From assembly GCA_022361255.1 (NCBI GenBank), contig JAKSBG010000378.1, positions 1 to 60,370 on the forward strand: a DNA stretch of 60,370 nucleotides, written 5' to 3'. A program made the translations under genes and the position numbers. Within the stretch, counting starts at the first letter, position 1; every line of letters begins with the position of its first letter. Under the pieces are notes generated by a model. The model saw only the letters and a program-made list of their open reading frames with translations, was not told the DNA's origin and ran no database searches. This DNA is from Verrucomicrobiales bacterium (GTDB taxonomy: Bacteria > Verrucomicrobiota > Verrucomicrobiia > Verrucomicrobiales > DEV007). Of the stretch, positions 1 to 60,370 are shown piece by piece.

Positions 1-491
1 ATGTTGTCGATGCGAAGAATCTGAATTGGAATAAGCAGGTGCAAACTTTAGATGCGCTAGAGAATCTCTTGAATACCGTGTCGCCGGGTTGCGGAGTTGT
101 TGTATCTGATATTCCCAATGAGCGATTGGCCGATGTTCTTAGCGCTTTAGATTGCCCCCGAAATTCAGGCGAATTCGACGGTCCGGCTCTTCCCGGCGAA
201 TGTCCTGCGGTCGAAGAGCTCTACGACCGGATTGATCGAGCTCCGGGACTCGCAATTGATCTTGAAAACGACCCGGAGAACTCCGGTATGCTTCGCCTCG
301 TAATTTGCTGCAAAGGCGAGCGTATCGACCTCGCAGGCGATGCAGCTCCTCTGGCGGAACTTTCGAGCTGTGTTTCTATCGGGGAGAAGCGATCACTCGG
401 ACAGCTTCTGGAGGGAGAAGAGATTCCGGAAGAGTGGAAGGATGCTTCGGTCCAGGAGGTTTCCCCTCTTCTTTTGCGTCTACTGCAGTAA
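1..491 (+). CDS. C-terminal part of an unrecognised protein, cut by the left edge
   Basis: The frame is open from base 3 to a TAA at 489-491, so the gene almost certainly begins before the window; an internal GTG at 39 is not a convincing start. The visible ~162 residues are acidic, with no membrane segment and no motif I recognise. The segment around residues 30-40 (GCGVVVSDIP) could be a strand-loop-strand of an alpha/beta fold, which is weak evidence. It lies 30 bp before the sugar aminotransferase gene in the same direction, so it probably belongs to the polysaccharide cluster. Its first visible codons (GTC GAT GCG AA) recur in frame in a 45-codon remnant at 9944-10081. Function unknown. 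Confidence 0.6.
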   Translation, partial: VVDAKNLNWNKQVQTLDALENLLNTVSPGCGVVVSDIPNERLADVLSALDCPRNSGEFDGPALPGECPAVEELYDRIDRAPGLAIDLENDPENSGMLRLVICCKGERIDLAGDAAPLAELSSCVSIGEKRSLGQLLEGEEIPEEWKDASVQEVSPLLLRLLQ

Positions 492-521
492 ACAATCAGC
501 CCAAAAGGCACTTTCGAAAAT

Positions 522-1589
522 ATGGAGGAAACCGGAGTTGTGATCGCGGGAACGAATAAAGAGGATGCCGTTTCGCTCCTTGCTGAAGCCTCGGGTGGCG
601 GAAGAGCTCTGCTCACCCCCTCCTGCACCGCTGCGCTGGAGATGTCAGCCCTGCTGCTGGACATTGAGCCCGGAGATGAGGTGATTATGCCGAGCTTTAC
701 CTTCGTCTCGACTGCGAGTGCCTTCGTGCTACGTGGAGGTGTTCCGGTGTTCGTAGACATCCGTCCTGACACCCTGAATATCGATGAAAGCCAGATCGAG
801 CAGGCCATTACCGACAGAACGAAAGCCATTGTCGTAGTTCATTACGCCGGGGTGGGGTGTGAGATGGATGCAATCTGTCGAATTGCGGAGAAACACAAGC
901 TTCCCGTCATTGAAGACAACGCGCATGGACTCTTTGGGAAATATCGGGGAAAGGCTCTGGGATCTTTCGGTTCACTCGCTACTTTGAGTTTTCATCACAC
1001 CAAGAATTTTTCCACAGGAGAGGGAGGCGCGCTCATTGTAAACGATCCGGATCTGATGGACCGCGCAGAGATCATTCGTGACAAGGGAACGAATCGCAGC
1101 CGTTTTCTCAAGGGGATGGAGGAGAAATACACCTGGGTGGATCTCGGCTCGAGCTTTCTCATGTCAGATCTGCTTGTTCCTGTTTTGGAAGAACAGCTGC
1201 GCCGTGCCGATGAGATTCAGGCAAAACGGAAGGCGATTTGGGATCGCTATGCTTCCGGTCTCGGCGAATGGGCGGAGGAAAAGGGGGTGTCATTGCCATT
1301 CGTTCCGGAGGAATGTGAGTCGGCCTGGCACCTTCACTACATGCAGATGCCGGATCACGAATCGAGAGGGGAGCTTCTTGATCATCTCAACGAGCGGGGG
1401 CACCGCGCCACCTTCCATTATCTACCGCTGGATCGCTCACCGGTAGGGGAAAAGGTCGGGCGGAGTATCGACGGTTGCCCGGTTACGCAGAGTGTTTCCA
1501 GTCGCCTCCTGCGTCTTCCGTTTCACAATGGCCTCGAGGCTGAAGAGCAGGGGCGAATTGTGGAAGCGGTAAAAGAGTGGCGAGGGTAG
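522..1589 (+). CDS. wecE: dTDP-4-amino-4,6-dideoxygalactose transaminase (WecE/RffA-like, DegT/DnrJ/EryC1/StrS family)
   Basis: PLP-dependent sugar aminotransferase that aminates C4 of a dTDP-4-keto-6-deoxyhexose for surface glycans. The body matches WecE/RffA closely from memory: LLTPSCTAALEM near residue 31, PGDEVIMPSFTFVSTASAFVLR near 50-71, VHYAGVGCEMD near 107, and the PLP lysine K161 in SFHHTKN, followed by GEGGA. The N-terminus is odd: it is about 10 residues shorter than the family and does not resemble it before residue 29. ATG 522 lacks a Shine-Dalgarno, whereas GTG 540 has GGAGG about 9 bp upstream, so translation may start at 540. No in-frame start exists between the upstream stop (489) and 522. 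The sugar it acts on is inferred from family only. Confidence 0.88.
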   Translation: MEETGVVIAGTNKEDAVSLLAEASGGGRALLTPSCTAALEMSALLLDIEPGDEVIMPSFTFVSTASAFVLRGGVPVFVDIRPDTLNIDESQIEQAITDRTKAIVVVHYAGVGCEMDAICRIAEKHKLPVIEDNAHGLFGKYRGKALGSFGSLATLSFHHTKNFSTGEGGALIVNDPDLMDRAEIIRDKGTNRSRFLKGMEEKYTWVDLGSSFLMSDLLVPVLEEQLRRADEIQAKRKAIWDRYASGLGEWAEEKGVSLPFVPEECESAWHLHYMQMPDHESRGELLDHLNERGHRATFHYLPLDRSPVGEKVGRSIDGCPVTQSVSSRLLRLPFHNGLEAEEQGRIVEAVKEWRG

Positions 1590-1649
1590 CGAGGGAATCG
1601 AAATCCGGTTCTCGCACCACACCGTAAAATTTCTTTATCCTGTTTCACC

Positions 1650-2420
1650 ATGTGGGTATTCACTTCTTCAATCGGCCGATCCGGAACCAGATACTTGTCG
1701 GAAGCGGTCGGAAATCTTTCCGATATCGCCAGTTTTCATCTCGCTGAACCCTATTGCAACGGTGAGGCTTTTGTGAGAATCAATGAAGGAGAGCAGGTTG
1801 CGGAGCTGGACGAAAAGCTCCATCAGATCAAGCGTGATGCTGCCGAAACCGGGCATTACTTCGAATCAAACCCCATGTTCGTGAGAGGATTTGGAGAGAC
1901 GGTGTTGAAGTCGGGAAATGACTTCGGAGTGATTCAGCTGCTGCGAGATCCGATGGAGGTGGCAAAAAGTTATCGGAATCGTGATTCCTATCCCGGACAT
2001 CCCGGTCGTCCCTGGCGTCTGCCACTGAATACGGCAAAGTCATTGCTGCGAGTGGAGGCCGGGTTGACTCCCTACCAGGAGAACCTGGTCGACTGGCTGG
2101 AGAATGAGCTTCGGCTCCATGCCTTCCGGGACGATTCTTTCCCGGTGACGCCGCTTTACTTTTCAGAACTGGGTAATTCGGAAAAGATCGCGGCAATTCT
2201 CTCGGGATTTGGTGTCCCGGTGAAAGAGGCTGCCAGGGATAGTTCGGAACTGGATCGAAACGAGAATGTGATTGCGACAGACGTCGAGGAACAGGATTGG
2301 GAGGAGGCATCAACGCTTTTGCAGATTCTTCGCGGTGCCGCGTTTTCCCGCGATCTGTTTCTCGATCCGGTCTACGATCCCTTTCCCTTTATTGGGCGCT
2401 TGCGGGAAGAAGTGGTTTAG
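1650..2420 (+). CDS. sulfotransferase-like protein
   Basis: Probable PAPS-dependent sulfotransferase or a P-loop relative. The N-terminal strand-loop SSIGRSGTRYLS (residues 6-17) has the position and character of the 5'-phosphosulfate loop. LLRDPMEVAKSYRNR (about residues 98-112) fits the 3'-phosphate-binding RDP...S segment of sulfotransferases. There is no signal peptide, so it should act in the cytoplasm on a lipid-linked or nucleotide-linked sugar. It follows the aminotransferase by 60 bp and precedes a methyltransferase by 24 bp in the same direction, pointing to a tailoring role in the polysaccharide locus. The acceptor cannot be told from sequence. Confidence 0.7.
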   Translation: MWVFTSSIGRSGTRYLSEAVGNLSDIASFHLAEPYCNGEAFVRINEGEQVAELDEKLHQIKRDAAETGHYFESNPMFVRGFGETVLKSGNDFGVIQLLRDPMEVAKSYRNRDSYPGHPGRPWRLPLNTAKSLLRVEAGLTPYQENLVDWLENELRLHAFRDDSFPVTPLYFSELGNSEKIAAILSGFGVPVKEAARDSSELDRNENVIATDVEEQDWEEASTLLQILRGAAFSRDLFLDPVYDPFPFIGRLREEVV

Positions 2421-2444
2421 AGAAACGCACAGACGAAAATTGAG

Positions 2445-3062
2445 ATGGATTACAACGAATTCTACAGTGAGAAAGGCGGGTTCAAGGCAGGGTCTCTGGA
2501 ATGGCTGCAGGAGCATACGGACCTTTTCGAAGTCGAGCCCGGCACTCTTCTTGACGCAGGTTGTGGAGACGGGGAATGGAGTATTCTCCTCGCGGGACGG
2601 CACGAAGTGACCGGCCTGGATTTGTCGGAAAAAGGAATTGAGTCAGCCAGAGCGCGAGTTTTGGGGGATGGCGAATCAATGCCCGGCGGTTCGGCTCAGT
2701 TTTTTTGTCGGGATGCGCTCGTTCCGGAAGACGAAGAGACCTGGGACTACGTGTTTTGCCGTGCCCCCTCCTTTCTCAACCTTCCCACCTCCGATCCTTT
2801 GTTTGCCGAGCGAATCAGAAGTCTGATGGATCGCTGCAACAAAGCCTTTTATTACATCAAATATTCCGCTGCCCCGTACGAGCGGTGGGTAGAGAGCAAT
2901 TACTTCCGGGGATTTGATACGGTGCCGGATACCTCTCCGGATTCGCGTTGGTATTACAACGATCCGGAAAAGGTGAGGGCCTGCCTCGAAGGAATCGATT
3001 GCGGAGAGGTCGAGGTCAGTGAAGCGGGGAACTATTTTATCGCGAAAGTCTCAGTACGGTAG
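2445..3062 (+). CDS. class I SAM-dependent methyltransferase
   Basis: Small soluble methyltransferase of 205 residues. Motif I is LLDAGCGDGEWSILLA (about residues 36-51), an acidic residue follows the second strand (VTGLDLS), and CRDALVPEDEETWDYVFCRAPS fits motifs II-III. This is a standard Rossmann SAM fold without extra domains. It is 24 bp downstream of the sulfotransferase-like gene and probably co-transcribed. In this setting a sugar or lipid carrier intermediate is the likely methyl acceptor, which is inferred from context only. Confidence 0.8.
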   Translation: MDYNEFYSEKGGFKAGSLEWLQEHTDLFEVEPGTLLDAGCGDGEWSILLAGRHEVTGLDLSEKGIESARARVLGDGESMPGGSAQFFCRDALVPEDEETWDYVFCRAPSFLNLPTSDPLFAERIRSLMDRCNKAFYYIKYSAAPYERWVESNYFRGFDTVPDTSPDSRWYYNDPEKVRACLEGIDCGEVEVSEAGNYFIAKVSVR

Positions 3063-3093
3063 CGGGTACGCTTTGGCGAATTTCGGGTAGGAG

Positions 3094-5211
3094 ATGCAAA
3101 GAGAAGATTGGAGATTCATGGAAAAGCCCGGTCAAAACGGTATCGGGAGTGGATCCTACGGGTCGGGGGTTTCGAAACGTGCCATCATTGGCCTCTCGAT
3201 TCTACTGGGGCTGGCCTGGTTGATTCAGTGGATCTTTCTCGTGGGGATGGGAAACCGCGGATTCGACATTACGGACGAGGGGTATTTCCTGAGTAAAATC
3301 CTTTATCAGGCGGAAACTAAGGCGGTAGGAACTGCCTCCTTTCTCTATCTGGCTGAGCTTCTCAGGACTCTTGGCGACTACGGGATTCTACGTCAGGTTT
3401 GCATTGTTCTGATGGGCATTAGCGGTCTGCTGCCCGGATTTGCCCTCGCCTACCTCACTGCACAAAGAGGAACTCAGTCGTCCTTGATTGCCCCGGCGAC
3501 GGTATTTCTTCCAGTTTTCACCGCGATTGGAGCCATGCTCTATTACTATCGCTTTCATCCTGTCCCGACATACAACTGGGCCTGTTCGCTCTGCCTCAAC
3601 ATTTGGATCGCTTCGGTAATCCTTTTTTGTACGCGGAAATCCGGGTGGGCGATCTACCTTGCCGGAGCGTTCGCAGCGTTTGCCCTGATCGCCAAGCCAT
3701 CGTCCGGCGGAATTGCGGGTTTGCTAACGGGGATCCTGGTAATGGTCCTGCTGGGGTTTTCCCGAAAGATGTGGATGAGCCTGGTCTGGTTGGCGCTGGG
3801 GTCGGCGTCAGCTGTTTTGATTCATCTTTTTGTGATCCCGGGGGGGATGGAATCTGTTCTGGGAGTGAAAGAGGTCGTGGCGATGCGGGATGCGATGGGG
3901 AATGAAACTTCGACGTTCTATCTCTTTCAGAAGGCGGGGATTGACCTGATTGAATTGCTCGGCCTTTCGCTACGGATATCATGGATTGCGTTGCCGATGG
4001 TGGCGGCATTGCTCTTTCGATCACGAGTGGGAGGGATTCTTTCTTCTGTCGTATTTCTAGGGGCGGTGTGTTTTGCCTGGCCGACAATGAAAGAAGGGTT
4101 TGCGGGGAGTGGGGGATTCAAGAGTGTCATGGCTTTGAACTTCATGTTTCTGCTTTTTATTGGAGGGACGGCTGCGTTTCGACTGCCGATCCCGTGGAAA
4201 GAAATAGTCCGAAACCGCCGGGCCTGGTGCCTTTTGGTGCTGTTATTGGCGTTTCCCCTCATCGGGGCATTCGGAACAGGAAATAAAATCTATGCCAACA
4301 TGCTATTGCATCAGTGCGGTTGGTTTGCCGTTTTCGGGGCGGCTCTGCTGTTCTCGCGCTTCAACGCTATAGGTGCAGCGGTTACGGCATGCGTGGTCGG
4401 GCTGATCGGCGTGTTGGTCCCCGTAAAGGGAGCAGTCGAGGCACCGCAACGTCTTGCTTCCGGCATTCTCGATCAGGGAGATACAAGGGTCACGATCGGA
4501 AATGACGACGGGCAGCTCTATCTCGACCGGGATAGCGCGCAGGCTCTGGGGAATTTGAAGGCCGGAATGGACAAGGCCGGAATTCCGGAAAAAGCGCCGG
4601 TTCTTGCTTTCTGTGATATTCCCGGTCTGGTGATCGGGACGGGACGCCTGTTGCCTGGATGCTTCTGGTTCTTTTCTCACGATGAAGGCTTTGATATGAA
4701 GGCCCTCAATACTTATCAGATGGAGCAGCTGCAGTTTTCAAGCCATCCGCCCATTCTGATGGAGAACGGCCCGTTCACGGCATCCGTCGTGCCGGACCTT
4801 CGCAAGTACGGAATCGATTTCCCGGCTTCCTACCGTCGCCAGACACGGTTGGTGTGGCCGGCTCAGAACCGCAAATACAAACGGGAGATTGATCTTTGGG
4901 TGCCGGGAACGGGAGAGAAGATTGTTACCGGGAAAGTGACTCTCCCGATAGAAATGCCGAGAGTTCGCGAGTTCCGAAAAGATCAGAATGTCATTTTTCC
5001 GATTGAGGTGGACGGAGAGCCCGTTGGCCTTCCGATTCAAATGGGAGGGGAAAGAACGAAGGGGTATTATCTCTACAGCGGATCGAAACTTTGGATTCAC
5101 AGAGTGATCACGTTGGATGAACTACCACAGGATTACCGGATCTTCGAATCCGAGAAGGAGATCAAAACTGTGATCCAGGAATACACCGTTCTACCGGATT
5201 GGGTCGAGTAG
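3094..5211 (+). CDS. polytopic membrane protein, GT-C/PMT-like glycosyltransferase candidate
   Basis: A 705-residue protein with about 10-11 hydrophobic segments between residues 28 and 460, then a ~240-residue hydrophilic C-terminal domain. Just after the first helix lies DITDEGYFL (about residues 58-66). An acidic Asp-Glu pair in the first extracytoplasmic loop is the typical catalytic signature of GT-C enzymes such as the PMT/ArnT families, which use polyprenyl-phosphate sugars outside the membrane. ATG 3094 has GGAG only 3 bp away; ATG 3118 is an alternative that loses 8 residues. It lies between a methyltransferase and asnB. It could instead be an uncharacterised O-unit transfer or polymerisation factor; the GT-C call rests on topology and one motif. 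Confidence 0.55.
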   Translation: MQREDWRFMEKPGQNGIGSGSYGSGVSKRAIIGLSILLGLAWLIQWIFLVGMGNRGFDITDEGYFLSKILYQAETKAVGTASFLYLAELLRTLGDYGILRQVCIVLMGISGLLPGFALAYLTAQRGTQSSLIAPATVFLPVFTAIGAMLYYYRFHPVPTYNWACSLCLNIWIASVILFCTRKSGWAIYLAGAFAAFALIAKPSSGGIAGLLTGILVMVLLGFSRKMWMSLVWLALGSASAVLIHLFVIPGGMESVLGVKEVVAMRDAMGNETSTFYLFQKAGIDLIELLGLSLRISWIALPMVAALLFRSRVGGILSSVVFLGAVCFAWPTMKEGFAGSGGFKSVMALNFMFLLFIGGTAAFRLPIPWKEIVRNRRAWCLLVLLLAFPLIGAFGTGNKIYANMLLHQCGWFAVFGAALLFSRFNAIGAAVTACVVGLIGVLVPVKGAVEAPQRLASGILDQGDTRVTIGNDDGQLYLDRDSAQALGNLKAGMDKAGIPEKAPVLAFCDIPGLVIGTGRLLPGCFWFFSHDEGFDMKALNTYQMEQLQFSSHPPILMENGPFTASVVPDLRKYGIDFPASYRRQTRLVWPAQNRKYKREIDLWVPGTGEKIVTGKVTLPIEMPRVREFRKDQNVIFPIEVDGEPVGLPIQMGGERTKGYYLYSGSKLWIHRVITLDELPQDYRIFESEKEIKTVIQEYTVLPDWVE

Positions 5212-5235
5212 AAGGAAAGCGTAACGAATTGAAAC

Positions 5236-6996
5236 ATGTGTGGAATTGTCGGAATCGTTAGCAAAAGCTATGAAAGGGGGGCTCGTGATCGTTTGCGATG
5301 TATGATCAACGTGAATCAGTTTCGTGGCCCTGATAGTTCAGGAATTGCCGTTGCCGGAAGCGTAGGCCTGGGACACAACAGGCTTGCGATTCTCGATTTG
5401 GATGATCGCTCCAATCAGCCAATGAGCAGGAACGGACTCGTTCTCGTTTTCAACGGCGAAATATACAATTATCGGGAATTGAGAGCTGAACTGGCGGACG
5501 AGTGGGAGTTCAAGACGGAAAGTGACACGGAGGTGATCCTTGCGTCTTATTACAAATGGGGGCGCAGGTGCGTAGAGCGTTTCAATGGTGAATGGGCACT
5601 TGCTCTACTGGATGAGAAAAAAGGTGAATTGTTTTTAAGTCGTGATCGGTTCGGGATTAAACCTTTGTATATTCTTGAAGACGAAAACGAGATCGTTTTT
5701 GCATCTGAGGTTCGGAATATCAAAGCAGTTCGCCCGGAGTTGCAACCGAGTGAAGAACGCCTGATCGAATTCATTGAGCGCGGCAAAAATGAGTATCCCG
5801 ACAAAACCTTGTTCGAGAGAATAAGGCCATTGTCGGCAGGGCATTCTCTCATTGTGAAGTTGAAAGATTTTTCGACGAAGTGTTTTGAATATTACGGTCA
5901 GGAGCAATTGTTGGGGCGTGATGTGCCTGAGTCGTTCGATGACGCAGTAGATGCGTTTGGGGAACTGTTTGAGGATTCTGTTCGACTTCGACTTCGAGCG
6001 GATGTTCCTGTAGGAGTCTGTTTGTCTGGGGGGTTGGATTCCTCTCTGATTGCTGGTGTGGTAGCTCGGCTACAGGGGAGTGACGGGCTTTACACCTACT
6101 CCGGCATTGCTCCCGGGTTTTCCTGTGATGAAAGCCGGTATTCAGATGCTGTTGCCGCAAAATGGAAAACTCATCATACACGAATTAAGCTGACCAGCGA
6201 GGATCTTAAATGCGGAATCGAGGAGGTTACCCGTGCTCTCGATTCTCCGGTAGGAGGGCTGAGCCCGATAGGTCGCCTCAGGGTTTTGCGGCGTGCATCT
6301 AAGGATGTGACGGTTGTGTTGGATGGGCAGGGAGGAGACGAACTCCTTTCGGGATATCACCGTTTTCATCGGGAATACCAAAAACTGGACAGCGCTTATA
6401 AAGGTGTCGACGGAGTCTCAACGAGAAAGAAGAGGATTCCCGTAAAGAAGTTGCTGGGGCCGGCTTTGGAACCGTTCTATAGGAAAAGGGTTAAGGATCT
6501 GAACCCTGCGTTGGTAGAAGCACCCGATCCAGTGACTAATCTACAGTATGGAGCGTTGATGGGATCCGGACTCGGGTCTCTTCTTCACACTGAAGACCGG
6601 CTCACTATGTGGCATTCGATGGAGGGAAGAGTGCCTTTTTTGGATCACAGGTTAGTCGAGTTTTGTTTTTCTTCGCCCTTGTCTTCTCGCATCAACCACC
6701 GCGAGGATAAGCGCCTTGCGAGGGAATTTGCGAGACGAAACGATTTAGTTCCTGGTGAAGTAATTGACCGGACCGATAAACTTGGTTTCTCCACTCCGTA
6801 TGCTGAATTTTTGCGTGATTTCCGGGCTATGAATTCCTTATTCCGGAATTATCGGGAATATTCGGATAAAGAGAATGAAGTGTTTTTTGACAGCGCTCAA
6901 TTGGACCGGATGTGTAGATACCATCTTCTAGATGAAGGTGATGAAGCAGATCGCATTGGGAGAGTTCTTTCCGTCATGGACTATTTACATACATGA
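5236..6996 (+). CDS. asnB: asparagine synthase (glutamine-hydrolysing)
   Basis: Class II glutamine amidotransferase fused to an ATP pyrophosphatase domain. Cys2 follows the initiator Met (MCGIVGIV), giving the N-terminal nucleophile after Met removal. N-terminal domain markers are RGPDSSG (about 30) and FNGEIYNY (about 75). The PP-loop SGGLDSS sits near residue 265. Its 586 residues are close to the usual AsnB length. In polysaccharide clusters such paralogues commonly amidate uronic acids or amino-sugar carboxylates rather than making free asparagine; here this is inference. The stop overlaps the next start (ATGA at 6993-6996), so it is translationally coupled to the membrane protein. It is more AT-rich than the flanking genes. 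Confidence 0.92.
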   Translation: MCGIVGIVSKSYERGARDRLRCMINVNQFRGPDSSGIAVAGSVGLGHNRLAILDLDDRSNQPMSRNGLVLVFNGEIYNYRELRAELADEWEFKTESDTEVILASYYKWGRRCVERFNGEWALALLDEKKGELFLSRDRFGIKPLYILEDENEIVFASEVRNIKAVRPELQPSEERLIEFIERGKNEYPDKTLFERIRPLSAGHSLIVKLKDFSTKCFEYYGQEQLLGRDVPESFDDAVDAFGELFEDSVRLRLRADVPVGVCLSGGLDSSLIAGVVARLQGSDGLYTYSGIAPGFSCDESRYSDAVAAKWKTHHTRIKLTSEDLKCGIEEVTRALDSPVGGLSPIGRLRVLRRASKDVTVVLDGQGGDELLSGYHRFHREYQKLDSAYKGVDGVSTRKKRIPVKKLLGPALEPFYRKRVKDLNPALVEAPDPVTNLQYGALMGSGLGSLLHTEDRLTMWHSMEGRVPFLDHRLVEFCFSSPLSSRINHREDKRLAREFARRNDLVPGEVIDRTDKLGFSTPYAEFLRDFRAMNSLFRNYREYSDKENEVFFDSAQLDRMCRYHLLDEGDEADRIGRVLSVMDYLHT

Positions 6997-8063
6997 TTGG
7001 ATCCATTCGTTCCTATTTCACGGTCTTCCGGTGGCTGCTTGCCGTCGTGTTGAAGATCGGAAGAAAATATGTCCTCGGTGCATTCGTCATGGACCTCGTG
7101 GCGATGGGCGCACTGGCGGTGGTTTATGGCGGGGTTCGCTCCGCGCTATCGCGGTTTTCTCCGGGGACGGAGGAGATTGAGATGGCCGGCTGGACCTTTT
7201 CTCTCTACGAAGCGCTGGGTATCGCTGCCGGTGCCGTTCTTCTCACGATGCTCCTGAACTCGGCCGCCCGGCTCGCTTCCCGAAGTCTGGCACTGAAAAC
7301 AATTCCAATTGCGGAAAAAGAAATTGCGGTGCGAATCTACCAAAAACTCAGTGAAATTCACCTGGCGGGTGAGAATGGGGAAAGTCCGGACGCGCAGCGA
7401 ATGATTACGCACTTCAGCCGTTCCGTCGGCCTGGGAGCCAGGCTCGTCGTCATGATTATCAGTGGAACGATGATGACGCTGTTCTTCGCTCTCGGGGCGA
7501 TGTGGTTTTCCCCGGTCACGGTCGCCGTCTTCGCCGTGATCGGGACGATATGCGGATATTTCCTGGTTCGAAACAACAAGAAAGTGACCGAGCTTTCCAG
7601 AAGGCTCCCGCGGGTAACCAGAAGGGGGCGCAAGGAGGTCGGGAAGATTCTTCAAAAAGAGAGCAAACGGGGGCGGATTGGCGAGAGCCTGGATGATATT
7701 GCCGAAATCTACGAGAAAGGTTCCTGCCGCGAATCATCGGAGTGTTACGGGGAAAGGCTGTTTCGAATTTACCTGAGCAATTTTATCACTACGGCGGGTG
7801 GCGCATTTGCTGTGGGAGTAACCATTTTGTTTCCTCTCCTTTTCAAAGGAAAAGAAGGTGGCGGCATGTTCGTCGATATTGCGATGATTATCGTTGGCAT
7901 CGCTCTGCTGCGGCAGGCTTTCGGAACGGCTGGAAGCGTGGCAACTTTTGTAACCAGACTGAACCTTCGCTACCGGGATCTGGTTGATTGTCGAAGATTT
8001 CTGGATCAGGGGATTCTCCCCGATATGGAGGTCATAGACGACTCCGAAGAGGAGGAAGGATGA
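6993..8063 (+). CDS. ABC-exporter-like transmembrane domain protein without ATPase
   Basis: 356 residues with about six hydrophobic helices (roughly 10-32, 68-92, 148-170, 172-194, 262-285, 293-312). The layout resembles the type I ABC exporter membrane domain, with a long charged loop (about 195-260) like the intracellular coupling helices. The protein ends in an acidic tail (DDSEEEEG) exactly where a nucleotide-binding domain would normally begin, and no Walker A, signature or Walker B motif is present. It overlaps asnB by 4 bp. It may pair with an ATPase encoded elsewhere or may have become a non-transport membrane factor. Family assignment is by topology only. Confidence 0.5.
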   Translation: MIGSIRSYFTVFRWLLAVVLKIGRKYVLGAFVMDLVAMGALAVVYGGVRSALSRFSPGTEEIEMAGWTFSLYEALGIAAGAVLLTMLLNSAARLASRSLALKTIPIAEKEIAVRIYQKLSEIHLAGENGESPDAQRMITHFSRSVGLGARLVVMIISGTMMTLFFALGAMWFSPVTVAVFAVIGTICGYFLVRNNKKVTELSRRLPRVTRRGRKEVGKILQKESKRGRIGESLDDIAEIYEKGSCRESSECYGERLFRIYLSNFITTAGGAFAVGVTILFPLLFKGKEGGGMFVDIAMIIVGIALLRQAFGTAGSVATFVTRLNLRYRDLVDCRRFLDQGILPDMEVIDDSEEEEG

Positions 8064-8108
8064 TTGCGGAGGGCTGAAGTTTTACTAATTAAAAATCTGT
8101 AAGAAACT
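8064..8108 (+). promoter_or_regulatory. AT-rich leader before the first NodB-like gene
   Basis: The 45-bp gap contains a run of A and T (about 8080-8107, with TTTTACTAATTAAAAA) that contrasts with the G+C-rich surroundings. It could hold a promoter for the 8109-9943 gene pair. I cannot identify convincing -35 and -10 boxes. Confidence 0.25.
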
Positions 8109-9080
8109 ATGCAATCACAAAGTGCCTATATACCGTTGTGCTACTATACTGGATTTCTCGAATTGTTGCGTGAGTTCGATGATATCTTTGAAGTGAAAAC
8201 TTTTCGGGATTTGAAGTGGGGTCGGGATTTCAACCACGAGGAATGTTATCCTTCGGAATGGGCGAAGTGGAATCTGACGTCGTCGCCCCGAAAGATTACC
8301 GTAGTCATCCAGCATGACGTGGATTCACGCCCTGAACGGAGCTGGTTGGCCGCGAGGGAGGAGGAGAAACTGAATATTCCATCAACGTTTATGATCTTTA
8401 ATAATCGAATCGGCAGGAAAGTGTATGAGAAAGAAGGTCGGATGGAATACACCGGCTACTTCGTTGATTACGATCTCCTCCACAAGCTGACTGCGAAAGG
8501 ATGGGATGTGGGATACCACACCAACGCGATGGATCTGGCGCTGTTCGATGATGATTTGGCAAAGCGAATTTTCCTCCGTGATGTCCGTGAATTACGGGAG
8601 TCGTTTGATATTCGTTTCTTTTCCCCTCATGGAGGTCTGCGCTCCCCGACCGGGCGCACGAACAACTGCATTACGCCCCCTGATTTGGAAAAACTGGACC
8701 TCCGATGGGTCCATAACCGGTTTGCAGCACGGTTTCACGGACAATGGAGTGACGGAGGAATAAACTCTCCGAAGCGGGATCCGGGAAACAGAGATTTGAG
8801 ACTATTCGTCGCTGGAATGGAGCCTGGCAGGCGCTATCGTATTTTGACCCATCCGCAGTATTACGATCACGAGTTTGATGGAAACTCCGGCAGGATAGGT
8901 GAGGCTTCGTGGTTTCGTGACGTCGAAAATCTCGTCAATTCCGGGAAATCTGATGAGATTTGGAAAGATGTCCGTGACAATTTCTCTGTAATGCGTGAGA
9001 AGTTGCGGGTAAAGCCCTTTTCTCTCGGGAAGGCGACAGCCAGAAAATTTTTAGGAATTGTAAAACGAATCAAGAAATGA
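8109..9080 (+). CDS. NodB-like polysaccharide deacetylase-fold protein
   Basis: 323-residue soluble protein. VIQHDVDS (H69, D70, D72) matches the metal/catalytic strand of the carbohydrate esterase 4 (NodB) fold, GYHTNAMD (about 137-144) offers the downstream histidine, FFSPHGG (about 174-180) fits the following strand, and ILTHPQYY (about 238-245) the late conserved histidine. There is no signal peptide, unlike most peptidoglycan deacetylases, so a cytoplasmic step on a lipid-linked glycan is likely. It overlaps the next gene by 4 bp (ATGA at 9077-9080). A second protein with the same core is at 10938. Substrate unknown; it could also be a non-catalytic relative. Confidence 0.6.
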   Translation: MQSQSAYIPLCYYTGFLELLREFDDIFEVKTFRDLKWGRDFNHEECYPSEWAKWNLTSSPRKITVVIQHDVDSRPERSWLAAREEEKLNIPSTFMIFNNRIGRKVYEKEGRMEYTGYFVDYDLLHKLTAKGWDVGYHTNAMDLALFDDDLAKRIFLRDVRELRESFDIRFFSPHGGLRSPTGRTNNCITPPDLEKLDLRWVHNRFAARFHGQWSDGGINSPKRDPGNRDLRLFVAGMEPGRRYRILTHPQYYDHEFDGNSGRIGEASWFRDVENLVNSGKSDEIWKDVRDNFSVMREKLRVKPFSLGKATARKFLGIVKRIKK

Positions 9081-9943
9081 AAAATCCAGTATTTGTAAGA
9101 GGTTACAGCAGATCGGGAGGCACTCTCCTTGTCACCTTGCTCGATGCACACCGCAATATTGCGATGTCGTATGAGCAGTATCCCAACATGCTTTTTGACG
9201 GAGGTAAACCTCTGACGTTCCGTGAACTGGGGGATTATCTGGCGAAATACAAAGCCAAAGGAGACAAGTCTGACGTCCCGGAAAAGGTGAAAACTTTTGT
9301 GAAGCGCTGGGTGCGTTCCGGGCTATCGATCCACGATCTGGTGGGGAGCTTCGATTCTCTTGTGGACGGGAATGCCGAAAGCGAAATGAGCATCATTGAT
9401 GCTCTGGAGTTTATCGCGCTCGGTGCGGAGATTAAAATGGAAAGAGAACACGCCCTCCGCTGGGGGATGAAGTGCAACAATCGCTACAAGAATTACCTGA
9501 CTGCATTTCCGGAGGCGAAATTCCTGAACATCACGAGGGATTGCAGGGATGTCGCATCGAGCCAGCTGAACACGGGGTCTTTCAATAAAACGGCTGAGGA
9601 AATTGCGAAAGGTTGGGTGCAGACGTATCGAAAGTTTGAAGCCTTTGCGACAGAAAGCCCTGATCATTGCATGCAGGTTCCCTACGAGGCACTGGCGGAA
9701 AATCCGGATGAGTACATCGACAAGATTTGTGAGTTTCTCGGTGAGCCGATCGATCCCCGGATGAAAAGTCACAATGAACAGGATCTTACTATTTTTAAAA
9801 CGAACCACCTTTCCGGAGAGCGAATCAGCAGGCCGATTGATACTTCGCAAATTGGACGGTGGAAAAAGGATCTGAATGAAGACCATCTAAAGGAGATTTA
9901 TGCTGTTGCAGGCGATCTTCTCGACACGTTGGGGTATGTGTGA
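9077..9943 (+). CDS. sulfotransferase family protein
   Basis: 288 residues. VRGYSRSGGTLLVTLLDAH (residues 7-25) is a clear 5'-phosphosulfate loop with the first helix. FLNITRDCRDVASSQL (about 150-165) is the 3'-phosphate-binding segment. The C-terminal ISRPIDTSQIGRWKKDL matches the late RxxxxxxxGxWK region of sulfotransferases that contacts the PAPS ribose-phosphate. It is translationally coupled to the NodB-like gene upstream. With the gene at 1650 it makes two candidate sulfotransferases in the cluster and suggests a sulfated polymer. After the TGA the same frame stays open for 45 more codons (9944-10081). Confidence 0.8.
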   Translation: MKNPVFVRGYSRSGGTLLVTLLDAHRNIAMSYEQYPNMLFDGGKPLTFRELGDYLAKYKAKGDKSDVPEKVKTFVKRWVRSGLSIHDLVGSFDSLVDGNAESEMSIIDALEFIALGAEIKMEREHALRWGMKCNNRYKNYLTAFPEAKFLNITRDCRDVASSQLNTGSFNKTAEEIAKGWVQTYRKFEAFATESPDHCMQVPYEALAENPDEYIDKICEFLGEPIDPRMKSHNEQDLTIFKTNHLSGERISRPIDTSQIGRWKKDLNEDHLKEIYAVAGDLLDTLGYV

Positions 9944-10081
9944 CTCGGCCATTCTCTATTCTCACAGAGGTATGAATATGGAGCCCTGAGGGGAGTTGCT
10001 GAGCTTTGTCAACAAATCGTTGGAGGAAGAGATTTTCTCACTCGGTTCTTCCATCAAGGAGATTATGTCGATGCGAATTAA
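9944..10081 (+). pseudogene. possible coding remnant, 45 codons in frame after a stop
   Basis: Directly after the sulfotransferase TGA, the same frame continues open for 45 codons to TAA at 10079-10081, with a protein-like composition (for example LRGVAELCQQIVGGRDF). Its last codons before the stop, GTC GAT GCG AAT, share the 12-mer TGTCGATGCGAA in frame with bases 5-16 at the left edge of the window. I read this tentatively as the truncated remnant of a second copy of the left-edge gene. A 45-codon open frame alone is not rare, so confidence is low. Confidence 0.25.
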
Positions 10082-10114
10082 AGTGACAGGTTTTACTTAA
10101 ACTGACTAATTACT

Positions 10115-10813
10115 ATGTTAACGGACCCTAAGGAGATAGAAATTATTTCGAAGGCCAGACAGCCGAATGTTCGGGATCCTAAGAGGAAGAGGGAACCCTT
10201 TAATCGAATATTTGAAGATTTTCTTTCAAGTGTGGATTTAAACGGGAGAAGTGTGATTGATCTCGGTCCCGGGCAGTTTGATTTCTGCACTATTGCAGAA
10301 GAACGTGGTGCTTCCAATTGTACTGCGATTGATATTGATCCTGCTGTCGTTGCCCTTGGTCGGCACCGGGGGTATACAGTATCAGAGGCATGCCTCCAGG
10401 AACTTGCTTCAAATCCGATTGCAGAGAGGGTTTTTGACGGGGTGTTCTGTAAATATTCTTTCAATGCATTTTGGTATGTGGGCAACGAAAATGAGCACAG
10501 AAAATTTTTGGATTCACTCACGAATATGATTGGCGAAGATGGATGGTCCTGGTTGTCGCCGTGGAACGGAGTGCCTCGTGGTATCACTGAGAACTCAGCG
10601 GCTGAGTTTCAGCGTAATTACTTTATTGAGAAAGGGTTTTCGGTTTATGAATTAGACGTTGAGCAGTCGAAGGTATATGGCGTTCACGGAAAGACATACA
10701 ACCGCCCGATTTTCACCCGTAACCTTCCTGAAGTTTCGAATATTGAGATAATTCATTCAACTGAGGGGAAAAGCGTGTTTTCACGATTTTTGAGACGACT
10801 GTTTTCAGAATAA
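10115..10813 (+). CDS. SAM-dependent methyltransferase, AT-rich
   Basis: 232-residue class I methyltransferase. Motif I is SVIDLGPGQFDFC (about residues 46-58), the acidic ribose-binding residues are in TAIDIDPAVV (about 69-78), and VFDGVFCKYSFNAF (about 107-120) fits motifs II-III. Base composition is strikingly different from the neighbours: 10201-10260 is 19 of 60 G+C. This suggests recent acquisition independent of the rest of the cluster. It stands apart, with 171 bp upstream (mostly the remnant) and 124 bp downstream. The acceptor is unknown. Confidence 0.75.
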   Translation: MLTDPKEIEIISKARQPNVRDPKRKREPFNRIFEDFLSSVDLNGRSVIDLGPGQFDFCTIAEERGASNCTAIDIDPAVVALGRHRGYTVSEACLQELASNPIAERVFDGVFCKYSFNAFWYVGNENEHRKFLDSLTNMIGEDGWSWLSPWNGVPRGITENSAAEFQRNYFIEKGFSVYELDVEQSKVYGVHGKTYNRPIFTRNLPEVSNIEIIHSTEGKSVFSRFLRRLFSE

Positions 10814-10937
10814 TCCAGAGAGGAAGAGTGTCTCAATAGATACGAGATTATGGGGTTTGGTCGGTGTCGGCATAATGAATGCTGGATTTCGTTAACTTAT
10901 TCCACAGAAGTTTACGGATGAGGACATCGCATTTTTT
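10814..10937. other. intergenic gap with no gene
   Basis: 124 bp between the AT-rich methyltransferase and the second NodB-like gene. I see no tRNA, terminator hairpin or array unit here. It shares the 12-mer GGGTTTGGTCGG (10853-10864) with array A at 23539-23550, but lacks the 22-bp periodic units. Confidence 0.4.
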
Positions 10938-12617
10938 ATGAGAATTCGTGACCGTTACAGGACTTTCCTCGAATTTTTCGGCACGACTGTGCCGATGCGG
11001 GAAATGGCGTCCGACAGCGGGCTCACGGGGATCGGGCTGAGGCATGATGTCGATCACTCCCTCGAAGCAGCCCTGGCCATGGCTGAAGTCGAGAGGGAAT
11101 TCGGAATTCGTTCCACCTACTATCTGTTGCCCACCACGAAATACTGGGGTGCGGACGGATTTTCCGAAGCATGCCGGATGTTTCAGGAATGGGGGCATGA
11201 GGTGGGCTATCACTGCAATGTGGTAGCGGAATGGTACCGGGGTGAAGTGGATTCCATGGAGGAGGGAATCAAAAGGCAGACGAATGATCTTACGAATGCC
11301 GGAGTGGATCTGACAGGGTGGGCGGCTCATGGTGATCCCGACTGCTACAAGGGAGGCTTTGCCAACTACTGGATGGCTCGGGAATTGAGGGGCGGGGACC
11401 CCATGGATACGGAAACCGGTATTTCAGCAGAAGGAGTTCGTGATCCGAGAGAGAGGTACCAGTTGCGCTATCCCGCGAATCACAAGGTGGCCAGTCTCCG
11501 GGGATCAGAAGAGGATCTCTGGCAGGTAGAGATGTCCGGTCATGGCTACCTCTATCATGCTGCACACGTCCCCTGTGACCGCTACTTTTCCGATTCGGGG
11601 GGAAGCTGGGTCCGGAGCGGTACTCCCCTCGAGGCTGAGAAAAGTGAGGAGGAAAGATGGCAGGTTCTGGTTCATCCCGAGTACTGGGTCGATACCCCTT
11701 CGATTCGCGGTTTCGAAGGGACCGGGACGGTGACGCTTTCCTATCCTCATTCAGCGACAACCCGGGTATTGAAGGCAGAGGCGGAGCACATTTCTGCCCT
11801 TCGGGAGGGGGAGGATGGCTTCGACCAGAGCTTTTCGATATCCCGCGAACGAGATACGCTCCTGCTGGGGGCTGGTTCGAAGTATCGAAGTCTCTTTCAA
11901 AACTGGAGTTGGCGAAAAATGGCCGGGGGCGGACAGAATCATTCCCCGGCTTTGCTTCTCGATTCACCACCCCACGAAAAGGCCGGCGCCCGGGAAGAAT
12001 TTGGAGACTGGACCGTCTGCGCTGTCGATCCGGGAGGTGCGGGAGCGACAGGGGGAATCCTGCAGGCAGGGGACAATCAGGCGTTCTCGTTTGAACCGCA
12101 ACCGGACGAGGAAAGCGGTGCCTGCTGTTTCCTCGAAGACGGGGTTGAGATACAGGGCAGGGAGATTACCCGGGGCGTTACGGGGAAGAGGGGAAAGGCC
12201 CAGGCCTGCATGGAGTGGGAGATTGAGTTTTCCGCTCCGTCGCCAGGTTGCGGATTGTATCTCGCAGAATTCAAAGGAAGGCTGCGCCGGCCCTTCAACA
12301 GCCTTCTGCATCGATTGACTTTGATCGCGGGGAAGCCCTTTGCTTCGGCGATGTATTTTCTCCTTTTTTCCCGGCTCCTGTCGGAGCCCCCGGTCCGGTT
12401 GAACAGCTGGAAAATGCTGACAACTCTTCCTGCTGGACACTGGACGGTCCTGATCCGGGGCGGTAAGGCCCCGTTTTGCGAGGCTGCCGTTCCGGCCTTG
12501 CGAACCCGGAAAGAGACGGGCGAAATTACCGTCCATTCCGTAAAAAAGAGGGAAGTTCTTTCGGGTTTTGCCCCCTCTGTTCCTTTCGTGAGATCCCTGC
12601 TGAAAGCCGGATTATAA
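10938..12617 (+). CDS. NodB-like deacetylase-fold protein with a large C-terminal extension
   Basis: 559 residues in two parts. Residues 1-280 resemble the 8109 protein: GLRHDVDHS (R35, H36, D37, D39, H40) is the metal/catalytic strand, EVGYHCNVVAEW (about 92-103) carries the next histidine, and VLVHPEYWVDT (about 243-253) the late histidine. Residues about 300-559 have no motif I recognise; they are rich in beta-prone stretches and short hydrophobic strands and could be a sandwich domain that recognises the substrate or modifies it further. There is no signal peptide. It is followed 19 bp later by a GT2-like gene. Deacetylase activity is inferred from fold motifs only. Confidence 0.55.
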   Translation: MRIRDRYRTFLEFFGTTVPMREMASDSGLTGIGLRHDVDHSLEAALAMAEVEREFGIRSTYYLLPTTKYWGADGFSEACRMFQEWGHEVGYHCNVVAEWYRGEVDSMEEGIKRQTNDLTNAGVDLTGWAAHGDPDCYKGGFANYWMARELRGGDPMDTETGISAEGVRDPRERYQLRYPANHKVASLRGSEEDLWQVEMSGHGYLYHAAHVPCDRYFSDSGGSWVRSGTPLEAEKSEEERWQVLVHPEYWVDTPSIRGFEGTGTVTLSYPHSATTRVLKAEAEHISALREGEDGFDQSFSISRERDTLLLGAGSKYRSLFQNWSWRKMAGGGQNHSPALLLDSPPHEKAGAREEFGDWTVCAVDPGGAGATGGILQAGDNQAFSFEPQPDEESGACCFLEDGVEIQGREITRGVTGKRGKAQACMEWEIEFSAPSPGCGLYLAEFKGRLRRPFNSLLHRLTLIAGKPFASAMYFLLFSRLLSEPPVRLNSWKMLTTLPAGHWTVLIRGGKAPFCEAAVPALRTRKETGEITVHSVKKREVLSGFAPSVPFVRSLLKAGL

Positions 12618-12636
12618 TTACGCACAATCGAATTTT

Positions 12637-13632
12637 ATGAGCTCTGATAATGAACCAATCCTCCTTTCAGTGGGGGTTCCCGCTTACCAGTCGAAAGATG
12701 TGAGTTGGCTGTCCCTGTTGGGCCTTTCGAAGCAGAAAGGTGTTCCGGTTCCCTGGGAGGTTGTGATTTGTCAGGAGGACGATTCGATTGACGAGGCGCT
12801 TCTTGAGGAAATGCGGGAGCCTCTCCAGTCGGCCGGCTGCAGGAGAATTGAGGTAGTCAAACTGGAGGAGTGGATTCCCCTGTCTCTGAAATGGATTCAG
12901 ATACGCGATTCTCTCAGCGACACTTCAGAGGTATTCCTGCTGCAGGGAGTAGACGATTTTCCTCACCCGGACCGTCTCGCCTCTTCCTGGGAGGCGCTGA
13001 AAAATGATGCGGACTGCGACTGGTTCCACTGGAAGAACATGCTCTTCTTTGATTTCAATTTTGAAACGTGGTCAGAGTTTCGCGGAGGGGAAAAGCCCCC
13101 CCTGCCGGTTCCGCGAAAGGGTTGGACCCACCACCCCTGCTGCCCGAACATGGCAACTCGAACCCGTTACCTCGACTTTCTGAAAGAAGAAGAGGTGAAG
13201 AGAGGAGTGGATGGCTGGATCTTCTACAGCATTCAGGATGGACTCAAGAGAAAGCCGGTAATCCGCGAGGGGGAGGACAGGGAACAACGCCTTGGTTTTG
13301 GAACTACGGGGTTCAATCACCTGAGTGTATCGAGAATCAAAATGGGGAGATCACCGCAGCCGCCGATTTTCCCCTGTGACTATTCGCTGGAGGAAGTATT
13401 GGAGCCTGAAGTGGCGAAACGGGTCTACGAAATGTGTGACCAGTCCCGTAAGAAGACACTGAATCTTCTGCTCGATGAGCTTGAAGTGAGCGAGAGCAAA
13501 CTGAATTCTCTCCGCGCCTTCGTTTCGAAATATGGATGGATTCGCAAGGCGATGCGCCCGGCATTCTTTTTGCTGCGGGCTGCCCGTTCGATTTCCGGAA
13601 GGGGAGGCAAAAAGAGCACCCGCTTGAGGTAG
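12637..13632 (+). CDS. glycosyltransferase family 2-like protein
   Basis: 331 residues. LLSVGVPAYQSKDVSWLSLLGLS (residues 9-31) is the GT-A nucleotide-binding start, EVVICQEDDSIDE (about 41-53) the second strand, and FLLQGVDDFPHPDRL (about 92-106) occupies the DxD position that holds the metal and sugar nucleotide. The C-terminus (about 270-331) is basic and partly hydrophobic (AFFLLRAARS), which could tether it to the membrane. The DxD region is unusual (GVDD rather than a clean DxD). It lies between a NodB-like gene and a GT4 gene. Donor and acceptor unknown. Confidence 0.7.
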   Translation: MSSDNEPILLSVGVPAYQSKDVSWLSLLGLSKQKGVPVPWEVVICQEDDSIDEALLEEMREPLQSAGCRRIEVVKLEEWIPLSLKWIQIRDSLSDTSEVFLLQGVDDFPHPDRLASSWEALKNDADCDWFHWKNMLFFDFNFETWSEFRGGEKPPLPVPRKGWTHHPCCPNMATRTRYLDFLKEEEVKRGVDGWIFYSIQDGLKRKPVIREGEDREQRLGFGTTGFNHLSVSRIKMGRSPQPPIFPCDYSLEEVLEPEVAKRVYEMCDQSRKKTLNLLLDELEVSESKLNSLRAFVSKYGWIRKAMRPAFFLLRAARSISGRGGKKSTRLR

Positions 13633-13684
13633 TCTCGGAATTGCGGGCGAACAGTCCTGGAGATTGAAAAAAGAAGGGGGACGG

Positions 13685-14941
13685 ATGCCGAAGAGAATCT
13701 GGATGCTGCACCACTACGGCGGGCCGGAAGGTTTCGGTCGATTCAGTCGTGCGGCGGCTTTGGCAAACGTGTTATCCGGAAACGGATTTCAAGTGCGCGT
13801 TTTCTTCGCCTCTCATCATCACTTGTCTCCTCATGTGGGAAGCGGGGATGCCGCCGATGACTCGGGCGCCGTTTTTTCGGCAATTCCCTGTCGTCCCTAT
13901 CAGGGGAACGGGTGGAGTCGCATTGGCAACATGCGGGATTTTGCCAGGGGGGTTGAAAGGATCGCAAATGAGGTGCCGGAAGAGGAGCGTCCTGATGTGG
14001 TGGTGGCATCTCTTCCGCATCCGTGGGTAGCGGTAGCCGCTATTCGAATGAAGAAGCGCTATGGTGTGAAGTTCGTTCTGGAGATTCGTGATATCTGGCC
14101 GGAATCGGTTGTTCAGCTGGGCGGAGTTTCGTCGTTTCATCCTTTCATCCAGTGGGTTTCCTTTCTCATCCGGTCTGCCTACCGGAATTGTGACGGTCTC
14201 GTATCGGTGCTTCCGGGAGCGACACCCTATTTCCGGGAACAGCTTTCGGGGCGTTCCGGAGTGAAGATTGCGGAAATCCCGAACGGGGTTTGGGTAAAGA
14301 AATCGAAAGAGGGTGTCGAACTGCCGCTGCCGGAGCCACACCGGGAAGCGATTGAGAGAATTCGCGAATCGGGACTCGTCGTGATCGGGTATGCGGGAGC
14401 GATGGGACCTCCCAACGCCCTGAGAAAGCTGGTCGATCTGCAGAACTGGCAAAAAGAACAGGGCGTGGAGATCCCCTATCGAATCCTTCTTGTGGGAAGC
14501 GGATCTGAGAAAGGGCTTCTCGAGGAAGCGGAGCAGTCGAGTGACGATCCGGTTTTTCGTGTTCTTCCCCGGCTTGAGAAATCGGAAGTGCCGGCATTTC
14601 TTTCACGGGTCGATGCAGCTCTGGTTCTCTGGAACAGCGTCCCCGTATACCAGCATGGCGTCAGTCCGAACAAAGTTTGGGAATATTTTGCGGTTGGGAA
14701 ACCGGTACTGTGGGCAGGGGAAACCGGGTTTGATCCGGTTTCGCAGAGTGGGGGAGGTCTTGCTCAGGCCGCCACAGATCCTGCCGCGCTTCATCAACTT
14801 TTTGTAGCATTCTGTGAGAATTCCAGGGAAGAGAGGGAAGTTATGGGAAGTCGGGGACGCCGCTACGTGGAAGAACACGGTGATTGGGGAAAACTGGGGA
14901 GGGCGTTCTCTGATTTTCTGTCCGGGATTCCTGCTGCTTGA
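13685..14941 (+). CDS. glycosyltransferase family 4 (WbuB-like)
   Basis: About 418-residue GT-B enzyme. The N-terminus MPKRIWMLHHYGGPEGFGRF followed by helix SRAAALANVLSGNGFQVRVF is typical of GT4 WbuB-like transferases. VLEIRDIWPES (about 133-143) is a highly typical family motif. GYAGAMGPPN (about 232-241) begins the nucleotide-binding half, and the donor loop is SPNKVWEYFAVGKPVLW (about 322-338). ATG 13685 is chosen because AAGAAGGGGG at 13671-13680 is a good ribosome site; an upstream TTG at 13664 has none. Its stop overlaps the following SDR start. WbuB-type enzymes often add an amino sugar to the first lipid-linked residue, which fits the downstream genes. Confidence 0.85.
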   Translation: MPKRIWMLHHYGGPEGFGRFSRAAALANVLSGNGFQVRVFFASHHHLSPHVGSGDAADDSGAVFSAIPCRPYQGNGWSRIGNMRDFARGVERIANEVPEEERPDVVVASLPHPWVAVAAIRMKKRYGVKFVLEIRDIWPESVVQLGGVSSFHPFIQWVSFLIRSAYRNCDGLVSVLPGATPYFREQLSGRSGVKIAEIPNGVWVKKSKEGVELPLPEPHREAIERIRESGLVVIGYAGAMGPPNALRKLVDLQNWQKEQGVEIPYRILLVGSGSEKGLLEEAEQSSDDPVFRVLPRLEKSEVPAFLSRVDAALVLWNSVPVYQHGVSPNKVWEYFAVGKPVLWAGETGFDPVSQSGGGLAQAATDPAALHQLFVAFCENSREEREVMGSRGRRYVEEHGDWGKLGRAFSDFLSGIPAA

Positions 14942-15876
14942 TTTTGAGGGTTCTGGTCACAGGTGCTAACGGGTTCGTCGGAAGCCATCTAATCCCTGCT
15001 TTGCGGCACAGGGGCATGACGGTTTGCGGCGCGCAAAGGACAGGGAATCCGGACAAGGATTCCCTGATTTCTTATACGGACGGCCGCTCTCTCAGGCCGT
15101 ATTTGAGCGAGTTCGATGCCGTGGTTCATGCGGCGGGTGCTGCCCATTTCCGGGAGAAAGGAGCGAGTGAATATCGGGAGAGAATGTTCGCGGGGAACAG
15201 GGACTTAACCCGCGACCTGGTGAATGCGGTTCGTTCCGCCGGCGGTCCGCGAACCTTTGTCCATATCAGTAGTATCGCAGCCAGCGGAATCACCCGCGCT
15301 TCCGACCCGGTCGACGAGACGGCGGAAGCCGATCCGGAGAAAGCATCCGCTTATGCGCTCTCCAAGCTGGCAGCTGAACAGGAGGTTCTGACGCTGAGTG
15401 GGAGCGGATGCACAGGCGTTAACCTCAGGCCGCCTCTGATCTATGGCAGTGGAGCAAAAGGCAACTGGGGCTTTCTCCAGTCCATCGCGGAAAAAGGGAT
15501 CCCGCTGCCCTTCAAGCTTGTCCGAAACAGACGATCCCTTCTCTCGGTCGAAAATCTGGCCGATCTGGTCTACCGGATTCTGATTGAGACGGCATCAGGT
15601 GGAAATTCGGGAACCTACAATGTTGCTGATCCGGGGACGGTGTCTCTGCCGGAAATCCTTGATGCTCTCAGTGAAGGGGTGGAAAAACCGTTGCGACTCA
15701 TCCCTGTTCCTGTAGGCCTTCTGGAGTTGGCCTTAAGAGCTTGTGGAAAAAAGCGATTGATAGACGGTATGCTCGGCGATCTCGTTCTCAACACGACAAA
15801 AGTGGAGACGGAATTTTCGTGGACTCCACCTGTCTCCACCCGTATGGGAATCATAAATTCCATTCGCAACTCCTAA
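14938..15876 (+). CDS. NAD-dependent sugar epimerase/reductase (SDR; WbpV/WreQ-like)
   Basis: 312-residue extended SDR. VTGANGFVGSH (about 6-16) is the dinucleotide-binding loop, HAAGAAHF (about 64-71) the second glycine region, SSIAASG (about 110-116) holds the catalytic Ser and YALSKLAAEQ (about 138-147) the YxxxK pair. It starts at TTG 14938 overlapping the upstream stop (TTGA), with TTG 14944 as an alternative. Its position directly before a short initiating sugar transferase and a WbpM-like dehydratase copies the wbpV-wbpL-wbpM and wreQ-wreU-wreV arrangements. In those, the SDR reduces the 4-keto sugar to give QuiNAc or FucNAc. That role is inferred from synteny. Confidence 0.8.
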   Translation: MILRVLVTGANGFVGSHLIPALRHRGMTVCGAQRTGNPDKDSLISYTDGRSLRPYLSEFDAVVHAAGAAHFREKGASEYRERMFAGNRDLTRDLVNAVRSAGGPRTFVHISSIAASGITRASDPVDETAEADPEKASAYALSKLAAEQEVLTLSGSGCTGVNLRPPLIYGSGAKGNWGFLQSIAEKGIPLPFKLVRNRRSLLSVENLADLVYRILIETASGGNSGTYNVADPGTVSLPEILDALSEGVEKPLRLIPVPVGLLELALRACGKKRLIDGMLGDLVLNTTKVETEFSWTPPVSTRMGIINSIRNS

Positions 15877-15898
15877 GCTTCTGAAAACCGCCTTTTGA

Positions 15899-16468
15899 AT
15901 GAGTCATCTTTTTCAGCGAATCGTCGCAGCGGGCCTCCTGATTCCGGGGGCTCCTCTAATCGGGCTCCTGGTCCTCTGGGTCCGTTTTGATTCCCCGGGC
16001 GGAGCGATCTTTTCCCAACCGCGAGTAGGAAAAGGGAAGCGGGAATTTCGATGCCTCAAGTTGCGGACGATGAAAACGGGAACCGCACAGCGCGGGACTC
16101 ACGAAGTTTCCCGATCCGCCGTCACGCGCGCGGGAAAGATCATGAGGGCGTCGAAACTGGATGAGCTGCCGCAGCTGTGGAATATTTTACGGGGGGAAAT
16201 GAATTTCGTCGGGCCGAGGCCGTGCCTGCCTTCTCAGGAGGAGTTGATTCAGGAGCGCGATGCACGCGGCGTATATTCCGTGCTTCCCGGTATCACTGGA
16301 TTGGCGCAAGTGTCAGGAATTGACATGTCTGATCCCGTGAGACTCGCCGATTGCGATGCCGAATATCTGCGTCAGCGTTCCTTTTGGTTCGACCTTAAGC
16401 TCTTGATGAGGACCTTTTCTCCGATATCTTTGCAGGATCGCGTGAGCGGGAAAGAACAAGGGTCCTGA
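15899..16468 (+). CDS. initiating undecaprenyl-phosphate sugar-phosphate transferase (PglC-like)
   Basis: Monotopic phosphoglycosyl transferase of minimal size (189 residues, like PglC, lacking the large N-terminal membrane region of WcaJ/WbaP). Residues 5-28 form the re-entrant hydrophobic helix. KLRTMKTG (about 54-61), SKLDELPQLWNILRGEMNFV (catalytic Asp-Glu pair near 86-87) and GPRP (about 103-106) are the family core. PGITGLAQVSG (about 128-138) completes it. It loads the first sugar phosphate onto undecaprenyl phosphate at the inner membrane and so starts the repeat unit. The adjacent SDR and dehydratase suggest UDP-4-keto-6-deoxy-GlcNAc, UDP-QuiNAc or UDP-FucNAc as donor. Confidence 0.9.
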   Translation: MSHLFQRIVAAGLLIPGAPLIGLLVLWVRFDSPGGAIFSQPRVGKGKREFRCLKLRTMKTGTAQRGTHEVSRSAVTRAGKIMRASKLDELPQLWNILRGEMNFVGPRPCLPSQEELIQERDARGVYSVLPGITGLAQVSGIDMSDPVRLADCDAEYLRQRSFWFDLKLLMRTFSPISLQDRVSGKEQGS

Positions 16469-16598
16469 GTCTGACAAATGAGCCCGTTTTCCAGCTTTTT
16501 TCCAGCCTGAACAGGCGCTACAGAACTGTATTCCCCCGATCCCTGAGTGTATTCCTTCTCCCGTCCTGAACGGTTGCGTGATTTGAAACAATAAGCCA

Positions 16599-18530
16599 GT
16601 GACGGGATTTTCGAAAATTGAAGCAATTTTAATGAAGTCGCTCCGCAAATTCTTAAAGAAGTCGTCTTCAACGAGACGTCTGCTGGCGTTCATTTTTCAT
16701 GGAGTCGGGATAGTCGTTTCCTACGTGCTCGCGTTTCAGCTGCGTTTTGATTTTGATGTCTCTCCTGTCAGAAGCGAAATCAGCAGGGAGATGCTTCCCT
16801 GGGTTTTTCTGTCATACCTCGGATGTCTCTTCGCGTTCGGGCTGTACAAGGGCTTGTGGCGGTTCTTCACCTTGCGGGATTGTCTCATCACTGCGATAGC
16901 CCTGAGCACAGGTACCCTTGTTGCCGCCCTCGCGATATTCATCGCAAACGGGTTTACCTTCCTTCTCTTTCCCAGGAGTGTGTTGGTGATCTGCTTTCTG
17001 CTTCTTCTCCTCTGGGAAATCGGAGGTAGGGGTGTTGTCCGGCTCTATCGGGAGTCGCGAAACCCTCTCGGAAAGGAAGGCGGCGGCAACCTGCCGCGTA
17101 TCCTGATGGTCGGGGAGCCGGATCACGCTGATGTTTTGCTCCGGAGTATGCGCCAGAACCTCTCCGAACTGGGCCAGGTCGTAGGATTGGTATCGGAGAA
17201 GGACGGGGATCACGGATCGAAAATGCGGGGCATAAAAATCTACGGAGGGGTGGAGAGGGTTGCCGGACTCGTCGAAAAACTGGACATATCGACTTTGCTG
17301 TTCCTGCCGCCTTTCACGGCACCCGGTAAGATGCGGCCGGTTGTTGATACCCTTTCGGAACACAAACTGGGGTGCACCTACCGCATTGTTCCCTCACTGG
17401 ATGATATTGCTTCCGGCCGGTTGGACGTATCCGGGATTCGTCGGGTGGCGATTGAGGATTTGTTGCCCCGCCCCGCCTATGATCTTGATCTGGAAAGGCT
17501 GAGGGCTTCCATTTCCGGCAAACATGTGCTCGTGACGGGTGCCGGTGGCAGCATTGGTTCGGAACTTGCCCGGCAGATTCTGGGGCTCCAGCCCTCTGCC
17601 CTGGTTCTGTTCGACAGCGCAGAGTTCGGTCTGTTCGAGATCGAGCGTGAATTATCCCGCAAGGCAAAGGAGAGCGGAGTAGCCCTGACGGCAGTTGTCG
17701 GGGATGTTCGGCAGAGCGAACATCTTCGCAGGGCGATGCGAAATGCGGAGGGCATTGATATTCTCTACCATGCGGCTGCTTACAAGCATGTTGACCTCAT
17801 GGAAAGAAACGCGGCTGCCTGTTTCCAGAACAACGTGATTGGCACCCAGGTCGCTGCGACGGTTGCCGAGGAGGAAGGTGTTGACCATTTTGTCCTCGTT
17901 TCCACGGATAAGGCCGTCAGACCAACCAGCCTGATGGGGGCGAGCAAGAGGCTTGCCGAAAAAATTGTGATAGAAAGCCGTCCGAGCAAAACGAATTTCA
18001 AGGCGGTCAGGTTCGGAAACGTTCTCGGGAGCAGTGGAAGCGTAGTTCCCATCTTTCATGCTCAGATTGCGGCGGGAGGACCGGTGACAGTCACCAGCCC
18101 CGAGGTGACCAGGTTTTTCATGACAATCCCGGAGGCCGTTGAGCTCATTCTTGCTGCAGGAGCGATCGAAGATGACCGGCGAATCCTCGTGCTCGAAATG
18201 GGGGAAGCGGTTAAGATCGATACTCTGGCGCGGAAAATGATTGAGCTGTCGGGATTTATTCCGGACGTCGATATTCCCATCTCCTACACCGGATTAAAGC
18301 CCGGAGAGAAAGAATACGAAGAATTGCTCACCAACGATGAAAATGTGGCCCGGACCGAGGTGGATCGCATCTGGGTGGTGAAGCGTGAGGAAGACCGGGA
18401 CGCTGAACGAATCGACATCGGACATCTCTTCCAGTTGATAGATGACCAGAAAGACGACGAGATCCGCGAATACGTGCATTCGCTCATTCCGGAGAGCCGC
18501 TTGCTCGATAGCAGCAAGGCGTCCGTCTGA
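16599..18530 (+). CDS. UDP-GlcNAc 4,6-dehydratase, membrane form (WbpM/CapD-like)
   Basis: 643 residues. About four transmembrane helices (roughly 26-130) are followed by a CoA-binding-like Rossmann region (about 165-270) and then the SDR domain with VTGAGGSIGSELARQI (about 310-325). The catalytic triad region reads STDKAVRPTSLMGASK (about 430-445), so Met replaces the usual Tyr of YxxxK, as is normal for WbpM/PglF-type enzymes. It converts UDP-GlcNAc to UDP-4-keto-6-deoxy-GlcNAc on the cytoplasmic side. GTG 16599 and ATG 16632 are both possible starts; neither has a clear ribosome site. It is preceded by a 130-bp gap without a recognisable element. Confidence 0.9.
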   Translation: MTGFSKIEAILMKSLRKFLKKSSSTRRLLAFIFHGVGIVVSYVLAFQLRFDFDVSPVRSEISREMLPWVFLSYLGCLFAFGLYKGLWRFFTLRDCLITAIALSTGTLVAALAIFIANGFTFLLFPRSVLVICFLLLLLWEIGGRGVVRLYRESRNPLGKEGGGNLPRILMVGEPDHADVLLRSMRQNLSELGQVVGLVSEKDGDHGSKMRGIKIYGGVERVAGLVEKLDISTLLFLPPFTAPGKMRPVVDTLSEHKLGCTYRIVPSLDDIASGRLDVSGIRRVAIEDLLPRPAYDLDLERLRASISGKHVLVTGAGGSIGSELARQILGLQPSALVLFDSAEFGLFEIERELSRKAKESGVALTAVVGDVRQSEHLRRAMRNAEGIDILYHAAAYKHVDLMERNAAACFQNNVIGTQVAATVAEEEGVDHFVLVSTDKAVRPTSLMGASKRLAEKIVIESRPSKTNFKAVRFGNVLGSSGSVVPIFHAQIAAGGPVTVTSPEVTRFFMTIPEAVELILAAGAIEDDRRILVLEMGEAVKIDTLARKMIELSGFIPDVDIPISYTGLKPGEKEYEELLTNDENVARTEVDRIWVVKREEDRDAERIDIGHLFQLIDDQKDDEIREYVHSLIPESRLLDSSKASV

Positions 18531-18545
18531 CCGAATTAAGACCTT

Positions 18546-19862
18546 ATGTCGAACACCTTGCAACGAACTCCTGTCAACAAGGGGGTAGGAAGCACATGGC
18601 AGTGGATGGGGGCTTCTTTGCTGGCCCTCACATTGGCAACCTTCTGGGGAAACAAGCTCATTGGAGCGGGGCAGGCTTTGCTGGCAGTTGCTATTGTCTC
18701 TGCCCTGATCAGAAAAGACGGGAAATGGGACAGCAGTAATTTCTCCCGGAGTACATGGTGTTTGATCGGGTTTGTCGCTTTCGCGATCGTTTCGATCCTG
18801 GCCAACCTGACCGATGTATCCGACTCGATCGGGCACGGAAGAAAACTGAGATATGAGCTGATAGGATTGCTGCTGCTCGGTATCGTTACAACCCGCAGAC
18901 TTTTTCTTGAAAGCAGGGGATTCCGGGACCTCGCGCTCGGGGCATGGCTCATCGCGATGGTAAGCGCAGGATTGATTGGAATTGCCTCTTTTCTCTGGTG
19001 GGGGAAGATTCCGCTTCTAAACGAGGTGGGATACAAAGGCAGGGTGTCGGGTTTGTTCGGGCAGGTGATGACCTTTGCGCATTTGTTGATGCTGTCATCC
19101 GTTGTGCTGGCGGCGCTGGCAATTTCTCCAAATGCCGTGAAACGGATTACGCGGATTCCCCATTGGGTGTTCGCTGCCGCGACAGTTTTTTCCGGGATCT
19201 GCCTTTATTTCACCTACACCCGAGGGGCTGTGTTGGGAGCAGCCGCAGGACTATTCGTGCTCGCATTCCTGCACTCCAGAAAAACGGTGATCGCCCTGTT
19301 TGTGATCGCTCTTTCCTTTCTTGCCTACACCAGCAAAGATCACTTCGGCAGCGGAGATCAGTCCCGCTACTTCATGTTCCACAATTCGCTTCGCCTGAAT
19401 CAGTGGACTGCGTCGGCCCTTGCCTTCGCAGATAATCCACTTTTCGGAGTCGGCTTTAATCAATTCGAACCGCAGTCAGTCGAACGGAAAAAACAATACG
19501 GCCTGCCGCCCGCGAAATCTGTGGGAGTTGCACCTGAACAGGAAATGATCTATTTCGAGAGTCACTCCCACAACAACTATCTGGAGGCCTTTGCGGGGAC
19601 CGGTTTGTTCGGTGGGCTGGCGTTTTTGGGATTCTGCGGATTCTGGGCCTACGAGGCTCTTAGATCGCGGTTCGCAATGATCCTTTTTCCGCCAGTCGTG
19701 GCTTTCCTCGTCTCGGGGTTCTTCGAAAACACCTTCTTTGATTCTGAAGTGTTGAATGGAATCCTTCTGTTTTACGTCGTCTCCCGGATCGTTATTTCGC
19801 AGGAGACGACGGCAGCGGGGGAGAGAGTTACTCCTCCTCTTTCTCGGCCTTCTTCGGCGTGA
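18546..19862 (+). CDS. O-antigen polymerase/ligase-type membrane protein (Wzy_C/WaaL family)
   Basis: 438 residues with about 10-12 hydrophobic helices. A large periplasmic loop (about 270-345) ends in FESHSHNNYLEAFAGTGLFGG (about 337-357); SHNNYLE followed by a helix is the classic Wzy_C signature. YFTYTRGAVLGAAAG (about 220-234) is the other conserved helix with a functional Arg. It polymerises O-units or ligates glycan to a lipid on the periplasmic face. It closes the + strand polysaccharide cluster. Its last 35 bp overlap the 3' end of the convergent M16 peptidase gene. Polymerase and ligase cannot be separated by sequence alone. Confidence 0.85.
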   Translation: MSNTLQRTPVNKGVGSTWQWMGASLLALTLATFWGNKLIGAGQALLAVAIVSALIRKDGKWDSSNFSRSTWCLIGFVAFAIVSILANLTDVSDSIGHGRKLRYELIGLLLLGIVTTRRLFLESRGFRDLALGAWLIAMVSAGLIGIASFLWWGKIPLLNEVGYKGRVSGLFGQVMTFAHLLMLSSVVLAALAISPNAVKRITRIPHWVFAAATVFSGICLYFTYTRGAVLGAAAGLFVLAFLHSRKTVIALFVIALSFLAYTSKDHFGSGDQSRYFMFHNSLRLNQWTASALAFADNPLFGVGFNQFEPQSVERKKQYGLPPAKSVGVAPEQEMIYFESHSHNNYLEAFAGTGLFGGLAFLGFCGFWAYEALRSRFAMILFPPVVAFLVSGFFENTFFDSEVLNGILLFYVVSRIVISQETTAAGERVTPPLSRPSSA

Positions 19863-22701
19863 TAACCACGGCAACCCGGGTTTTTTCGCTGAGGTATTCT
19901 TTCGCGAGCGCGTTCACTTCATCGACAGTGATGTTTTTGTAATCGTCGACGAAGGAGCGGGACCATTCAAGGCGCTCCGGATATTCCTGGGAAGCTTCCA
20001 GAACACTGCCGAGCCAGTAGCGGTTCGTCCGGCGCATTTCCTCGATCTGAGTGATCTGTGGTTTCTTGGCTCGCTCCAGTTCGTCCTCGGTGATGGTGTC
20101 CCCGGCAGCGAGGTCATCGCCAATCTGGGCAATCACCTGGGTGACTGACTCCGCCTGATCCGGATCAATCGTCACGGAGGCGAAAAGATAGCCGTAGTCT
20201 GTCCACGTGGTACTCGGGAGGTTGTGGGCGAAAGGGCTGTAAGCGTCGCCGAGCTCTTCCCGGATTTTCACCCGGAGCCGGTCATCGAGAACGGATGACA
20301 GCATACTGAGCCGACGGGTTTTCTTGATGTCGTAGATATGTGTCGTTGGCCAGTGAACCACGGCCATCCCTTTCGGAATTTCGGAATCAAATTCAAAGAC
20401 CTTGCTGGTTGCTGCAGGAAAAGAAACCTGGCGCTCTTCCGAGTAGTCAGGTTTTTCTTTGTCCCGCTCCGGAAGATTTCCAAAGGTCGAGGATATCGCA
20501 TTGATCGCTGCTTCTTTGTCGAAATCTCCGACAATGGTCAATTCAAGGTACCCTTTTCCGAGTTCGGGCAGGACCCATTCTTTCGCCTGATCAATGGTCA
20601 GTGCCTCAAGGGCTTCACGATCCGGCCAGCCGAAACGGTCGTCTCCACTGTGGAGAAACTGCGCCACTTCATCCTGGGCAAATCCGCCCGGTGTCCGCTC
20701 GAGTTGCTGGTAGATGTAATCTAGTGAGCGCCGGAATTCTGTCGCCGCTTCCTCGCGAAAGCCGGGATTCGTGATGTAGGCGCGCATCAATTTTAGCTGC
20801 GCTTCGAGGTCATCGGGAGTGGTTTGGCCGCTCAGGTTGAACGCGTCATCGTCGACGCCAAAGCCGACGGAGACCGATTCTCCTGCAAAAATCTGCTTCA
20901 ATTCGTCATCGCTATGAGCTTCAAGACCGCCGCCTCCGAGGACGCTGTCGAGAAAAACAGAAAGCCCGGGAGTCGGCTCGGTGATCAGTCCGGCTCCGAT
21001 CCGGGCTTTTGTGTAAACGGTGTCATCTTCGAAGTCTGTAACTTTCAGGTTCACCCTGACGTTGTTTGCAAAACGAAGCTGGGTCACCTCGAGATCCTCG
21101 ATCTCTTTCTGCTCCGCAATCTCACCGGGGGCGGGGAGGTCATCGTAGGCGAAGGTTCCGATTTCTTTTTCTTCGGGCGGAGTCACGGCCACGGCCGTGC
21201 TGTTCTCAAACACTTTCGTAATCGTAGCGACGGGATCTTCGATCTTCGCGTTTCCGGAGATGAAAACGAGCGTTTCATTGGCGGTTCCCCAGAGATCTGT
21301 CAGTGACTTTTTCGCTGTCTCTGCCGTGACGCTTTCGAGGGCTTTCATCACTCGAGGAAGGTCCTCTTTGGGATTCGTGAAAATGCGACGACTTCCGATG
21401 CGTCGTGCAATCTGGTTGGCCAGATCGCGGGATTTCCGGGTCGCAACCTGCTTGGCGGCATCTTCGTAGAGACGGGTGATGAGAGCTTTGGTTTCGGTCA
21501 GCTCTGCATCGGTAAATCCGAACTCAAGGACGCGGCGGAGTTCCTGCTCGATCAGGGCGAGTGCGTCTTTCCACTGTTCCGGTTTGCAGTCGGCTTCGAT
21601 CGAAGCGGTAAGGGCGAAACCGAGGTCGTAGAAGTCATCGGCATGCGAACTTCCTGCGCTGATCGGGGAATCCTCTTCTTTCGCGATTCGTTCGAGCCGG
21701 CGGTTGATAATCCGGGTGGCGATCATCCGGTTCAGATCTTCGAGGCGCCGTTCGCTGTTGTCAGGAGGGTTGACGCGGGATTTCAATGCTTCGATCGAAA
21801 CGCTGGTTTCTCCGGCCTCCTCTTCAAAATGGTAGTGCGCTCCAAAGCCGCGGCTCGAAACAATCCCGAGCGGCGGGGCAGGGCGCTTTTCCCGTGCCGG
21901 CATGTCAGCAAAATGCTTTTTGATGAGCTTCTCCGTAGCCTCTACTTCGATGTCGCCTACGACGATTACAGCCATGCGGTTGGGGGTATACCAGTTTTCG
22001 TAAAACTCGACGAAGCGCTCACGGGGAGCATTCTCGATCACCTCTTCCGTTCCGATGGGGAGGCGCCGGCTGACGAGGTTCTCGGGAAGAGCGTATTTGA
22101 ACTGCTCGACAAACGTGCGCCAACTCACAGAATCGCGGGTGCGTTTCTCACTGAGAATGATGCCGCGTTCGTCGTCAATTTCATCGGGATCGAGCAGCAT
22201 GCCGTCGGCGTAGTCACGCAGCAGTTTCATCGCCTCGTCCGACATAGCCTGCTCGGAGTTGGGAAGCTCCAGTTTGTAGACCGTTTCATTGAAGGAAGTA
22301 TGGGCATTCGTGTGATTTCCGAATCCCATCCCGAGACGCTGGAAATACTCGATCATTTCCCCGGCAGGGAAATTCTCTGTGCCATTGAAGGCCATATGTT
22401 CGAGGAAATGGGCGAGACCCTGCTGGTTGTCGGCCTCCATCAGCGAACCGGCATCGACATACAATCTCATGCTGACACGGTTGGGTGGTTCGGCGTTGGG
22501 CAGAATGGCGTAGCGAAGTCCGTTTTCGAGCAGTCCCCAGGTGACAGCGGAGTCGGTCGGAATATCGCTGTTTTCGTGGGGGAGAGGAATGGGAGCGTTT
22601 TTTTCGTCAGCCGGCGCATTTTGGCTGTACAGAAACGGGAGTGTGAACAACGAGGTCGCGAATGCGATCAGCGCGAAAGGCAGGTGGGATGTACGTATCA
22701 T
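19828..22701 (-). CDS. secreted M16 family zinc metallopeptidase (insulinase/pitrilysin type)
   Basis: About 957 residues with two full M16 halves. Numbered from ATG 22701, a signal peptide (about 1-26, ending FLYSQ) precedes the mature protein. The inverted zinc motif HFLEH lies at 98-102 and the third zinc ligand should be the Glu in DDERGIILSEKR some 75 residues later. The second half (from about 530) lacks HxxEH, as expected for the inactive domain. An upstream in-frame ATG at 22779 is rejected because it would bury the signal peptide. It likely cleaves peptides in the periplasm. It lies 50 bp after hisA, same strand, and its 3' end overlaps the wzy-like gene by 35 bp. Confidence 0.92.
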   Translation of the reverse strand: MIRTSHLPFALIAFATSLFTLPFLYSQNAPADEKNAPIPLPHENSDIPTDSAVTWGLLENGLRYAILPNAEPPNRVSMRLYVDAGSLMEADNQQGLAHFLEHMAFNGTENFPAGEMIEYFQRLGMGFGNHTNAHTSFNETVYKLELPNSEQAMSDEAMKLLRDYADGMLLDPDEIDDERGIILSEKRTRDSVSWRTFVEQFKYALPENLVSRRLPIGTEEVIENAPRERFVEFYENWYTPNRMAVIVVGDIEVEATEKLIKKHFADMPAREKRPAPPLGIVSSRGFGAHYHFEEEAGETSVSIEALKSRVNPPDNSERRLEDLNRMIATRIINRRLERIAKEEDSPISAGSSHADDFYDLGFALTASIEADCKPEQWKDALALIEQELRRVLEFGFTDAELTETKALITRLYEDAAKQVATRKSRDLANQIARRIGSRRIFTNPKEDLPRVMKALESVTAETAKKSLTDLWGTANETLVFISGNAKIEDPVATITKVFENSTAVAVTPPEEKEIGTFAYDDLPAPGEIAEQKEIEDLEVTQLRFANNVRVNLKVTDFEDDTVYTKARIGAGLITEPTPGLSVFLDSVLGGGGLEAHSDDELKQIFAGESVSVGFGVDDDAFNLSGQTTPDDLEAQLKLMRAYITNPGFREEAATEFRRSLDYIYQQLERTPGGFAQDEVAQFLHSGDDRFGWPDREALEALTIDQAKEWVLPELGKGYLELTIVGDFDKEAAINAISSTFGNLPERDKEKPDYSEERQVSFPAATSKVFEFDSEIPKGMAVVHWPTTHIYDIKKTRRLSMLSSVLDDRLRVKIREELGDAYSPFAHNLPSTTWTDYGYLFASVTIDPDQAESVTQVIAQIGDDLAAGDTITEDELERAKKPQITQIEEMRRTNRYWLGSVLEASQEYPERLEWSRSFVDDYKNITVDEVNALAKEYLSEKTRVAVVITPKKAEKEEE

Positions 22702-22751
22702 TGTGGGTAAAGCGTAGAGGTGAGGGGAATCTGTTCGCGAAATGTGGAGAA

Positions 22752-23528
22752 TCAATCGGCCTGATTGTGGGCAACACAATCACGATAGGTTACGCCGCTG
22801 CCGCCGAAGATATCGAGAGCACTTCCGATCGTGAGATCGACCCTGCCGCCACTGAGTCGATTCACGAGATCGAGATCTGCCAGTGAAGAAGCGCCACCCG
22901 CATAGGTGACGGGTTTCTTCCCCCATTTTCCGAGCATCTCCACCAGCTCCTCGTCGATGCCGTCGCATTTGCCTTCGACATCAGCGGCATGGATCAAAAA
23001 TTCGTCGCAGGAGTCAGCCAGGTGCGACAGCGTTTCGTGCGTCACTTCCAGGTCAGTCGGGGTCTGCCAGCGATTCATTGCCACAATCCAGCGATCGTCC
23101 CGTCGCCGGCAGCTCAGATCAATGACGAGCTGTTTTGCGCCGACTTCCGAAACGAGACGCTCGAGAACTTCCGGCCGGAAACGGGCATCGGAGTCAAAGA
23201 GGCAGGACGTCGAGATCACGTGCGACGCGCCGGCATCGAGCCATTCCGCCGCATTTTCCGGGGAAATCCCTCCGCCGATTTGCAGACCTCCGGGCCAGGC
23301 CGCGAGAGCCGACCGTGCTGCCTCGTCATTCCCGGGTCCCAGCTTGATGACATGACCCCCGCGCAATTGATCGGACGCGTAGAGCTCCGCAAACCATGCG
23401 GGGTCTTTTTCACTGACGAAATTCGTTTCCAGCTCCGACTCCTGCGAGTCGAGGGTTCCCCCGACAATCTGCTTCACTTTTCCCTCGTGCAGATCAATGC
23501 AGGGGCGAAAACGAGTGCGGGTGGGCAT
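22752..23528 (-). CDS. hisA: HisA, eukaryotic (HIS6) type phosphoribosylformimino-AICAR isomerase
   Basis: 258 residues, a TIM-barrel isomerase for step 4 of histidine synthesis. FRPCIDLHEGKVKQIVGGTL (residues 6-25) is the hallmark start of the eukaryotic HIS6 group; bacterial HisA typically reads IPAIDLKDGK. The first catalytic Asp is in CIDL and the second in VIDLSCRRRDDRW (about 129-141). Phosphate-binding glycines are in QIGGGIS and the C-terminal GSALDIFGG. The start ATG 23528 is chosen because FRPCIDL should lie near the N-terminus. Array A lies immediately upstream (23535-23587), leaving only 6 bp before the start codon and no visible Shine-Dalgarno. No other his genes are in the window. 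Confidence 0.88.
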   Translation of the reverse strand: MPTRTRFRPCIDLHEGKVKQIVGGTLDSQESELETNFVSEKDPAWFAELYASDQLRGGHVIKLGPGNDEAARSALAAWPGGLQIGGGISPENAAEWLDAGASHVISTSCLFDSDARFRPEVLERLVSEVGAKQLVIDLSCRRRDDRWIVAMNRWQTPTDLEVTHETLSHLADSCDEFLIHAADVEGKCDGIDEELVEMLGKWGKKPVTYAGGASSLADLDLVNRLSGGRVDLTIGSALDIFGGSGVTYRDCVAHNQAD

Positions 23529-23534
23529 GCAGGT

Positions 23535-23587
23535 AACAGGGTTTGGTCGGCGAGGTAACAGGGTTGAGTGCTCCACGGAACCCTGTT
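23535..23587. repeat. phased 9-mer array A (3 units, 22-bp pitch)
   Basis: AACAGGGTT at 23535 and 23557, and the reverse-complement form AACCCTGTT at 23579. Start-to-start distances are exactly 22 bp and spacers are 13 bp of differing sequence. It lies between the GT2-Rossmann gene and hisA, and ends 6 bp from the hisA start codon. See arrays B-E for the same pitch. Confidence 0.9.
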
Positions 23588-23641
23588 GAAACGCGCCGAA
23601 TCTACTGCCGGGAGCGGGCCACCGCAAATGCAATCCCCGGC

Positions 23642-24661
23642 TCAGGCGACGCAGAAAAAGTCTTCCCCCTCCCGGTATTCCGCTGCCCGGAGAAGTTTGC
23701 GAATGCGTTCTCTCGCACCGGGTTGTCCCACGGCGCTGAGCAGGACAGTGTGGCCTTTTTGCTCTGCCGCGGCGGCATGATCGCAGACCGGGATTCCAGC
23801 GATTTGATTTCCGATTTGGCGCTTGTTGACTTCGTAAAATGCCGCGACATGAACGCCTTTCGCTTCGAGAAGTTGCGCCATTTCCTTTCCGATTGGTCCC
23901 GCGCCGCAGATCGATACGCCGAGTTCCCTGACCCGGTCGAGGCGGGAGAGAAAATGGGCTTTTGCTTCCTGGAAACGGCTCAGTTCGTATCGTTCGATCT
24001 GACGGGTGGAACGTTCCGGTGCGTCGTACCAGTCAAGGAGGGGTTCGCCGACCTTTCCGAGGTGGTGGCCTTTTTCAAGCAGGCGCAGCCAGAAGTCGTA
24101 GTCTTCGGCCCACACAGGGTCTGCGTAACCGTCTAGTTCTTCGAGAACAGTGCGCCGTATCATCGCGGTGGGATTCGGAAGCGGACTGTCGACGAATCGC
24201 TCGCGAAAAATGGATGCAGGCGAAATTACGGAATTGACCCAGTTTTCGTATCTCTGGTAGCCACCGTCAGCGGGCTCCGGTCTCCCGTTTTTCCCGCGTT
24301 TGACGATGTTGACCCCGGTTCCGCACGCCGCAAGGTGAGGGAATTTATCAAGGAAATCGAGCTGCTTCGCAAGACGGTCAGGATGGGCAATATCATCGCT
24401 GTCCATGCGGGCAATGAGATCGCCTTCGGCACTTCTCCAGGCAAGGTTGGCGGCTTCGACGAAAGTCCCTTCGTGGCGGAACAGGCGAATGCGCCGATCT
24501 CTCCCCGCGAGAGCCTCCAGAATATCGGAGGTGCGGTCTGTGGACCGGTGGTCAACGATGACAAATTCAAAGTCGGCCCGGCTTTGTATGAGGATGCTTT
24601 CAACCGATGCTTCGAGCGTCTTCTCCGCGTTCCGGGCGGGCATAACGACGGAGAGTTTCAT
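23642..24661 (-). CDS. glycosyltransferase family 2 fused to a C-terminal Rossmann-like domain
   Basis: 339 residues from ATG 24661. Residues 1-230 are a GT-A enzyme: LSVVMPARNAEKTLEASVES, then VIVDHRSTDRT (about 35-45), the DxD-type motif ARMDSDDIAHPDRL (about 85-98) and WAEDYDFWLRLLEKG (about 187-201), the acceptor-site ED region. Residues about 250-339 form a second alpha/beta unit with GVSICGAGPIGKEMAQLLEAKG, a dinucleotide-type glycine loop, and later VLLSAVG. That resembles the PglD/CapD-like Rossmann halves used with sugar acyl- or aminotransferases. It lies 73 bp after the rplY stop, behind a strong terminator. Biological target unknown. Confidence 0.8.
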   Translation of the reverse strand: MKLSVVMPARNAEKTLEASVESILIQSRADFEFVIVDHRSTDRTSDILEALAGRDRRIRLFRHEGTFVEAANLAWRSAEGDLIARMDSDDIAHPDRLAKQLDFLDKFPHLAACGTGVNIVKRGKNGRPEPADGGYQRYENWVNSVISPASIFRERFVDSPLPNPTAMIRRTVLEELDGYADPVWAEDYDFWLRLLEKGHHLGKVGEPLLDWYDAPERSTRQIERYELSRFQEAKAHFLSRLDRVRELGVSICGAGPIGKEMAQLLEAKGVHVAAFYEVNKRQIGNQIAGIPVCDHAAAAEQKGHTVLLSAVGQPGARERIRKLLRAAEYREGEDFFCVA

Positions 24662-24670
24662 CTGAACAAG

Positions 24671-24698
24671 AAAAAACCCCGGTGGTGAAACCGGGGTT
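24671..24698 (-). terminator. intrinsic terminator after rplY
   Basis: On the - strand AACCCCGG (24698-24691), loop TTTCACCA, CCGGGGTT (24682-24675) is followed by a T run (TTTTTTC). An 8-bp perfect G+C-rich stem with a U tract is a strong rho-independent terminator for the prs-rplY unit. It ends only about 10 bp before the GT2 start codon (24661), so the GT2 leader is almost part of the terminator. Confidence 0.9.
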
Positions 24699-24735
24699 CT
24701 TCCAATCAAATGGTATACCTGAAGGGCATCGAAAA

Positions 24736-25395
24736 TTACTCAGCAGAGTCGCCGGAACCTTCGCCTTCAGCCGCATCTTCAGCGCCCTCAGCAGCACCTT
24801 CTTCGCCTTCGTCACCTCCCGCTGAAACAGCTGCACGGGTCTGAGTGACCAGGCCGACGAGAACTTCGTCATCCATCTTAACAGAGACTCCGTCAGGCAG
24901 ATTGAGATCTCCGACACGAAGGGACTCACCGATTTGGAGCTCGCTGACGTCGTTGTCGATCGATTCGGGAAGATCGCCGGGACGACAGTTGATTTCAATA
25001 GAGTGGATCAGTTGTTCCAGAATACCGCCGGACTTCACACCCGCGGGCTCACCGGTGAGGTGGATTGGAACAACCGCGTGAATCGTGTCTGTCTCGCTCA
25101 CCGCGCGAAAGTCGACGTGAACCAACTGGTGGGTAAGAGGATCTTTCTGTGTGTCCTGCACAATCGCGAGTTTGGACTTCTCTTCCGCGCCGTCGATTTC
25201 GAGATTCACAAGGAAGTTCTCCCCGTGCTTCTTCGCGATGTCGGTGAATTTTTTCGCGTCGAGTTGAATCATGTATTCACGCTGGCTCGCTCCGTAGATA
25301 ACGGCGGGAACGATACCGGAACGACGAAGTCGTTTCGATGCTGTCGTGCCTTTGACTTCACGTTTCTCGGCTTGAAGTGTTTCCTGTTTTGCCAT
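24736..25395 (-). CDS. rplY: 50S ribosomal protein L25 (TL5/CTC form)
   Basis: 219 residues from ATG 25395. The N-terminal 5S rRNA-binding domain (TASKRLRRSGIVPAVIYG, about 18-35) is followed by the TL5 C-terminal domain (about 95-185, HAVVPIHLTGEPAGVKSGG). A low-complexity acidic Ala/Glu/Gly tail covers about 190-219. This long form is a general-stress/ribosomal protein that binds 5S rRNA. It lies 82 bp downstream of prs, a widely conserved neighbour pair, and is followed by a strong terminator. Confidence 0.95.
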   Translation of the reverse strand: MAKQETLQAEKREVKGTTASKRLRRSGIVPAVIYGASQREYMIQLDAKKFTDIAKKHGENFLVNLEIDGAEEKSKLAIVQDTQKDPLTHQLVHVDFRAVSETDTIHAVVPIHLTGEPAGVKSGGILEQLIHSIEINCRPGDLPESIDNDVSELQIGESLRVGDLNLPDGVSVKMDDEVLVGLVTQTRAAVSAGGDEGEEGAAEGAEDAAEGEGSGDSAE

Positions 25396-25477
25396 GATAG
25401 CAGAGGGTAGGTTCTTGGAGTAAAAAACGCCCAATCCCGTGCGGGGAGGGCGAAGGGCGCGAAATTTAGGCGCAACC

Positions 25478-26416
25478 CTACGAAATGTCAAAGAGAGATG
25501 TCACGGACTCTTCGAGATGAATTCGGCGGATTGCTTCGCCCAGAAGTTCGGCAACGCTGACGGCGGTGACTTTTTCCCCCACAGCGTAGGGAGTGCTGTC
25601 GGTGGAAACCAGTTCTTCGATGTCAGATTCGGCGATTCGCTTCTGTCCGACTTCCCCGAGAACGGCGTGTGAAACACCGGCAAAAATGCGTTTGGCCCCG
25701 TTTGACTGGCAAATCTGCGCGGCGGATACGAGGGTTCCGGCGGTTTCGGAGATATCGTCGACGAGAAGGACGTTTTTCCCTTCCACTTCACCGATCAGGC
25801 TGATCGCCTCGACTTCGGTTGCGCTGACGCGGTTTTTCGCGACGATCGCGAGCGGGCATTCGAGCGCTTTGGAGTAGGAATGCGCCATTTTCATCCCTCC
25901 GACGTCGGGAGAAACGACGACAAGGTTGTCGCAGATGCCTTTTTCGCGCAGATAGCGAATCAGAACCGGCTTGGCGTAAAGATGATCGACCGGGATGTCG
26001 AAGAATCCCTGAATCTGTCCGGCGTGGAGATCCATTGTGAGAACACGATTGACGCCTGCTGCGGTGAGGAGGTTGGCGACGAGTTTCGCGGTAATCGGCA
26101 CGCGGGGCTGATCTTTCCGATCCTGCCGGGCATAACCGAAGAAGGGAATCACAGCCGTGATCCGGTTTGCACTGGCCCGTTTCGCGGCATCCACCATGAT
26201 GAGCAACTCCATCAGGTTTTCGTTTGTTGGCGGGCAGGTCGGTTGAACGATGAAAATGTCCCGGCCACGGATGTTTTCGTTAATCTTCACAAAGGTCTCG
26301 CCGTCCGGAAACTGGGTCACAGTCGTGTCGGATTTTCTCACTCCAAGGTAGCTCACAATGTCATCTGCGAGCTGTTGGTGAGCGGTTCCGCTGAAGATTC
26401 GGATGTCAATGGCCAT
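25478..26416 (-). CDS. prs: ribose-phosphate pyrophosphokinase
   Basis: 312 residues, makes PRPP from ribose 5-phosphate and ATP for nucleotide, histidine and tryptophan synthesis. Family motifs: FPDGETFVKINENIRGRDIF (about 36-55), YARQDRKDQPR (about 95-105), DLHAGQIQGFFDIPVDHLY (about 129-147) and the PRPP loop VDDISETAGT (about 217-226). The start at ATG 26416 matches the usual IRIFSG N-terminus; an in-frame ATG at 26428 is an alternative. The upstream gap (26429-26583) has no array unit and no obvious promoter. Confidence 0.96.
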   Translation of the reverse strand: MAIDIRIFSGTAHQQLADDIVSYLGVRKSDTTVTQFPDGETFVKINENIRGRDIFIVQPTCPPTNENLMELLIMVDAAKRASANRITAVIPFFGYARQDRKDQPRVPITAKLVANLLTAAGVNRVLTMDLHAGQIQGFFDIPVDHLYAKPVLIRYLREKGICDNLVVVSPDVGGMKMAHSYSKALECPLAIVAKNRVSATEVEAISLIGEVEGKNVLLVDDISETAGTLVSAAQICQSNGAKRIFAGVSHAVLGEVGQKRIAESDIEELVSTDSTPYAVGEKVTAVSVAELLGEAIRRIHLEESVTSLFDIS

Positions 26417-26428
26417 GGTAAATTCCAT

Positions 26429-26583
26429 CCTCGCGAAATCATCACAAAACGCCAGTGAAATATTGGGTAAAACGATGCGTTCAGCCAGTCGTGGTTCCGG
26501 CTGGAGTTTTCTCTTTCCGGAGAAAGGGGGCTAGGATTCGATTCCCGGAAAGTGGAGAATGGACGAGTCACCCCCGAGGTAGG
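26429..26583. other. intergenic region between the WD40 gene and prs
   Basis: 155 bp that must include the prs promoter and leader (- strand). It contains a short inverted repeat CTTTC-CGGA-GAAAG (about 26512-26525) and a direct repeat of AGTCACCC at 26566 and 26586, 20 bp apart, the second copy overlapping the WD40 gene stop. I cannot assign a function to either. Confidence 0.4.
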
Positions 26584-29500
26584 CTAGTCACCCGTTGAGG
26601 CAACTGCCGATTCCGGCTCCGGCGAGGCGAAGGCTTTCACCATCTTCTTTGCTTTGCCGTCCCAAACCCGCAATACACTGTCCTGTCCTCCGGCGATGAT
26701 CCATTTCCCATCGGGACTGACGGCCGCAGTGTGTTGGAAGGTGTCACCCGCTTCAGGAAGGGGGGAGTTGTTCAGTTTTACCGTCTTGTCTCCACTGGCT
26801 GCGAGAATGGTGTCGGTGTCAGCGACAAACGCGACGGAGCTGACCTCTTTTTTGAAGCCCTCGACTTTTGACTTTTCCTGTCCGGCCAGCAAATCCCAGA
26901 CTTTCACCTGCAGGTCGGCACTGGAGCTGACCAGGGTGAGGTTGGAAGCATTCCAGTCGACATCGAGGACATGACTGGTGTGGCCTTCAAAAGTCTTCTC
27001 GTGGGTGATTGTTGCTGTCTCAAACACTTTTACCATGCGATCCGTGCCGGAACTGGCGAAGCGTGATCCGTCCGGCGAAAAGGCGAAAGAGGTGATCGTA
27101 TCGTCGTGCGCTTCTTCGTTTTTTGCCATCTGCGTCCAGTCAGCGGTGTTCCATGCGATCACCTGGCCGGATCGCGAGGGAACGCCGGTTCCTGTCAAAA
27201 GGGTTTCTCCGTCGGGGGAAAAAGAGAGGGCAGAAACGCGGTCGATGAACGGGTCTGCGTCCTTTCCGTTGCCAAGAGTCCGGGTCAGATTCCAGGACTT
27301 TCCGGGGAGCGACCAGAGCGCTGCCTTTTTTCCAGTCGTCATTGCGACGAGATCATTGTCATTGAGAAAGGCTAGCTTCTGCGCACCGGCGAGCGCGGGA
27401 ACATCTTCGAGCCATTCCCCGTCTACTGAGGACCAGAGTCGCGAGCCGCCTTCTTTGAGAGCTTGTGCCAGCGTCGTGCCATCGGGAGAAAAAGTAAGCG
27501 CGACACTGCCGGTCTTGCCGACGGATTCGCTGAAGACTTTCCGGATCGCCTCCTCTTCCGACTTGAGAACTTTCCCGAGGTTTTCCGCTTCGGATGATGC
27601 GGCGAGAGCTGCCGTCTGGCGGGCGAATGCGTCGCCGGCGAGGCGGGCGGATGATTCGCGGTTCCGGATCGCGCTGGTCAGGGCACGCTCTGCTGTCACG
27701 ACCGCTTCGCGTGCTTTGGCAATGTCCTCCTCTTTGGGTGCCGGGGTTTTCTGCTGCAAATCCACAAGAGTCTGCTTTTTGGAAGCTACGTCGCGGCGGG
27801 CTTTTGCGATCGTTTCCCCGGACGACGCGGCCTTTTCGCTTTCAGCTTTCCAGAGTTTTTCCTCCTCCGGAGCCTGTTTGTCCCAGTGTCCTTTAAGCCG
27901 GGCCGCAACCGCCTGAGCGCGTTGCAGGGCAATAGTGCGGGGAGTCAAAGCGGGATTTCCCTGAAGATCGGCGACCTTGGTTCCATCAGCCAGTTTCCAG
28001 AGGCGAACCGCTCCCGTCGGACCTGCTGTGGCAACTTTTGCCCCGTCCGGAGCGTTCAGGGCAACCGCGAGCTGACTCAGAGCTCCGCCATGGGCTATGC
28101 GCCGAACCTGAGCGGGAACCGCTGCCGGTTTCGCCGGATCGATTTTGCAATGAATGACCGTACCGTCTGCGTAGGCGACCAGAAATTCCGTTCCATCTGC
28201 TTTGGCTGGCTCCAGCGCGACAATGGGATGAGCGTGGTATTTGAATTGAACCAGCAGTTTTGGTTTGGGCTGAGGTTTGGGAGCAGGGGCCGGTTTCGGA
28301 GCGGGCTTTGCTGCCGGTTGTGGGGTGACCTTCGGCTTCGCCGGCTCCTTTGCCTTTCCTGCTGCGTTTTGCTTTTCCTCCGGAGCAGGAGTCGGCTTTG
28401 GAGTGGGGGATTGCTTCGGTGCGGGTGCCTTTGCCGGTTGAGATGTGGGAGGAGTGGTTTTGGCCGGGGCAGGTTTTGGCTGTGCCGGTTTGGCCGGGGC
28501 TGCAGGTTTCGGGGCCGGGGCGGGGGGAATCACGAGGGGCGTTGTCAGATCCGCTGCGCAAATTCGCAGCAACTGGTCCGCTCCGCCGAGCGCGAGGTGC
28601 TTCCCGTTATTGATCACCGCGAGGGCATTTGCTACAGCAGGTAGAGCCAGTGAAGTCGATTTTGCCGGATCGGCCACCGCACGGCGCTTCACTGTTTTGT
28701 CGGCGCCGGTGGAGAAAAGAAATTTTCCGTCCGGGGAAAATGCGAGATCGTTGACCGCTCCGCTGTGATCTTTCACCGGCGTTGAGACAAGTTTCTCCCC
28801 TTCGCGTTTTACCAGAGAGATGGTGCCGTCGGAGGTTCCGATGGCGGTAACTTTACGATCGGGTGCCAGAGCGGAAGCGGTTGTCTCGCCGGGGAGGGTG
28901 ATGGCTTCACCGGACGTGGCTTTGCTACGCTGCCAGATCTTTACGTTGCGAAACCCTCCTGACGCGATCGTCCCGTCCGGGCTGAAAGCGACAGCCTGCA
29001 CGAGGTCCCGATGGGCGGTCGGATGTTCGTGCTCAGGGTCTCGCAGGCTGGCGGTGTGTCGACTCAACCGGAGATCGTAGATGTCGATTTTCTGGCCCCT
29101 TCCGGCGATGGCGAATCTTCCATCGTGAGAAATCGCGGCGGTGTAAATCGGTTGAGGACCGGTCAGGTGAGACCAGGATTTGGGAGCGGGAGTGGAGACA
29201 ACATCGCCTTTCGCCCCTTCGTTGATCCACTGCTTGAGAAGGGCGAGCTGTTGAGGTGTCAGGTTTTTTGCCTTCGACTTATTGTTCGCCGGAGGCATCG
29301 TCGGCTCTTCGATGTGGGCTGCGGTGGTGAAAAGAAACGAAGCGTCGGCATCGCCGGGAACGATGGATGGTCCTGTATCACCTCCCCGAATCATGTCCTG
29401 CGGCGATTCGAGAATGAGGTCTGCTTTTGCCTTGGTACTGTTATGACAGGCAAGGCAGTTGGCTTTGAGGAAAGGGTAGACTTCGGTAGCGAAATTCACC

Positions 29501-29601
29501 GGCTCGTCCCGTTTCAGCTCCGCGACCGGAAGTTCGGCCCGGAGTGGTGAGGTCAACAATCCAACAAACGCGAAGCAGAGTGCAATCGTTCCTTTGTTCA
29601 T
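26584..29601 (-). CDS. secreted c-type-haem domain plus WD40 propeller protein
   Basis: About 1005 residues. A signal peptide (1-22) precedes a planctomycete-type cytochrome c domain: CLACH at 49-53 is the haem site and EEPTMPPANNK (about 105-115) its likely distal Met region. The rest is WD40 repeats with FSPDG motifs (about 205, 290, 700, 790, 830). Two unusual inserts interrupt the propeller: a ~95-residue Pro/Ala/Lys-rich stretch (about 357-449) and a ~130-residue charged helical stretch (about 555-690) predicted to be coiled coil. It is the last gene of the - strand four-gene module. PVC homologues of this architecture are common but their function is unknown. Confidence 0.85.
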   Translation of the reverse strand: MNKGTIALCFAFVGLLTSPLRAELPVAELKRDEPVNFATEVYPFLKANCLACHNSTKAKADLILESPQDMIRGGDTGPSIVPGDADASFLFTTAAHIEEPTMPPANNKSKAKNLTPQQLALLKQWINEGAKGDVVSTPAPKSWSHLTGPQPIYTAAISHDGRFAIAGRGQKIDIYDLRLSRHTASLRDPEHEHPTAHRDLVQAVAFSPDGTIASGGFRNVKIWQRSKATSGEAITLPGETTASALAPDRKVTAIGTSDGTISLVKREGEKLVSTPVKDHSGAVNDLAFSPDGKFLFSTGADKTVKRRAVADPAKSTSLALPAVANALAVINNGKHLALGGADQLLRICAADLTTPLVIPPAPAPKPAAPAKPAQPKPAPAKTTPPTSQPAKAPAPKQSPTPKPTPAPEEKQNAAGKAKEPAKPKVTPQPAAKPAPKPAPAPKPQPKPKLLVQFKYHAHPIVALEPAKADGTEFLVAYADGTVIHCKIDPAKPAAVPAQVRRIAHGGALSQLAVALNAPDGAKVATAGPTGAVRLWKLADGTKVADLQGNPALTPRTIALQRAQAVAARLKGHWDKQAPEEEKLWKAESEKAASSGETIAKARRDVASKKQTLVDLQQKTPAPKEEDIAKAREAVVTAERALTSAIRNRESSARLAGDAFARQTAALAASSEAENLGKVLKSEEEAIRKVFSESVGKTGSVALTFSPDGTTLAQALKEGGSRLWSSVDGEWLEDVPALAGAQKLAFLNDNDLVAMTTGKKAALWSLPGKSWNLTRTLGNGKDADPFIDRVSALSFSPDGETLLTGTGVPSRSGQVIAWNTADWTQMAKNEEAHDDTITSFAFSPDGSRFASSGTDRMVKVFETATITHEKTFEGHTSHVLDVDWNASNLTLVSSSADLQVKVWDLLAGQEKSKVEGFKKEVSSVAFVADTDTILAASGDKTVKLNNSPLPEAGDTFQHTAAVSPDGKWIIAGGQDSVLRVWDGKAKKMVKAFASPEPESAVASTGD

Positions 29602-29713
29602 AGCATTCAGAGATTCGCACACGGGTTCCGGTTTCGTCGCCTGCGGAAATGCGTCATTCAGAAGTGTTTAGGAAAGATGGAAGAGTGGCGAACCATGCGC
29701 ACTTCGGATCCAC

Positions 29714-32251
29714 CTACTTTTTCTTTTCCGGTGCCGGTTTGACTTCGACAGTGACCGGCAGTGACCAGGTTGCAAATTTCACATCTTTCGACGCGGCCGC
29801 TGTTTTGGCTGCCTTTGCGCGGGTGGCTGCCGCGACTTTTTCTTTTTCGGCACGGGCGAGTTTTGCCTCCGCTTCGGCCGACTTTTTCTGCGCTTCTTCG
29901 AAGGCGGCCTTCGCCGTCTCGGCGGTTTTAGCGAGGTCCGCTTTTGCTTCAACCGAGGCTGTGTTCGAATTTTGCTGCGCCTGTTCGAGGGCTTTCTTTT
30001 TCGATGCCAGTTCCGATTTGGCAGCCGCCGCTTCTGTGGCGATTTTTTTTGCGAGCGATTCGATGTGCTTCTGCTCTTCCGCCGTTCTTTCTGCAGCCTC
30101 CGGGTTGCGTTGGAAGGCAACCGTTCCCGTTCCTTTCAGGACAAACGTCCACGTTCCCGGCTCGGGATTGAAGATTTTGTTCTGCTTCGTGAAGGTAAGG
30201 GTGAGTTTCCCGTCTTTTGCTTTTTCCGCGATATTTACGGAAGGGGGACGGCTCAGTCCGCGTAGACCGACAACGGTGACGGCGAGGTTTCCTTTTCGTT
30301 GGTGATCTGTCAGGACTTTGATCGGGATCTCCAGCTTCCCGCCCATCGTCACGGAGAATCTCCGATCATTTCCCGCCTCGATTCGCACTGCAGGTTTCGT
30401 TTTCCGTTCGGTAACGACGAGGGGAGTATCGAGTTCGAGTCGGGAACGGATCCGTGCGGTGTTGTAGTCCGCGACTCCCATTGTCAGAGACCCGCTCCGC
30501 ACGGGCCGGGTCCGTTCTTTTCCATTGATCTTTGCGGTCGCCAAAAGGGAGAAATTTCCGGACCACGGTTTCGCATCGTTACCGGCGGCAAGAACGAGAC
30601 GGGTCGACGTCTCTTTGGCATGCAGAATCACCGGCGGAGCGGAGATCCCGGGCGGAAGATTTTTTGCGGTAATTGTGATGGGACCGTCAAATCCGTCGAT
30701 TCGTTTTGCAAAGATGCGGATGGGAAACGTGCTGCCCTGTGTGAGATAGGGAGCGGCGGAATAGGCCTGACGTTGATCGAGATAGGGGCGCTCGGTTGTC
30801 GCGATGATGTCGAAGCCGGGCTGAGCTTCCCGGATTGAGAGCCGGTAAGTGTTGTCCGCGCCGCCGGTGGCGAAACGGTTCTCCACCGTGATGCGATACT
30901 CCCCGTCCTGATCGGAGGTGAAACTCAGAGCTGTGTCCCTCGTTCCGTCGCGGAAATGAATGCCCCCACTGCCGTTGTCATCATCACTGTCGCGAACAGT
31001 GGCAAAGGTTTCCGTTCCGTTATCCGCCTTCGTGATTTTCTCGACGACGAGGTAGGGATCGATCTTTCCTGCGATCCGGTCAGCGATGACTTCGACCCAG
31101 TAGGTGGTTCCTTTTCTCGTGCTGATCCGAAAAGCGTCGGTGTCCCCGTCCTTTTCGAGGACGGAAGCGATCTCTTTAGGGGGAACAACAGTCGGAATGT
31201 CTGCATCATTTTCCACGGAAAGGACCGGCGCGTAAGCGAGACCGATTTTGACCCGGTTGGAATCTGCATGCCGGTAGCGGAATCCGGAGAGCGAAGCACG
31301 GGCCGGTTCGTTCCATTCAAATACGGGGGGTGCCTCTTTCTTCGGAATCGGAATTTTCACCGGGAGGGTTTCGATTTTCTTTCCGTCGATTTCCAGCCCC
31401 TCCCCGGCACTTCCACCGGGGAGATTGCGACCTAACAGGGTTGCCTGTGCGACCTTACCCTGTTGGGTGTCCGGTGTAACAGGGTTGGGCACGTGCACGG
31501 CAGGGGGGAATACAGCATCGATCCAGGGTTGGGCGCTGACCTGAAGAATATAGGGATGGAGATTGCTCCCTTTGTAGAGAGCATCGTGCACGCCGATCCA
31601 GTAGTTTCCATCGGCGGGTGCTGTGAAATCGAGCATGGGGTCGCGTCCCACAAAATCACGATTGGATTCCAGTTCGACGCCGTTTCTGTCGACCAGTTTG
31701 AGACTGGCATCGCCCTGGGAGTCGATGCGTTCCGCGTGGCAGTGGACGAGGAGACGTTCACCTTTCTTTGCCGAAAGTTTCCACCAGTCGATCTGGTTAT
31801 TGTCAGTCAACCCGTAGGCGAATGCTTCACGTGGAAGCTTCGGGGCTGTTTCCCGTTTGTGATGAGCGGCTTTATCACTGTCGGAAAGAATCGTCGCATC
31901 ACCTGCTGCAATCTTGAGCGGGCGGGTGTTGGAAATTCCGAAGTAGCCAAGCGCACGAACTTCAACGGTTTTTGCAGAAGCGTCGGCCGGGATGGTTACT
32001 TCAAATTTGTTTCCGTCAGGGACGGGATACAGTCGAAAATCATTCTTTGGCAGGTAGAGCTTCTTCGCAGTGATTTTCGGATCCGAAAACCGCAATTCCG
32101 AAAGTTCGTCGGTGTTGGATCCGGATACGGAGATGGTGGTCGTTGTTCCGGCTTTTACGACGGGAGGGTCGATGGAGCGCAGCTCGATATTCGGAAGTTG
32201 TGCGAATGTTAGTCCAGGAAGAAGGCCGAATAGATATACCAGAGAGCGCAT
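29714..32251 (-). CDS. secreted PPC/IPT-domain protein with a C-terminal coiled coil
   Basis: About 845 residues. A signal peptide (1-17) is followed by an IPT/TIG-like domain (about 24-115), a pre-peptidase C-terminal (PPC)-like domain (about 150-240, with GNYWIGVHD), a middle section with a second PPC-like unit (about 400-500) and beta-rich domains, then an Ala/Lys/Glu coiled coil (about 718-825). It is a PVC-type companion of PSD1 and DUF1501 proteins and probably a periplasmic binding or scaffold protein. Residues 256-273 (NPVTPDTQQGKVAQATLL) are encoded by phased array B, in frame. A homologous GRNLPGG turn follows directly at 274-280. Confidence 0.8.
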   Translation of the reverse strand: MRSLVYLFGLLPGLTFAQLPNIELRSIDPPVVKAGTTTTISVSGSNTDELSELRFSDPKITAKKLYLPKNDFRLYPVPDGNKFEVTIPADASAKTVEVRALGYFGISNTRPLKIAAGDATILSDSDKAAHHKRETAPKLPREAFAYGLTDNNQIDWWKLSAKKGERLLVHCHAERIDSQGDASLKLVDRNGVELESNRDFVGRDPMLDFTAPADGNYWIGVHDALYKGSNLHPYILQVSAQPWIDAVFPPAVHVPNPVTPDTQQGKVAQATLLGRNLPGGSAGEGLEIDGKKIETLPVKIPIPKKEAPPVFEWNEPARASLSGFRYRHADSNRVKIGLAYAPVLSVENDADIPTVVPPKEIASVLEKDGDTDAFRISTRKGTTYWVEVIADRIAGKIDPYLVVEKITKADNGTETFATVRDSDDDNGSGGIHFRDGTRDTALSFTSDQDGEYRITVENRFATGGADNTYRLSIREAQPGFDIIATTERPYLDQRQAYSAAPYLTQGSTFPIRIFAKRIDGFDGPITITAKNLPPGISAPPVILHAKETSTRLVLAAGNDAKPWSGNFSLLATAKINGKERTRPVRSGSLTMGVADYNTARIRSRLELDTPLVVTERKTKPAVRIEAGNDRRFSVTMGGKLEIPIKVLTDHQRKGNLAVTVVGLRGLSRPPSVNIAEKAKDGKLTLTFTKQNKIFNPEPGTWTFVLKGTGTVAFQRNPEAAERTAEEQKHIESLAKKIATEAAAAKSELASKKKALEQAQQNSNTASVEAKADLAKTAETAKAAFEEAQKKSAEAEAKLARAEKEKVAAATRAKAAKTAAASKDVKFATWSLPVTVEVKPAPEKKK
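31434..31486. repeat. phased 9-mer array B inside a coding region
   Basis: AACAGGGTT at 31434, TACCCTGTT at 31456, AACAGGGTT at 31478: exactly 22-bp steps, the middle unit in the opposite orientation. Unlike the other four arrays it lies inside a gene, encoding residues 256-273 of the PPC/IPT protein. The array preserves that frame although 22 is not a multiple of three, so each unit is read in a different phase. Confidence 0.88.
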
Positions 32252-32357
32252 TTTTCTCAGGGGCGGGATGGGGAATGATTCCGGGTGCCGTTTCGGGAGA
32301 CGGTGGGAACTACTACCGGATCCACTTCGTTGGTGTGTCCCAAACATGCTTGTCCGA

Positions 32358-34871
32358 TCAGTGATTAAAGAGAAACTCCTTCGTATTCACGATGGCCCAG
32401 AGGATGTCTTCGAAAGCCTCCTGCTCGGCCTTTTCCGGCGTGAGCTCATCGTCGGCTTTCTCTTTTGCCCTTTCTCTCTTTCGCTGCAGGTGATCGGTGG
32501 CGGTTTTGATTTCTTTTTCGGAAGGCTTTCTCGAGAGGGCGTAAAGATAGAGTTCGTTCAGTCTGTCTTTGTCAGGGCGGGAGGTCGCCCTGGCCAGCTT
32601 TGCAGCGCGCCCTTCCCCGTGGCTTAATTTGTTCTGAATCGTGTCGGAATTGATGAGATGAAGACTCTGGGCGAGGTTCGCATCAGCGACGCGCTCACAC
32701 TCACAGGCGCTGTCCATTTCGGGGCGTCCGAAAACGGTGAGAAAGAAGGAGTCGTTGTTGAACTTGTCGTCAGGAAGCCAGGTGGCGCGGACTCCGTCCG
32801 GTTGATTCTGAAAGTTGTCTTTGGAGTTGGAGACAAGGTTGATTGCATCGAGAAGCACTTCGGCCTGAAGTCGCTTCGGGTAGTACCGCGAAAAGTTCTG
32901 GGTATCCTTCACGTTGTGTTCGTTCGGGGTCGCGCTGCGCTGGTAGGTTTCGCTGTTGCAGATCGTGCGGATGAGTTCCTTGAGGTCGAAACCACTCGAG
33001 GCGAAGTGCCGGGCGAGACCCTCCAGCAGTGCCGGGTGCGTGGCAGGGTTGGTGACACGCATGTCATCTTCCGGCTCGACGAGGCCAACGCTGAAAAAAT
33101 GTTTCCAGTAGCGGTTCACGGCCATGCGGGCGAACCAGGGGTTGTCGGCTGCCGTGAGCCAGGTCGCCAACTCGCGCCGGGGATCTTCGTTCTGCGCAAT
33201 ATCGAGAGGATCGTCGCCGAGAGGGGTCGGTTTCAGTACGGTTTTTGTATTGGGATTTTGCATCGCAGCGGTTCCGCGATTGTGGAAAATGATTTCCTCA
33301 TCGGGCTGCTCGCCTTTTTTCCTGCCGACGCGGGTGAGAAATGCCGCGAACCCATAGTAATCATCCTGTGACCACTTTTCGTAGGGGTGATGGTGGCACT
33401 GGGCGCACTGCATGCGAATGCCGAGAAAGATCTGGGCAATATCCTGCATCTGCTCTTTCTGATCCCGAACGGACCGGTACCAGGCAACGGCCGGGTTTCG
33501 CCCGATCTCTCCGGATGCAGTGATGACTTCGGAGACGAGCCGGTCGTAGGGTTTGTTTTCGGCGAGACTTTGACGGAGCCATTCGTGGAAAGCGTAGGTG
33601 CCGCGCTGATAGGTATCTTTGGTCCGTTTGTTCCGCAGGATCGCGGCCCATTTCTGCGCGAAATAGGCGGCGTAGTCGGGGGAGTCGAGCAGCTCGTCGA
33701 TCTTTTTGGCGCGTTTGTCAGGATCAGTGTCCGCGAGAAAGGAGGTCGCTTCCTCCGCCGTCGGAAGCCGGCCGGCAATGTCGACGCTGACGCGGCGAAG
33801 AAATGCAGTGTCGTCGATTCCGTTGGATGGAGGAAGGCCGAGCAGGCTGAGTTTGGTGAAAATCTCTTTATCGATGAAATTTTTCGGTTCCGGCAGATCC
33901 TGCACCGGCTTGCCGAGAGGGATCGTCGCGCGGAATACCGCGACGTGTTCCTGAAACCGAATCATCACCGAGGTGGTTCCCGTTTTCTTTCCGAGAACGA
34001 CGTGGCCGTTTCCATCGACTTCCGCCATATCCTCCTGATTGGCTTCGTAAATGGCGGTGCGGGTGATGTCGCGGGTCGAGCCATCGGAGAAATAGGCTGT
34101 GACGGCAAGTTGTTGATCAGTGCCCGGAGAAGAGACTCGTTCCGAAGGAAAAACGGCGATGCGATCGACCGTCGGCGCATCTTCCGGCGCGTAGGGCAGG
34201 CCCTGCCTGATCCAGCGGGTGAGGGTGTTGTAGTCAGCGGACCCTCGTTCGAGACGAATGCCTCCTTCGTGCGGGATTTCACCGGTAGCCTTGAGAAGGA
34301 GGAGACTGTTCTCCGGCGCAGCGGGAGAGATGCGCCGGCCGCGCGATTCCCGGACGAGCCATTCATGGTCGTTCCATGCTTCGTATCCGAGCAAAGAAAG
34401 CCGGAAGTTGTTCTGTCCTCCGGATTTGCCGTGGCAGCCGCCGCCGTTGCAGCCGTATTTGGTGAAAACCGGAACCACTTCGTGGATGAAGTTCAGAGTT
34501 GGCTCAGTGCCGAAGTTTTTCACCGTGATTTTGGTGATTGCGGGCTGGCCGCCGTGACCGGGCAGGGTGGCGCGGACAGTCGCGGTGCCGTCGGCCAGCG
34601 GGGTGGCGTAGCCGTGGCTGTCTATGGTGAGAATGTTGGCCGGTTCGACCGAAAAAGTAGCTTTTGCGGTGACATCGTCAGGACGGATTTTCACTTCGTT
34701 CGTGACGATGAGTTGCTGTCCCGAATGTGGTCCTGTCAGGATTGCTTCCGGAATTTGAAACGAAAGTTTTGCCGTCGGCAGTTTCGGTTGTTCCACCGGA
34801 GCAGGCGGGGGATTTTCCTGACTGAGGAGTGGTTGTGTCAGGAGGATGATGGAAAGTAAAAATAATCTCAT
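32358..34871 (-). CDS. PSD1-type cytochrome protein (DUF1549-DUF1553) with Ig-like N-terminus
   Basis: 837 residues, exported (signal peptide 1-17). An Ig-like BIG2-type domain (about 35-120) precedes a planctomycete haem domain with the expanded motif CNGGGCH (141-147, C-x4-CH). A second BIG2-like domain (about 238-325), DUF1549 (about 335-545, with [16 protein letters not shown] containing CAQCH) and DUF1553 (about 575-835) follow. This order is characteristic of PVC bacteria; the activity is not established. The start overlaps the DUF1501 stop by 4 bp (34868-34871), so the two are translationally coupled. Confidence 0.9.
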
Positions 34872-36226
34872 CCCACCAGTTCCTTCATCGGTTCGAATTC
34901 GGGGTCGACGAGATACATCGGGCGCCCCGTGAGGTCTTCAACGGTCGTGTTCTGCGCATCGATTCCCATATTGTGGTAGAGCGTCGAAAAGACTTCCTGA
35001 AATTCCACGGGACGTTCGCTCGCTTCTCCGCCGAGGCGGTCTGTCGCGCCAATGTATTGACCGTGATTCATTCCTCCGCAGGCGAGAACGGCTGAGCTGA
35101 CGCGGGGCCAGTGATCGCGCCCTCCCTTGTCGTTGATCTTCGGGGTGCGTCCAAACTCCCCCCAGACGACGACACTGACATCCTCGTCGAGTCCCCGGTC
35201 GTGAAGGTCCTGAACGAGAGCGCTGAGCCCCTGGTCGAGCATCGGGAACTCTTCGCGGGCTCGTCCGAAATTGTCGCTGTGCCAGTCCCACCGGGAAAAC
35301 CCGAGGGTGACGCACCTTGCGCCCGCCTCAACGAGCCGGCGGGCCATCAGGAACTGATCGAGTCGTTTCCAGCAACCGTCGGCACGGAGTTCCTCCGTGC
35401 CGGTGCCGTATCTTGCGACAAGCTTCGGGTCCTCTTTGGTAAGATCCATTGCATCGGCGAGAGCGCTCGACGTGAGAACTCCGAAAGCCTGTTCATTGAA
35501 GGTGTCGAGCCCTTCCATCATACCGCTTTGATCCATTTCGCGACGAAACTGATCGAAACTGGAAAGCAGAGAGCGGCGGTCGCGAAGCCGTTCGATGCTG
35601 ACTCCGTTGAGGACGATGTCCTCTTTTCCGCCTCCTCGAAACGGAGTGAATGCCGAGTGGGAGGGGCCGAGAAATCCTGCCTGTCCCGGATCGCCCCATT
35701 CGTCATGGCGGCATTTCGGAGAAAGTCCGACGAAAGGAGGGCAATCACTGTTGGCCTGACCTTCGAGCTTCGAGATTGCTGAGCCGATGCTGGGCCATCC
35801 GCCGGGAGGGACATTTTTTCTACCGGGGCGACCCGTCAGGCACATCATGAGATCATGCGGTCCTTCGCAACCCACCACTGACCGCACAAAAGAAAACTTA
35901 TCCGCCATTTTCGCCATCCGGGGAAACTCCTCGCAAATCTCGACTCCGGGGACGTTTGTTTTGATCGGTCGAAACTCACCGCGGTATTCGCTCGGGGCCT
36001 CCATTTTCAAATCCCACATGTCCTGATGCGGTGGTCCGCCCGGGAGAAGGATCATGATGGTGGCTTTGTGATTGATGCCCCGGGAGGAGGTGCCGGCAGT
36101 TGATTCCGCCTGCAAAAGTTGAGGAAGGCTGGCACCGCCCATGGCGAGACTCCCTATCCGCAGGAAGTCTCTGCGAGAGACGCCGTCACAAAATCGACCC
36201 GAATTTTCGCCAAGAATGGTAAGCAT
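34868..36226 (-). CDS. DUF1501 protein, Tat-exported
   Basis: 452 residues. [16 protein letters not shown] (17-32) is a clear twin-arginine signal. The DUF1501 body belongs to the alkaline-phosphatase/sulfatase-like superfamily; conserved parts include [16 protein letters not shown] (about 58-73), [14 protein letters not shown] (about 352-365), GGRDHWP (about 367-373) and the C-terminal [17 protein letters not shown]. It opens the - strand operon DUF1501-PSD1-PPC-WD40. A second, divergent DUF1501 gene begins 171 bp away. Substrate unknown for the family. Confidence 0.92.
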
Positions 36227-36296
36227 GGTGTGGTGGTGGGTTCCGGTAAAAAGACTACGGAAAATCAGCGGTTCTCTCCAGTGCGGGCCGATACGC

Positions 36297-36322
36297 GTTC
36301 ACGGGGTCGGGGTGCCGTGAAC
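36297..36322. promoter_or_regulatory. inverted repeat between the divergent DUF1501 genes
   Basis: GTTCACGG at 36297-36304 and CCGTGAAC at 36315-36322 form a perfect 8-bp inverted repeat with a 10-bp centre. It lies in the 171-bp divergent gap, 71-101 bp from both starts, where a shared operator would be expected. It could also be a 5' hairpin in one transcript. Confidence 0.45.
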
Positions 36323-36397
36323 ACGTGACAGCGAGGCCTTTACGGAAGAACTCGAATCGTGGGATAACGAAAGTCCCCGCGAGGAACCAGACCCGCC

Positions 36398-37840
36398 ATG
36401 TCGCTCGACTTCCGCTCTCCATTCCGCCACAGCTCTGCTGCGAAGTCGACGCGACGGGCTGCGGTCAAAGCGGGAGCACTGGGGCTCTTCGGGGGATTTG
36501 GAATGGAGCACCTTGCGGCTCTGGAAAAGAAGGGCGGGGGGAAGAAGAAATCCGTCATCTACATTTTCCTTTCCGGGGGACTGGCCCAGCATGAGAGCTT
36601 CGATATGAAGCCCGATGCTCCCAGTGAAATCCGGGGGGAATTTCGGCCCATCGCAACAAAGACGCCCGGGGTTCAGATCTGCGAACACCTTCCTGAGCTG
36701 GCAAAACGAAGTGACAAGTGGGCGCTCTGCCGGTCGCTTTCCCACGGATCGAACGAGCATTCCGACGGGCATCTCATTATGATGACGGGCCGGACGGACC
36801 TGCCCCCTGGGTTTGACCGGACGAAGCCGAAAGAATCGGACTGGCCGTCGGTGGCGGCGCTGGCCGGTCATATGTTGCCACAGGAAGGAGCCTTGCCACC
36901 TGCAATGGTTCTCCCGGAAAAAATGGTTCACCGGACCGGGCGAACGATTCCCGGGCAGTTCGGCGGATTGCTGGGGCGGCAGAATGATCCCTTTTTTCTT
37001 GAGGCATCAAAGTTCAATCCGAAAGGATACGGGGCTTATCCCGGCTACGACTTTCATCACGCCAAAGGGGCGGATGACCGCAATGATCTTCATTTCCGCA
37101 CCGTGAGCCTGGACCTTCCCGATTCGGTTGATTTTGAGCGATTTCAGGACCGGCTCGGTCTGCGAAGAATCCTCGACGGTCAGAGAAAGCACCTCGAAGA
37201 AGCGGCGGGTGGGATGGACCGCTATCGCGAAATGGCCGTCGGGCTTCTCTCGGACCCGAAGGTTCAATCGGCATTTGATGTCCACGGAGTCGATGAGAAA
37301 ACGCAGAGTCGATATGGGAAAAATGCATTTGGGTGGTCGCTCCTGATGGCACGGCAGCTCGTCGAGTCGGGAGTCCGGCTCGTGCAGGTGAATCTCGGGA
37401 ATAACGAAACCTGGGACACCCATCAGGCCGCGTTTCCGAACCTGAGGGATTACCTTTTCCCGCCGACGGACCGCGCCGTGTCAGCCTTGCTCGACGACCT
37501 TTCAGAAAGCGGGATGCTCGAGGACACGCTCGTTATCGTGGCGAGTGAGTTCGGGCGCACCCCGAAAATTTCCACTCTCGCAAGCGCCACCCTACCGGGA
37601 CGTGATCACTGGGGCGCGGTGCAGAGTGTGCTTCTCGCCGGAGGCGGAATTTGCGGCGGTGCCGTTCTCGGGGAAACCGACAAGCTTGGCGGCCATCCCG
37701 TCACCGATGGGCGCCGACCCGAGGATCTGGCGGCAACGATTTTTGATGTATTGGGCTTTCCTCGCGAGGCGCACTGGATGGACACGGCGGGAAGACCCAT
37801 GCCACTGTACCTCGGCGAGCCGTTGGAGTTGTTCGGGTAG
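36398..37840 (+). CDS. second DUF1501 protein
   Basis: 480 residues. STRRAAVKAGALGLFGGFG (17-35) looks like a Tat signal. The DUF1501 core is seen in YIFLSGGLAQHESFDMKPDAP (about 55-75), FGRTPKIS (about 385-392), LPGRDHWGAVQSVLLAGG (about 400-417) and DVLGFPREAHWMDTAGRPM. It diverges from the first DUF1501 gene and has only a single-gene unit on this strand. The pair may act on different substrates. It is followed 8 bp later by the convergent regulator gene. Confidence 0.9.
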   Translation: MSLDFRSPFRHSSAAKSTRRAAVKAGALGLFGGFGMEHLAALEKKGGGKKKSVIYIFLSGGLAQHESFDMKPDAPSEIRGEFRPIATKTPGVQICEHLPELAKRSDKWALCRSLSHGSNEHSDGHLIMMTGRTDLPPGFDRTKPKESDWPSVAALAGHMLPQEGALPPAMVLPEKMVHRTGRTIPGQFGGLLGRQNDPFFLEASKFNPKGYGAYPGYDFHHAKGADDRNDLHFRTVSLDLPDSVDFERFQDRLGLRRILDGQRKHLEEAAGGMDRYREMAVGLLSDPKVQSAFDVHGVDEKTQSRYGKNAFGWSLLMARQLVESGVRLVQVNLGNNETWDTHQAAFPNLRDYLFPPTDRAVSALLDDLSESGMLEDTLVIVASEFGRTPKISTLASATLPGRDHWGAVQSVLLAGGGICGGAVLGETDKLGGHPVTDGRRPEDLAATIFDVLGFPREAHWMDTAGRPMPLYLGEPLELFG

Positions 37841-37848
37841 GGGGCACT

Positions 37849-38166
37849 TCATTTCAGAGTACCCAGCAACTCCCCGAGTGTGTGCTGCGCTTCTAGCGGA
37901 TGGCGAAGCTGAAAATCTTCATTCACTTTGTAGTGATTGCGGCGCCCCTCTTTGGTCCGGGTAACGACTCCCGACTGCTCAAGGTCACTGAGAATTCTCT
38001 GCACTGACCTCTCGGTAATTCCCACCTGCAGGGAAAGATTGCGCACCGTGATGGAAGGTTCCCGGGTCAAACAGACGAGGATATGGGTGTGATTGGTGAG
38101 AAAGCTCCAGCCGGAAAAGTTGTTGGCAGCCAGGATGTTATCAGAAATCGGAAGGTCTTTTTTCAT
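37849..38166 (-). CDS. winged-helix transcriptional regulator
   Basis: About 105 residues from ATG 38166 (an in-frame ATG at 38178 lies inside the palindrome described below). HTHILVCLTREPSITVRNLSLQVGITERSVQRILSDL is a helix-turn-helix (about 26-62) with GVVTRTKEGRRNHYKV as the wing (about 66-81), similar to ArsR/MarR-type winged helices. There is no effector domain, so any ligand must bind the small core. It is divergent to nhaA, and the 97-bp space between them carries palindromes, so it probably represses itself and the nhaA-sbtAB side. Confidence 0.8.
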   Translation of the reverse strand: MKKDLPISDNILAANNFSGWSFLTNHTHILVCLTREPSITVRNLSLQVGITERSVQRILSDLEQSGVVTRTKEGRRNHYKVNEDFQLRHPLEAQHTLGELLGTLK

Positions 38167-38175
38167 TTTTCTTTG

Positions 38176-38238
38176 CATGTTTTCTAAAACATGTAATTTA
38201 TGTCATGTGTTTATTTTCGTGTAAATTATATCACGAAA
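38176..38238. promoter_or_regulatory. palindromic operators in the regulator-nhaA divergent gap
   Basis: Three dyads: CATGTTTT-CT-AAAACATG (38176-38193, perfect 8-bp arms), ACATG-N10-CATGT (38189-38208) and TTTCGTG-N10-CACGAAA (38215-38238, perfect 7-bp arms). The region is AT-rich, unlike the flanks, as expected for promoters. These are good candidate sites for the adjacent winged-helix protein, but which one it binds cannot be told. Confidence 0.6.
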
Positions 38239-38263
38239 CAATAATGCAAAGCAAACAAAAACA

Positions 38264-39526
38264 ATGACCCCTTCTGACAATCGCATCGCCAGGATTTTTC
38301 ATCACGAGGCCACGCCCGGCATTTTGCTTATGGCGGCGATGGTTTTCGCTTTGATTGTCTCGAATTCCGGGGCCGCATGGTACGACGCTTTCCTCACGAC
38401 CTATGCCCGCCTCACGATCGGTGAATGGGGAATCGAGAAGCCGGTTCTCCTCTGGATAAACGACGGACTCATGGCGGTCTTTTTCCTACTCGTCGGTCTG
38501 GAGCTGAAGAGGGAAATCATGTTCGGCGAATTGTCGAGTCTGCGAAAATCCTCACTGGCTTTGTTCGGGGCAGTCGGGGGAATTGCGATTCCTTCTGGAA
38601 TCTATGCGTGGATCAACCGGGGCGATCCAGTCGCGATCAACGGATGGGCAATTCCCGCAGCTACCGATATTGCCTTTGCGCTGGGTATTCTCGCGATCCT
38701 GGGAAGCCGGGTTCCGATTGCCCTGAAGATTTTGCTGACGTCGATCGCAGTGATCGACGACCTCGCCGCAATCGTCATCATTGCGGTATTCTACACCAAC
38801 CAGTTATCGATGGCGTCCCTTGGTGCGGCGGCCATTCTGCTGGCGGCGCTGTTTGCCATCAATCGAATGGGCGTGCGGACGATGGCTCCCTACCTGTTGC
38901 TCGGCATTGCACTCTGGATCTCGGTGCTGAAGTCGGGCGTTCATGCAACCCTTGCCGGCGTGGCGCTGGCCGCATTTATCCCCACGGGAAAAAGCGCGGA
39001 TGACAAGACCGGGATGACCTATCGACTTGAGCACGGGCTGCACAGCTGGGTGGTTTTCCTGATCCTGCCGGTTTTCGCGTTCGCCAATGCCGGAGTTCCT
39101 ATCCTCGGGTTGTCGCTCGCTGACCTGATGAAGCCAGTGCCGCTGGGGATTGCCCTGGGACTGTTTGCGGGGAAGCAGATCGGAGTTTTCAGTTTTGCCT
39201 GGATGGCGGTGAAACTCGGAATAGCCCGGCTTCCTACCGGAGTGACGTGGTCCCAGGTCTACGGTCTCGCGGCATTGTGTGGTATCGGTTTTACGATGAG
39301 CCTTTTCATCGGATCACTTGCTTTTGAGGGTGGTGGAGGACCGGACTACGCAGTCGATGATCGGCTCGGCATTCTCGCAGGTTCATTTCTTTCAGCGATT
39401 GTCGGTGTAGTCGTTCTGCGCATGGCATGCAAGCCCCGGAACGACGTCGACGAGCACGCCCTGGATGGAGGTTTGTTAGGGCCCCGGGGTGATGAGGAAA
39501 AGAAAGTGGAATCTTCTCCTGCGTAA
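38264..39526 (+). CDS. nhaA: Na+/H+ antiporter NhaA
   Basis: 420 residues, about 12 helices. The ion-binding aspartate pair is VIDDLAAI (D165, D166, matching D163/D164 of E. coli) and D135 in AATDIAFALGI matches D133. NDGLMAVFFLLVGLELKREI (about 66-85) is the family N-terminal signature. It exports Na+ in exchange for protons. It starts 26 bp after the last operator palindrome and precedes sbtA, a predicted Na+/bicarbonate importer, by 120 bp containing array C. A coupled Na+ cycle is plausible. Confidence 0.95.
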   Translation: MTPSDNRIARIFHHEATPGILLMAAMVFALIVSNSGAAWYDAFLTTYARLTIGEWGIEKPVLLWINDGLMAVFFLLVGLELKREIMFGELSSLRKSSLALFGAVGGIAIPSGIYAWINRGDPVAINGWAIPAATDIAFALGILAILGSRVPIALKILLTSIAVIDDLAAIVIIAVFYTNQLSMASLGAAAILLAALFAINRMGVRTMAPYLLLGIALWISVLKSGVHATLAGVALAAFIPTGKSADDKTGMTYRLEHGLHSWVVFLILPVFAFANAGVPILGLSLADLMKPVPLGIALGLFAGKQIGVFSFAWMAVKLGIARLPTGVTWSQVYGLAALCGIGFTMSLFIGSLAFEGGGGPDYAVDDRLGILAGSFLSAIVGVVVLRMACKPRNDVDEHALDGGLLGPRGDEEKKVESSPA

Positions 39527-39556
39527 ATTTTTCCCATTCTTCGAATGAACCGGGCA

Positions 39557-39609
39557 AACAGGGTTAAATCAGACATTCAACAGGGTCGGGTCGCCGGCCA
39601 AACCGTGTT
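39557..39609. repeat. phased 9-mer array C (3 units, 22-bp pitch)
   Basis: AACAGGGTT at 39557, AACAGGGTC at 39579 and AACCGTGTT at 39601, in exact 22-bp steps. The third unit has centre CGT instead of CCT, whose complement ACG recurs in array E. It lies between nhaA and sbtA, 37 bp before the sbtA start. Confidence 0.85.
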
Positions 39610-39646
39610 GAGCCAGCCGGACGGGAATTCTCAGTGGCCAAATTAG

Positions 39647-40612
39647 ATGGATTTACTCATTCAAAATCTCGTTTCACCTGTCGTTCTCGCATTCCTTCTG
39701 GGAATGATTGCCCACTGGGTAAAGAGCGACCTGGAAATTCCGGACGCGATATACCAGGGGCTGTCGATTTATCTGCTCTTTGCGATCGGACTCAAGGGCG
39801 GGGTTGCGATTTCGCAGACTTCGATCGGTGATCTGGTGGCTCCGCTCGGAGCAACCCTGTTGCTGGGAATCATCACGCCGGTTTCGGCGTTTTATGTCTT
39901 GAGGATTCTGGGCCGGTTGAACCGCGTCGACGCAGCCGCCGCAGCTGCTCATTATGGATCCGTTTCCGCTGTTACTTTCCTCGCTGCGATCGAGGCGGCA
40001 AAGGGTGCACAGATGGCTACGGATGGATTTCTCCCCGCGCTCGTGGCGGTGCTGGAAGTTCCGGGAATCATTATCGGTTTGTTGTTCGCGCAGCAGGCCA
40101 GGTCCGGCGGGGGAGGGATCAAAGAAGCGGCTCACGAGGTGGTTGCCGGGAAGAGCATCTTTCTTCTGATCGGTGGCATGTTTATCGGGGCACTTTGTGG
40201 AACAGACAAAATTCAGGCGGTGGCTCCGCTGTTCATTGATCCATTCAAAGGCGTGCTTTGCCTGTTCCTTCTCGAACTGGGGATGGTCGCAGCGCGACGG
40301 ATCGGAGACCTGAGGTCGGCGGGGTGGAGAATTATCGTTGCCGGATGCCTCCTGCCCGTGGTTCACGGAATGCTGGGAACGGTTTTCGGAACCCTGGCGG
40401 GGATGACCGTCGGTGGTGCTGCCGTTCTCGGGGCCATGACGGGAAGTGCTTCGTATATCGCGGCTCCGGCGGCGGTGCGGATCGCCTTGCCCAAAGCCAG
40501 TCCCGGCATTTATTTGACGATGTCGCTGGGAATCACGTTTCCTTTTAACCTCGCGATAGGGATTCCCCTGTTGCTCGTGTTCGCCGAATATTGCGGGAAG
40601 ATATTGAAATGA
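39647..40612 (+). CDS. sbtA: SbtA-like sodium-dependent bicarbonate transporter
   Basis: 321 residues, about 10 helices. Markers from memory of the SbtA/DUF897 family: LLIQNLVSPVVLAFLLGMIA at the N-terminus, AIYQGLSIYLLFAIGLKGGV (about 36-55), AHYGSVSAVTFLAAIEAA (about 103-120) and the C-terminal repeat GAMTGSASYIAAPAAVRIALP (about 261-281). It imports bicarbonate with Na+ in cyanobacteria. Its stop overlaps sbtB (ATGA at 40609-40612). In a presumed heterotroph the carbon would feed carboxylations or pH homeostasis, which is inference. Confidence 0.9.
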   Translation: MDLLIQNLVSPVVLAFLLGMIAHWVKSDLEIPDAIYQGLSIYLLFAIGLKGGVAISQTSIGDLVAPLGATLLLGIITPVSAFYVLRILGRLNRVDAAAAAAHYGSVSAVTFLAAIEAAKGAQMATDGFLPALVAVLEVPGIIIGLLFAQQARSGGGGIKEAAHEVVAGKSIFLLIGGMFIGALCGTDKIQAVAPLFIDPFKGVLCLFLLELGMVAARRIGDLRSAGWRIIVAGCLLPVVHGMLGTVFGTLAGMTVGGAAVLGAMTGSASYIAAPAAVRIALPKASPGIYLTMSLGITFPFNLAIGIPLLLVFAEYCGKILK

Positions 40613-40911
40613 GAGTTACCTTAATAAAAACAACCATCGTCACGGAAAGCCTCCTTGCTGACAAAATCGTCGCGCTCATCCAACGGCACGGTTCGACGGG
40701 GCATACCTTGACCAAGGTGGAAGGACAGGGCTCTCGCGGTGTACGCGCAAGCGACTGGGAGGGGCGCAATGTGAAAATTGAAACTCTCGTAGCGGAGGAA
40801 ACGGCCAATGCGATTCTCGACGAGTTGAACGAGAAATATTTTGAGGACTACGCCGTTATCGCCTGGCTGTCTGAAGTGACCGTTTTGCGAGGGGAGAAGT
40901 TCCTGGGCTGA
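40609..40911 (+). CDS. sbtB: SbtB-like PII-family regulator of SbtA
   Basis: 100 residues from ATG 40609, overlapping the sbtA stop. The PII-like ferredoxin fold is suggested by MRVTLIKTTIVTESLLADKIVALIQRHGSTGHT. The T-loop would be GQGSRGVRASDW (about 45-56). The C-terminus TVLRGEKFLG lacks the CxxxxC redox loop described for cyanobacterial SbtB. The family binds adenyl nucleotides and controls SbtA by direct binding. An in-frame GTG-type start upstream at 40591 is less likely because it lies inside sbtA. Confidence 0.85.
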   Translation: MRVTLIKTTIVTESLLADKIVALIQRHGSTGHTLTKVEGQGSRGVRASDWEGRNVKIETLVAEETANAILDELNEKYFEDYAVIAWLSEVTVLRGEKFLG

Positions 40912-40926
40912 AATTATCAGATACTT

Positions 40927-42549
40927 TTGGCTGCGATTGGCGTAACTTGGGAAGTGCCCAGTGAAGCAAAACCGGACCTGCAGAAAAAACTGCGCGACGT
41001 CCCTCACAAACCCGGCGTTTACCTGCACAGGGATCGCTTCGGCTCGGTGATTTATGTGGGGAAGGCGCGTGATTTGCGGAAGCGCCTGGCCTCGTATTTC
41101 ACACCGAGTCGCCAACGGATGGCTGAGCACAAAACGCGGGCGCTGATTGAGAGCATCTGGGATTTCGACATTCACGAAGTTCGCAACGAGCCCGAAGCGC
41201 TGCTTCTCGAGGGCAAGCTCATCAAGGAGTACCGCCCGAAATACAACGTAGCGTTCCGGGACGACAAGCGGTTTCTTCTTGTGAAGGTTCATCCGGAAGA
41301 ACCCTGGCCGCGCTTTCAATTGACTCGTTTAAAAAAAGAGGACGGGGCGCGGTATTTTGGACCGTTTGCCCATTCCGGCGCATTGCGACGAACGATTGCC
41401 TGGATGAATCGCGAATTTGGCCTTCGCAGTTGCCGACCGATGCGACCGGGGGAGAAAGAGTTTCAGCATTGTCACGACGACGTCATCAAAAACTGCTCTG
41501 CCCCCTGCGTGGGACGAATTGATCGGGATGGCTACATGGTAAAAGTGGAGGAGGCGTGTCGTTTTCTCGAAGGCCATTCCAAGGATCTCGTTCGATCCAT
41601 TGAAGAGGATATGGAAAAAGCCGCTGCTGATCTCGATTTTGAGCGAGCGGCCGAGCTTCGCGACATGATCGACAATCTGAAAAAGACCCTGCGGCCGACG
41701 CGTCAGTTCCGGAAGCGGGGAGTGCCGGGAAAAGCGATCAATCCGGAAGAGGATGTGAAAGAATTGCAGGAATATCTCGGCCTTGAGCGTGAGCCGGCGG
41801 TGATGGAATGCTTTGATATTTCCAACATTTCCTCGAACCACATTGTTGCGTCGATGGTGCGCTTCCGAAACGGGGTTTCCGACAACAGCAACTACCGTCG
41901 CTACCGAATCAAGACGGTTAAAGGTCAGGATGACTTCGCGAGTATGGCGGAGGTGATCAGGAGGCGTTATTCACGCATCCTGCTCGAGGCACGGGAACAC
42001 GTCGGTGAGGATGCGGCTGACGCAACACAGGAGAATCCTCTCGATGCGATGCGGCGGATCGAGAAGGAGGAAGCGGAGCATGGAGGAGGGAAAAAGAAAA
42101 AGCCCTTCGTCCGTTTGCCGGATCTGGTGATTGTGGACGGGGGCAAGGGGCAGCTCAGCAAGGCAGTGGAGGAGTTAAACCGCCTCGGCCTGCACGATTT
42201 GCCGGTCATTGGCCTGGCTAAGCAGCGTGAGGAGGTTTTCCGGCCCGGCGAGTCCGAGCCCCTTCTGATTCCTCACGACAAAGGCGCCCTGAAACTGCTC
42301 CAGCGCATTCGCGATGAGGCACACCGTTTTGCCAATGGCTACCATCAGCTCTTGATGAAACGGCGTGTGCAGGAGAGCATTTTAGACGACTGCCCCGGAA
42401 TCAGTCGGGCGCGCAAAGAGAGACTCCTGGAAAAATTCAAATCCGTCTCGCGAATGAGGAAGGCTTCGCCGCAGGAATTGGCGTCGGTTTCGGGGATCAA
42501 TGAGAAACTGGGCGAAGAAATTGCTCATTTCTTGAAAACACACGGGTAA
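40927..42549 (+). CDS. uvrC: excinuclease ABC subunit C
   Basis: 540 residues, about 70 shorter than the E. coli protein but with all parts. GIY-YIG nuclease (KPGVYLHRDRFGSVIYVGKARDL, about 28-50), UVR helical pair (about 205-245), RNase H-like endonuclease with ECFDIS (about 296), VIVDGGKGQLS (about 401) and HDKGALKLLQRIRDEAHRFAN (about 449), and a C-terminal helix-hairpin-helix (SRARKERLLEKF... SGINEKLGE). It makes both incisions in nucleotide excision repair. The start is uncertain: TTG 40927 or GTG 40954, neither with a strong ribosome site. It follows sbtB by 15 bp. Confidence 0.95.
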   Translation: MAAIGVTWEVPSEAKPDLQKKLRDVPHKPGVYLHRDRFGSVIYVGKARDLRKRLASYFTPSRQRMAEHKTRALIESIWDFDIHEVRNEPEALLLEGKLIKEYRPKYNVAFRDDKRFLLVKVHPEEPWPRFQLTRLKKEDGARYFGPFAHSGALRRTIAWMNREFGLRSCRPMRPGEKEFQHCHDDVIKNCSAPCVGRIDRDGYMVKVEEACRFLEGHSKDLVRSIEEDMEKAAADLDFERAAELRDMIDNLKKTLRPTRQFRKRGVPGKAINPEEDVKELQEYLGLEREPAVMECFDISNISSNHIVASMVRFRNGVSDNSNYRRYRIKTVKGQDDFASMAEVIRRRYSRILLEAREHVGEDAADATQENPLDAMRRIEKEEAEHGGGKKKKPFVRLPDLVIVDGGKGQLSKAVEELNRLGLHDLPVIGLAKQREEVFRPGESEPLLIPHDKGALKLLQRIRDEAHRFANGYHQLLMKRRVQESILDDCPGISRARKERLLEKFKSVSRMRKASPQELASVSGINEKLGEEIAHFLKTHG

Positions 42550-42642
42550 TCCATCCGTATTTGGTATGTCACGCTTTGTGATTTCATGCTAAACTGGACT
42601 GACTGAAGGAGTTTCGCTCCCGACCGCCACCCCTTTTCTTAT

Positions 42643-45051
42643 ATGACTTTTTACCGAAAAATCGCAGTGTATTCTGCGGCTTTCTGTTTTTTGGGAAGCG
42701 CTGCCACTTCTCAGGATGAGCAGGCTCCTGCTTCGCCTGCTCCGGAGTCCGGGTTTATTCTCCCCGGAGTTGAAGATATGCCGGCACAGGATCGACCTGC
42801 TGTTCCTGATACCATTGCGATTCCCCGGTTTGACGACCCATCCGGTGAAACACCGGAAATTATCACCGAATCACGAACGATGACGGTGCCGGAGGTTGAG
42901 GCCGTCGAAATTCCCGAGGAACTGGCTCCAGATGAACCGGTCGAGAAGGAAGCGGAAGAGGCTGCAGAGGAAGTCGCGGAAAACGCTGATATCGAGGAAA
43001 AGGTGGATGAAAAAGATTCGACCATTAAGAAGTTAAAAAGTGTCGGTCCTTCGGCAAAACCGCTTACTGCTGAAGCTCTCCGGGCAAAATCTGAGACCAA
43101 GAAAAAGTCGGGACAGGTCGGTTCCTCAATCATGACGCGGACCGAGGCCCGAACATTCACTTTTTCTATTCCGGCTCCGCGGGGACAGTTGCTTGACCGG
43201 AACGGGTATCCGCTCGCGCAAAGCAAAGTGGCCTACTACGCAGCGATCTCATTTCCCTTTCTGGGGGCTGATGTGAAGGATGCAGAGATTCTGCGGTATG
43301 CCGGGGAACGCATCTTGCACGTAAACAACATTCTCGGTTCAGACTGGGACCTTTCCGGAAAAGCGGTAATCAGTCATTACAAAGATCGCCGTTGGTTTCC
43401 GCTGACTTTTTCCTCCGTTCTGACCCCGGAAGAAGTTAGCGAATTGCAGAGGCAAAGAATGGAGGGGCTTCTTCTGCATCCTGTTTACGTTCGTCACTAC
43501 CCGCAGAATGAAACGCTTTCTCATGTGCTGGGATATGTGGGAAAACGACCGCCCCGCGCGAAGGGTCCGATTGTTAATGACGAGCCGCTTTGGGGGATTG
43601 GTGAGGGAGTCGACGGACTGGAACTGGCCTACGAGCCGGACCTCCGGGGAAAACCCGGCCGGGTCAATTTGCTGTTTCAGGAGGATGGTACGAAGATTAA
43701 GGAAGATGTACTCTCACGGCCGGTCCCCGGATACAACGTAATTACCTCGATCGACCTTGAGATGCAGCGCATTGCCGAAGAGTTGCTGGCCGAAAAGGTG
43801 AAACGCGGCGCGATGGTTGTCATGGATGTGCGCAATGGTGACGTTGTCGCAATGGCGAGTTTCCCGCAGTACAACCCCAACGATTTCATTCCTTCCATTT
43901 CACAGGAGAAATACAGCGAGCTGGTAAACGATCCTGCAAAACCGCTTTTCCCCCGCGCTTTCCGTGCCGCCTATCCGCCTGCGTCGACTTTCAAGGTGGC
44001 AACCGCGCTGGGGTTTCTCGAGAGCGGATATATTTCCGCCAGCGATGTATATAACTGCCCGAATGCCTGGCGCATTGGCAAGTTGATCATGCGGAACTGG
44101 AATTCCAAGGGAGAGGGACCGATGAATGTGGTCACCGCGCTTACCCGGTCCTGCAATACCTGGTTTTATGAAGTGGCGGTGAGTGCGGGCGGAGACTCCA
44201 TGAGCTATATGGCGACCCGTCTTGGGTTGGGAATGAAAACCGGTATTCCGCTCAAAGAGGTGGAGGGATTCATTCCCAACAACCGCTATTGGCTGGAAAA
44301 TTACGGGCACATGATGTCCGACGGGGAAGAGGCTGTAATGAGTATCGGACAGGGGAAAGTGCTCACCACGCCGATTCAGGTTGCCCGGATGATGGCAGCA
44401 ATTGGCAACGGAAAACAGGTGATGAAGCCGCGTATGGTCCTGCAGATTCAGGACGTGAATCACGAGATTGTGCGTTCCTTCCCGCCGGAGCCGATCAATA
44501 CGCTGAATGTGGACGCCTATTCACTCAGCACCGTTCGCCGTGGAATGTATAACGTCGTAAATGCCGGAAACGGAACCGGAAAACGGGCCTACCACAAAAT
44601 CACGGTTTCCGGAAAGACCGGAACCGGGCAGTGGAAGCCGGCAGAAAAACAGAATATCGCCTGGTTTGCAGGGTTTTTCCCTTCCAAGTATCCGGTGTAT
44701 TCATTCGCAGTAATCTACGAAGGCGACCCGGGTGAGTCGGTTGGTGGTGGAAAGCTGGCCGCTCCGGTAGTCGGGGAGTTTCTCGACCGGTACCTCACAG
44801 AGGAAAATTACAACAAGGTTCGTGACGCTGCGAATGAACTCAAAGAGCAGGATACCGGAGAGCCGGCAGACAGCTACTCCTATCGCGATTCGCAACCTCG
44901 TTCGATTTTCCGCAATGCGGGGACGGAGGAGGCAGTGACTACGGAAGTGATTCAACCGGAGCAACCGGCTCAACCAAGGCCGCCTGAATCGAGAGGGCGC
45001 CAGGGGGGGGGCGGAATCTTCAGCAAGATTTTCAAGCGCAAGCGTCGCTGA
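42643..45051 (+). CDS. mrdA: class B penicillin-binding protein (PBP2-like transpeptidase)
   Basis: 802 residues. Transpeptidase motifs are S448-T-F-K451, S503-C-N505 and K658-T-G660, in a D,D-transpeptidase fold with the PBP dimerisation segment RGQLLDRNGYPLA (about 182-194). The N-terminus is atypical: one short hydrophobic segment (about 7-22, ending SAATSQ), which could be a cleavable signal or a short anchor, then ~110 residues rich in Pro and Glu and a Lys-rich part. The C-terminus (about 740-802) is Pro/Gln-rich and ends in a basic RKR cluster. It cross-links peptidoglycan for elongation. No rodA or mreB is visible nearby. Confidence 0.88.
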   Translation: MTFYRKIAVYSAAFCFLGSAATSQDEQAPASPAPESGFILPGVEDMPAQDRPAVPDTIAIPRFDDPSGETPEIITESRTMTVPEVEAVEIPEELAPDEPVEKEAEEAAEEVAENADIEEKVDEKDSTIKKLKSVGPSAKPLTAEALRAKSETKKKSGQVGSSIMTRTEARTFTFSIPAPRGQLLDRNGYPLAQSKVAYYAAISFPFLGADVKDAEILRYAGERILHVNNILGSDWDLSGKAVISHYKDRRWFPLTFSSVLTPEEVSELQRQRMEGLLLHPVYVRHYPQNETLSHVLGYVGKRPPRAKGPIVNDEPLWGIGEGVDGLELAYEPDLRGKPGRVNLLFQEDGTKIKEDVLSRPVPGYNVITSIDLEMQRIAEELLAEKVKRGAMVVMDVRNGDVVAMASFPQYNPNDFIPSISQEKYSELVNDPAKPLFPRAFRAAYPPASTFKVATALGFLESGYISASDVYNCPNAWRIGKLIMRNWNSKGEGPMNVVTALTRSCNTWFYEVAVSAGGDSMSYMATRLGLGMKTGIPLKEVEGFIPNNRYWLENYGHMMSDGEEAVMSIGQGKVLTTPIQVARMMAAIGNGKQVMKPRMVLQIQDVNHEIVRSFPPEPINTLNVDAYSLSTVRRGMYNVVNAGNGTGKRAYHKITVSGKTGTGQWKPAEKQNIAWFAGFFPSKYPVYSFAVIYEGDPGESVGGGKLAAPVVGEFLDRYLTEENYNKVRDAANELKEQDTGEPADSYSYRDSQPRSIFRNAGTEEAVTTEVIQPEQPAQPRPPESRGRQGGGGIFSKIFKRKRR

Positions 45052-45084
45052 TCTTTCCGCATCGAATCGTCTGGAGCGGAAAGA

Positions 45085-46647
45085 ATGGCAGTTGTCTGTG
45101 TTATCGAGTCTCCCGAGGAAGCCGAGGGATTGATTCGATGGTCGATGCTGTTTGCGCTCTCCCTCGAGGATGAAAGGTTGGTTGTCCTGCATTCCCCCGG
45201 CATTTCCCGAAAGGACATTGAAGAACACATTGCGACCTGGGAGGCTGAGCATCCGGTGGTTCCCGAGCGGGTTATTCAAAAACTCGATGCGGAAGAGAAA
45301 GAGGATCAGATTCTCGATGAACTGAGAAAGCCTCCGGTAAACCTTGCCGTTCTTGGACAGAACCGGTTCGCGACTTGTGACGCGGAGCTCCTGGAAAGGA
45401 ACCGAAGAATTTTCGAGCGAGCAGTCTGTGATTCCATCCTCTTGCGCCTTGGAACGCGACGGGTGCAAGAGTGTGATTCGATTCTCATTCCCTCGGCGGG
45501 TGGTCCGCATTCCTGTCTGGCCCTTCGCATCGGAAGCCGCGTCGCTAACCGGTTCGAAGGTTCCATCACTCCGCTATTTGTCGAGCCGGATATCGGGGAG
45601 GAGGACGGCCGCGCTGTTGGATACCGGGTGCTCGAACGTGTCGTCCGGGAGGCGGGTCTTGATTATTCCGATAGAAAACACATCCTTCCGGAAGTGATCG
45701 TTTCCAATGTGGTCGAGAAAGGCGTCAGCGAGTTGGCTCATCGAAAAGATTTTGATCTGCTCCTCTGCGGAGCCTCAAATGCCCTTACAGTGAAGCGCAA
45801 ACTGTTCGGGGCGATTCCTCCATCCATGGTCGACGGGGAAGAGGGTATGAGCCTCGCGGTGATTCGGCGACGTCATTCCGTGGGGCATCGCATCCGGGAT
45901 TTCTTCGAACGGTTTTTCCGGGTCCGTGTTCCGCAACTGGAGCGTGAAGACCGCATTGCTCTCTTCGACCGTCTCCAGACGCAGTCACGATGGAATTTCG
46001 ATTTTGTCTTTCTGATGATTCTCGCGACCGGGATTGCCGGGTTGGGTTTGATGCAAAGCAGCCCGGCTGTCGTTATCGGCGCCATGCTCGTTGCTCCCTT
46101 AATGACCCCACTTCTCGGAAGCGGACTCGCTCTCGTTCAGGGCAACCTTCCCCTGATGCGAACCTGTCTGCGATCGATCTTTTTCGGGTTTTTTGCCGCA
46201 CTCGGAGTCGGCGCTCTGCTCGGTTGGATCGGGCCGCTGTCGGAACTTACGGCGGAACTTGCCGGAAGGGGCAATCCGAGCCTGCTCGATTTCGGCGTGG
46301 CCGCGTTGTCAGGAATCGCGGCGAGCTATTGCGTTGCCCGCCCCGGACTGAGCTCGGCCCTGGCGGGAGTGGCGATTGCTGCGGCACTGGTGCCTCCTAT
46401 CGCCACTGTCGGGATCTCTCTCACTCTGCAGGAGTGGGCGAACGCGGAGGGTGCTGCTTTGCTTTTCGGGACCAATGTCGTCACGATTATGCTTTCTTCC
46501 TGCTTCACCTTTTTCGCGATCGGGGTGCGCGGCCATGGTGGCAGCAAGCAGCTGTGGGCGAGGCGTCTCATTGTTTTGCTTCTGATTCTCCTCGCTCTCC
46601 TGATGGTCCCTCTGGCAACGGTGCTGTTGCGGGAGGTAGGCCGCTAA
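45085..46647 (+). CDS. DUF389 membrane protein with universal-stress-like N-terminus
   Basis: 520 residues. Residues 1-270 look like two USP-type alpha/beta units (VCVIESPEEAEGLIRWSMLFALS; ILIPSAGGPHSCLALRIGSR; DLLLCGASNALTVKRKLFG). Residues about 305-518 are DUF389: six hydrophobic helices with SPAVVIGAMLVAPLMTPLLG (about 332-351), ALSGIAASYCVARPGLSSALAG (about 410-431) and VAIAAALVPPIATVGI. The fusion is known in marine bacteria. Its transport or signalling role is not established. It is 33 bp after the PBP gene, same direction. Confidence 0.85.
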   Translation: MAVVCVIESPEEAEGLIRWSMLFALSLEDERLVVLHSPGISRKDIEEHIATWEAEHPVVPERVIQKLDAEEKEDQILDELRKPPVNLAVLGQNRFATCDAELLERNRRIFERAVCDSILLRLGTRRVQECDSILIPSAGGPHSCLALRIGSRVANRFEGSITPLFVEPDIGEEDGRAVGYRVLERVVREAGLDYSDRKHILPEVIVSNVVEKGVSELAHRKDFDLLLCGASNALTVKRKLFGAIPPSMVDGEEGMSLAVIRRRHSVGHRIRDFFERFFRVRVPQLEREDRIALFDRLQTQSRWNFDFVFLMILATGIAGLGLMQSSPAVVIGAMLVAPLMTPLLGSGLALVQGNLPLMRTCLRSIFFGFFAALGVGALLGWIGPLSELTAELAGRGNPSLLDFGVAALSGIAASYCVARPGLSSALAGVAIAAALVPPIATVGISLTLQEWANAEGAALLFGTNVVTIMLSSCFTFFAIGVRGHGGSKQLWARRLIVLLLILLALLMVPLATVLLREVGR

Positions 46648-46773
46648 ATCAAGGTCGCTGGAGCGGGAAAAATACCGGGGCTGTCAGGTGTTGGAATGCA
46701 GGCTCAAATGAAGCTGACAATTTTCTCTGAAATCTGAAAGATCATCAATCGTCCAATCGTAAACCGAAAGGAC

Positions 46774-47376
46774 ATGATGAAATACATTTCGTTTATCTTG
46801 TTTGGCATATGGGTGGTCAGCGAGGTTCTTTCCGCCCAGGATGCGAAGACGGCAGCTGAAACACCGAAGGCGAGCTTTGCGAGCCGGCTCGTGGATGCGG
46901 CGCTCTTTCGAACGACTCAGGAGGTTCGGTATGACCCTGCCTACGTCGTGCTCGATTATCCGGGTGGAGATGTCCCTGCGGATACGGGCGTTTGCACGGA
47001 TGTTGTGATTCGATCCTACCGAGCCCTTGGAATGGATCTCCAGAAGCTCGTTCACGAGGACATGAAGAAGAATTTTTCCGCTTATCCGAAAAACTGGGGT
47101 TTGAAGCGGGCCGATAAAAATATCGATCACCGGCGTGTGCCGAACCTTCAGAAATATTTCCAGCGGCAGGGCGCTGAGGTGGAGAAAAACGAAAATCCGA
47201 TTTATCTCCCCGGTGATCTCATTGCCTGGGATCTGAATGGAAACGGTCTCTGGCACATCGGTATTGTTGTTGCTCCCGATACCTTCGTTCACAACATCGG
47301 CTCTGGCCCGGTGAAAGAGTCCGGGATCGATCAGTGGGAGGTCGTGGGGCACTACCGGTTTTCCGGTGACCAGTGA
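46774..47376 (+). CDS. DUF1287 family secreted protein
   Basis: 200 residues. The signal peptide (about 1-21, ending VLSAQ) is followed by the DUF1287 core: GVCTDVVIRSYRALGMDLQKLVHEDM (about 71-96), DHRRVPNLQKYFQRQG (about 117-132), YLPGDLIAWDLNGNGLWHIGIV (about 144-165) and FVHNIGSGP. The Cys in GVCTD and the His in WHIGI look like the Cys-His pair of papain-like or NlpC/P60-type peptidases, so a cell-wall hydrolase role is possible. ATG 46774 and ATG 46777 are both possible. It is 126 bp after the DUF389 gene and convergent with clpS, 5 bp apart. Confidence 0.82.
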   Translation: MMKYISFILFGIWVVSEVLSAQDAKTAAETPKASFASRLVDAALFRTTQEVRYDPAYVVLDYPGGDVPADTGVCTDVVIRSYRALGMDLQKLVHEDMKKNFSAYPKNWGLKRADKNIDHRRVPNLQKYFQRQGAEVEKNENPIYLPGDLIAWDLNGNGLWHIGIVVAPDTFVHNIGSGPVKESGIDQWEVVGHYRFSGDQ

Positions 47377-47381
47377 CCTTT

Positions 47382-47693
47382 TCACCCCGACTTTTTCATT
47401 GCCGCGAGCAACTGGTGGCTCTGCAACTGCTGCACATACAGCTCCGCCTGTTCGCGCTGGCCGGTCCAGACGACCGACTGGCCGTTTTTGTGAACCTCCA
47501 TCATCATCGTCTCCGCTTTCGTTTTCGGATAGCCGAAAACGCGTTGGATGATCAGCGTAACGAAGCTCATCAGGTTTACCGGGTCATCATAGATGATGAC
47601 GTTCCAGGGAGTGTCCAGATCGGTTTCCTCCTCAGTTTCGGTAATGACAATTTCTTCGGTTTCTATCGGCATCGGGAACGGTGGAAAATTCAA
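47382..47693 (-). CDS. clpS: ClpS, adaptor for ClpAP/ClpCP N-degron recognition
   Basis: 103 residues. The core WNVIIYDDPVNLMSFVTLIIQ (about 30-50) carries the Asp-Asp pair and Met that form the N-degron pocket, and EVHKNGQSVVW (about 66-76) the conserved His. It hands substrates with destabilising N-termini to the Clp ATPase. The N-terminal ~27 residues are Glu/Thr-rich and variable, as in the family. It overlaps the upstream unknown gene by 4 bp (47690-47693), so the two are coupled. Confidence 0.93.
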   Translation of the reverse strand: MNFPPFPMPIETEEIVITETEEETDLDTPWNVIIYDDPVNLMSFVTLIIQRVFGYPKTKAETMMMEVHKNGQSVVWTGQREQAELYVQQLQSHQLLAAMKKSG

Positions 47694-48316
47694 ACGGCCC
47701 GCAGCGGTCCGGAATCTTTGCCAAAATCGCCGAATTTTCCGGCAACGGCAACCGTGACCTTGGGCAGAATGCGGGAAAATACTGCTTTCTCTCCATCACC
47801 GGCGGATTTTTGAATGGCGCCGTGCTTTCTCGAGCGGAATTCAAACCACGCGTAGGAGCCGAGAGCGGATGAGAGCGGGAGCTGAAAAAGAGCCGACTGA
47901 AGAGCGAACACGACAGGAAGATTGCCGGGAGAGTTGCCTTCTTCCACGGCATCTGCGTATCGCGTCCAGACCCGGTTGGCTTTCATTTCGTCCTTTCCCT
48001 CGAAGAAGGGGATCCCTGCCTCTCGACTCCGGAGGGCTAAATCATCGGGGAGTTGGGTGGCAAGATCCCGGTCAGTCTCCGCAATCTCTTCGGATTTTGA
48101 CTCCATTCCATACCGGAATGCAGAGACGAAGGCCGGTGCGAGGACGGGGGAAAAATACCGTTCAGCCCAATCCGTCCACGCTGATTCCAGCGAAGCACCT
48201 TTGTCAGGGCAGAATGTCCCTGCAGAGTTCGGAGTAATTCCGAGTAGGGAAACAAATCGGGCGAATGCGAATTCGCTTTCGTCTCCGGGATCGACCAGTT
48301 GCGGGGTGCCAGGCAT
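47690..48316 (-). CDS. unrecognised protein coupled to clpS
   Basis: 208 residues, soluble, no signal peptide. I recognise no family. Visible features: a Phe/Trp/Tyr-rich middle (AWTDWAERYFSPVLAPAFVSAFRYG), a mostly helical pattern to residue 165, and a basic Gly/Lys tail. The start codon of clpS overlaps its stop, so expression is coupled. It may assist ClpS or simply sit in the operon; there is no direct evidence for either. Confidence 0.6.
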   Translation of the reverse strand: MPGTPQLVDPGDESEFAFARFVSLLGITPNSAGTFCPDKGASLESAWTDWAERYFSPVLAPAFVSAFRYGMESKSEEIAETDRDLATQLPDDLALRSREAGIPFFEGKDEMKANRVWTRYADAVEEGNSPGNLPVVFALQSALFQLPLSSALGSYAWFEFRSRKHGAIQKSAGDGEKAVFSRILPKVTVAVAGKFGDFGKDSGPLRAV

Positions 48317-48344
48317 ATGACACCACCAAAGAACGAATTGGGGC

Positions 48345-48608
48345 TTAGATCAAGCCAGCCTTCTTCAGTGTCTTGTAGGCACCGTTCTTGTCGATCGTCT
48401 TGAGACCGCGAGCGCTGACGCGAACGCGAACATAGCGACCCAACTCAGGAACCCAGATGCGCTTCTGACGAAGATTCGGCTTGAACTGACGCTTAACGGT
48501 TTTCGTCACGTGACGACCGATTCCGCCCTTCTTCTTCGCCTTACCACTGCGGTGGATTTTGCGGCCGGAAGTAACTTTTGCACCGGTGATTTTGCAAGAT
48601 CTTGACAT
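48345..48608 (-). CDS. rpmB: 50S ribosomal protein L28
   Basis: 87 residues, basic. MSRSCKITGAKVTSGRKIHR is the family N-terminus and TKTVKRQFKPNLRQKRIWVP (about 35-54) the conserved middle. It has no CxxC zinc pair. It lies 28 bp upstream of the clpS partner gene on the same strand. Array D lies 132-206 bp upstream of its start in the shared divergent gap with glyS. Confidence 0.96.
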   Translation of the reverse strand: MSRSCKITGAKVTSGRKIHRSGKAKKKGGIGRHVTKTVKRQFKPNLRQKRIWVPELGRYVRVRVSARGLKTIDKNGAYKTLKKAGLI

Positions 48609-48888
48609 CGTGAGAATCCGTTAAATTTCGTTTTCGCGCCGGTTGATGAGTTCGACCGGGTCGCGGGCGGGCAATTTCCGCACATTTCGCGATTGGTCAA
48701 GGGGAAATCAGAGCGGCGTAGCAGCTCATTCCTTTTCCTAATCCTGTTTGCTCCATGACCTAACCCTGTTGGGTCCTCGACTTAACCCTGTTAGGTCCTC
48801 GACTTAACCCTGTTAGGTCTCCACTTTTTCCCCTTGCGGAAAGGGTGGCGGAGTTCACCTTACGCACCTTCTTAAAAAATACGAAGAC
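48609..48888. other. divergent rpmB-glyS intergenic region
   Basis: 280 bp, the longest gap without a gene besides 56499-56713. It should contain promoters for rpmB (-) and glyS (+) and holds array D. I see no tRNA and no hairpin terminator. The segment just before glyS (48830-48888) is AT-rich near AAAAAATACGAAGAC. Confidence 0.5.
48740..48814. repeat. phased 9-mer array D (4 units, 22-bp pitch, same orientation)
   Basis: AATCCTGTT at 48740 and AACCCTGTT at 48762, 48784 and 48806, all exactly 22 bp apart. The spacers are also alike here (GGTCCTCGACTT repeated), so it is a true 22-bp tandem repeat. Flanks extend the dyad: the second unit reads GACCTAAC-CCT-GTTGGGTC. All four units face the same way, which argues against an RNA hairpin role for this copy. 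Confidence 0.92.
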
Positions 48889-50472
48889 ATGAGCGAAAAA
48901 GCATCCGAAAAAGATCAGGTCCTGATGGAAAAAATCGTCAGCCTTTGCAAAAGGCGCGGTTTCATCTTTCAATCGGCGGAGATATACGGCGGAGCAAACG
49001 GGTGCTGGGACTACGGCCCGCTCGGGGCGGAGTTGAAGCGCAATCTCAAGGATTACTGGTGGAGAAAGAATGTTCAGGAACGCGAAGACATTCTTGGACT
49101 CGACGGGGCGATTTTGACCCTCGAGTCAGTTCTCGAAGCCTCCGGTCACCTCGGCGGATTCTCGGATCCAATGTGTGACTGCCTGCTGACAAAGGCGCGT
49201 CTTCGGGCGGATGAGATCGAGCCCTGGTCCGGAACGGCCTATCACTACACGGGGGCTTCTCATGAAGAGTCCGGATGGTCGGTTGAGCGCCCGTATTCGG
49301 TTCTCCTTTCCGAAGGTCAGGATGAAAACAAGGCGCGCAAGACGGCCCGGCTCTACTACTCCCAGTTTCTCAGTGACAAGCAGATTTCCCCGAAAAAACT
49401 CGAGCTCGCAGGTGAGTCGACTGAGGAAGTCACCGATTCCACCGCCTACAATCCGGAGAATGGATCGCTGCTGACCCCGGCCCGTGAATTCAATCTCATG
49501 TTCAAAACGAAAATGGGAGCTTCGGCGGATGAAAACGATCCGAAAGGAACCGCCTATCTTCGCCCCGGGACGGCGCAGACCATTTTTGTTCAATTCAAAA
49601 ACGTGGTTGATTCCAACCGGGTGAAACTGCCTTTCGGAATCGCCCAGATCGGGAAATCGTTCCGCAACGAGATCAATCCGAGAAATTACACCTTCCGCTC
49701 ACGCGAGTTTGAGCAGATGGAAATCGAGTATTTCTGTCACGGGGAGGACGGGTTGCGTCTCACCGACGAGTGGCTCGAAAAACGACTCACCTTTTACGAG
49801 GAAATCGGGATTCCGCGTGAACATCTTCACGTCGTTGATATTCCCGACGGCGAGCGGGCGCACTATTCGAAGAAGACGTACGATATCGAATACGAATTTC
49901 CGTTCGGAATTCAGGAGCTGGAGGGAATCGCCTACCGGACGGATTACGATCTCAAAAAACACCGCGAGCACAGCGGCAAGCCGATCGAGTTTTTCGATGA
50001 TGAGGCCAAGGAGAAACTTCTCCCTCACGTCGTCGAGCCGAGTGCCGGTTGCGACCGGACGCTCCTTGCGCTCATTTGCGAGGCCTACGACGAGGAGACA
50101 ATCACTGATGACAAGGGCAAAGAGGAAACCCGCATCGTGATGCGCTTCTCTCCCCGCATGGCTCCGATCAAGGTTGCCGTTTTGCCCTTGCTGAAAAACA
50201 AACCCGAGCTCGTCGAAAAAGCGCGCGAGGTGCAGGCCATGCTCACGCCTTTCATGAACGTTTTCTACGACGAGACCGCCGCGATCGGCCGCCGCTATCG
50301 TCGTCAGGATGAAGTGGGAACTCCCTTCTGCGTTACGATTGACTTTGAGACGCTCGGGGAAAACGGTGACGAAGACAAAGACACTGTGACCCTCCGCGAG
50401 CGCGACTCCATGGAGCAAAAGCGAATCCCGATTTCAGAGCTGCGTCAGTATCTGCTGGATGCGATTGCCTAG
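48889..50472 (+). CDS. glyS: glycyl-tRNA synthetase, single-chain (alpha2) type
   Basis: 527 residues, class II. KRRGFIFQSAEIYGGANGCWDYGPLG (about 22-47) is the glycine-site start typical of the eukaryote/archaea/some-bacteria GlyQS type rather than the alpha2beta2 enzyme. Motif 2 is FRNEINPRNYTFRSREFEQ (about 258-276). Motif 3 is PSAGCDRTLLAL (about 383-394). The C-terminal anticodon-binding domain follows (about 420-527, IKVAVLPLLKNK). An insert about 95-200 holds TGASHEESGW and PENGSLLTPAREFNLMF. It is convergent with the NDH-2 fusion gene, separated by a bidirectional terminator. Confidence 0.96.
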   Translation: MSEKASEKDQVLMEKIVSLCKRRGFIFQSAEIYGGANGCWDYGPLGAELKRNLKDYWWRKNVQEREDILGLDGAILTLESVLEASGHLGGFSDPMCDCLLTKARLRADEIEPWSGTAYHYTGASHEESGWSVERPYSVLLSEGQDENKARKTARLYYSQFLSDKQISPKKLELAGESTEEVTDSTAYNPENGSLLTPAREFNLMFKTKMGASADENDPKGTAYLRPGTAQTIFVQFKNVVDSNRVKLPFGIAQIGKSFRNEINPRNYTFRSREFEQMEIEYFCHGEDGLRLTDEWLEKRLTFYEEIGIPREHLHVVDIPDGERAHYSKKTYDIEYEFPFGIQELEGIAYRTDYDLKKHREHSGKPIEFFDDEAKEKLLPHVVEPSAGCDRTLLALICEAYDEETITDDKGKEETRIVMRFSPRMAPIKVAVLPLLKNKPELVEKAREVQAMLTPFMNVFYDETAAIGRRYRRQDEVGTPFCVTIDFETLGENGDEDKDTVTLRERDSMEQKRIPISELRQYLLDAIA

Positions 50473-50508
50473 GCCGACTGGCTTCGGGTAATAACGAAAT
50501 ACCCAACT

Positions 50509-50540
50509 ACCCGGGCTCGAAAGGAATTCGGGACCCGGGT
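50509..50540. terminator. bidirectional terminator between glyS and the NDH-2 gene
   Basis: ACCCGGG (50509-50515) and CCCGGGT (50534-50540) form a stem with an 18-nt loop, followed on the + strand by GTTTCGTTCTTCTTT. The outer CGAAA...TTTCG flanks can extend the pairing. It sits between two convergent stops (50472 and 50554). Confidence 0.75.
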
Positions 50541-50553
50541 GTTTCGTTCTTCT

Positions 50554-52641
50554 TTATTCCGCCTGCTTTCGAGCTGCTTCGCCGAGTAAATCCATAATCG
50601 TGATGATGCCGAGCAGGCGTCGGTCGGCATCGAGGACGAGACATTTCTGTCGACCTGAGCGGATCATTTTTTCGAGGGCTTCACGGACATTGGTGTCGCG
50701 GTTGCATTCCGGAAGGACGACGCTGCCAACATCCGCGATAGGGGATTCGTTGGAAACATCATCGCGCTTCAGGTAGTCGAAAAAATCCTCCCGACTGAGG
50801 ACGGAGGCTAATTTGCCTTCCGCGTCGACGATGGGGTAGACATTGAAGCGTCGCTGCTGGAACAGGTCGAGGGCGTCGCGGACGGTTTGCGTTTCCCCGA
50901 GTGTGGCAAGGTCGGTCCGCATGACGTCGGGAACTTTGTGATCGAGCACTTCGGGATCGAGTTTATGGATCAGTGCTTCGATTTCGCCCTCCGCCGAAAC
51001 CTGCGTGGTGGTGCGGGCGAGAATACGGCGGAAACGGCGGCTGCTCTCGAAAAACGGGAGAACGATTTCACCGCTGAGCGAAACCAGCTTGGTCTGCCCC
51101 CGGGAAACGGCGTTGTAGAGATAGCCGCCTCCGTGAACAAGAGCACGTTCGCCGAAGTAATCTCCCTCACCGATGGTGCGGACAACTTCGTCGTTCTGAT
51201 CAACGAGATCGATTTGCCCGTGCTGCACTACATAAAGGGAAAACGCGGGCTCGCCGCGGTTGAAGAGCCGGTCCTCCGGTTCGAGGTGGACCTGTTTGAA
51301 CAGCCTGGTGTATCGCGGGTTGAGCAAGTTGATGTCGCGGGGAAAGAACAGATCGAGCGTCCAGTCGATCATGACCCGGAGCTTGCGATCGAGACCGGGT
51401 AACTTGGAAAGGTAGATGGAGCGCCACATGAACCAGGCAATGAACCCGGAGAATTGTGCGCCCATGATATTCGCAACTGCGGTCCGGTGGCCAATTGAGG
51501 CCAGCTCGCCGAGTCCGGTGAAGGTGAAGGGTTCCAGTTCTTTTCCCTGAACGGAAGCCGCGATGTTCTTTGCGAGCTGAACCCCCTGGCGCATCGCAAA
51601 CTGGGCGGTCTGCGGACAGGGCTTGTCCTCTTCCCCGTGGAGGGGGACGGAGGCGCAGTCGCCGGCGGACCAGACGCCTTCGTGGCCTTCAACCTGCAGA
51701 AATTCATTGGCCTTGATCCAGTAGCGGTTGTGGGGCAGTCCCTGTTCGTCGCACAGCTGGCGAATCACGCGGTTGGGTGCATTTCCCACCGTTGAAACGA
51801 CCGTGGCCGTTTCGATTTCCGCGCCGGATTGAAGATACACTTTTGTCGCGGTGACGGCTCCGACCCGTTCGCCGAGGCAGAGTTCCAGTCCGCGATCGGA
51901 GAGCTTTTTCCCTGCGTATTCTCCCAGTGACTCCGAGAGAGTGTGCAGAACCCGGTCCCGGCTGTGGACGAGCACGACGCGGATTTCCTCCCGAGGAACG
52001 TTCGAATAAAATTTCGCCGAGTCATGCAGCATGTCGAGAATTTCCCCGGCAGTTTCCACGCCGGAATATCCGCCCCCGACAACGACGAAGGTGAGCAGGC
52101 GCCGACGGACATCCTCACGATATTCGGCGTTGGCTTCTTCGATCCGTTTCACGACGGTGGCCCGGAGAATCATGGCGTCACCGATGTTCTGCATGAGAAG
52201 GGCGTGCTCCGGCATGCCGGGAACACGACTCAGATCGATTTCCGCTCCCAGCGCGAGCACGAGATGCTTCGCGCGGAGGAGAACTCCTGCCGAGAAGTTT
52301 CCGGTATCGACGTGAACTTCCTTTTTCTCCAGATCGATAGAATCCACTTTTCCCCGGTAGACCCGCATTCCCCGGCAGAGCCGGCGGATCGGATTGATGA
52401 CGTGCCGGGGCTGGATCGAAGCTCCGGCTACCTCCGCGAGCATGGGTTGAAAGACCATGTAGTTCTGCTCCGAAACGATCGCGATGCGCCGCGGATCAAG
52501 TCCGGCTTTTTTTGCCAGCTTTCTGATTTTCTGCCCGCAATAGACTCCGGCAAATCCGCCTCCGAGAATCGCGATGTCCAGATCCATCCGGTGTGGTTCG
52601 GGCGCAGTGCGGTGGGTGATTTCGGAGGCGGGAGAAGTCAT
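50554..52641 (-). CDS. type II NADH dehydrogenase fused to cNMP-binding and CBS-pair domains
   Basis: 695 residues in three parts. Residues 18-440: NDH-2-like flavoprotein with the FAD loop AILGGGFAGVYCG (24-36), second nucleotide loop VVVGGGYSGVETAGE (about 190-204) and WSAGDCASVPL (about 330). Residues about 445-535: cyclic-nucleotide-binding-like domain (FNRGEPAFSLYVVQHGQIDLV ... GEGDYFGERALV). Residues about 567-695: two CBS repeats (VMRTDLATLGETQTVRDAL ... YPIVD; VREALEKMIRSGRQKCLVLD). It would oxidise NADH to quinone at the membrane under nucleotide control. It starts at ATG 52641; ATG 52587 is an alternative. No C-terminal amphipathic anchor typical of NDH-2 is evident. Confidence 0.85.
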   Translation of the reverse strand: MTSPASEITHRTAPEPHRMDLDIAILGGGFAGVYCGQKIRKLAKKAGLDPRRIAIVSEQNYMVFQPMLAEVAGASIQPRHVINPIRRLCRGMRVYRGKVDSIDLEKKEVHVDTGNFSAGVLLRAKHLVLALGAEIDLSRVPGMPEHALLMQNIGDAMILRATVVKRIEEANAEYREDVRRRLLTFVVVGGGYSGVETAGEILDMLHDSAKFYSNVPREEIRVVLVHSRDRVLHTLSESLGEYAGKKLSDRGLELCLGERVGAVTATKVYLQSGAEIETATVVSTVGNAPNRVIRQLCDEQGLPHNRYWIKANEFLQVEGHEGVWSAGDCASVPLHGEEDKPCPQTAQFAMRQGVQLAKNIAASVQGKELEPFTFTGLGELASIGHRTAVANIMGAQFSGFIAWFMWRSIYLSKLPGLDRKLRVMIDWTLDLFFPRDINLLNPRYTRLFKQVHLEPEDRLFNRGEPAFSLYVVQHGQIDLVDQNDEVVRTIGEGDYFGERALVHGGGYLYNAVSRGQTKLVSLSGEIVLPFFESSRRFRRILARTTTQVSAEGEIEALIHKLDPEVLDHKVPDVMRTDLATLGETQTVRDALDLFQQRRFNVYPIVDAEGKLASVLSREDFFDYLKRDDVSNESPIADVGSVVLPECNRDTNVREALEKMIRSGRQKCLVLDADRRLLGIITIMDLLGEAARKQAE

Positions 52642-52655
52642 CGTGGAGAACCATC

Positions 52656-52675
52656 GCCTCCACCGGAATGGAGGC
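52656..52675 (-). promoter_or_regulatory. hairpin in the NDH-2 leader
   Basis: GCCTCCA (52656-52662) and TGGAGGC (52669-52675) form a perfect 7-bp stem with a 6-nt loop, 15 bp upstream of the NDH-2 start codon. On the - strand the arms contain GGAGG, the only ribosome-site-like sequence in the leader, so folding could hide it. It could also be a weak terminator. Confidence 0.35.
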
Positions 52676-52771
52676 AAGCTGGAAGGTTGTGAATCCTCTC
52701 CCGATTTTCCATTTCGTGCGTGACCGTGGCACGTTTTTGGGAAGATGATCATCCCGTGCTATTTTGAGACC

Positions 52772-54190
52772 ATGTCAGAAGCGAATCAAAAACCGAACAT
52801 CCTGTGGCTCTGTACGGATCAACAGCGATTTGATACCATCCGCACACTGGGAAATTCGAAAATCAACACACCGAATCTCGATCGTCTTGCTGAGGGCGGA
52901 GTTAGCTACACCAACGCATTCTGTCAGTCGCCCGTATGCACGCCGAGTCGGGCCAGCTTTCTTACCGGACGCTACCCTCGCACGACACGTTGCCGTCAAA
53001 ACGGGCAACATATACCAGAAGATGAAATTCTTCTTCCAAAGTTGTTTGCAGATGCGGGATACCACTGCGGTCTCGCTGGGAAACTTCATTTGGCCTCCTG
53101 CTCAGGAGGGAAAATCGAAGATCGCATCGACGACGGATACCACGACTTTCAATGGTCGCACCATCCCCAACCGGATTGGGGAGGGGATAACGCCTACACG
53201 GCATGGCTCAGTGCGAAGGGTTTGAAATGGGAGGAACTCTATGACAATCCGCCTTCAGGAAGCAAATTCTGGAAAAAGGGTATTCCTGCCGAGTACCACC
53301 AGACAACCTGGTGTGCCGAGGAAACGATTCGCTTTCTTACGGAAAACCGGAATCGACCCTGGTTTTTCAGTTTTAACTGTTTTGCCCCGCATCACCCTTT
53401 CGATCCACCCGCTGAGTTTATGGAGCGTTATGATCCCGGGGAGATGCCGCTACCGAAAAGAAAAGAGGGAGAACTGGAGCAGAAGCCGGGATTTCAAAAG
53501 CTTGATGCTGAATGGGCTCACAATTCCCCGGGGGAATTTCATACCGGGGCGATGACTGAAAAGGATCAGCGGGAAGTTTGTGCGGCGTACTATGCTATGT
53601 GCGAACACATTGACAGTGAAGTCGGTAGAATCCTTGACGCGCTCGAGGATACAGGACAGGCCGGGAAAACGCTGGTCGTATTCATGTCAGACCACGGAGA
53701 GATGCTGGGAGACCACGGAATATATTTTAAGGGTCCACACTTCTATGACGAAGCGATAAAGGTGCCGCTCCTTTTGAGACTGCCGGGTCTTTTTGACGGG
53801 GGGAAGACTTGTAAAGACCTGGTTGAGTTGATCGATCTGGCGCCAACCCTTTTGGAGGTAGCCGGGCTTACGGCACCCCCGGACCGTTTGCAGGGACAAT
53901 CTTTGATCAATTCAACGAGAAAACGGGAGAGTGTGTATTGCGAATACTACAATTCATGGACTCATTCTGATGCCTACGCAACGATGCTTCGGACACGGGA
54001 CGAAAAAATCGTCGTATATCATGGTACCGATCAGGGCGAATACTATGATCTGCGAACTGACCCGGACGAGTTTGATAACCGCTTTCATGACTCCTCTGCA
54101 GAGGATGCGGTCCGGCGAATGCTGTTGCGCAGTTTTGACACAAGTGTGTTCACGATGGATCCCGGCCCGGTGCGAGAGGGACCGTTTTAG
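52772..54190 (+). CDS. sulfatase (type I, formylglycine), apparently cytoplasmic
   Basis: 472 residues from ATG 52772; an upstream ATG at 52745 is in frame but lacks a ribosome site. The activation motif is C56-T-P-S-R60, where Cys becomes formylglycine. Metal ligands are in LCTDQQ (D16) and MSDHGEMLGDHG (about 309-320), and GKLHL (about 101-105) is a family lysine/histidine segment. It hydrolyses sulfate esters, probably on sugars. There is no signal peptide, which is unusual since many PVC sulfatases are exported. No maturase gene is in the window. It is divergent from the NDH-2 gene. Confidence 0.9.
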   Translation: MSEANQKPNILWLCTDQQRFDTIRTLGNSKINTPNLDRLAEGGVSYTNAFCQSPVCTPSRASFLTGRYPRTTRCRQNGQHIPEDEILLPKLFADAGYHCGLAGKLHLASCSGGKIEDRIDDGYHDFQWSHHPQPDWGGDNAYTAWLSAKGLKWEELYDNPPSGSKFWKKGIPAEYHQTTWCAEETIRFLTENRNRPWFFSFNCFAPHHPFDPPAEFMERYDPGEMPLPKRKEGELEQKPGFQKLDAEWAHNSPGEFHTGAMTEKDQREVCAAYYAMCEHIDSEVGRILDALEDTGQAGKTLVVFMSDHGEMLGDHGIYFKGPHFYDEAIKVPLLLRLPGLFDGGKTCKDLVELIDLAPTLLEVAGLTAPPDRLQGQSLINSTRKRESVYCEYYNSWTHSDAYATMLRTRDEKIVVYHGTDQGEYYDLRTDPDEFDNRFHDSSAEDAVRRMLLRSFDTSVFTMDPGPVREGPF

Positions 54191-54317
54191 TGGGGGAGTC
54201 GGCTTGTTTGCATTTGCAACCCTTTGGTTTATAGGGTGTTAAGCATTTAATGATGGGTGTTTTTGCCTAAAGTGAGGGATTTGTTCGTCTTTCTTTCGGA
54301 ACCCCCCAATTCCTGAT
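54191..54317. other. intergenic gap between sulfatase and peroxidase genes
   Basis: 127 bp, AT-richer than average. It contains ACCCT-N9-AGGGT (54219-54237), a 5-bp stem with no clear T tract, too weak to call as a terminator. No array unit in the 22-bp pattern is present. Confidence 0.35.
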
Positions 54318-56498
54318 ATGCAAAAAACCCCCTTATCCTCCTCCGGGGCGGGACTCGCAGCAGCAGCTCTCGCCATCTTCTTCGTGCCTTCCGGCTATAC
54401 CTTTGACACTGACGGGATCTCGCGGTTCCGCAGTATTTCCGGTTCCGGAAACAATCCCTTTGTTCCCAACGCCGGGCGCGCAGACTCATTGCTAATCCGT
54501 CGCACAGGAGCCGTGGAATACGGTGATGGCGTTGACCTTCCACGTGGAGTTCTTTCTGAAGATGAGGGAGACGGAGACATCGAAGTTGACGAGCAGACAA
54601 GGCTACCCAGTGCACGCAGCATCAGTAACGCAGTGCATGATCAGGGCAGCGCAGACATCCCAAGCGGCCGGAGGTTGAATCAGCTCTTCTTTCAATTCGG
54701 ACAATTTCTCAGTCATGATACCGGCCTCACAGAGCCCGACTCTTCCGTGGCGACTGGAGGAAACGGCCTTTCCGGGAATGAGTCGTTTAACATTGAAGTA
54801 TCAGGAAGTGATCCGGATTTCGCGTTTCCCGAGATTCACTTGACCCGTTCAATTTCCGAGTCAGCGGCGAGCTCTCCTTCCGGGCTTCGGGAGCAAATAA
54901 ACACGATTACCGCTTTCATAGATGCTTCGAATGTTTACGGCTCAGACACAACCCGGGCGAATGCCCTGCGAACGTTTGTGGGCGGAAAGCTCCGGGATCA
55001 AAGCGGGCCTGACGGGCCACTGCTCCCCCTAAATACCTTCGGGGTTGAGAACGCGAATCCGCTGCATTTGGACGAAGAAAGTATGTTCGCTGCAGGAGAT
55101 GTCCGCGCGAATGAACAAATCGGACTGATTGCAATTCATACGATCTTTATGAGGGAGCACAATCGCGTCGCGGAAATCATTGCGAGGCAGGAATTTCCAC
55201 ATTCCGATCTCACCAACTCTGCTGTGGACAACGAAATTTATCTGCGTGCCAGAGCTGTAGTCGGGGCGACTCTTCAGAAAATTGCTTACTATGAATGGCT
55301 TCCCACTCTGCTCGGCTTCGATGCCCTCCCTCCATATCGCGGCTACGATCCAGGTGTGGACCCTCAGATCTCCAATGAGTTCTCTTCAGCTGCCTTCCGA
55401 TTGGGTCATACCATGCTTCCATCGGTGTACGTCTTGAGGCATGACAATGGAGTCGAAACGCCGTTTCCTCTCCAGTTTGCATTCTTCAACCCTGATCACG
55501 TAAAGACCAACGGAATCAATGCAATCATCCGGGGGCAGGCGGGTAATCTCCAGCAGGAAATCGATCGCTTTATCGTTGATGATGTCCGCAACTTTCTGTT
55601 CGGACCCGGTTTCGGAGGGCTCGATCTGGCCGCGCTCAATATTCAAAGGGGTAGGGATCACGGAATTGCCCCCTTTCACAATCTTCGCCTCGCGTATGGG
55701 CTTTCAGGCGTTAGTGACTTCTCTGACATTACCAGCGAACAGGGAGCCGCTTCAGCGCTACTGTCCGCATATGGAAGCGGCAATGCGGGCGATGTAGATG
55801 CCTGGACGGGCGGGGTGTCGGAGGTTCACCTTCCGGGAACCAGCCTGGGGAGAACGTTCACGGAAATATTCGTTGATCAGTTCACGAGATTGCGGGATGG
55901 AGACCGCTTTTATTTTGAGAATCCCGAAATCTACACTGCTTCATTTACCCGCCAGATTTTGGCAACGTCGTTCGCGGATGTCATTCGCTTGAATACCGGT
56001 TTGAATCGCTATGAAGTTAATGATTTCGCGTTTTTCCGCGCTGATTATAACCCGTTTCAACCTGATTTGACAATTGGGAAGCGGAGATCACTTTCGAGAC
56101 AGAAAGGGAGGGATCGCTATAACAGCACCGCATGGAGACAGCGGATTAGCCGGAAAGTCAGGGCCGGGAGAAGAACTCGAAATTTTTTCTATTTACAGAA
56201 TGACTCTGCATTCGAATCCACATTCAGCCTGAACGTCTCAATTCGCTCTCGTCATCAAGTGAGACCTAAGATTTACGAGTATGGTCCGGAAGGAAGGAGA
56301 AATCAGACTGGATCCTCCCTGTCCGGGCGTTATCGACTGACCAATTACCCCGGGGAGCTCCGCAGGTTCAAAACGGTTCTCAGAGTATCCAGGAGTGCCA
56401 GCCGGAGTCGCAACACAACAATCAAATATCGTGCGGCAAACCTCGACGACTACAGAGCCCGGGATACTGTGAAGGCCCGGTTGCGTCTACGTAGCTGA
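54318..56498 (+). CDS. secreted animal-type haem peroxidase (peroxidasin/MPO-like fold)
   Basis: 726 residues with a signal peptide (about 1-28). Residues about 95-575 are the animal haem peroxidase domain. The distal motif FGQFLSHD has His133 and Ca-ligand Asp134, R263-A-N-E266 matches the conserved RxxE, HTIFMREHNRVA (274-285) is a core helix and His364 in AFRLGHT is the proximal ligand. The position of the ester-forming Asp (before the distal His in myeloperoxidase) is Ser132, so only the Glu266 link to haem is possible. Residues about 590-726 are Arg/Ser-rich and beta-like, perhaps a wall-binding region. It should oxidise halides or phenols outside the cell. Confidence 0.88.
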   Translation: MQKTPLSSSGAGLAAAALAIFFVPSGYTFDTDGISRFRSISGSGNNPFVPNAGRADSLLIRRTGAVEYGDGVDLPRGVLSEDEGDGDIEVDEQTRLPSARSISNAVHDQGSADIPSGRRLNQLFFQFGQFLSHDTGLTEPDSSVATGGNGLSGNESFNIEVSGSDPDFAFPEIHLTRSISESAASSPSGLREQINTITAFIDASNVYGSDTTRANALRTFVGGKLRDQSGPDGPLLPLNTFGVENANPLHLDEESMFAAGDVRANEQIGLIAIHTIFMREHNRVAEIIARQEFPHSDLTNSAVDNEIYLRARAVVGATLQKIAYYEWLPTLLGFDALPPYRGYDPGVDPQISNEFSSAAFRLGHTMLPSVYVLRHDNGVETPFPLQFAFFNPDHVKTNGINAIIRGQAGNLQQEIDRFIVDDVRNFLFGPGFGGLDLAALNIQRGRDHGIAPFHNLRLAYGLSGVSDFSDITSEQGAASALLSAYGSGNAGDVDAWTGGVSEVHLPGTSLGRTFTEIFVDQFTRLRDGDRFYFENPEIYTASFTRQILATSFADVIRLNTGLNRYEVNDFAFFRADYNPFQPDLTIGKRRSLSRQKGRDRYNSTAWRQRISRKVRAGRRTRNFFYLQNDSAFESTFSLNVSIRSRHQVRPKIYEYGPEGRRNQTGSSLSGRYRLTNYPGELRRFKTVLRVSRSASRSRNTTIKYRAANLDDYRARDTVKARLRLRS

Positions 56499-56713
56499 TA
56501 CTTGGATTCAATTGAATCAACAGGGTATGGTGCAGGATCTGACACGGTTGGGTCACGCATCATACCCTGTTTCCTGTACTTCCCGGCAGGGGAATCGGCG
56601 AATTCCCCTCAGCGCGTGCTTGACCGGCACGGGAGGTGACGTGTTCACTATCGGCACACGTTTTGAAACCGTTTCACGAGAACTATACGCGCCTGGCGAA
56701 AAGCCTATCCGGA
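56499..56713. other. intergenic region upstream of the DUF4129 operon
   Basis: 215 bp holding array E at its left end. The remainder has no hairpin terminator or tRNA. A GTG at 56636 is in frame with the next gene but extends it by 26 residues without domain support. Confidence 0.5.
56519..56571. repeat. phased 9-mer array E (3 units, 22-bp pitch)
   Basis: AACAGGGTA at 56519, GACACGGTT at 56541 and TACCCTGTT at 56563, again exactly 22 bp apart. The middle unit is degenerate (centre ACG). A still weaker fourth unit, GGCAGGGGA, falls at 56585, also on the 22-bp register. It lies 20 bp after the peroxidase stop. Confidence 0.78.
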
Positions 56714-57715
56714 ATGTCGAGCCTCTGGCGGGGCGATGATCATCTTGTCTATGTCCGGGGCAGTGGTTTTCTGATTCCCTTTACGGAGGAATACAAGCGC
56801 TACCGGTTCCAGGATATTCAGCTGATTTCTCTGGCGAAAAAATCGCGGGTCGGAAAAGCGGTGCTCCACTCGATGGTCATGATGGCTTGCGCGATCCCCG
56901 CCATTCTGATTTTTGCTCTCTCCGATGATGGTCTTTCCACAGTCGGGGTGGTCTTCTCTTCCATTTTCCTGATCGGGATGCTTGCCTCCCTCGCACTTCT
57001 GATCCGTCATTTGATCCTCGGGCCAACCTGCACCTGTGATATCCAGACGGGACTGTCGAGAGACCGGATTCGCCCTCTCGATCGCTTTTTTCGAGCGAAA
57101 GAACTTGTCGCGAGCCTGGAACAGGAAATCAGAGAATCACAAAAGAGTCTGGAGGCAGGTTCCGCCGCTGCCGGGAAAGACCGGGACGGCATTGAGGTGA
57201 TGACGGCGGAATCGAATCTCGCGACGGCACTTTCGGTTTCTCCTCTCGCGATCCCTTCTTTTGCGGCGACGATGGTTTTCGCGCTCGGTTGTCTCGCGGC
57301 AGTCCATCTTGAAAGTGCCGCGATTTGCGCGTTCCTCTTTTTCTTTCTCCTGGTGCTGGGTGTTCTGATGCTCGCGAATCTGGTGACTTCGGTGCGACGG
57401 GCCACCCCGGAGTCCCTGCGGACAGTGTCGTGGATTCTGCTGGGACTGCTTTTTTTGTTTATCGCATTCGCGGTTGTGTACCTGCTGGTCGCGGTATCGA
57501 GAGATCCGGCCTACACTCTGGGAGTGGAAGGGCCGTTTGAAGCGTTTGCTGCGGTAGCCACAGAGGGCGGGCTCGTTTTCTACCTCGCCAGCCTCGTGTT
57601 GTCGGCGGGACTTTTCGCGGGGGGAATGGCCGGACTTTTGCAGTCGATGAAATGGCGTGGGAGAATCGCATCGGGCGAGCATTCCGCTACAACTGAGGAG
57701 GCGGAGAATGGCTAG
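56714..57715 (+). CDS. polytopic membrane protein of a DUF4129 operon
   Basis: 333 residues from ATG 56714; GTG 56636 is an alternative. About six hydrophobic helices: two near 52-97, then after a charged loop (about 105-165) two near 175-220 and two near 235-315. I do not recognise the family. MSSLWRGDDHLVYVRGSGFLIPFTEEYKRYRFQDIQLISL at the N-terminus resembles a small cytoplasmic beta domain before the first helix. Its stop overlaps the zinc-finger gene start by 8 bp. It probably works with the following membrane proteins. Confidence 0.65.
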   Translation: MSSLWRGDDHLVYVRGSGFLIPFTEEYKRYRFQDIQLISLAKKSRVGKAVLHSMVMMACAIPAILIFALSDDGLSTVGVVFSSIFLIGMLASLALLIRHLILGPTCTCDIQTGLSRDRIRPLDRFFRAKELVASLEQEIRESQKSLEAGSAAAGKDRDGIEVMTAESNLATALSVSPLAIPSFAATMVFALGCLAAVHLESAAICAFLFFFLLVLGVLMLANLVTSVRRATPESLRTVSWILLGLLFLFIAFAVVYLLVAVSRDPAYTLGVEGPFEAFAAVATEGGLVFYLASLVLSAGLFAGGMAGLLQSMKWRGRIASGEHSATTEEAENG

Positions 57716-58019
57716 CGTCCTTGGAGACACCAGTTGCACGCTCCATCCGGATCGGCAGGCAGGCGCACGCTGTCCGTCGTGCATGCAATTTTATTGTGCG
57801 GAATGTATTACCGAGCATGAGGGCAAGCTTACTTGCGCGAGTTGCTTGCAGACTGCGGCGGGCGCGGATCAGAAACCGGCGAAACGCAGACGAGTGGTAA
57901 TCGCTCCGTTTGTGCAGATCATTCTCGCTCTGGCTCTGTGCTGGGTGGCGTACTACCTTTTCGCCCAGACTCTGGCTGACGTGCCGGATGATTTTCACGA
58001 TGGGACGATCTGGGAATAG
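57708..58019 (+). CDS. B-box-type zinc-finger protein with one transmembrane helix
   Basis: 103 residues from ATG 57708, with GAGGAGGCGGAG just upstream as a strong ribosome site. CTLHPDRQAGARCPSC...FYCAEC...LTCASC (about 10-48) has Cys/His pairs spaced as in the B-box and related treble-clef zinc fingers seen at the N-terminus of bacterial membrane proteins. A basic stretch (KRRRVV, about 58-63) and one helix (about 65-87) follow. It likely anchors at the membrane with the finger in the cytoplasm. It is coupled to both neighbours (overlap 8 bp, gap 2 bp). Confidence 0.75.
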   Translation: MASVLGDTSCTLHPDRQAGARCPSCMQFYCAECITEHEGKLTCASCLQTAAGADQKPAKRRRVVIAPFVQIILALALCWVAYYLFAQTLADVPDDFHDGTIWE

Positions 58020-58021
58020 GA

Positions 58022-59821
58022 ATGAGTATTTCCACGCGCAGAAGAAAACGGCGGAAGTCGGAGCAGTCACCTCTCCAGATTGTGGAGGAGGGGTTCCACC
58101 TGTTGCGCACGGTGGAAGTGAGATACTATGTCTGGTTCTACCTGGGAGCGGTTCCTTTTGCGGTAGGACTCCTGTATTTTGCGGCGGATCAAAGCCGAAG
58201 CAGTCTGGCGGATCAGAGTGCACCCGGGGCAGCTGCCCTGATGGTGATCCTGTATTTCTGGATGAGGTTTTGTCAGGCCCGGTTCTGCCGGGGATTGTAT
58301 GAAACGATCAATCCGGGACATTTGCCTGAGAGAACTGCCCTGGAAAAATTTCGGGCGGGGGCGGCACTGATTTTTCTGCAATCCCTCTGGCTTCCCCTGA
58401 TGGCGATCGGATTGTTTTTTGCCCTGCCCCTCGGGTGGATCGTTGCGGCGCTGCAGAATTTCACGATTCTCGCGGCCACCCGGAACTACCGGGATCAACC
58501 CTTGAGAAATATTTTTGTGACAGGTCTGAGACATTCGCATTATGACTGGGCGCAAAATCACGGGGTGCTGCTTGTGCTGACCATTGTCGGTTTGTTCACC
58601 TGGTTGAATCTCGTTGCGACCTGTTTGATCATGCCCGGTTTTGCGAAATCCTTTTTTGGCGTGGAAAGCATTTTCACGATCAGCCCGACAGTAGCGATCA
58701 TGAACACCACTTTTTTGCTGGGATCGTTTCTTCTCACCTGGATGGTGATTTCGCCAATGATGAAAGCGGCCTACACGCTGCGCTGTTTCTACGCCGACTC
58801 CCGCGAAACCGGTGCAGATTTGCTGAGCCGTCTCGCTGCCTGCCGAAAAGAGCGGGCAAAAAAATCCAGTACGACCGCGACAGAATTGCGGGGCGGTCGC
58901 AAAGCGGCTCTTATCGGGATTCTTCTGGTGGTCCTGTCGGGCGGGGGGGCGAATTCTCAGGAAACGGGAGAAGGTTCCGACCGGGCTGCGACAGAGGGAG
59001 CTCTTTCCGGAGAGACGCTCCGCGAGAGCATCGGGAAGACGATGGAGCAAAAGAAATACCAGTGGCAGCTCTCGCGAAACCTCACCGGGGAGGAACGTCT
59101 CAAAGAGCAAAGCTGGTTGTCGCGACGCCTCGAAGATCTGGCGAATGCGACGAGAGACGCCGCGAAGCGATTCGGGGAGTGGCTCGAGGAGGTATTTGAG
59201 AAATGGGGGCGTGAGGAACGTCGTTCACGCAGGGCCCCGTCGGGTATTGATTCCGGCGCACTTCAGGGACTGAGCACAACGATGTCAGTCGGATTGGTAG
59301 TTTTGGTCTGCCTTCTCGTGGCCTGGCTGGTCGTGGTGATGTATCGGAAATACAAAGGGATTGCTCCGGTTGAGGCGGGCGATTCAATTGATGCCGGGGA
59401 AATTGATCTGCACAGCGAGGAAATTGTCGCGTCGCAACTCCCCGAAGATGAATGGATGCGTTTGGCACGGGAGCAGATGTCAAAAGGGGATACCCGTCTC
59501 GCGGTGAGAGCTCTTTTCCTCGCGACACTTTCCAAGCTGGGTGAAGACGGCTTGCTACGGATTGCGCGTTTCAAAACGAACCGGGATTACCGGGTCGAGC
59601 TTTCGCGAAAGGCGAGGAAATCAGAGGAGCTTCGCCGTGCTTTCGAAGAAAACACGAGGCTCTTCGAACGCGCCTGGTATGGGTGGCATCCGGTGAGCGG
59701 GAGAGGAGTCGATTCCTTTTTGCAAAATCACGAAGCCATTGCCCGGGAGTCCGGTCGGGTTTCGTCCCGCCACCTGCCCGGAGGCGGTGATGTGAAACCT
59801 GAAACGGCGGAGGCAAGATAG
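58022..59821 (+). CDS. DUF4129-containing membrane protein
   Basis: 599 residues. About six helices between residues 35 and 260, then another near 298-312 (IGILLVVLSGGGANS), a charged region (about 330-410), a helix near 418-440 (VGLVVLVCLLVAWLVVVMY), and a soluble C-terminal DUF4129-like domain (about 478-580, MRLAREQMSKGDTRLAVRALFLATLSKLGEDG ... FERAWYGWHPVSG). DUF4129 and DUF4350 proteins are commonly found with MoxR ATPases and DUF58 proteins, which would then lie beyond the right edge. The first helical half may be a separate family fused in this protein. Confidence 0.75.
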   Translation: MSISTRRRKRRKSEQSPLQIVEEGFHLLRTVEVRYYVWFYLGAVPFAVGLLYFAADQSRSSLADQSAPGAAALMVILYFWMRFCQARFCRGLYETINPGHLPERTALEKFRAGAALIFLQSLWLPLMAIGLFFALPLGWIVAALQNFTILAATRNYRDQPLRNIFVTGLRHSHYDWAQNHGVLLVLTIVGLFTWLNLVATCLIMPGFAKSFFGVESIFTISPTVAIMNTTFLLGSFLLTWMVISPMMKAAYTLRCFYADSRETGADLLSRLAACRKERAKKSSTTATELRGGRKAALIGILLVVLSGGGANSQETGEGSDRAATEGALSGETLRESIGKTMEQKKYQWQLSRNLTGEERLKEQSWLSRRLEDLANATRDAAKRFGEWLEEVFEKWGREERRSRRAPSGIDSGALQGLSTTMSVGLVVLVCLLVAWLVVVMYRKYKGIAPVEAGDSIDAGEIDLHSEEIVASQLPEDEWMRLAREQMSKGDTRLAVRALFLATLSKLGEDGLLRIARFKTNRDYRVELSRKARKSEELRRAFEENTRLFERAWYGWHPVSGRGVDSFLQNHEAIARESGRVSSRHLPGGGDVKPETAEAR

Positions 59822-59824
59822 ACT

Positions 59825-60370
59825 ATGCCGAGGAAACGGATATTTACCTGGGTGGGGTTGACGCTGCTGGCGGTATTTCTCGTCGTCGGATTCATCGAAG
59901 TGATGGAGCGCAGGTTTGCGGATGGGGATGTCTATCCTCACTACGCCAGTTTCCGGAATGATCCCCTGGGAACGAGTGCCCTTTATGAATCGCTGGAGCG
60001 GTTTGAAGGACTTTCCGTGAGCAGAAACATTCATCACTTGAATACCATCAAAGGGCTCGACGAGGACAGTGTTCTGCTACTTCTCGGTTATCCCCGTGAT
60101 GGCTTCAGCAGTTTGCGGGCTCCCGAAGATTCCGCCGTGATCAAAGCGGTTGAAGAAGGGGCCCGGCTTGTCATCACAACGAACCCGGGGCTCGTTCCCG
60201 AGCGGTTCATGCCGGCGACAACGGAAGAGGAGGACGACTGGTTCGAGCGGCGCAGAAAGTTGAGGGAAGAGAGGGATCGGAAGCGCCGTAATGTGAATCC
60301 GGAGGATGGCGAAAAGAGCGACGGAGAGGATGAGGAAGAGGAGGGCAAAGAAAATGATGAGGAGGAAGAG
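59825..60370 (+). CDS. DUF4350-like membrane-anchored protein, cut by the right edge
   Basis: Starts at ATG 59825, 3 bp after the DUF4129 stop, and is open to the end of the window (182 codons). MPRKRIFTWVGLTLLAVFLVVGFIEVMERR is a single N-terminal anchor. YPHYASFRNDPLGTSALYESLERF (about 39-62) is the typical DUF4350 start (dreAP/GTSA-type segment) and LLLLGYPRDG follows. The visible end (from about 145) is very acidic and Glu-rich. Assignment rests on the N-terminal motif and operon position. Confidence 0.7.
   Translation, partial: MPRKRIFTWVGLTLLAVFLVVGFIEVMERRFADGDVYPHYASFRNDPLGTSALYESLERFEGLSVSRNIHHLNTIKGLDEDSVLLLLGYPRDGFSSLRAPEDSAVIKAVEEGARLVITTNPGLVPERFMPATTEEEDDWFERRRKLREERDRKRRNVNPEDGEKSDGEDEEEEGKENDEEEE

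Follow-up and report, generated by a model that had tools for sequence, protein, structure and literature searches.

The matS sites of the matS/MatP system, SlmA-binding sites and parS are chromosome landmark sites that occur singly and in particular regions. CRISPR arrays, which lie near cas genes, combine conserved repeats of 24–48 bp with unique spacers. We know of no even spacing among the stoperators of mycobacteriophages. These stoperators are many asymmetric repressor sites spread over the phage genome (PMC9283540). REP/BIME sequences, reported in Verrucomicrobia from O. terrae, are high in copy number, mainly extragenic and found in both orientations (PMC3733652), and the BrickBuilt MITE of Porphyromonas gingivalis is described as 19 copies with 23-nt tandem units, a leader, a tail and inverted-repeat ends (PMC4596501). 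Here we describe short arrays in a Verrucomicrobiales genome, starting from one that lies inside a protein-coding gene. A literature search, with most subscription journals outside its coverage, found no paper on such arrays.

An array inside a PPC-domain gene

The window, the whole 60,370-nucleotide stretch of DNA analysed, holds five arrays, and single arrays within it contain units of either orientation (Table 1). The array inside the PPC-domain gene consists of units at 31431–31445 (−), 31453–31467 (+) and 31475–31489 (−), which score 21.8, 23.2 and 17.6 against a position matrix. The consensus unit, A-n3-AACCCTGTT-n3-T, is near-palindromic and occurs in both orientations. The initial annotation had placed three in-frame units in this gene, just before a GRNLPGG turn, and we confirm both points: the centres are exactly 22 bp apart, residues 255–274 are encoded with the reading frame unbroken, and the conserved G-R-N-L-P-G-G comes directly after. 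Its label of a PPC/IPT protein holds for PPC, whereas IPT was undetected in the same domain scan. In protein order the array sits 3′ of the PPC domain and outside it.

Table 1. Arrays and associated features in the window
Feature	Position	Strand	Remarks
Three-unit array (−,−,+)	23531..23591	.	Adjoins start codon of HisA-like gene 22752–23528 (−)
PPC-domain secreted-type protein gene, 845 aa	29714..32251	−	Array host; PF04151, E 2e-12, residues 155–222
PPC-gene array, three units (−,+,−)	31430..31490	.	Centres 31438, 31460, 31482; pitch 22
30-nt in-frame insertion, residues 252–261	31469..31498	−	Holds unit 3; only in the window gene among 19 copies
Intergenic three-unit array (−,−,+)	39553..39613	.	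Upstream of bicarbonate-transporter-like gene
Intergenic four-unit array (+,+,+,+)	48736..48818	.	Upstream of gene at 48889
Intergenic three-unit array (−,−,+)	56515..56575	.	16 bp past a gene end

The units in the PPC gene are not a product of chance, because CCTAACCCTGTTAGG with up to three mismatches is in excess in the window (9 matches versus 0.60 expected) and because triples keep to a single pitch: at a matrix score of at least 15, 776 kb contained 58 triples at pitch 22 and none at pitches 19, 20, 21, 23, 24, 25 and 33.

A genome-wide family with a fixed pitch

The genome of the window (G000) comprises 5.85 Mb in 548 contigs. Within it, matches to the 15-mer number 129 when at most two mismatches are allowed (24 for the reversed control), direct pairs at a 22-bp pitch number 314 (control 0), and an orientation-free triple, AACNNNGTT three times, matches 374 times (control 4). 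Between core matches in 451 kb, 22 and 44 bp are the only distances with at least three counts, and they join units of the same orientation (26 and 12 counts, respectively) and of opposite orientation (24 and 12). The view that a 22-bp phase of the DNA is the conserved feature is borne out genome-wide by these pitch and distance counts.

An enlarged sample of 1.049 Mb contains 84 arrays, 83 of which span three unit positions and one of which spans four; counting units that score at least 8, there are three in 73 of the 84 arrays, two in 10 and four in 1. The sampled stretches were picked because their contigs held a match, which biases array density upward.

Probable sites on double-stranded DNA

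Unit positions −4 to +4 are almost invariant, as are an A at −8 and a T at +8, and the spacers are variable; the orientation of a unit is determined by its central bases. No covariation was seen at 13 arm positions in 164 units (z from −1.5 to 0.7). Arm positions vary independently and base pairing is therefore not the conserved property, so that a hairpin or RNA reading was rejected.

The flanks beyond the outer units show no conservation, and target-site duplication does not rise above a shuffled control. Among 2,628 pairs of arrays the best non-core identity is 24/36, within the range of the null maxima (22–27), and non-core likeness among arrays equals that of a column shuffle. A mobile element was rejected, as the arrays lack ends and target-site duplication and are not copies of one another. 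With their mixed orientation, absent covariation, bare flanks, absent duplication and chance-level likeness, the arrays read as dimer-type sites on double-stranded DNA and not as copies of a mobile element. We infer that the two halves of a unit would be independent half-sites for a dimer of a putative protein, and that an array would take three such dimers in phase. The suggestion of the initial annotation that the array functions at the DNA level is supported: it fits arms that do not covary, units that point either way and the choice of codons described below.

Origin in the PPC gene and conservation in relatives

We aligned 19 copies of the PPC gene, that of the window and 18 homologues, one of which (L051) has a single extra residue at the site of the insertion. 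Units 1 and 2 lie on an ancestral peptide, Q-x-G-x-V-x-x-A-T-L-x-G-R, that is common to the homologues and in which they are already 22 nt apart. The array had been thought either to insert into coding DNA or to arise there. The alignment speaks for arising and against insertion of a block: unit 3 was inserted with ten codons and units 1 and 2 were not, and therefore the array did not enter as a single piece. So it arose through substitutions that matured units 1 and 2, together with a small insertion.

Codon choice bears on the same question. When synonymous codons were shuffled, 11 of the 18 homologues leaned towards the motif at P < 0.05, a value that is uncorrected and comes from partly related species; the lean is strong in four (G004, G015, G013 and G019; 0/1,000 shuffles, both units above 10). 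No lean at 0.05 appears in the other seven (G036, G039, G037 and L075–L078). The P value of the window gene itself is circular, as the matrix was derived in part from the units of this gene. The array in this gene might instead be coincidental, its resemblance to the motif constrained by the peptide, and both the conserved peptide with its ancestral 22-nt spacing under units 1 and 2 and the seven homologues lacking a lean would accord with this. Such a coincidence is nevertheless improbable in view of the strong lean in four divergent homologues, the arrival of unit 3 in register within the insertion, and the 13 of 81 placed arrays that lie in called genes. Overall, the first interpretation of the array in the PPC gene is partly supported.

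Nine arrays of G000 could be compared with counterparts in the sister species G002, where six keep both place and phase; of these six, two have a third unit that scores about −3, and another has no third unit any more. One further array is out of phase and two are absent, including that of the PPC gene. Identity between the two species is 84/108 in half-sites and 88/168 in spacers, a comparison biased to the motif by taking the best triple. The array at 23531 is in place in two other species, and in G002 its third unit is at the same spot with a different centre. At the site of the four-unit array at 48736, G002 has three units; of 27 orthologous regions preceding the gene at 48889, with one contig represented twice, an array is present in those of G000 and G002 alone. 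In both species it lies directly upstream of a promoter-like block before that gene, TTTCCCCTTGCGG ... GGCTATCTTGTG (window 48819–48889), which is kept in most species of the genus. The counterpart of the 39553 intergene in G038 is shorter, and no array was seen in it.

Across the genus, at least one triple occurs in 30 of 33 genomes, with counts from 374 down to 1 and 0 in the others; with the three mismatches allowed, counts of 1–4 are at control level, and a shifted form of the motif may be in use in some of the genomes, which are not complete. A scan of 387 genomes of the phylum with two mismatches gave 20 that match, all of which except G000 have one or two. In G041 (L136, L237) we observed longer, six-unit direct-repeat arrays with near-identical spacers, which suggests local tandem duplication.

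Even spacing along the chromosome

Even spacing is the main new result. The 84 arrays, on 45 contigs or stretches, define 40 adjacent distances, of which one is below 3 kb (11.4 expected) and two are below 4.5 kb (16.0 expected). The coefficient of variation is 0.55 versus 0.91 when the same numbers of arrays were placed randomly in intergenic positions, and 0/5,000 simulations were as extreme; these stretches were selected for holding a match, and the test takes the number of arrays on each contig as given. The geometric mean spacing is 9.3 kb, and about 10 kb is typical. Under seven settings (five of triples, one of these without the window, and two of pairs), one or two distances fall below 4.5 kb, compared with simulated means of 10.7–15.9 and no simulation below 3.

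Placement relative to genes

Genes were called with a home-made caller (90.3% coding), and three of the 84 arrays lie too close to the end of a stretch to be placed. Although intergenic bases make up only 9.7%, 68 of the 81 arrays that could be placed fall between genes, and the other 13 lie inside called genes. Convergent intergenes are mildly enriched (17/68 versus 9.8 expected, P = 0.023), and their share was higher among the first 58 arrays (15 of 47 intergenic arrays with both neighbours called). This enrichment and the orientation-free sites would suit transcription roadblocks or terminator-like sites, at which a bound protein would halt RNA polymerase coming from either direction, in the manner of the mycobacteriophage stoperators. 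Intrinsic terminators at −11 kcal/mol occur in 2 of 15 array-bearing convergent intergenes versus 19 of 47 (P = 0.066), and no difference was found against short intergenes or masked controls; replacement of terminators, suggestive initially, was rejected as not significant once length and masking were controlled. With no significant shortage of terminators, no preference of co-directional arrays for stop codons (22 of 42 are nearer the stop codon) and an even spacing that roadblocks do not predict, we regard that explanation as unlikely.

The arrays could also be operators of a global transcription factor, given their palindromic, dimer-type sites, the start codons abutted by the arrays at 23531 and 48736, and the partial conservation in place in G002. 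This, too, seems unlikely. Divergent (promoter) intergenes are not enriched (9/68 versus 13.4 expected), and of 20 scanned genes whose starts face arrays, 18 have Pfam matches, with unrelated functions. Of the 13 genes that carry arrays, ten were scanned and all ten have Pfam domains, their products including a sulfatase, AcrB, an aminotransferase, an aldo/keto reductase and the PPC protein; arrays inside genes speak against operators, as does the even spacing, which operators leave unexplained. An operator regulon was rejected because placement and the functions of neighbouring genes do not fit. With spacing that is even and neighbours that are unrelated, the chromosome-wide distribution is not explained by gene content.

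Proposed anchor sites or possible marks of target immunity

Taken together, a constant number of units, an exact pitch of two helix turns, freedom of orientation, placement indifferent to genes and regular spacing are best fitted by chromosome-organising anchor sites. We tentatively propose, with a probability of roughly 0.48, that the arrays are anchor or boundary sites of chromosome architecture for a putative multimeric DNA-binding protein. A dimeric, cooperative protein would occupy an array as three dimers on one helix face, the 22 bp corresponding to two helix turns that would keep the dimers in phase. Several hundred triplets are kept at roughly even steps of about 10 kb, mostly between genes, whatever the gene function or the unit orientation. 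They might act as periodic anchor or boundary sites for a nucleoid-type protein at about the size of a supercoil domain; bacterial supercoil domains measure approximately 10 kbp, with ends described as stochastic (PMC3820752). The copy in the PPC gene would be a landmark that landed in a coding stretch, by way of ancestral codons resembling the motif and a small in-frame insertion. If this is true, such sequence-encoded, evenly spaced sites would make domain anchoring directly testable. The range from 374 arrays to none among the 33 genomes of the genus is odd for an essential organiser, and the three of nine arrays that are absent or out of phase in G002 also count against the proposal.

The main rival is target immunity, because it predicts even spacing, which regulators, roadblocks and decoys do not. 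The ends of Mu/Tn7-type transposons carry sets of approximately 22-bp sites, and the end sites of transposases are directional. Here the units would be transposase sites of this type, present as immunity-spaced relics or as marks of poor targets kept by the host. Mutual exclusion would give even spacing, and three or four sites at a 22-bp pitch, neutral and mainly intergenic placement and array numbers that differ strongly between species would all be consistent with it; the arrays, however, lack terminal features and target-site duplication, mix unit orientations and are not copies of one another, and we judge target immunity to be an unlikely origin, if a little less so than roadblocks or operators. 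Were the even spacing to stem from it, the arrays would form a genome-wide record of transposition exclusion.

Similar arrays in other organisms and viruses

The orientation-free pattern was found in at least 112 stretches of named genomes, with many Prevotellaceae among the matches listed. In Hoylesella loescheii DSM 19665, from another phylum, 420 triples occur versus 25 in the control. One contig of 376,720 bp (G427 contig C2; loci L480–L495, L395–L398) carries 26 GGAACNNNGTTCC arrays at pitch 22 and none that we found at pitches 20, 21, 23 and 24; 24 of the 26 have four units, and all 26 are intergenic. Neighbours are 9.2–34.7 kb apart (mean 14.4 kb, minimum 9.17 kb), with a coefficient of variation of 0.38 versus 1.03, and ten arrays in 130 kb of another contig are separated by at least 8.75 kb. 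This element may differ in origin from the Verrucomicrobiales arrays, as it is larger, its intergenic flanks are conserved and its copies are alike. In Prevotella UBA4330 (G425; L175, L184, L195), we noted dispersed AACAAAGTT arrays at pitch 22 with similarity at the 11-bp half-pitch.

A broader version of the anchor proposal spans two phyla. Fixed sets of dimer sites at a 22-bp pitch and approximately 10-kb steps, with different sequences, would form a chromosome ruler marking loop or topological-domain anchors, an idea that we hold to be possible, if on balance doubtful. Equally doubtful is the form it would then take: three dimer sites in the Verrucomicrobiales genus and usually four in Hoylesella, with a new class of multimeric protein as the binder. 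Should it hold, domain anchoring would be testable also in the deposited type strain H. loescheii DSM 19665.

Viral contigs contain AACNNNGTT triplets at pitch 22 as well (L281–L330), 35 of 50 in or beside one homologous gene family. The triplets are nearly always inside the host gene, and all eight such genes scanned encode HTH_36 or O-like replication initiators. By their look these triplets would be phage-origin iterons; transposon ends were rejected because of the location in O-like initiator genes. Chromosomal copies of such iterons could be decoys that titrate O-like proteins of phages, and ectopic lambda origins do block the growth of lambda (PMC4488673). This parallel and the shared architecture of those 35 contigs speak for decoys. 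Against them, the repeats are different in the O-like genes found in G004 and at phage locus L428, G000 has no HTH_36 match, and among viral contigs none was found with three AACCCTGTT-type units. Decoys are thus highly improbable, and were rejected because matching phage iterons were not found. Two high-scoring AACCCTGTT units occur in several viral contigs (L427:488–518, L428:4591–4621, and also L453, L454 and L455). Those of L427 and L428 stand directly before a possible start codon, and the repeats in the O-like gene of L428 have a length of 21 bp.

Comparison with known systems

With repeat cores of 9–17 bp, a pitch of 22 and hundreds of three-unit arrays, the family differs from CRISPR. 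As for the ends of Mu/Tn7-type transposons, where directional sites flank an element with its transposase, the units here are mixed in orientation and no ends were seen. MITEs and other insertion elements are not indicated either, since the flanks are uninformative past the outer unit and duplication is not above the null. BrickBuilt shares with our arrays the intergenic placement of short tandem units, but the present arrays lack its ends and are not copies (PMC4596501). REP/BIME sequences, as the cited report presents them, are alike in high copy number, mainly extragenic placement and either orientation (PMC3733652); they differ in that here stem-loop covariation is absent, the consensus carries no GTAG/CGTC tag, the units keep a three-unit register and the arrays are non-copies. 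Indeed, neither a stem-loop kept by pairing (164 units) nor copies of a mobile sequence (by non-core identity) was detected. Stoperators likewise are many sites spread over a genome, theirs being asymmetric and in that of a phage (PMC9283540). Iterons of the lambda O-protein type come close in their palindromic AACNNNGTT units, 22-bp pitch, frequent number of three and in-frame position, but they form one site per phage origin and have other unit sequences, whereas the ten genes scanned here, out of 13 with an array, code for the PPC protein, for transporters and for enzymes of an ordinary kind. The matS/MatP, SlmA and parS systems are alike in having short palindromes across the chromosome that are bound as double-stranded DNA (here a presumed binding) independently of gene function; they differ from the present family, which consists of several hundred fixed triplets with a 22-bp pitch at steps of approximately 10 kb.
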